From: a virus
DNA: 20,381 nucleotides
Direction: 5' to 3' (one strand)
Virus record (IMG/VR): IMGVR_UViG_3300046008_000055
Span: 1-20,381 of that record
Shown piece after piece: positions 1 through 20,381 of the stretch. The position numbers were made by a program, and so were the translations under genes. The first letter of the stretch is position 1, and each line of letters starts with the position of its first letter. The notes under the pieces were generated by a model. It was not told the DNA's origin. It did no database searches and saw nothing but the letters and a program-made list of their open reading frames with translations.

Positions 1-372
1 ATTTCTTGGTCTGAATCCTAGTTGTTTTGCTCTCGTTTCCCATCCACTACGCATAGAAGAAAACGTCACTTTTTTGCAGTTGCCTTGTTTAGCAATGCTC
101 TTGGCAAACTCAAGTCCAAAGGATAAGTCATCTGGGTTGCTTGAATCTAACCATGCTGCCCAAATGTGCATCTCTACACCATTAGGCTGTAATACAATAA
201 AACCTTTCTTTTCTGGCAATATCCACAACATAGAGCGTTGCTCGTAGCAGTCGCAATAGATGTCCTCTGCTAGCCATTCTGAATGACCTTTAGCACGAAC
301 CTTCTCAAGACCTTGGCGAACCCACCACCAGCAATGTCTTAGTTCGTTAGGCTGTACATACGAAAAGTCCAT
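1..372 (-). CDS. GNAT-like phage protein, 3' end cut by window edge
   Basis: An open frame of 124 codons starts at ATG 372-370 and runs without a stop to the left edge, so the C-terminus is missing. The start shares its A with the stop of the preceding gene (TAATG), which suggests translational coupling. The protein opens MDFSYVQPNELRHCWWWVRQ. It later has a segment WETRAKQLGFRPRN, which resembles the acceptor-side end of GNAT N-acetyltransferase folds (a Trp, then a helix, then xxLGF). Phages often carry such GNAT-like proteins next to tail genes. The substrate is unknown and I see no complete acetyl-CoA loop in this fragment. The assignment rests on the fold-like ending only; the reading frame itself is secure. 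Confidence 0.65.
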   Translation of the reverse strand, partial: MDFSYVQPNELRHCWWWVRQGLEKVRAKGHSEWLAEDIYCDCYEQRSMLWILPEKKGFIVLQPNGVEMHIWAAWLDSSNPDDLSFGLEFAKSIAKQGNCKKVTFSSMRSGWETRAKQLGFRPRN

Positions 373-674
373 TATCCCACCACGATGTATTTAAACGAGG
401 CAGCATGATTGCCAGAGCGATGATAAATAACTGCTGACCCTTTATTTAAAGTTTGCACATATAGATGCGCCATTTCTGTAGCACCACCTGAAGTTGTTGG
501 TGTAAATAAAATAACTGAATTAAAACCAATACGCTCATCATAAAGTATTGTAGTTGATACATGGTTTGTTGTAGTAAAGTCACCAGTATTGTTACTCTTA
601 CCCTCAACCAAATTGTTTACTACCTCGGATATTTCACGAGGATTAGAACCTGATGGGTTAAGTTTACGATACAT
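372..674 (-). CDS. Small conserved phage protein of the tail region, function unknown
   Basis: This 100-residue protein starts at ATG 674-672 in a TAATG overlap with the gp10-like gene and ends in a TAATG overlap with the GNAT-like gene. The N-terminal third (MYRKLNPSGSNPREISEVVN) is a charged, probably helical segment. The rest is rich in Thr, Val and Gly, looks like beta strands, and ends in hydrophobic residues (KYIVVG). The pattern of an N-terminal anchor followed by a small beta domain fits a virion accessory or decoration protein made with the tail hub. I recognise no catalytic motif. Its position between the hub and the GNAT-like gene is the only functional hint. Confidence 0.7.
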   Translation of the reverse strand: MYRKLNPSGSNPREISEVVNNLVEGKSNNTGDFTTTNHVSTTILYDERIGFNSVILFTPTTSGGATEMAHLYVQTLNKGSAVIYHRSGNHAASFKYIVVG

Positions 675-2104
675 TATCTAGTACCCTGTGGAATTATATC
701 AATATCAATACCAATTGCATTAGACCACCTGTCACCAGTAGGAATTAATGATAGGCGATGGTACTTACCACTACTACGCAATGCTACACGATTTTCGTTA
801 CTTGCTGGAATGTATGAACCTAACTGTGCAACTTCACTTAAAAGCATCCTAGATGCTATAGCAACGCTACCAGAGCCATTATCTACTACTGGTCGTGCTA
901 ATGTAACTACAGATGTGGCTTCACTTCCTATGTCACCAGTTTCAATTTGTGCAGTAGAGTTAGCGCCAGTAAAAGTTACTATCTTGTTATCTCTAGCGCC
1001 AGCAAATAAGAACTTACCGCCAGACCATAATGCATCATCTAGTGATGTAGTCAATGTGTCCATGTTGCCGTATAGGTCTAAACCTTCTAACGTCATACCA
1101 GCAGAGGCAGAGCTTGCTACTACATCAACGTCAGTTGTGCAGTAAGACCACTTCTGTACCTGCCAGTTATAAATTAGCAAAGTATTTTGTGCAAAGTTAT
1201 CAATAAACTTCCAAACCACAATCTTACGGAATGGGTCAATGGTTGATGACATTAAGTTTAGTTTTGATGGGTTGGCATTAGCATAGAACCATGAGTCTAC
1301 CTTTTGCGTACCAATAGCTGTAACGGTTGTCCCATCGCATGAATAGAAGCCATCAGCGCCTAAGAAGTATGTCATGCTGCCGTATTGAACAACGGTGTTG
1401 CCTTCTACGCAGCCTACACCACGACTAATTGTGTCAAACTGGAAGAACAATGGTGAACCGATATAAGACATCCGCACGATAGCACGGTCTAAAAATATTA
1501 GACCAACCTCACCACCGGTCATACCATGAATGTTGCCACCATCGCTAATTATTTGGTAGTCAGATTGTGATGCTGCGCCAGTAGTCCAGTTTGTTTCGTC
1601 ATTGATGTTAGACCATTGAACTTTATTTGCGTTAGTACCTGAATCTAAGCTAGAAGCCACTACAAAATCACGCACGACTGTTACATACTCTGCCACAGGT
1701 GCGTCAGCACTCAAGTCATCAAATGTTGAACTTGAGCCTAGCGTATAGCCTTGTAGTTTGTTGACGTTATTAGCTGCAATAATGGTGTTCCCAAATTGGG
1801 TAAAATTCCATTTAACTACACTAGAATAGTTGCCAGTTTTAGACACGTTGTCCATGCTCAAGTCAGCGCCATCAAACTTAAATAGCTTGGTAGCACCACC
1901 GGCAAATACTGTTGTAGTAGAACTAAATTTACTAGCAAATACGCTATTAAGGTCTTCGCTGGCAGCAGCAGAATAATCTACAGCAGTTGGGAATGGATTA
2001 TATCCTAATGCTGTTGGAACTACATTTTTTGCAACAGCCAAGTTTTGAGCAACACCGGCTAAATCTGGTGTCCACTCTGTAAATGCTATGCGTTGAGTAG
2101 CCAT
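674..2104 (-). CDS. P22 gp10-like tail hub / packaged-DNA stabilisation protein
   Basis: The frame is open from ATG 2122, but I place the start at ATG 2104 (MATQRIAFTEW). That codon overlaps the upstream stop as TAATG, as at many junctions here, and gives 476 residues. P22 gp10, which plugs the portal-adaptor channel after packaging, is of similar length. The sequence is mostly short beta strands with recurring Gly/Asp turns. A central stretch (VQWSNINDETNW, then GLIFLDRAIVRM, then a Gly-Cys segment and YFLGADGFYSCDG) matches the propeller-like layout of the Phage_stabilise family. No signal peptide or membrane segment is seen. Unlike in P22, it lies downstream of the fibre cluster rather than directly after the adaptor. 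A T7-like tail tubular protein is the main alternative. Confidence 0.7.
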   Translation of the reverse strand: MATQRIAFTEWTPDLAGVAQNLAVAKNVVPTALGYNPFPTAVDYSAAASEDLNSVFASKFSSTTTVFAGGATKLFKFDGADLSMDNVSKTGNYSSVVKWNFTQFGNTIIAANNVNKLQGYTLGSSSTFDDLSADAPVAEYVTVVRDFVVASSLDSGTNANKVQWSNINDETNWTTGAASQSDYQIISDGGNIHGMTGGEVGLIFLDRAIVRMSYIGSPLFFQFDTISRGVGCVEGNTVVQYGSMTYFLGADGFYSCDGTTVTAIGTQKVDSWFYANANPSKLNLMSSTIDPFRKIVVWKFIDNFAQNTLLIYNWQVQKWSYCTTDVDVVASSASAGMTLEGLDLYGNMDTLTTSLDDALWSGGKFLFAGARDNKIVTFTGANSTAQIETGDIGSEATSVVTLARPVVDNGSGSVAIASRMLLSEVAQLGSYIPASNENRVALRSSGKYHRLSLIPTGDRWSNAIGIDIDIIPQGTR

Positions 2105-2811
2105 TAAGCAGTCCGATTCCACATATAAACGACAACATACGGTTGGAGGTTTGCATTAGTTCCACTTACACCAGTTGTACTATTAGATACTGATATTCCT
2201 GTTGTAGCTGTGCTAGTGTTGTTTGTTTGTAAAGGCATCCTATCATCTAAAGATACTGGACCAGATGCGCCAGTATTAAGATGTGCTGTATAGGTATGTT
2301 GGTGTCCTGGGTCTGTTACTGTTGCAGTATGAGTATGGCTTACTACTACAGCATCAGCACTACCACCAGTTGCACCAGCAGTAAATGCACCGCCAACACC
2401 AACTAATACACGACCAGCACCAAATGCTACCCAAGTACCAAATCCTAATAATGTATTTGGGTTAGTTGATATTGTTGCGCTTGTATAGATAGAACCAACT
2501 GGATAAATAATGTCGCTAAGTATATTTTTAATAAATGCTGTTGTAGCGATTTGAGTATTATTTACATTGGTTGCAGCAGTAGGTGCGGTAGGTACACCTG
2601 TTAATGTAGTTGTACCTGTAACAACTAAGTTACCACCAACGGTTAAGTTGTCACCATCTGTACCAGCCTGTTGATCCTTGATCTGAGCCATTATTTCACG
2701 GATGGCATTATTAATTCCAGATGGCGCACAACCTTCCGCAATGTCTATGCCACCCACATCGGTATTGTTTGCTGCCGTTGCACTCCACTCACTTACCTTA
2801 TTTTTACTCAT
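2104..2811 (-). CDS. Tail fibre tip protein with collar/gp10-C-type domain and HxH motifs
   Basis: The 235-residue protein has three parts. Residues 1-50 form a virion-attachment segment containing GINNAIREIMAQIKDQQAG, common at the start of phage fibre proteins. Residues 51-95 are a Thr/Val-rich shaft. From residue 103, YPVGSIYTSATISTNPNTLL begins a tip domain like the C-terminal domain of T4 gp10 and tail-collar proteins. The pairs His159-x-His161 and His170-x-His172 match the metal-binding HxH signature that stabilises trimeric tips such as those of T4 gp12 and gp37. The protein ends in a hydrophobic strand (YVVVYMWNRTA), typical of trimeric tips. The likely role is receptor binding. The gene overlaps the gp10-like gene by TAATG. 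Confidence 0.8.
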   Translation of the reverse strand: MSKNKVSEWSATAANNTDVGGIDIAEGCAPSGINNAIREIMAQIKDQQAGTDGDNLTVGGNLVVTGTTTLTGVPTAPTAATNVNNTQIATTAFIKNILSDIIYPVGSIYTSATISTNPNTLLGFGTWVAFGAGRVLVGVGGAFTAGATGGSADAVVVSHTHTATVTDPGHQHTYTAHLNTGASGPVSLDDRMPLQTNNTSTATTGISVSNSTTGVSGTNANLQPYVVVYMWNRTA

Positions 2812-2814
2812 AAT

Positions 2815-3585
2815 CTATCCTTGTATTAACCATGTGTTTGATGATGCTGTCGGTTGAACCCAATAATTTGCCTGTACGTCTACATACCCTGCTACAACGT
2901 AATCTAGCTCTACATAAAGCAAGTTATCTTTACGAGTCCATGTGTTAGGCGATACTGGTGTATTAACCCATCCAGAACCTAGTATATGTCCGTTAGCAGA
3001 AAGATTTGCATAGCCTACAATAGCTCCACTAGCATTATATATTGCTGAGGCATTTACCACTACCTCTGCATTACATGTAATATATCCGGCAGATGATTGA
3101 ACCCTACTACCGTACGCAGTAACGGTTGCGTCACCAACAATATCCGCACTACCAAATGTTTCTCTGTAAGCAGTAGCAGTCAACGTGCCAGTTGCTACTA
3201 TATTTGCTACGCCTAGGTACTCTACACCACCTAATGCAGTTACTGTAGCAGTACAACTTATAAAGCCTTCAGACGTTCTAATTCTTATTGCTTGAGTACT
3301 TACGTCAGCATAAGCATTTACGCTTGCTACGGCTGTCCTAATGCGTGTTCCTGATGCATCTACGCTTGCATTTGCATTTATTATTGCAGATGTATATGTT
3401 ATTTTATATGCATTAGCACTAACAGTAGCACTTGCGGTGATTATTCCATTTGCATAACGTATTAATATGCCGTTAGCAGTTACAGTAGCAATTCCTGCAA
3501 TATCAGCAGATCCATCTACATAGCGAGTATCACCATACGCATATCCGTATATCCAATAATCATAGTCTACATAATTTGTTGACAT
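2815..3585 (-). CDS. 20-residue-repeat beta-solenoid-like virion protein
   Basis: This 256-residue protein is built on a strict 20-residue repeat. Residues 28-207 hold nine consecutive units, for example IITASATVSANAYKITYTSA (48-67) and IINANASVDASGTRIRTAVA (68-87). The unit consensus is a hydrophobic residue at position 2, Ala at 6, Val/Leu at 8 and Ala or Gly near 10-12. Residues 1-27 are Tyr/Gly/Asp-rich. Residues 207-256 contain two copies of a Trp-Val...Ser-x-Asn-Thr-Trp motif. Two strands per unit would suit a beta-solenoid or stacked fibre shaft. The gene sits among fibre genes, between a membrane-protein gene and the collar-type fibre, so a fibre or adhesin role is likely. I do not recognise a named family. 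Confidence 0.75.
   Translation of the reverse strand: MSTNYVDYDYWIYGYAYGDTRYVDGSADIAGIATVTANGILIRYANGIITASATVSANAYKITYTSAIINANASVDASGTRIRTAVASVNAYADVSTQAIRIRTSEGFISCTATVTALGGVEYLGVANIVATGTLTATAYRETFGSADIVGDATVTAYGSRVQSSAGYITCNAEVVVNASAIYNASGAIVGYANLSANGHILGSGWVNTPVSPNTWTRKDNLLYVELDYVVAGYVDVQANYWVQPTASSNTWLIQG
2965..3504 (-). repeat. Nine tandem 60-bp coding repeats (20 aa each)
   Basis: Residues 28-207 of the 256-aa protein divide into nine units of exactly 20 codons with no insertion or deletion. The repeat is clear at the protein level. At the DNA level it has drifted, with words such as 'gcagtaacagtagca' recurring in diverged forms, so these are old duplications rather than a fresh slippage tract. 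Confidence 0.8.
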
Positions 3586-3588
3586 CTA

Positions 3589-3873
3589 TTACCCTAATAA
3601 GCTAACGGTAACAAATCCTACTAAGCCACCTAATGTAGTTGCCACCCAATCCCAAAAGTCTGCTGTGTGCTTGTCAGGATGTAGTGCATCGTATATCTCT
3701 TTAAGTAGCGCAATAATAGCCACCACTAGGATGGAGTAAGCGCCAATGAACGGTGTTAATACCGCCGCAATGATAAAACCTGATAGGAAATGCATTTGCT
3801 TGTCACAAGGTACTTTGCACACGATGCAGAACTGGCTCAAAAAAGCGTTTACTTTAGCTATCAGGTTTTCCAT
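3589..3873 (-). CDS. Small multi-pass membrane protein, possible lysis/holin candidate
   Basis: This 94-residue protein has hydrophobic segments at about residues 29-41, 43-57 and 77-93. They are separated by a polar loop holding KEIYDALHPDKHTADFWDW. The DKQMHF start of the first segment, the KEIYD motif and the T-A-D-x-W-D motif are typical of a small family of phage and bacterial inner-membrane proteins (YfiM/VanZ-like in appearance). No signal-peptide cleavage site is obvious. It lies inside the fibre cluster four bases upstream of the repeat protein. Phage lysis genes are often small membrane proteins near tail genes and no other holin is visible, so a holin or antiholin role is possible but unproven. 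Confidence 0.75.
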   Translation of the reverse strand: MENLIAKVNAFLSQFCIVCKVPCDKQMHFLSGFIIAAVLTPFIGAYSILVVAIIALLKEIYDALHPDKHTADFWDWVATTLGGLVGFVTVSLLG

Positions 3874-3875
3874 TG

Positions 3876-4088
3876 TTATTCCTCTTTAGGTTCTAGTGCT
3901 GTCTTTAACAACTTGATAAACGCATCTTTACCTACATTTAATTGTTGTAGTTGAAAGTTTGTGCTACCTATCTTACGGTCTAGGTCTAGGCAATGGTTAA
4001 ATAGTGCCACCTGTTCCTCATTAAAGTTATTAGCGTCATACTCTACTTCATCTATCGTAACGATTTGGGGCTGTTTGTCTTTTGCCAT
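3876..4088 (-). CDS. Short conserved phage protein (70 aa), DUF6447-like in appearance
   Basis: The 70-residue protein begins MAKDKQPQIVTIDEVEYDAN and continues with a predicted long amphipathic helix (residues 22-65) containing LDRKIGSTNFQLQQLNVGKD. A strong Shine-Dalgarno AGGAG precedes ATG 4088. The layout of a short beta hairpin followed by a coiled-coil-like helix is common in small phage proteins encoded next to tail fibres; I tentatively associate it with the DUF6447-type family. Function is unknown. It is separated by two bases from the membrane protein downstream, so the two are probably co-translated. Confidence 0.75.
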   Translation of the reverse strand: MAKDKQPQIVTIDEVEYDANNFNEEQVALFNHCLDLDRKIGSTNFQLQQLNVGKDAFIKLLKTALEPKEE

Positions 4089-4106
4089 CTCGTATCTCCT
4101 ATTAAT

Positions 4107-5117
4107 TTAAGCAGCTTCTAAGGCAGCCACTTTAGCCTTTAATTCGTCTATCATTGCTTGTTGTTCTTGTATTGCTTTTAATAACATAAACGGTAAAACA
4201 CTTGCTTTTAATGTTTTATAAGCTATGCCATCTTCTGATGGATGTAATGCGTCTTGCACAAGACCAGGGAAAACTTTTTCAACTTCTTGAGCAATCAATC
4301 CAATTTCTTTTGGTGTGCCTTCTTCGTGAGTATTCCAGTTATATTTTACAACACGCAATTTACATAAATCATCTATGTATCCATCTCTAGTAGATTCAAT
4401 GTTTTTCTTTAATCTTTCATCTGAAGAAAAAGTTGATACGCCATTACCAAGTAAATAATATCCGAGTGTCCCTGCTGTAGCATATAAATGATATGAGTTA
4501 TTTGTATTACAATTAGCACCAAGAACTGATTGGTATACTCCATTTCCTGCCGTATTATTTGTATTGCTTGCATACATTAATGCGGTAGAAGCTGTTTGGT
4601 TTTTAACAAATGTACCTAATGCACTTGCTGTCGTAGTCCCCACCAACAAATTCCCACTAGCATCTAGTGTCATTGCTTGGGTAAAGGTAATAGCGTTACC
4701 TGCTGTGCTTACCGCCGTTGGACTTTTATACCAAACGTGCTGTTGACCATCTTGCTCATATCTTGTTGCCCCAACTGACGGCAATGTATTTCTAAAACGC
4801 CAAGTGCCCCCAGTTGACAAGTAAGCGTTCATAGCTATACCAGCTGACCACCCAGACGTAATGCCATCACCGTAAACTGCACCTGCAAGACCAACTTCAA
4901 CGGCACGCCCAACACCCCAAGCACTAGGAGTTACACCTACACCCACGTTGCCTGATGCGTCTTTAATCAGCCCGCCGTTGCCTACGTTTAATGTGTCTGT
5001 GCTTGCGTCACCGAGTATGGTGTTACCCGTTGTGGTGAGGTTTACGATGGTCTCTGTACCTGTGTTGGTAAGACCTGGTGTGGTGATTCCTAGCGTCCCG
5101 TTGAGTTCGATGGCCAT
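4107..5117 (-). CDS. Tail fibre with C-terminal S74 self-cleaving chaperone domain
   Basis: The 336-residue protein has a Gly/Thr/Asn-rich fibre body (residues 1-230). It ends in a Peptidase_S74 intramolecular chaperone domain starting at about residue 231 with SSDERLKKNI. In this family Ser232 and Lys237 form the Ser-Lys dyad that cleaves the chaperone off once the fibre has trimerised. The later EIGLIAQEVEKVFPGLV segment and the C-terminal coiled coil (about 311-336) are also diagnostic. The N-terminal phrase LNGTLGITTP resembles LNGTLGATTP in the fibre protein at 6876-7427, pointing to shared modules. The mature product would be a receptor-binding or side fibre of about 230 residues. Confidence 0.88.
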   Translation of the reverse strand: MAIELNGTLGITTPGLTNTGTETIVNLTTTGNTILGDASTDTLNVGNGGLIKDASGNVGVGVTPSAWGVGRAVEVGLAGAVYGDGITSGWSAGIAMNAYLSTGGTWRFRNTLPSVGATRYEQDGQQHVWYKSPTAVSTAGNAITFTQAMTLDASGNLLVGTTTASALGTFVKNQTASTALMYASNTNNTAGNGVYQSVLGANCNTNNSYHLYATAGTLGYYLLGNGVSTFSSDERLKKNIESTRDGYIDDLCKLRVVKYNWNTHEEGTPKEIGLIAQEVEKVFPGLVQDALHPSEDGIAYKTLKASVLPFMLLKAIQEQQAMIDELKAKVAALEAA

Positions 5118-5118
5118 A

Positions 5119-5367
5119 TTAAGCTCCTACTTTCGCTACCTGTTCTTGATAAGCAGCAACCACTTCAGGTGTCCATGCTACATTGCATATAGCAGTAACA
5201 TTGTCAGGAATACCTGTTAAGTCTGATGCTGGGGCTAGGCTAGAACGGTGATAGGTTTGTGCTATCTGCTCACCATCTTTTAAAATACGAGTAGCCTCAC
5301 GGTAGAGGATAGTGCCGTTCTCCGTAATAGTAATCTGGTCAATTGTCTTAGTTTCTGTTAATGCCAT
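5119..5367 (-). CDS. Small fibre-associated conserved protein (82 aa)
   Basis: The 82-residue protein MALTETKTIDQITITENGTI... has an N-terminal beta-strand region with a Tyr-Arg-x-Ala-Thr-Arg-Ile-Leu-Lys-Asp-Gly motif. A His-Arg pair and a C-terminal helix (PEVVAAYQEQVAKVG) follow. Small proteins of this kind are regularly found beside fibre genes in podoviruses and siphoviruses. A role in fibre assembly or attachment is plausible, but none is demonstrated. It has a good ribosome binding site (AAGGAG before ATG 5367). Its stop lies one base before the S74 fibre start, so the two are likely translationally coupled. Confidence 0.75.
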   Translation of the reverse strand: MALTETKTIDQITITENGTILYREATRILKDGEQIAQTYHRSSLAPASDLTGIPDNVTAICNVAWTPEVVAAYQEQVAKVGA

Positions 5368-5389
5368 TTGTGTTTCTCCTTTGTGTCCG

Positions 5390-5410
5390 ACTACACTAAT
5401 ATGGTGTAGT
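5390..5410 (-). other. Perfect 7-bp inverted repeat after a fibre gene
   Basis: ACTACAC (5390-5396) and GTGTAGT (5404-5410) are exact reverse complements around a 7-nt loop. In the transcript this hairpin begins at the stop codon of the fibre gene above it. No T-run follows, so it is more likely an mRNA-processing, stability or attenuation element than a full intrinsic terminator. Confidence 0.5.
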
Positions 5411-6024
5411 TAATCGTAAGTAATATAACTAAAAATATAGGTTTTTGAACCTGCAACTGAAGCATAAGTTGGAATAATAATATATGCGTTTGATGTTGTT
5501 CCAGCACTATTTCCTACATAACCAGCTTTAGAATCAACATCATTAGCACAAGTACCTGCTCTATTATTAGCAGCATTTTGAGCAAAAGGTAATGTAAAAT
5601 TCATGTAAGCTAAAGTTGAACCTGTTGTTACATTTATAGTAAAAGTGCCATTTAATATAGTTTGCCTACCTATTTTTGTATATGTACCATTTGCTAATGT
5701 TGGTGTGCCTGTAATGTTAATCAACGAGCCAACAGTTGTTGTCCAAGTACCTTCCTCATAATCATCTAGCGTATTAGCATTTGTACTGGCTGATTGTGTG
5801 GCAGGGAATGTGATACCTGCGCCTGATGCACTTGGAGTAGCACCACCGACACCGATGGTTGTTCCCACTACTGGGAGTGTTAATGTCTTATTAGTAAGAG
5901 TATCCGTTGTTGCTTTACCAACCAGCGTGTCCGTAGCACTTGGTAACGTGATGGTTGCTGTGACTGCGTCTGTGGCTTGTACTGTGGTTGCGCCTGAGGT
6001 TGCCCCAGAAATTATAACTGGCAT
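5410..6024 (-). CDS. Short tail fibre / adhesin protein
   Basis: The 204-residue protein has a low-complexity Thr/Ala/Val shaft (residues 1-80) and then the segment NANTLDDYEEGTWTTTVGS, a phrase widely shared by phage fibre and appendage proteins at the start of a beta-sandwich tip domain. GTYTKIGRQTILNGTFTINV follows as part of the same tip. The end (YIFSYITYD) is a hydrophobic strand. It starts in a TAATG overlap with the 88-aa gene. The likely role is host-surface recognition. It lacks an S74 or metal-binding tip, so trimerisation would be intrinsic or chaperone-assisted by a neighbour. Confidence 0.8.
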   Translation of the reverse strand: MPVIISGATSGATTVQATDAVTATITLPSATDTLVGKATTDTLTNKTLTLPVVGTTIGVGGATPSASGAGITFPATQSASTNANTLDDYEEGTWTTTVGSLINITGTPTLANGTYTKIGRQTILNGTFTINVTTGSTLAYMNFTLPFAQNAANNRAGTCANDVDSKAGYVGNSAGTTSNAYIIIPTYASVAGSKTYIFSYITYD

Positions 6025-6290
6025 TATTCTTCTCCTCTTATTACATTACGAGCTTCAGCTCTTAGTGCTTTAACCGCTGTAGTATCTTTGTCGTAGTCTG
6101 CTGTCATCATGTAATCTGTTGATGCTAGGTAGGCTAGTGCCTCTTGACGCTTAACTTCTGCTACTTGTTCTGCTTGAACTAAGGTTAGGTCGTATGTGAC
6201 TTGATTGCCGTCAGCATCAAAGGCATCATCGCCAACTGTGCGAACCACTTGTGGATATAGTTTATAGATTGCATTTGTTAAATTCATCAT
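6024..6290 (-). CDS. Fibre-associated small protein (tail-fibre assembly-like)
   Basis: The 88-residue protein starts at ATG 6290 within an ATGA overlap with the preceding fibre gene and ends in TAATG with the next fibre gene. Its C-terminal half (VKRQEALAYLASTDYMMTAD, then AVKALRAEARNVIRG) matches the helical 'YLxxTDWxxxxD...RxxxRxxI' motif of phage tail-fibre assembly and accessory proteins. The N-terminal half has an Asp/Gly turn-rich segment. Being sandwiched between two fibre genes supports a chaperone or assembly role, but I infer this from the motif and position only. A second in-frame ATG lies three bases downstream. Confidence 0.75.
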   Translation of the reverse strand: MMNLTNAIYKLYPQVVRTVGDDAFDADGNQVTYDLTLVQAEQVAEVKRQEALAYLASTDYMMTADYDKDTTAVKALRAEARNVIRGEE

Positions 6291-6859
6291 GCTGCTATCT
6301 CCATAAGAGTGATAGTAGATGAGCCAGTATTACCCTGTTGAGCGCCTACTGATGCCGCATTGGTTTGGTTGGCAAACTGAGTCTTGTATGTTGTTGCAGA
6401 AGTAGTGGCTGGCGAATCTAAATATTGAATAGTTGCTTGAACATAAACCTCAAGTAGTGAATTAGTATATCCCAAAACATAAGTAAACTGCCCTAAATCT
6501 GTTGAATTTCTAAAAACTTTAGTATTTACACCATTTTGGGTATGCCCTGCCGACTTATAAAAAAGTTGGCTTACAGAAACTAATATTTTGCTTGTAGCAC
6601 TTGTTGGTGTTATTGTTGCAGTTAATCCTGTATCAGCATAAGTCGTTGTAGAATTATTGACTTGAGTGGAGTATGCTCCTTGAACCACTTGCAACACACT
6701 ACCAGTAGGCAAAGAACCTTTACTCAAGCCAGTTACCGCTACACCTGATGATGTCACAGCAATCTTAGTAGTGCCACCGCTTTGTATGTTTAAATCGCCC
6801 GATGTGTCTGCTGTCTGGACTATCCCAGCAGTTAATGATGCGTTGATTGAGCTTGCCAT
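6287..6859 (-). CDS. Tail fibre protein with beta-sandwich-type tip
   Basis: The 190-residue protein starts MASSINASLTAGIVQTADTS, a common phage fibre opening. A GGTTKIAVTSSGVAVTGL repeat-like shaft segment follows. From about residue 55 there is a C-terminal beta domain in which ITPTSATSKILVSVSQLFY and the ending STITLMEIAA are typical of small knob domains in phage receptor-binding proteins. A Shine-Dalgarno AGGA is present upstream of ATG 6859. It is one of at least four separate short fibre genes in a row that share compositional style but differ in tip, as expected for a modular adhesin cassette. Confidence 0.8.
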   Translation of the reverse strand: MASSINASLTAGIVQTADTSGDLNIQSGGTTKIAVTSSGVAVTGLSKGSLPTGSVLQVVQGAYSTQVNNSTTTYADTGLTATITPTSATSKILVSVSQLFYKSAGHTQNGVNTKVFRNSTDLGQFTYVLGYTNSLLEVYVQATIQYLDSPATTSATTYKTQFANQTNAASVGAQQGNTGSSTITLMEIAA

Positions 6860-6875
6860 TATTTGTTATCCTTTA

Positions 6876-7427
6876 TCATAGTACTAACCAGCTATAACCT
6901 GATGGAATTGTCACGACCACACCACCGTTAATTGTGATTGGTCCTTTACTTATCGCAGACTTACCCGTTGATAGCGTATAACTTGTAGTAACAACTAAAC
7001 TATTTTCATTAAATACTGTATCGCCACCAGCACCAGTAGCACCGCCACCAATAGAACCCCATGCTGATCCGTTATAACCTTCAAATGCTTGAGTAGTACT
7101 ATTTAACCTTAACATACCGCTAGCAGCAGTAGGTCGTTGACCTGTCGTACCAACAGGAGTAATGATCGCACCCGTTGCAGCCGTGCCTACAACCCCTGAA
7201 AACGTACCTGTTGTAGCAGATACAGCCGCAGGGGTTGTTGCGCCTAGAGTACCGTTGAGTGCTGTGCCTGTGATAGTGCCACCATTGATGGTAGCAGATG
7301 TGATTGTTAAGGCAGCAGCAGTATCACCTGACTGCAATTTATCCGAGTTTAAGTTTACAAAGTTAGCATCAACCTCGTTGTGGGTGAGAGCCGACCCCTT
7401 ACCTGCTCTGGTTACAATGGTACTCAT
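6876..7427 (-). CDS. Tail fibre protein, N-terminal attachment type
   Basis: The 183-residue protein begins MSTIVTRAGKGSALTHNEVD (then ANFVNLNSDK), a widespread N-terminal module by which phage fibres join the virion. A Thr/Gly/Ala-rich shaft (residues 35-100) includes LNGTLGATTP, similar to the S74 fibre. Residues 100-130 (RPTAASGMLRLNSTTQAFEG, then YNGSAW) are a phage fibre motif. The C-terminus is a short beta segment (ITINGGVVVTIPSGYSWLVL). It is the first fibre gene after the head-tail connection genes, so it may be the anchor for later fibres. Confidence 0.82.
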   Translation of the reverse strand: MSTIVTRAGKGSALTHNEVDANFVNLNSDKLQSGDTAAALTITSATINGGTITGTALNGTLGATTPAAVSATTGTFSGVVGTAATGAIITPVGTTGQRPTAASGMLRLNSTTQAFEGYNGSAWGSIGGGATGAGGDTVFNENSLVVTTSYTLSTGKSAISKGPITINGGVVVTIPSGYSWLVL

Positions 7428-7436
7428 AACTTACCC

Positions 7437-7823
7437 CTAGCTTAATGTAACTGAAAGACTACCTGATGCTACCTTAAATATATCGCCTACATCAATTGCT
7501 TTAGATACTGTCAAAGGTGAATGATACAAAAGATTGCCGGCAGTTAATGCGTCACGTATGCCAACAAAAGCCACAGTACCCCATGAAACTGTACATTGTG
7601 GGAATGATATGTCTGCGCTTGATACGCTTACACCGTTAGATGGTGCGCCCATAGTGATGGCTTGACGAGCGTAAGAGCCACCAGATACTTCTGTACCTGT
7701 GTCGGCATCAGTAGGGTCTGTTGTGTATAAAGCTAAATAAACTGTTGTTGGTGTTGTGTAAGCTGTATTGCGTAGCGTTACATTAATTAAAGCATTTTCT
7801 AGGTAATTGGACATTTCTGACAT
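7437..7823 (-). CDS. Putative phage structural/tail protein (128 aa)
   Basis: The 128-residue protein (MSEMSNYLENALINVTLRNT, then YTTPTTVYLALYTTDPTDAD) belongs in appearance to a common conserved phage structural family. It has an N-terminal helix, then beta strands including GGSYARQAITMGAP and a central FPQCTVSWGTVAFVGIRDA region. The C-terminal strand is SGSLSVTLS. Such proteins lie between head-tail adaptors and fibres and are thought to be virion components. ATG 7823 has AAGGA upstream; a second ATG three codons on is possible. Exact function is unknown. Confidence 0.78.
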   Translation of the reverse strand: MSEMSNYLENALINVTLRNTAYTTPTTVYLALYTTDPTDADTGTEVSGGSYARQAITMGAPSNGVSVSSADISFPQCTVSWGTVAFVGIRDALTAGNLLYHSPLTVSKAIDVGDIFKVASGSLSVTLS

Positions 7824-7833
7824 GATTTTTCCT

Positions 7834-8454
7834 TTATCGTGTTGCTATTGAGATTGAAATTGGTGAGCCTGAGTATTCGCCTTGGTCATCTGATACAGTT
7901 AAAGCACTTAAACCACGGTCATACAATGTAGCCCATGTTTGTAAACGTGAGTCGTTCATAATGTATGGTTCTGCCTCACCAAGTGCAGCATAAAGTAATA
8001 AGTCTGGGCATACACTTAAAAATACGTTTGTTATTACTGCGTTACTTAATGGTTCTGGTTTTGCGTAGTAGAGCATACTCAACGTATAGGCGCTATCTGG
8101 TACTGGTGCAAATTGAAACTCTAGTGCAAGTACCGTGTATTGTTTTGGTAGACCAGAGTCTGAAGTACGAGCATTGCGGAATAATGAGCTAGGAGATAAA
8201 TACTCAAGCACCATAGTTGGATTTGTTTGTAGGTGTAGATCACGTATTTGCAAGAAGTCAGTCGGTAACTCTACCGTTGCATCGCCAGCCACAGTAACAG
8301 TCGTTACTACCTTTAACATTTGACGAATACGCAATTCACGTTGCAAACGTAACTCACCAAGCCTGATAAAGTCAGGAATCATTGCCGTTAAATCGCTACG
8401 AGCTAAGTAACTAGCAATAGTAGTTTGTAATTCTGCGTATGTAGTCAATGCCAT
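7834..8454 (-). CDS. Head-tail adaptor, P22 gp4 / T7 gp11-like
   Basis: The 206-residue protein begins ALTTYAELQTTIASYLARSD, then LTAMIPDFIRLGELRLQREL: a helical start typical of the podovirus adaptor that docks under the portal. A beta-rich middle follows (VELPTDFLQIRDLHL, then QYTVLALEFQFAPVPDSAYTLSMLYYAK). The C-terminal helices include LLLYAALGEAEPYI. This helix-beta-helix layout and the position downstream of the capsid gene support a gp4-like adaptor, which multimerises as a ring to complete the neck. A T7-like tail tubular A protein is the close alternative and performs the same job. It starts in a TAATG overlap with the 105-aa gene. Confidence 0.78.
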   Translation of the reverse strand: MALTTYAELQTTIASYLARSDLTAMIPDFIRLGELRLQRELRIRQMLKVVTTVTVAGDATVELPTDFLQIRDLHLQTNPTMVLEYLSPSSLFRNARTSDSGLPKQYTVLALEFQFAPVPDSAYTLSMLYYAKPEPLSNAVITNVFLSVCPDLLLYAALGEAEPYIMNDSRLQTWATLYDRGLSALTVSDDQGEYSGSPISISIATR

Positions 8455-8771
8455 TATATCCTACCTGCTCTGGTTCTAAATGCTCTGTTATCGGGATTGT
8501 TTAACCATGCGTTAAATCGTTTCTTATCTATTACTGCAAAGCCTCGTGTTATGCCTTGCTTTTCTAATTCTGCGAAAACTGTGAGCGGTATAGATGCTAC
8601 CTTATTGCCGAATGCATCCTCACTCCATCTTTTACGTTCGTCTTGAGCAGCGTACTCACGCTTATTCATCTCAAGTATGCCAGTTATGTCTTGGCTCTTA
8701 GCAATGATTAGTTCATCACCGTTATCTATGAATGATGTATCTGTAATGCCATTGGATATTATATTGCTCAT
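8454..8771 (-). CDS. Small conserved protein between capsid and adaptor genes (105 aa)
   Basis: The 105-residue protein is mostly helical and charged (GILEMNKREYAAQDERKRWS). It ends with a conserved-looking segment, FAVIDKKRFNAWLNNPDNRA followed by FRTRAGRI. This C-terminal motif is shared by small proteins encoded next to capsid genes in similar podoviruses, but I know no function. The highly basic tail might bind nucleic acid or the acidic inner capsid surface. ATG 8771 has GAGG four bases upstream. A GC-rich hairpin lies between this gene and the capsid gene. Confidence 0.72.
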   Translation of the reverse strand: MSNIISNGITDTSFIDNGDELIIAKSQDITGILEMNKREYAAQDERKRWSEDAFGNKVASIPLTVFAELEKQGITRGFAVIDKKRFNAWLNNPDNRAFRTRAGRI

Positions 8772-8785
8772 AAGACCTCATAATG

Positions 8786-8805
8786 GGGGAGAGTTTCCCC
8801 TCCCC
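8786..8805 (-). other. GC-rich hairpin with GAAA tetraloop after the capsid gene
   Basis: In the minus-strand RNA, GGGGAGGG-GAAA-CTCTCCCC can form an eight-pair stem (one G-U) capped by a GNRA-type GAAA loop, about 17 bases after the capsid stop. The following bases (CCATTATGAGG) contain no U-tract. It therefore looks like a 3' stability or partial-attenuation hairpin rather than a complete rho-independent terminator. Confidence 0.6.
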
Positions 8806-8822
8806 ACATATCTAACTAACTA

Positions 8823-9767
8823 TTAAGTTAAGTCAGCGATAATACCGTGTGCTGCTTCGTTCTTAACTTCTAATGTGTACTCTACCAATAGTTGAGTTAC
8901 ATCAGCATCGCCAGTTTTGGCTAGCTCATTAGTTTGGAATGGGCGCAAGTAAGCTACTGAAGCCATTTCTGGGTCTAGTAAGAATGCTACGTCATCATTG
9001 TCTGAGTTAGGAATGAAACGGTTAGGTACGATAGAGATAGTACCAAAGTCTGAAACAAACACGTCAGCAGCAGCGATGATAGATGCTTGTACGTTGCTTG
9101 GGATATCTTTGTAACGTGTAGCGATACCGGCAAATGTAGATGCAACTACTTTTTGAGCTGGAGTTACCATCAAGATTGTTGGTGAACCACCTGCAACATA
9201 AGCAGATTGGATAACTGTATTCAAGATAGTTTGAGTAAATGCACGGTCTGTACCAGTTCCACGAGCAGTAGTACCAGATGCACCAGCAGTACCAGAAGTA
9301 CCGCCAGAGTAGTTGGTATTTAACCATGCTTGTAAACCACCCAAAGTACGAGCAGTTGTAGCATCACCAGCAGAAGCAACTTGGTTGCTTAATAAGATAG
9401 CTTCCATGTCACGTTTGATTTCGGCAGAAGCCTTAGCCAATTGGTATGCTTTCTCAGATTTACGACCAGCTTTGTTAACTGTTTCCAAAGTACCAGAAAC
9501 TTTAACAGTTTTAGCAGAGATTTGAGTACGGTTACCGATACGAGTAGTAGGTGACAATGTTGCATCAGATGCAGCAGCACCCTCAACTACAGCGTTAGAA
9601 GTGTTAACAGCAGCCAAGCTGTCTTTTTGCCACTCGTGGTATACGGCAGTAGCAGAAGTCTTACCAACAGATGTCATGAATGGAGTATCTGTAGGAGAGA
9701 TGTTGTAGATTACATTAGCCAAGTCTTCACGTTGACCAATGGCGGTATAGGTTTGATATGTTGCCAT
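8823..9767 (-). CDS. Major capsid protein, SU10-like (DUF5309)
   Basis: The 314-residue protein MATYQTYTAIGQREDLANVI (then YNISPTDTPFMTSVG) carries the opening typical of SU10-type HK97-fold capsid proteins. The ATAVYHEWQKDSL strand, a long helix around GRKSEKAYQLAKASAEIKRD, and a C-terminal FQTNELAKTGDADVTQLLVE region (then HGI) are also family features. A Gly/Ser/Thr-rich insertion lies around residues 150-170. The scaffold gene lies immediately upstream (9-base gap with AAGGA Shine-Dalgarno). The protein forms the icosahedral shell. No N-terminal prohead protease is visible, so a separate scaffold is likely used, as in P22. Confidence 0.9.
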   Translation of the reverse strand: MATYQTYTAIGQREDLANVIYNISPTDTPFMTSVGKTSATAVYHEWQKDSLAAVNTSNAVVEGAAASDATLSPTTRIGNRTQISAKTVKVSGTLETVNKAGRKSEKAYQLAKASAEIKRDMEAILLSNQVASAGDATTARTLGGLQAWLNTNYSGGTSGTAGASGTTARGTGTDRAFTQTILNTVIQSAYVAGGSPTILMVTPAQKVVASTFAGIATRYKDIPSNVQASIIAAADVFVSDFGTISIVPNRFIPNSDNDDVAFLLDPEMASVAYLRPFQTNELAKTGDADVTQLLVEYTLEVKNEAAHGIIADLT

Positions 9768-9776
9768 GATAATTCC

Positions 9777-10742
9777 TTAAATAAAGTTTTCAAAAGCAGA
9801 AACCGCATCACGGATTTTGCCTGTTTTTTGTAATTGAGCCATAGCCTTCTTATGCTGGTCAGTATTTGTTGCTGTGTTACTGTTACCAGACTTAATAGTC
9901 TTAGGCGGTTCACTAACCCTCTTGTTTAGTTGAGGCTTAGATTGTTGTAATTTGTCGTACTGCATTGCTTTGTACAATGCCATAACGTGCCGAGCATCTC
10001 TTACTGCTGATAGCTCTTGATCTGAGAATCCTAAGTTCTTTGCAAACGTACGCAAATCTGACCTTAGTGCCTCACCTTTTACTGGATCGCTATATTCTGG
10101 TAGTGATTCAGACAATACGGCAGCCTGCTGAGATAGGTATTGTTGCATTCCTTGCTGTTGCTCGGCTTGTTGCAGTTCTGCAATGCGTTGTCTTTCAGCT
10201 TGTATTGCGTATAACTTCTCTTTGTTCTGCGACATCTCTGCCACTCGTACAGCGTAACCAATTGGATCTGAATCTTTTAAAGACTCTAAATCTTCCTGTG
10301 GTTGTTGAGCATTCAGTAATTGCTCCATTGCCTGCAACCGTTCTGCATAAGCATCACGCATGTATTTGGCTTCTTCAATAGCTTGTTGTTCTGCCTCTAC
10401 TGCTTTGCGTTGCTCTGCTACTTGTTGCGTCTTTCTAGTATAGTCCGCACCTTGCTGGGCTAGTGACTTTAGTTCAGTTAAGGTTAGTTCCTTCTCTTCG
10501 CCACCGACTTTAACTTGAAACCGTTGTTCGTCTTGGTCTGAGTTAGACTCCTCTGAGCCATCATCATCTTGCTCGTCTTGTTGCGCTTCTACCTGCTCAT
10601 TCTCTTGTTCTGTTTGCTCTTCTGCTTGCCCTTCTTCGGGTGCTTCCGATGCATCCATTAAACCTAAGAATGCGTTTGTTGCTTCATTGATAGTGCCATT
10701 GCTTTGTGTGTCACTCCCGTTAGGGTTGGTGTCGGTAGTCAT
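9777..10742 (-). CDS. Scaffolding protein
   Basis: I start the protein at ATG 10742 (MTTDTNPNGSD), which has GGAG six bases upstream. The in-frame ATG 10754 overlaps that ribosome binding site and is less likely. The product is about 321 residues. Residues 30-75 are strongly acidic and Gln/Glu-rich. Residues around 80-110 (FQVKVGGEEKELTLTELKSL, then a Gln/Tyr-Thr-Arg-Lys stretch) are a motif typical of podovirus scaffolds. A long coiled coil (about 105-215) is rich in Glu, Gln and Ala, and the basic C-terminal part would contact the coat protein. The position directly before the capsid gene is the classic one. The scaffold should be absent from mature virions. Confidence 0.85.
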   Translation of the reverse strand: MTTDTNPNGSDTQSNGTINEATNAFLGLMDASEAPEEGQAEEQTEQENEQVEAQQDEQDDDGSEESNSDQDEQRFQVKVGGEEKELTLTELKSLAQQGADYTRKTQQVAEQRKAVEAEQQAIEEAKYMRDAYAERLQAMEQLLNAQQPQEDLESLKDSDPIGYAVRVAEMSQNKEKLYAIQAERQRIAELQQAEQQQGMQQYLSQQAAVLSESLPEYSDPVKGEALRSDLRTFAKNLGFSDQELSAVRDARHVMALYKAMQYDKLQQSKPQLNKRVSEPPKTIKSGNSNTATNTDQHKKAMAQLQKTGKIRDAVSAFENFI

Positions 10743-10756
10743 TTGAATCTCCATAT

Positions 10757-10794
10757 GCTAGTGCGCCTAGCCACGTTTTATAGATACTATAAAA
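10757..10794 (-). other. Two adjacent hairpins upstream of the scaffold ribosome binding site
   Basis: TTTTATAG (10776-10783) and CTATAAAA (10787-10794) are perfect reverse complements with a 3-nt loop, and straddle the stop codon of the 76-aa gene. GCTAG (10757-10761) and CTAGC (10767-10771) form a second stem with a 5-nt loop just before the scaffold GGAG. They could tune scaffold or capsid expression or mark an RNA-processing site; no U-tract follows. Confidence 0.5.
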
Positions 10795-11017
10795 TCTTCC
10801 AGCGTTTTGCATTAATCTTGCGATCATCTGCCATGCCCACTATATGAGCCATTACTTCACGGATAGCAGTTAGCTTTGTATAAGCATCTTGTCGCTCATC
10901 GTAATCGTAAAGCGGTGAATTAGCCCACCGTAGCATTTGTAAATCTTCCATCTCTTTAAACACATCCAAGAAGTTTTGGTCTTGGAGCATATTGTTTGCC
11001 CACTCAGATTTGGTCAC
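10787..11017 (-). CDS. Small conserved phage protein (76 aa), GTG start
   Basis: The 76-residue protein starts at GTG 11017, which overlaps the TGA stop of the upstream gene (ATGTGA context) and has GGAAGG five bases upstream. It is largely helical and charged (MTKSEWANNMLQDQNFLDVF, then KEMEDLQMLRWANSPLYDYD). The C-terminus is basic (DRKINAKRWKIL). Small helical proteins between portal and scaffold genes occur in many podoviruses, but I recognise no named family or activity. Translation is probably coupled to the gene before it. Confidence 0.72.
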   Translation of the reverse strand: MTKSEWANNMLQDQNFLDVFKEMEDLQMLRWANSPLYDYDERQDAYTKLTAIREVMAHIVGMADDRKINAKRWKIL

Positions 11018-11355
11018 ATGAACCTTCCAGCACCACTAGATGCTGATTGTGCTGCGCCTGTACCACCTAGTAAGCTCCCTGCTTGATAATCACCTTGCAT
11101 ACCTGTTGCTGCTTGATATAACTCTGGGAACAATGCAGCAATATCAATTGGAGTAAATTGTTGCGCTGGTCTTGCAGTCATAGACTGATTATTTAAGTCA
11201 GTAATATAATTGCGTTGTGCTTTACCTTTCATCATTCCAAATACTGGGTTAAATATTTTATTGGAGCGTTGAGCTGGTTGAGTATAGTATTGACCAGTAT
11301 CAGCGTCATAATATACTTGACCTTGTTGCTGTTGTCCTTGTGCTGACATTCCCAT
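11014..11355 (-). CDS. Small Gln/Gly-rich conserved protein after the portal (113 aa)
   Basis: The 113-residue protein starts at ATG 11355 with AGGA seven bases upstream. The N-terminal part (QGQVYYDADTGQYYTQPAQR) is rich in Gln and Tyr, the middle is basic (MMKGKAQRNYITDLNNQ), and the C-terminus is Gly/Ala/Ser-rich and probably flexible (GGTGAAQSASSGAGRFM). The YYDxxTGQYYTQP phrase is shared by small proteins downstream of portal genes in related phages. A minor virion or ejected protein is conceivable. No enzyme motif or membrane segment is visible. Confidence 0.7.
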   Translation of the reverse strand: MGMSAQGQQQQGQVYYDADTGQYYTQPAQRSNKIFNPVFGMMKGKAQRNYITDLNNQSMTARPAQQFTPIDIAALFPELYQAATGMQGDYQAGSLLGGTGAAQSASSGAGRFM

Positions 11356-11386
11356 ATTCTATCCTTTTCCCACTATATGTTGTGTA

Positions 11387-13516
11387 TTATACACCGTAAT
11401 CTTCCATATCTTGTGGTTCAGCCTTTATACCACCTTTTACCATTTCATTCAAGCTAGTAATGGCTGACATAATAGCGTTAAGCTGTTCTGTCTGTAGTTT
11501 ACCGTCTGTTGCCTGTGTCTTTAGCTCAAGCTCCATCTGTTTCAATTGAAGCTCGGCTTCCTTGATACGGTAGTCACCATCCATCTGCATTTGTTTTTGT
11601 TGCATCTCTAGTTCTTTACGAGCGTTATCTACTTGCATTTGCTCACGATCTAGTTGTAGCTTGGCTTGGTTAGTCTGTGCAGTAAGTTGAGCTTTTTGTT
11701 CTTCAACCTTGGCATATAACTGTGCTGCCTCTGAAGTTGGATCAGCAGGTGGCTGTGATGCCTGTTGCATTATTTGCTGTTCAACCTCTGGTGTAATGTC
11801 ATTAATGAATGATGTGGTGTCTTTAAAGCCAGCCATCTCAATCATGCGACCAAGAGTGCTGCGGTATTGCGTTACAGTCACCAATGGGTTGTTAGCACCG
11901 TACTTGCCGATGATTTCTTCCTGTTTAGACATAATCATTTGTAGCATAGCAATCTGTTCTTGGCGGTTACCGTTACCCAAGCCTACGTTGATTGATACAT
12001 CGTACAAGTCAGACCATTCACGTGGGTCATAAGATACCCATTTGCCACGCATACGGATTGTCTTAGCTTGGTTTTGGTATTTGCATAGTAGGTGCAAGAT
12101 GCCACGGAATAATGATTTAACACCTGTTTCAGCAAAGATACGAGCCATTAGCTCTAGCTTACCTGCTGACTGTTGCATCATGGCTGCCACGGCTGTTGCT
12201 GTAGTGTTCTGAAGCACGTTAGCATCAAGACCTTGCTGTAGATCGCTAACACCGGTACGTTTAGCTTGAACACCATCCAAGTATTCCATCATCGGGAATG
12301 ATTGACCTGCTGTGTTTGCTACTGTTAGTTGATTTACTGCTTGAGGATTCTTAACACGGATAACACCACCGGCAGTAGACGTTAGTAAATCATCTAGGTT
12401 TACTTGACCCTCTACGGCTGTAACACGAGCATTGTTTGTTAGGTACAAGTTGTCTAGCATCTGACGTAGGATAGTAGACTTGGTTAGTTGCAAGTCCATT
12501 GTCCTGTCGGCTAGTGATTGACCAAAGAACTTGTGTGGAATAGGAATTGGGCATACAGAGTGGAATGGCACATAATCGCATTCTTCGTTAGACAGTATTG
12601 TTTCACCGCCTAGGATAACCCTGCGTAGCTCTAGTAAGCCGTTGTCGTTAGTATCTACCTTGATGTAGCACTCAAATATCTCAACCTCTTCCATTGATAG
12701 GTCGCTGGACTGTGTGTAGTCAGGCAACTCATCACGACCAAAACGAGCTAAACGCTCTGGTGCGTACTCTAAACGGTCATTAGCTGGGATTGTGTCTACG
12801 ATAGACTTCTCGTAACCCATAGCGATCAAGTCACCACGGGCAATCATTCTACGGTGTGCCGTGAATGGTGAGTCTTCAATGGTCTTAGCACGTTTGCTGA
12901 TTAAGAACTCCTCTGGTGGTACGTTCTCAATAGCGATACGGCTCTCATCGTTTATCTTTTGGATTGTAATGTTATGCGTATTGTAAGATATACCATCAGC
13001 ACCAATTACTACATCGGTCACTTGCTTGGTGATTTCCCACTCGCCAGTCTGCATGATCATGGCTAACTCGTCATCGGTTAAGCCTTTATACTTCTCTTTG
13101 ATGGTGTCTTTTTTCTCTTCCCAGTAGGCTTTAACAACACCAACCTTTTGTAGCAATGCATCCTTGAACCAGTTGTGTAGGATTAAGAAGCCATCGTTGT
13201 CTTTATAGAACACCCAGTTTGCCATGTCACTAGCTTGGTCAGCGAGTTCTTCTTCACCGTCTTTAGTAGGCTCAAAACGCACAGCATCTTCGCATGATGT
13301 GAAAACACGGATTAGTTGAGGCAATGCACCGTCTACGGCTTCAGCTACCTCACCGGTAACTACTTGGCTGCGACCTTCTACCTCAGTACCGTACTTGTCA
13401 CGGAAGTAGTAGCTCATCGCATCAGCACGAGCTTGAACCGTATCTGACTCTAAGTAGCCAATAGCGTTATTGATCTCGTCAGCAACAAGTGCCTTTAATT
13501 CTTCTTGGTTCATCAT
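11387..13516 (-). CDS. Portal protein, P22 gp1-like
   Basis: I place the start at ATG 13516 because it overlaps the terminase stop as TAATG. An in-frame ATG four codons earlier (13528) has only a poorly spaced AAGG. The product is about 709 residues, close to P22 gp1 (725). Features include the N-terminal helical stem region with YYFRDKYGTEVEGRSQVVTG, then VAEAVDGALPQLIRVFTS, which is diagnostic of P22-type portals. The large wing and clip region follows, including FGQSLADRTMDLQLTKSTIL (then RQMLDNLYL). A long Gln/Lys/Glu coiled coil at about residues 595-686 corresponds to the barrel. The dodecameric ring is the DNA gate and docks terminase and the gp4-like adaptor. Confidence 0.9.
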   Translation of the reverse strand: MMNQEELKALVADEINNAIGYLESDTVQARADAMSYYFRDKYGTEVEGRSQVVTGEVAEAVDGALPQLIRVFTSCEDAVRFEPTKDGEEELADQASDMANWVFYKDNDGFLILHNWFKDALLQKVGVVKAYWEEKKDTIKEKYKGLTDDELAMIMQTGEWEITKQVTDVVIGADGISYNTHNITIQKINDESRIAIENVPPEEFLISKRAKTIEDSPFTAHRRMIARGDLIAMGYEKSIVDTIPANDRLEYAPERLARFGRDELPDYTQSSDLSMEEVEIFECYIKVDTNDNGLLELRRVILGGETILSNEECDYVPFHSVCPIPIPHKFFGQSLADRTMDLQLTKSTILRQMLDNLYLTNNARVTAVEGQVNLDDLLTSTAGGVIRVKNPQAVNQLTVANTAGQSFPMMEYLDGVQAKRTGVSDLQQGLDANVLQNTTATAVAAMMQQSAGKLELMARIFAETGVKSLFRGILHLLCKYQNQAKTIRMRGKWVSYDPREWSDLYDVSINVGLGNGNRQEQIAMLQMIMSKQEEIIGKYGANNPLVTVTQYRSTLGRMIEMAGFKDTTSFINDITPEVEQQIMQQASQPPADPTSEAAQLYAKVEEQKAQLTAQTNQAKLQLDREQMQVDNARKELEMQQKQMQMDGDYRIKEAELQLKQMELELKTQATDGKLQTEQLNAIMSAITSLNEMVKGGIKAEPQDMEDYGV

Positions 13517-14784
13517 TATACGACCCATGCCTTATTTTGTTGTAATGGTTTAGACCATGTTGTATCTACTTCTACTAACCCTATTGCTAAATACCTAAAC
13601 GAGTCTGCAAAGTGTGATGCCCAGTCATGAACTGGCTTATCGTAAAACACATTCTGCTTCTCGTTAAACTCACGTCTATAGTTACGCAATGCTACTAGAC
13701 CGTTCTTTGTGCCTTCTATGTCAAACCAGCATCTCGGCAGCATACGTCTAACTGCTTGGATGCCATCCGCTATAGATAGGCTTGGTGCTACTGTTACGTC
13801 TAGTCCAGCTTCCATTAAGACTTCTAGTCTACTACGACCTGTGGTCATCTCTCTGACTCTTACATCGTGCGGAAGAATCTGCTGACCTTTATCATAACCG
13901 TTATCACGTAACCAGCTAACATAGTAATCTAATCCTACTCCGTGGTTCTCAGTACAGTCTATTAGCTGTATCTCTTTACCAACTATCTGCGCTACCCAAA
14001 TACACGTACTGTCGCTGACACCCAAATCCCAGCTACAAACAATCTTTGCCAGTTCGTCTTTAGGAATCTTAGTAACACGCTTCTCGTTATCTGCTTCATG
14101 TAATAGTGACCCATAGTAAGCACCTTCTACTGGTGCGTCAAAGCTACACTCAAACTCTTGCTTGTACTTGTCCTCGCCCATCTCGTTCTTAGCACTAGCC
14201 AACTCTTGTGGATCTAGTATGCCAGTATCACTAGCCCTAAACTCTAAGAACTTCCAACCCTCGGTGACCATTGCTCGTTCTTTAAACTCACGAAAGTGAT
14301 TATTGCCCTTCGGAGTACCAATAAACAAACAATAGCCTTTTTTATCTGCCAATGCTGGTCTTAAAATAAGATTCCAGATTTTTGGATCTTGGTCACCTAC
14401 CTCGTCTAGTACAGCACCGTGAAAATATTGACCCCTTAAACTGTCGCTATTCTCACTACCGTATAGGCTTATCCTTCTGCCCATGAAGTCTACTCGTAGC
14501 TCTGCGATGTTTGCAGTACCACCAAGTGAGCGAGTATATTCTACTAGGTAATCCCATGCGACCCTTTTAGCCTGTGAGTAAGTCGGTGCTATATAAGCGT
14601 ACCGTGGGTTTTTATCTTTGTTCTGTAACGCAGAATGTATCAATTGCACAATAGCAGATACAGTTTTACCCATCCTACGATGAGCAACTACTACAACAAA
14701 ACGATTCTCTCTTACTGCCTTGTGTATCTCTTTCTGTGGTAACCGAGGCTTGTAGCCTAAGTCAATCGGGTTAGTAGTTGTCAT
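13516..14784 (-). CDS. terL: Terminase large subunit (ATPase-nuclease)
   Basis: The 422-residue protein contains the full motor and nuclease set. The Walker A-like motif AHRRMGKT is at residues 34-41 and Walker B GAVLDEVGD has Asp127-Glu128. Motif III/coupling FIGTPKGNNHF is at 154-164. The RNase H-like nuclease has acidic residues Asp253 (WDLGVSDST), Asp307 (LPHD) and Asp394 (HFADSF). It cuts concatemeric DNA and pumps it into the prohead through the portal. ATG 14784 has CGGG upstream. The gene overlaps the small subunit by 14 bases and leads straight into the portal gene. Terminase_6-type architecture; the packaging strategy (headful or cos) cannot be told here. Confidence 0.95.
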   Translation of the reverse strand: MTTTNPIDLGYKPRLPQKEIHKAVRENRFVVVVAHRRMGKTVSAIVQLIHSALQNKDKNPRYAYIAPTYSQAKRVAWDYLVEYTRSLGGTANIAELRVDFMGRRISLYGSENSDSLRGQYFHGAVLDEVGDQDPKIWNLILRPALADKKGYCLFIGTPKGNNHFREFKERAMVTEGWKFLEFRASDTGILDPQELASAKNEMGEDKYKQEFECSFDAPVEGAYYGSLLHEADNEKRVTKIPKDELAKIVCSWDLGVSDSTCIWVAQIVGKEIQLIDCTENHGVGLDYYVSWLRDNGYDKGQQILPHDVRVREMTTGRSRLEVLMEAGLDVTVAPSLSIADGIQAVRRMLPRCWFDIEGTKNGLVALRNYRREFNEKQNVFYDKPVHDWASHFADSFRYLAIGLVEVDTTWSKPLQQNKAWVV

Positions 14785-15073
14785 CTATACCCGTTACCAC
14801 TTGTATCACCAATGGTGCATCAGCATCACCAGTTACTTTGTTCTCTTGCATTGCCTTACCATCTAATCTATCGCCTATCTCTTTGATAGCATTCATATCG
14901 CCATCGGCTGCTTTTTCGTATAAAGCATTAGCAATAGTATGTAATCGCCTGTAATCTTCTTGGACTGCGAGTTTTCTAATTAAATCTCCCCATATCCTAT
15001 TGTTTTTACTAGCGTTCGTATGACCTAGTGGCGCACCTGCACCTTTGGGGTTTGTTTCTGTAATTTCTGCCAT
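14771..15073 (-). CDS. terS: Terminase small subunit-like protein
   Basis: The 100-residue protein starts with a flexible Gly/Ala/Pro segment (NPKGAGAPLGHTNASKNN). Two helices follow (IWGDLIRKLAVQEDYRRLHT, then IANALYEKAADGDMNAIKEI) and then GDRLDGKAMQENKV. The AADGDxxAIKEIxDRLDGK motif is typical of small terminase subunits that recognise phage DNA. It lies directly upstream of, and overlaps, the large subunit. The C-terminal strand (APLVIQVVTGIDDNY) is likely the interaction tail for TerL. Short length is common in this subfamily. Confidence 0.82.
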   Translation of the reverse strand: MAEITETNPKGAGAPLGHTNASKNNRIWGDLIRKLAVQEDYRRLHTIANALYEKAADGDMNAIKEIGDRLDGKAMQENKVTGDADAPLVIQVVTGIDDNY

Positions 15074-15115
15074 TTTGTTGTGACTCCTTATAGGTTGGTC
15101 ACCCTGTTGTTAAAA

Positions 15116-15520
15116 TTATTTCATGCCACTTGCATTATAAAAAGGCGATTGACCTTGTGATTGCATTAAATCTCTGTATGCTGCTGCTTTCTTAGCAATA
15201 GATGGAGTTATTATCCCTTTTGCTATTGATAGTCTTTCGTACTCGTCTAGGGTAGGAACTACTGTTGGGAAGTCACCTCTTTCATCGCCTATAGAATACT
15301 CTGTAACGTCACTACCCTTTAGCTTACCTTGACCAGTAAGCAATCCTAGCCAACCGGTAGACTTAGGCATCATCTCGCCACCATAACCAGTTACATTGCC
15401 TTGCTTGTCATATAATTCATATGCTCTTGAGCCGTATGGACTAGGATAGTTTAAAGCATTTAACCCACCTTGTTGAGATGGGTTGCTAAATAATAATCCT
15501 AGTATCTGACTATAATCCAT
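15116..15520 (-). CDS. Small phage protein carrying a stand-alone 'MPKSxGWLG...SPFYN' domain
   Basis: In this 134-residue protein, residues from about 51 onwards match a domain usually seen inside larger phage virion proteins: MPKSTGWLGLL, then VTEYSIG, then FPTVVPTLDEYERLS, then IAKKAAAYRDLMQSQGQSPF-YN. Residues 1-50 are a Gln/Gly/Tyr-rich leader. The domain's function is not known to me; it often occurs in long multidomain or ejected proteins, so a minor virion or ejection role is plausible. It starts three bases after the stop of a 26-codon ORF and has only a weak ribosome binding site, so coupling is likely. It precedes the terminase genes. Confidence 0.72.
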   Translation of the reverse strand: MDYSQILGLLFSNPSQQGGLNALNYPSPYGSRAYELYDKQGNVTGYGGEMMPKSTGWLGLLTGQGKLKGSDVTEYSIGDERGDFPTVVPTLDEYERLSIAKGIITPSIAKKAAAYRDLMQSQGQSPFYNASGMK

Positions 15521-15523
15521 AAT

Positions 15524-15604
15524 CTACCAATGATGTATTGCGTTAATAACGAGTGTAAGGTTAGCAATTACAGCTAACAGTATTATTGCCCAATGGTCGT
15601 TCAT
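15524..15604 (-). CDS. 26-residue single-transmembrane micro-ORF
   Basis: ATG 15604 opens a 26-codon frame ending in TAG 15526-15524. The peptide has a short polar start (MNDHW), a hydrophobic core (AIILLAVIANLTLVINAI) long enough to cross a membrane once, and ends in His-His-Trp. It exactly fills the gap between the Cys-rich protein and the 134-aa protein and stops three bases before the latter's ATG, as expected for coupling. The Shine-Dalgarno is weak. Small single-TM phage peptides can act as lysis or membrane effectors, but no function can be assigned. Confidence 0.5.
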   Translation of the reverse strand: MNDHWAIILLAVIANLTLVINAIHHW

Positions 15605-15619
15605 AATCTAATCGCATAA

Positions 15620-15994
15620 TTAATCTTCGGTTTCAAAGTCTTTACGTTCCCATACGGAGCATAGACGGGAGTTATGGCAAATAAGATCTAACTTATGACA
15701 CCAACCACGTTGAGCTTGACCATCATACAGGTCGTACTTGTTAAGTGGGATGGCTTCCATAGCCTCAAACATTTCGGGAGTGTTGTCGTAGTATTCGCAG
15801 TTACCGCATCGTTGACGTTTGGCTTCTGCTGGTGTGATTCGGAACATCTTAGCCATCTTTGCCCAGTACTCGGTATTAGGCAAACTTGGGTTCATTGCTC
15901 CTAGAGAATAGTTATCAATGGCATTCTTGGTGTTGTCAGCAATCTCTTTGGCTGTGCCAATAGTAGTTTTTGTGTCTAACAAACCTCTTGCCAT
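15620..15994 (-). CDS. Cys-rich conserved phage protein, possible metal/Fe-S binder
   Basis: In this 124-residue protein the C-terminal half has five cysteines: Cys63-x2-Cys66, Cys99, Cys106 and Cys112, plus His100. The contexts are RCGNCEYYD, GWCHK, LICHN and LCSVWE. The pattern of a CxxC followed by GWC...C...CxxW suggests a zinc knuckle or a HiPIP-like iron-sulphur fold. The N-terminal half is helical (ARGLLDTKTTIGTAKEIADN). It is the first gene of the virion operon, with AAGGG upstream of ATG 15994 and a long leader. Its role is unknown; a small virion or regulatory metal-binding protein is possible. Confidence 0.75.
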   Translation of the reverse strand: MARGLLDTKTTIGTAKEIADNTKNAIDNYSLGAMNPSLPNTEYWAKMAKMFRITPAEAKRQRCGNCEYYDNTPEMFEAMEAIPLNKYDLYDGQAQRGWCHKLDLICHNSRLCSVWERKDFETED

Positions 15995-16080
15995 AGTTAT
16001 TCCCTTAAAAAGTAGGAGGTTCTCGCAACTAGACTACCTCGGAGTCTACCCTATCACGTCTGAGGGGCAATGGTTACTTT

Positions 16081-16101
16081 CTAGCGATGTACAGTCGCTG
16101 G
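16081..16101. other. Hairpin in the virion-operon leader
   Basis: AGCGA (16083-16087) and TCGCT (16095-16099) pair around the loop TGTACAG, and the stem can extend by a G-U and a C-G pair. It lies inside the predicted leader of the virion operon. On the plus strand it is followed by AATAAAAG, not a run of T. Confidence 0.45.
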
Positions 16102-16146
16102 AATAAAAGAGTAATGCAAAATCGCACTACTATAAATCGTTACGTG

Positions 16147-16175
16147 ACTTTACCATACTAATCAATCGTGGTCAA
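16147..16175 (-). promoter_or_regulatory. Candidate sigma-70 promoter of the virion operon
   Basis: On the minus strand, TTGACC (-35, 16170-16175) and TAAAGT (-10, 16147-16152) are separated by exactly 17 bases. The bases TGG just before the -10 give an extended -10 element. Transcription would begin near 16140 and run about 145 nt before the first start codon at 15994. It is the best promoter match I find in the intergenic region and is well placed to drive the packaging and virion genes. Confidence 0.5.
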
Positions 16176-16276
16176 TATATCACTTTTAATGGTTTTAACT
16201 ATGGTAACGTGTCTAAAAAAGAGCATAATTCGTACATATACACAATGACGTGTACATAAAACAAAGGAATCTAATC

Positions 16277-16348
16277 ATGTGGACATCTCCAGCAGTAAGT
16301 GAAATGCGCTATGGCTTTGAAGTAACCGCTTATATAATGACACGATAG
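16277..16348 (+). CDS. pqqA: PqqA-like precursor peptide of pyrroloquinoline quinone
   Basis: This plus-strand gene of 23 codons plus TAG is preceded by AAAGGA with an 8-base spacer. The peptide starts MWTSPA and ends YGFEVTAYIMTR. Length and residues match PqqA: Trp2, Pro5, Ala6, acidic residue 9, Arg11, Gly13, Glu15, Val16, Thr17, Tyr19 and C-terminal Arg23. In PqqA the Glu and Tyr spaced as here (E-x3-Y) are cross-linked by the radical-SAM enzyme PqqE with chaperone PqqD, then excised and oxidised to PQQ, the cofactor of methanol and glucose dehydrogenases. No pqqB, C, D or E is visible, so host enzymes would have to process it. It stands alone, opposite to all neighbours, in its own intergenic slot, like a cargo or auxiliary metabolic gene. 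Known: family residues. Inferred: that it raises host PQQ supply during infection. Confidence 0.85.
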   Translation: MWTSPAVSEMRYGFEVTAYIMTR

Positions 16349-16366
16349 TATATACGTTGTATATAC
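16348..16366. terminator. Bidirectional hairpin between convergent genes
   Basis: Two copies of the palindromic 8-mer GTATATAC (16348-16355 and 16359-16366) separated by GTT form a perfect 8-bp stem with a 3-nt loop. The first base is the last base of the pqqA-like stop codon, and the DUF3310 gene ends at 16371 on the other strand. The position suits a shared terminator, though the stem is AT-rich and lacks a T-run. A dimeric-protein operator is the alternative. Confidence 0.45.
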
Positions 16367-16370
16367 CCAG

Positions 16371-16619
16371 TTATGGAGTTACATTTTTCATAATGTCTTC
16401 ATGGCTGGGTTCTTGAGAGTACTCAAACTCTATTAGCATCTCAATAAAATGCATTGCCTTCTTTAAGTCTTCAAGACCGTTCTTATTCCTATGCCGACAA
16501 AGGTACTTGATTGCAGTAGCTTCTAGGTACGGAATGTTATTGTAATAGCAAAACTCTGCTGGCTGTATTGCAAAGCCCTTGTAGTGATTGCCACCGTGTT
16601 GGATGTCTAGTACGCTCAT
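16371..16619 (-). CDS. DUF3310 family protein
   Basis: The 82-residue protein shows the DUF3310 signature: HGGNHYKGFAIQPAEFCYYN near the N-terminus, followed by YLEATAIKYLCRHRNKNGLE, then DLKKAMHFIEMLIE. The family is common in phages as small proteins of the early region or as a domain on nucleotide-metabolism proteins; its biochemical role is not established. It is the last gene of the early/replication operon and starts in a TAATG overlap with the winged-helix gene. It converges with the pqqA-like gene across a 22-base gap. Confidence 0.88.
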   Translation of the reverse strand: MSVLDIQHGGNHYKGFAIQPAEFCYYNNIPYLEATAIKYLCRHRNKNGLEDLKKAMHFIEMLIEFEYSQEPSHEDIMKNVTP

Positions 16620-17221
16620 TACCAGTCACTCGCTGACATTGTTGATCCGCTTACGTGGTTCTTAGGTGATTTCATATTAGCCCTGTCTATTGCACGTTGA
16701 TTCATATATAAGCTACTTAATTTCCTATCATCAAAATTAATTACCCTAGCACCTTCAATTGTTGGTGTATTTTCGCTAACTTTAGTTTTATATTTTTTAG
16801 GTGATACATACTCTAGCGCATCATCGTAATTCATTAGTTTGGTAGTGACAAAGCTGTAGTATTTACGTGTGCCGGTGTCGCTAACAACAATACTTTTCAT
16901 AAAGCCTCTAGCCATTAAACTCTTAATCGTGTTGGATGCAGTATTCTTATCGGCATCTAATTGTTGCTTCATGTCTGTTAAAGTCTTAGGCAGTACGCAA
17001 AATTCTAGGTAGACGTTATATCTAGCAACCATCTCTTTTGCCAATTTGTCTAGCTTTGCTTCTTGTTTTGCATAGGATTCTGCTATTCTTTTTTCTCTAA
17101 ATGCTTGTTCTGCTTCCTTGGCTTCTTCTTGGGTCTGATAATTTCCTATGTGGATAATTTGACAGTCTGAATCCCTAGCTGTTACTACCCATGCATCTAC
17201 CTTCTTACGAAAGACAATCAT
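16619..17221 (-). CDS. Phage DNA-binding protein: AP2-like N-terminus plus winged helix
   Basis: In this 200-residue protein, residues 1-45 (VDAWVVTARD, then IIHIGNYQTQEEAKEAEQAF) look like the three-strand-plus-helix AP2/integrase-type DNA-binding fold. A basic helix follows. Residues about 70-130 (LPKTLTDMKQQLDADKNTAS, then NTIKSLMARGFMKSIVVSDT, then RKYYSF) have the order of a winged helix-turn-helix with a wing hairpin. The C-terminus ends in SGSTMSASDW, a short tail seen on other phage proteins. It is probably a regulator or accessory of replication or late transcription. It starts in an ATGA overlap with the YbcO-like gene. The domain calls are from sequence appearance only. Confidence 0.7.
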   Translation of the reverse strand: MIVFRKKVDAWVVTARDSDCQIIHIGNYQTQEEAKEAEQAFREKRIAESYAKQEAKLDKLAKEMVARYNVYLEFCVLPKTLTDMKQQLDADKNTASNTIKSLMARGFMKSIVVSDTGTRKYYSFVTTKLMNYDDALEYVSPKKYKTKVSENTPTIEGARVINFDDRKLSSLYMNQRAIDRANMKSPKNHVSGSTMSASDW

Positions 17222-17508
17222 ATTAAACCTTTCTCAATTAATCTTAGTTGCGTTTCAATAACACCCTCTAGGTGCGATAACTTTAATTCATCTCTAGTAT
17301 GGTTAGTTCTTACCCTACCATCTATCGCATCATGGCATCCAGAGCAACAATACGCACCATGTAGGTCGTTAACCTTTTTTGCAGTACCATGCCCATACCT
17401 TATACCGCTTAAATGTGCCAAAACGGTTGTTTCTGGATTGCCATTGCAGTAGCCAATAATTCTGACCGTGCAGTTCTCGCCTTTAGCTGATTGTGTGATT
17501 TTAGACAT
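17218..17508 (-). CDS. YbcO/DUF1364-like nuclease
   Basis: ATG 17508 is preferred to the in-frame TTG at 17526 because AGGA lies six bases before it. The product is 96 residues, the usual length of the family. Motifs: MSKITQSAKGENCTVRIIGY, then CNGNPETTVLAHLSG, then HGAYCCSGCHDAIDGR. Cys13, Cys21, His32, Cys54/55, Cys58 and His59 fit the Zn/HNH-like core of the DUF1364 (E. coli YbcO) nucleases. These are encoded in the nin-like regions of lambdoid phages, often with NinB, as here. It would act on branched or single-stranded DNA during recombination. It overlaps the methyltransferase end by 8 bases. Confidence 0.85.
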   Translation of the reverse strand: MSKITQSAKGENCTVRIIGYCNGNPETTVLAHLSGIRYGHGTAKKVNDLHGAYCCSGCHDAIDGRVRTNHTRDELKLSHLEGVIETQLRLIEKGLI

Positions 17509-18613
17509 TGTTAATCCTATTACCAATCCATTTCATTACAGGCACAGCCATTGAGTTTCCCAATGCTTTGTATCGTGTGCTATCGCTTGATGTAGGTGTG
17601 TTAGTGTAGTTATCCGGGAATCCTTGTAATCGTTCACATTCCATAGGAGTTAGTCTACGAACACGCATACTTTGCATAACTGATGGACCGGAAGAAACAC
17701 CTCCACCTGTTGTTGTTATTGTAGTTGAAACTTCTCCTTGAACAGTTCCATTATACATATCACACGCTACAGCAATTTGCTGATCCTGTGTTGTGCTTAA
17801 AGTAAAGGCTGTGTTATCACTACCCAAATAACCTTTACCTCCACCAGAACATCCACCACGAACTTTAAAAGCATGGGCTATTGCCATCTTAGTATAATCA
17901 TAACTATCAATACCTTTGTAATCTCTAGCTAGTAATGTCCCGGCTGTATTGTATGGTGCAATTACAGCGTTTCCTTCACTTCTTGCTGGATTGTAGCTGC
18001 TGTGGCTTGCAGGGCTTTTTGTAAGGCAATTGGCAATTTCTTGCCCCTTACTTCTGCTCGGCGTAATATCCCCACACAGGCTTTCGGACTCAAAAAGTAC
18101 TTTGGCAGCACTTCGCCAATCTCCAAGACATCCGACAACGAACACACGTCTGCGTCTTTGTGGCACTCCGAAATGTTGAGCGTCAAGAACCCTGTAGGCG
18201 ACCCCATACCCGCATTCAGCCATCCCTTGAAGTAAGGCTGCGAAGTCATGTCCTCCGTTACTAGAGAGTACTCCTGGTACGTTCTCCCATAAAAGCCATT
18301 TGGGTTTAAAGTGGTCAGCCATTGCGAGGTAGGTAAGCATGAGGTTTCCACGAGGGTCTGCCAAACCTTTTCTGAGTCCGGCAACGGAAAATGATTGGCA
18401 AGGTGTTCCTCCGACCAAAAGGTTGACTGGTTCATTTATATTCCACTCCTTAAATTTTGTCATGTCACCATAATTAGTAACATTTGGATAATGATGTTCT
18501 AGCAATTGACTTGGAAACTTCTCAATCTCTGAAAATCCAACTGGATTCCATCCCATGTCATGCCAGGCTACTGTTGCTGCTTCTATTCCACTACATACGC
18601 TTAAATAGTTCAT
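17501..18613 (-). CDS. DNA (cytosine-5) methyltransferase
   Basis: The 370-residue protein carries all hallmark C5-MTase motifs. Motif I: LSVCSGIEAATVAW (residues 4-17, SAM binding). Motif IV: GGTPCQSFSVAG with catalytic Cys72. Motif VI: ENVPG with Glu110. Motif VIII: QRRRRVF (152-158). Motifs IX and X: RRLTPMECERLQGFPDNYT (319-337) and YKALGNSMAVPVM (348-360). Residues about 190-315 form the target recognition domain and are Gly/Thr-rich. It methylates cytosine in a specific site, probably protecting phage DNA from host restriction. No partner endonuclease is visible. It starts in TAATG with ninB, and a 157-codon ORF in another frame is nested in its first half. Confidence 0.95.
   Translation of the reverse strand: MNYLSVCSGIEAATVAWHDMGWNPVGFSEIEKFPSQLLEHHYPNVTNYGDMTKFKEWNINEPVNLLVGGTPCQSFSVAGLRKGLADPRGNLMLTYLAMADHFKPKWLLWENVPGVLSSNGGHDFAALLQGMAECGYGVAYRVLDAQHFGVPQRRRRVFVVGCLGDWRSAAKVLFESESLCGDITPSRSKGQEIANCLTKSPASHSSYNPARSEGNAVIAPYNTAGTLLARDYKGIDSYDYTKMAIAHAFKVRGGCSGGGKGYLGSDNTAFTLSTTQDQQIAVACDMYNGTVQGEVSTTITTTGGGVSSGPSVMQSMRVRRLTPMECERLQGFPDNYTNTPTSSDSTRYKALGNSMAVPVMKWIGNRINNV
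17962..18435 (-). CDS. Candidate overlapping gene nested in the methyltransferase gene
   Basis: This is a 157-codon ORF on the same strand as the methyltransferase but in another frame. It starts at ATG 18435 with AAGGAG ten bases upstream. It is unusually long for a chance frame and its translation has protein-like phrases: GFLTLNISE, then CSLSDVLEIGEV, then KYFLSPKACVGILRRAEVRG with KKLPIALQKAL. I associate the SLSDxLE...YxLSxKACxGILRRAExRGKxLP pattern with hypothetical phage proteins found at cytosine-methyltransferase loci. Those annotations might themselves be shadows of the conserved methyltransferase motif, because the RRRRVF and following codons encode this phrase in the alternative frame. 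So either true dual coding or a conserved artefact. Confidence 0.4.
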   Translation of the reverse strand: MNQSTFWSEEHLANHFPLPDSEKVWQTLVETSCLPTSQWLTTLNPNGFYGRTYQEYSLVTEDMTSQPYFKGWLNAGMGSPTGFLTLNISECHKDADVCSLSDVLEIGEVLPKYFLSPKACVGILRRAEVRGKKLPIALQKALQATAATIQQEVKETL

Positions 18614-18981
18614 TATATGTTCTCATTAAATACAAATCCAATACTACCAGCCCATATTTCAACATGACGTTGGTAATCAGCCATCTCTGCTGTAGATAGC
18701 TTGGTCGTACTCTTAATTACTTCAATTGTTTCGCCATTGACTACAGACTGACTTCGTAGGAACTTCCAGCCCATAAGTTCATGAACCTTATCTGGTGACT
18801 CGCCAATATACTCGCCAAGCGCACCATATAGCTTCCATAAGCGTGAGTTTTGTTCTAGGTTACGTGTGTGTGACTTGATCGTTACGTTAGCCACATAACC
18901 CTGTGATAAATCTAATGCCTTAATCTTTTCAAACAAGTAAGGCAAGTTACTATTGCTAATATTAAATTGTTTAATTTCCAT
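18613..18981 (-). CDS. ninB: NinB-like recombination protein
   Basis: The 122-residue protein has KSHTRNLEQNSRLWKLYGAL, then VHELMGWKFLRSQ, and a C-terminal STTKLSTAEMADYQRHVEIW segment. All match the NinB (lambda Orf) family: the basic R-x-LEQN-x-RLW motif, the GWK segment and the ST..LS..EM motif. Lambda Orf binds single-stranded DNA and SSB and substitutes for RecFOR in phage recombination. The partner here may be the YbcO-like nuclease encoded two genes later, as in nin regions. Starts at ATG 18981 inside the 3' end of the upstream gene (11-base overlap), indicating coupling. Confidence 0.9.
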   Translation of the reverse strand: MEIKQFNISNSNLPYLFEKIKALDLSQGYVANVTIKSHTRNLEQNSRLWKLYGALGEYIGESPDKVHELMGWKFLRSQSVVNGETIEVIKSTTKLSTAEMADYQRHVEIWAGSIGFVFNENI

Positions 18982-19165
18982 TCTTGAATAAATCCTTTAT
19001 TTTTTGTCTTGACTCCGTAGAAGTCTTAACTTTCACAGTTTCTATTGTTGAGTCTTGCTTTATTTCACCAGTTATTACCCTAGTACCATCTGTTGCACGA
19101 AACTTACCTGTGAACCCAGCAGCCTTCATGCGCCTTATAAATTCATTACATGTAATCTCAGTCAC
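18971..19165 (-). CDS. Small basic protein, unknown (64 aa)
   Basis: The 64-residue frame starts at GTG 19165, overlapping the end of the Cro-like gene by 8 bases. The sequence MTEITCNEFIRRMKAAGFTG (then KFRATDGTRVITGEI) suggests a helix followed by strands. The C-terminus is basic and helical (SRQKIKDLFKNGN). The Shine-Dalgarno is poor (AAGG about ten bases away), so it may depend on coupling; ATG codon 13 is another possible start. I do not recognise the family. Early-operon location between an HTH protein and NinB suggests a small nucleic-acid-related accessory. Confidence 0.55.
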   Translation of the reverse strand: MTEITCNEFIRRMKAAGFTGKFRATDGTRVITGEIKQDSTIETVKVKTSTESRQKIKDLFKNGN

Positions 19166-19325
19166 TAAACACAGCCTTTACTAAAATGTCCATGTAGGCA
19201 GGGATCGTAAACTTGCCGGATTCGTACTTGGCAATGCTATCCCTAGTCTTAAACAACTTAGTGCCAAACTCTTTTTGTGATAAACCCGTTTTACTGCGTA
19301 GTTCTTTTAACTCTGTGTGTGTCAT
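19158..19325 (-). CDS. Cro-like XRE-family HTH protein (55 aa)
   Basis: ATG 19325 opens a 55-codon frame ending in TGA 19160-19158, with AAAGG seven bases upstream. The sequence has a classic XRE helix-turn-helix: TELKELRSKTGLSQKEFGTK, then LFKTRDSIAKYESGK at residues 15-38. LSQxEF, a middle turn, and S-I-x-K-Y-E-S-G are the family hallmarks. The short size matches Cro-type proteins with little beyond the DNA-binding domain. A strong promoter with a symmetric element over its -10 lies directly upstream, which suggests autoregulation. No divergent CI-like gene accompanies it in this window. Confidence 0.82.
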   Translation of the reverse strand: MTHTELKELRSKTGLSQKEFGTKLFKTRDSIAKYESGKFTIPAYMDILVKAVFSD

Positions 19326-19347
19326 TAATAAACCTTTCTGTCGTTGA

Positions 19348-19364
19348 TGATTTATTATATATCA
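19348..19364. promoter_or_regulatory. Candidate operator for the Cro-like protein
   Basis: The half-sites TGAT (19348-19351) and ATCA (19361-19364) are exact inverted repeats separated by nine bases and overlap the -10 box of the promoter. Dimeric HTH proteins bind such sites. Symmetry is short, so this is tentative. Confidence 0.35.
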
Positions 19365-19383
19365 CGCTGTATAAAATATGCAA
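19354..19383 (-). promoter_or_regulatory. Strong sigma-70-type promoter for the early operon
   Basis: On the minus strand, TTGCAT (-35, 19378-19383) is followed after 18 bases by a perfect TATAAT (-10, 19354-19359). Transcription would start near 19347, some 22 bases before the Cro-like ATG 19325. The -35 overlaps the end of the 53-aa ORF, so this is an internal promoter that would drive the Cro-like to DUF3310 genes independently of upstream transcription. Confidence 0.65.
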
Positions 19384-19545
19384 CTAATCTTTAGCATTTC
19401 GTTTAGCTTTCTCTAAAGTATCGTAATAACCAAGATTTTTGTTCATCTTGCTAAGACCATACTTAACTCCGATAGGTGAAAAGTATTTGGCTATAGTCCA
19501 CGATCCAGAACTAATATGGTATTTGTCTTGTTCAAGCCACTTCAT
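19384..19545 (-). CDS. Small basic protein, unknown (53 aa)
   Basis: ATG 19545 opens a 53-codon frame ending in TAG 19386-19384, with AGGTG six bases upstream. It overlaps the end of the P-like gene by 14 bases, indicating co-translation. The peptide MKWLEQDKYHISSGSWTIAK (then YFSPIGVKYGLSKMNKNLGY) is basic and probably alternates strands and turns, ending in a helix (TLEKAKRNAKD). Phage early regions contain many such small proteins that modulate host processes; no family is recognised. Confidence 0.62.
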   Translation of the reverse strand: MKWLEQDKYHISSGSWTIAKYFSPIGVKYGLSKMNKNLGYYDTLEKAKRNAKD

Positions 19546-19960
19546 AGTTTTCACCTAGCAATTTACGAGCAGCCTCTACTGACATTTCCGGAAAGTTTTG
19601 CGGAGTCTTTAATATGCGTTTAGCCCAGGCATGAAAGTCAGTCTTAGGCTTTAGCTTTTCTGCAATAAACTTATTTAGTTTATCAACATTAGCTTTGTTC
19701 TCTGCGTAGCTAACTGGAGCTGGTAACGCATGATATTCAGACTCTCTAGGCTTACACATCTGAACTATGTCGGCAGGTTGTGGTAGCTTGTTTGGTGTGT
19801 CTGTCCACTTATCAAATGCACGACCTACTGCGCTAAAATCATATCGTTCTAGCTTATGCCACCAGATCCTCAGCATCTCTTTCTCTGGTAGTGGCTTTCC
19901 GTAAATAGTAAAGACTGCGTTTACCATGTCTTTAAATGCTTTTTTGTCAGTTTCAATCAT
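19532..19960 (-). CDS. Putative helicase loader / replication accessory (lambda P-like position)
   Basis: The 142-residue protein starts at ATG 19960 with AGGAG five bases upstream. The N-terminal domain (KKAFKDMVNAVFTIYGKPLP, then LRIWWHKLERYDFSAVGRAF and KLPQPADIVQMCKP) matches a helical domain found in phage replication proteins near the helicase-loading step: a Trp-Trp motif, Tyr-Asp-x3-Val, and a closing PxPADI. The C-terminal part (FHAWAKRILKTPQNFPEMSV) is helical. It directly follows the O-like gene, mirroring the O-P order of lambda. It likely helps load the host or phage helicase at the origin. The assignment is by motif style and position. Confidence 0.65.
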   Translation of the reverse strand: MIETDKKAFKDMVNAVFTIYGKPLPEKEMLRIWWHKLERYDFSAVGRAFDKWTDTPNKLPQPADIVQMCKPRESEYHALPAPVSYAENKANVDKLNKFIAEKLKPKTDFHAWAKRILKTPQNFPEMSVEAARKLLGENYEVA

Positions 19961-19968
19961 GATAACTC

Positions 19969-20381
19969 CTAAAATGGTGATTCTTGTACAGGTGCTTCAT
20001 CCATCCAGCGACCTTGGTTTAAGTAAGTAGCTGGGTTTGGTATGTACTTACCATCCTCTGCTTGCCATTGTTTGGTTTCTCGTTGCCAGTTAATAGCATC
20101 AATTACTTTTATTATGTCAGGGTTTGCTTTGTTCCATGCCTTACGTGCAGCTTCTTTTCCTACTTTCTTTGGGTACTTGTACCAGAAGTCTTCAAAATAA
20201 TCCTCAAGTACTTCTGTGTTTGTTATAGGTAATGGGGAATCAGTAATAGGGATGAGGGAATCAGCACGATTAGTTCCGTCTTTGTCGTGATTTGTCACGA
20301 TAATTTGTAACTCATTGATATTACTATTACTTTCACCAATATCAGGAATTGTGCTACCAGCTTTCTTCTCGTTAGGATGTG
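19969..20381 (-). CDS. O-like phage replication protein, 5' end cut by window edge
   Basis: The reading frame stays open from the right edge. The internal GTG at 20298 is probably not the start, since codons upstream remain sense to the border (HPNEKKAGSTIPDIG...). The visible 137 residues consist of a polar linker and a C-terminal domain, DYFEDFWYKYPKKVGKEAAR, then KAWNKANPDIIKVIDAINWQ and YIPNPATYLNQGRWMDEAP. The FWxxYPKKxGKxxAxKAW and YIPxPATxLNxxRWxDE motifs are typical of the C-terminal part of phage replication initiators (lambda O/DnaT-like). The missing N-terminus should hold the winged-helix origin-binding domain. It precedes the P-like gene by eight bases. Confidence 0.82.
   Translation of the reverse strand, partial: HPNEKKAGSTIPDIGESNSNINELQIIVTNHDKDGTNRADSLIPITDSPLPITNTEVLEDYFEDFWYKYPKKVGKEAARKAWNKANPDIIKVIDAINWQRETKQWQAEDGKYIPNPATYLNQGRWMDEAPVQESPF

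Follow-up and report, generated by a model that had tools for sequence, protein, structure and literature searches.

A conserved, almost certainly protein-coding reading frame nested in the C5-cytosine methyltransferase gene of a tailed phage and its relatives

The gene for a C5-cytosine methyltransferase in a tailed-phage genome fragment contains, in its +1 frame, a second open reading frame (ORF) that is almost certainly a genuine and long-conserved protein-coding gene, judging from how stops, synonymous sites and residues behave in its relatives. The nested ORF lies in the window, the whole stretch of viral DNA that was analysed (20,381 nucleotides; positions 1 to 20,381 of IMG/VR record IMGVR_UViG_3300046008_000055). 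Its product is, on balance, probably a subunit or regulator of the methyltransferase in which it is encoded. The original prediction had posed a choice between real dual coding and an artefact annotated repeatedly, and dual coding is the side supported by stop codons, synonymous constraint and frame-wise entropy. Overlapping and split C5-methyltransferases, as well as some annotated nested copies, are already known. No description of a phage-wide nested methyltransferase gene was found in the open-licence literature, a body that leaves most subscription journals outside.

The nested reading frame and its conservation

The window was assigned to a tailed phage by PHROG matches of its portal, terminase and major head proteins. 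The host gene of the nested ORF (17501..18613, minus strand) encodes a methyltransferase of 370 amino acids with motifs I-X in one frame, and it matches PF00145 (E 5.9e-61) and the dcm profile TIGR00675 (E 3.3e-61). Its motif IX reads RRLTPMECERLQGFPDNYT and lies, together with motif X, in frame 0. The surroundings are tightly packed: the last base of a NinB-like gene (18613-18981) is also the first base of the methyltransferase start, and an HNH-endonuclease-like ORF with a TTG start (17218-17526) overlaps the methyltransferase end by 26 bases. Elsewhere in the window, an 87-codon ORF (9064-9327, minus strand) lies in another frame within the major head protein gene (8823-9767).

The nested ORF (17962..18435, minus strand; 157 codons, ATG at 18435) falls wholly within the methyltransferase ORF, and its translation begins with MNQSTFW and includes YFLSPKACVGILRRAEVRGKKLP. 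A Shine-Dalgarno sequence, AAGGAG (18446..18451, minus strand), stands 10 nt upstream of the ATG and forms the Lys-Glu codons K55-E56 of the methyltransferase. The position, length, Shine-Dalgarno and peptide originally given for this out-of-frame ORF are all correct. AlphaFold2 predicts the protein poorly up to residue 95 and, from residue 101, as a block with a pLDDT of 81-98, mostly above 90. The C-terminal domain (residues 100-157; 17965..18138, minus strand) is predicted to consist of one short helix and two longer ones, and this conserved C-terminus is basic as well as helical. Searches of Pfam, NCBIfam and PDB sequences with the nested protein gave nothing credible, and a fold search gave no PDB match; the weak viral fold matches were only to a mycobacteriophage protein and a methyltransferase. 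The nested ORF does match PHROG 16143 (E 3.1e-8, profile positions 42-130 of 139), a family matched by 37 of 43 nested ORFs.

The openness of the frame was measured in 74 distinct homologues taken from viral contigs that were retrieved by the methyltransferase protein alone, the alternative frame being ignored in the choice. Methyltransferase codons 60-195 were scored, and the expectation was obtained by synonymous-codon shuffling within each gene. Across these homologues, which share kinship and are therefore not 74 independent trials, the +1 frame held a single stop where 476 were expected and was open in 73 of 74 genes against an expectation of 0.13. The +2 frame held 645 stops versus 696 expected, and beyond the overlap stops were above expectation, not below it. 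When the window gene alone was shuffled synonymously 300 times, the +1 stretch acquired a mean of 6.06 stops and was open in none of the shuffles. Taken together, these counts exclude chance as the source of the open frame.

The result repeats separately in four sequence groups. Three more groups were retrieved with the methyltransferases of Streptococcus phage MM1, a Vibrio phage and a Coprococcus phage, and each has a block of about 120 codons with zero or near-zero +1 stops and sharp borders; stop density is normal on either side of the block and in the +2 frame. The open frame thus extends from Streptococcus phages to the P1/Vibrio group and is broken in only 3 of 247 genes. Alternative-frame stops in homologues, which the original prediction had proposed to look for, are in essence absent.

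Translation signals are retained in three of the groups. The exact AAGGAG is present at the nested site in 58 of the 74 homologues, in which the codons that compose it are minority codons (AAG for 28% of Lys, GAG for 29% of Glu). Of 65 window-type genes, 53 have a Shine-Dalgarno sequence followed by a +1 start, whereas shuffles predict 2.9; the corresponding figures are 49 of 63 (12.7 predicted) for Streptococcus-type genes and 32 of 46 (8.6 predicted) for Coprococcus-type genes. A strong Shine-Dalgarno is present in 0 of 69 genes of the Vibrio/P1 group, which keeps an ATG with a weaker and poorly supported GTGGAA context.

Selection on the nested product is visible in how the two frames vary. 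In the window clade, synonymous differences amount to 1.2-1.3 times the expectation away from the overlap but drop to 0.54-0.73 over codons 121-180 and to 0.22 over codons 181-195, a strong signal in the synonymous-site comparison that had been suggested as a check. Codons 61-120, which cover the first 60 nested residues, show no clear excess of synonymous constraint in the window clade; here the frame is kept open and the sequence is loose. At codons 178-198, column entropy is 0.95 bits for the +1 frame and 1.81 for the methyltransferase frame, and at 18 of these 21 positions it is the +1 residue that is better conserved. All 74 sequences share several +1 residues (A, C, G, R, K, P) at positions where the methyltransferase residue is free to change. 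Over motif VIII, the methyltransferase frame is the conserved one.

Two explanations would account for these patterns without a second protein. According to one, which is very improbable, the alternative frame is an artefact that looks conserved only through conservation of the methyltransferase motifs. The similarity over motifs VI-VIII is in part such a shadow, and the +1 frame of L723, an unrelated methyltransferase from a restriction system, likewise reaches 26 bits from the shared motifs alone. However, synonymous shuffles that preserve the methyltransferase destroy the open frame and lower the score against the nested-protein profile from 210-254 bits to 41-126 bits, and past motif VIII conservation is higher in the +1 frame than in the methyltransferase frame. 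The artefact reading is already refuted by stop counts, synonymous constraint and frame-wise conservation. The suggestion that motif VIII conservation lies behind the pattern holds for a part of the alternative-frame similarity and fails for the segment that follows motif VIII. The other explanation, in which a structure or a regulatory site in the RNA or DNA is constrained, could by itself produce synonymous constraint, but it is scarcely credible here: the constraint is frame-specific, stops are avoided in the +1 frame only, and +1 amino acids are invariant in 74 sequences despite varying nucleotides and varying methyltransferase residues.

Distribution and the segment displaced from the main chain

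Searches of annotated phage records returned 192 and 233 records with a match to the nested protein and to its C-terminal consensus, respectively. In the records inspected by hand, the match lies in the +1 frame of a methyltransferase, Bacteroides phage BT12 excepted. These carriers include P1 and P7 (dmt), Pseudomonas, Enterobacter, Vibrio, Sinorhizobium, Streptococcus, Coprococcus and Mycobacterium phages, and the archaeal virus Drs3. The open +1 frame within dmt/dam measures 163 codons from stop to stop in P1 (L147 2219-2707) and 165 in P7 (L135 2719-3213), and the nested ORF is without annotation in both records. Annotated copies do exist, namely ORF14 of Streptococcus phage MM1 and gp45 of P0092, and together with PHROG 16143 they bear out the link to hypothetical proteins at phage methyltransferase loci that the original prediction had drawn. 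For the P1-like Escherichia phage vB_EcoM-813R1 (L144 1737-2228), the record lists the nested ORF as a hypothetical protein, and the methyltransferase frame seems to be interrupted, perhaps through sequencing errors. In the methyltransferase of Propionibacterium phage B22 (L407 1120-3219), the PCQ motif is split by a long insertion that ends in HN before the Cys and looks like an intein.

Chromosomal genes served as a control. In ordinary chromosomal C5-methyltransferases, found with PF00145, +1 stops are as frequent as expected, and the nested-protein profile gave no match. Chromosomal methyltransferases of the phage type keep the +1 frame open, apart from one or two stops close to an end in a few of them, and match the same profile with E values of 1e-35 to 1e-75.

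A stand-alone form of the protein was sought by scanning genomes and viral contigs with the degenerate pattern AC.GILRRAEKRGK (the sequences of a broad alignment, A1, differ too much to be used for scanning genomes). Of the 239 loci that the pattern gave, 226 show two or more of motifs IV, VI and VIII in the -1 frame. Most of the remaining 13 are truncated by the end of a contig, and a few are frameshifted or decayed; no stand-alone gene was seen. The candidate L443 was rejected as a decayed fragment rather than a gene, and a PHROG 1008-like family, considered as a stand-alone candidate, was rejected because it too lies in the +1 frame of methyltransferases. As far as has been seen, the nested protein never occurs apart from a methyltransferase. 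These genomes and contigs yielded no homologue outside methyltransferase genes, for which the original prediction had proposed to look. On this point the outcome speaks against that prediction, but it would be accounted for by a product that acts together with the methyltransferase.

The origin of part of the nested ORF is indicated by the exception among the phage records. In Bacteroides phage BT12, the matching segment (FLRDVLQSEVPEKYYLSDKMITCLTRHADKRGSK) lies in the methyltransferase frame itself, directly after motif VIII. The motif VPEKYYLS[DE]K likewise occurs in viral contigs in two settings: in ordinary methyltransferases it follows motif VIII in frame (L703, L705-L707, L710, L712, L713), and over methyltransferases of the kind described here it lies in the +1 frame (L701, L702, L704, L708, L709, L711). 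In the window, the corresponding stretch of the nested ORF, CSLSDVLEIGEVLPKYFLS (18088..18144, minus strand), is homologous to LKDILENDVPEKYYLS, the in-frame segment that follows motif VIII in ordinary C5-methyltransferases.

A profile built solely from six in-frame segments of ordinary methyltransferases matched the +1 frame in 140 of 247 genes, frame 0 in one and the shuffles in one, with the bias that these reference segments had been found with a peptide resembling the nested one. The +1 matches comprise 61 of 64 Streptococcus-type, 39 of 49 Coprococcus-type, 34 of 65 window-type and 6 of 69 Vibrio-type genes, and they sit at the same place, just past motif VIII. The one result that avoids the bias comes from the PADLOC Type II methyltransferase model PDLC03329, which matches nested ORFs with E values down to 2.7e-7 at profile positions 235-297. 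The part of this model that covers motifs I-VIII ends near position 190, according to genome matches, which places the nested match downstream of motif VIII; true members of the model carry the segment in the main chain. Firm homology covers about 20 residues (LxDILExxVxxKYYLS). Similarity upstream of LxDILE falls short of significance and is partly a shadow of the methyltransferase motifs, and a longer homology to ordinary methyltransferases upstream of LSDILE was dropped after a profile of that part gave no match. BT12, the in-frame profile and the PDLC03329 matches show that the nested ORF carries in the other frame a segment that ordinary enzymes have in the main chain and that the phage main chain is without.

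Possible roles of the nested product

The nested ORF would be translated by internal initiation at its own AAGGAG and ATG on the methyltransferase mRNA, and its product would be a small trans-acting subunit of the phage C5-methyltransferase. We propose that the small protein docks just after motif VIII, between the catalytic and target-recognition domains, and that once docked it completes or controls the enzyme. The AlphaFold2 predictions offer a supporting contrast, in that the C-terminus of the nested protein is predicted with confidence and the same region of the main chain as disordered. Methyltransferase residues 181-317 (17663..18073, minus strand), between motifs VIII and IX, are variable in the methyltransferase frame and predicted to be disordered, with pLDDT below 50 at 181-184 and 189-317; the nested ORF overlaps residues 181-217 of this stretch. 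The main chain of the window clade keeps motifs IX and X and may thus need no partner, which makes regulation or stabilisation as possible as a strict requirement.

Two rival readings accept the +1 frame and differ in what is made from it. The nested ORF might be translated and selected to give a product independent of the methyltransferase, for example a small protein that binds DNA, counters restriction or regulates genes and simply shares the locus. Unrelated accessory proteins are often encoded by overlapping genes, the basic and helical conserved C-terminus is explained by nothing in PDB or Pfam, and the window methyltransferase has all of its motifs in one frame. This reading is nevertheless judged unlikely, given that the nested protein was never found apart from a methyltransferase in 239 loci, has a methyltransferase-like segment, and has relatives in which the same frame holds methyltransferase motif IX or X. 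Programmed frameshifting past motif VIII would instead give the methyltransferase an alternative C-terminus and no separate protein. A +1 segment resembling methyltransferases does lie just past motif VIII, a shift there would give the natural order, and several loci have motifs IX-X in the +1 ORF only. Frameshifting has no need, however, for a +1 frame that is open for about 90 codons ahead of motif VIII, and in three groups the nested ORF has its own Shine-Dalgarno and start well above expectation; we consider it highly doubtful as an account of the locus.

How far the preferred reading, a nested subunit or regulator, can be generalised is an even question. In its broad form, a large class of tailed-phage C5-methyltransferases, P1 Dmt included, would be two-component enzymes made from one gene in two frames, with the +1 ORF supplying in trans a piece moved from the main chain by an ancient frame change, and with hosts among gram-positive and gram-negative bacteria and an archaeon. 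If the two-component reading is true, few same-strand nested genes known from phages would be as widespread. The conserved second gene lies within a commonly annotated phage gene, P1 dmt included, and offers a clean case of how a protein segment can pass to another frame and be kept by selection over large evolutionary distances. Should the product be part of the enzyme, tests of phage methyltransferases cloned with altered codons may have lacked the partner protein, and a whole protein family would be hidden by automated annotation that does not allow genes to overlap.

Split relatives and known systems

In other relatives, too, methyltransferase motifs are found in the +1 frame. In actinophage-like methyltransferases, the +1 ORF extends to the gene end. 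Sixteen actinophage-type loci (L647-L657, L659-L663) are without motif IX in frame 0 and have the motif IX-like NPxWxEWLMGFP in the +1 ORF; motif X is in frame 0 in 15 of the 16 and was not found in L663. A further locus of this type (L402 2237-2905) also draws NPxWxEWLMGFP from the +1 ORF and has a main frame without motif IX. The actinophage ORFs may be homologous to that of the window, a comparison confounded by the overlap of both with the same conserved motifs. In Mycobacterium phage NiebruSaylor, motif VIII is followed shortly by the end of the main chain, and the +1 ORF continues through motifs IX and X. Six of 239 relatives have motif IX in the +1 ORF. Because of the actinophage loci with motif IX and the NiebruSaylor-type loci with motifs IX-X, the +1 ORF is repeatedly found as a carrier of methyltransferase parts. 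Frame switches that fuse the motif IX-X end to the nested ORF were also observed (L473, L484, L495, L523, L620, L633, L693).

Among the closest known counterparts are PHROG 16143, MM1 ORF14 and P0092 gp45, which occupy the same +1 frame and position as the window ORF and differ in being labelled only "DNA methyltransferase" or "putative methyltransferase". The gram-positive nested forms also differ from that of the window in ending before the ILRRAEKRGKKLP tail. PHROG 1008 looks like a fused form: in this profile of about 329 positions, 9-143 match nested ORFs (E down to 1.4e-7, with a likeness over motifs VI-VIII that is partly a shadow of the methyltransferase frame) and 226-305 match a motif IX-X region.

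The ShiLan insertion element (PMC11855218) places an HNH endonuclease in a second reading frame of phage methylase genes. The window ORF is likewise an alternative-frame ORF within a phage DNA methylase gene, but it covers a conserved core region, whereas the ShiLan element is a mobile HNH insertion with a patchy distribution.

Among naturally split enzymes, M.AquI consists of two polypeptides divided after motif VIII (PMC3404938). NiebruSaylor, L473, L484 and L633 resemble it in being split with motifs IX-X in the +1 ORF. The window differs from M.AquI, whose chain is divided, in that its main chain is complete in motifs and the nested ORF overlaps motifs IV-VIII.

The arrangement in the window would be a variant of that in C5-methyltransferases which, like M.EcoHK31I, are naturally split into two polypeptides. 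In 1995, Lee, Kam and Shaw reportedly found the small EcoHK31I gene within the large one in another frame. The window resembles this system in that its second ORF is nested in the other frame of the large gene. The large polypeptide of M.EcoHK31I has motifs I-VIII, motif X and the recognition domain, and the small polypeptide has motif IX (PMC3404938), exactly the division of motifs seen in the actinophage relatives. The window differs in that its main chain keeps motif IX and its nested ORF has the post-motif-VIII segment in place of motif IX; M.EcoHK31I belongs to one restriction system, whereas the window type occurs in phages.
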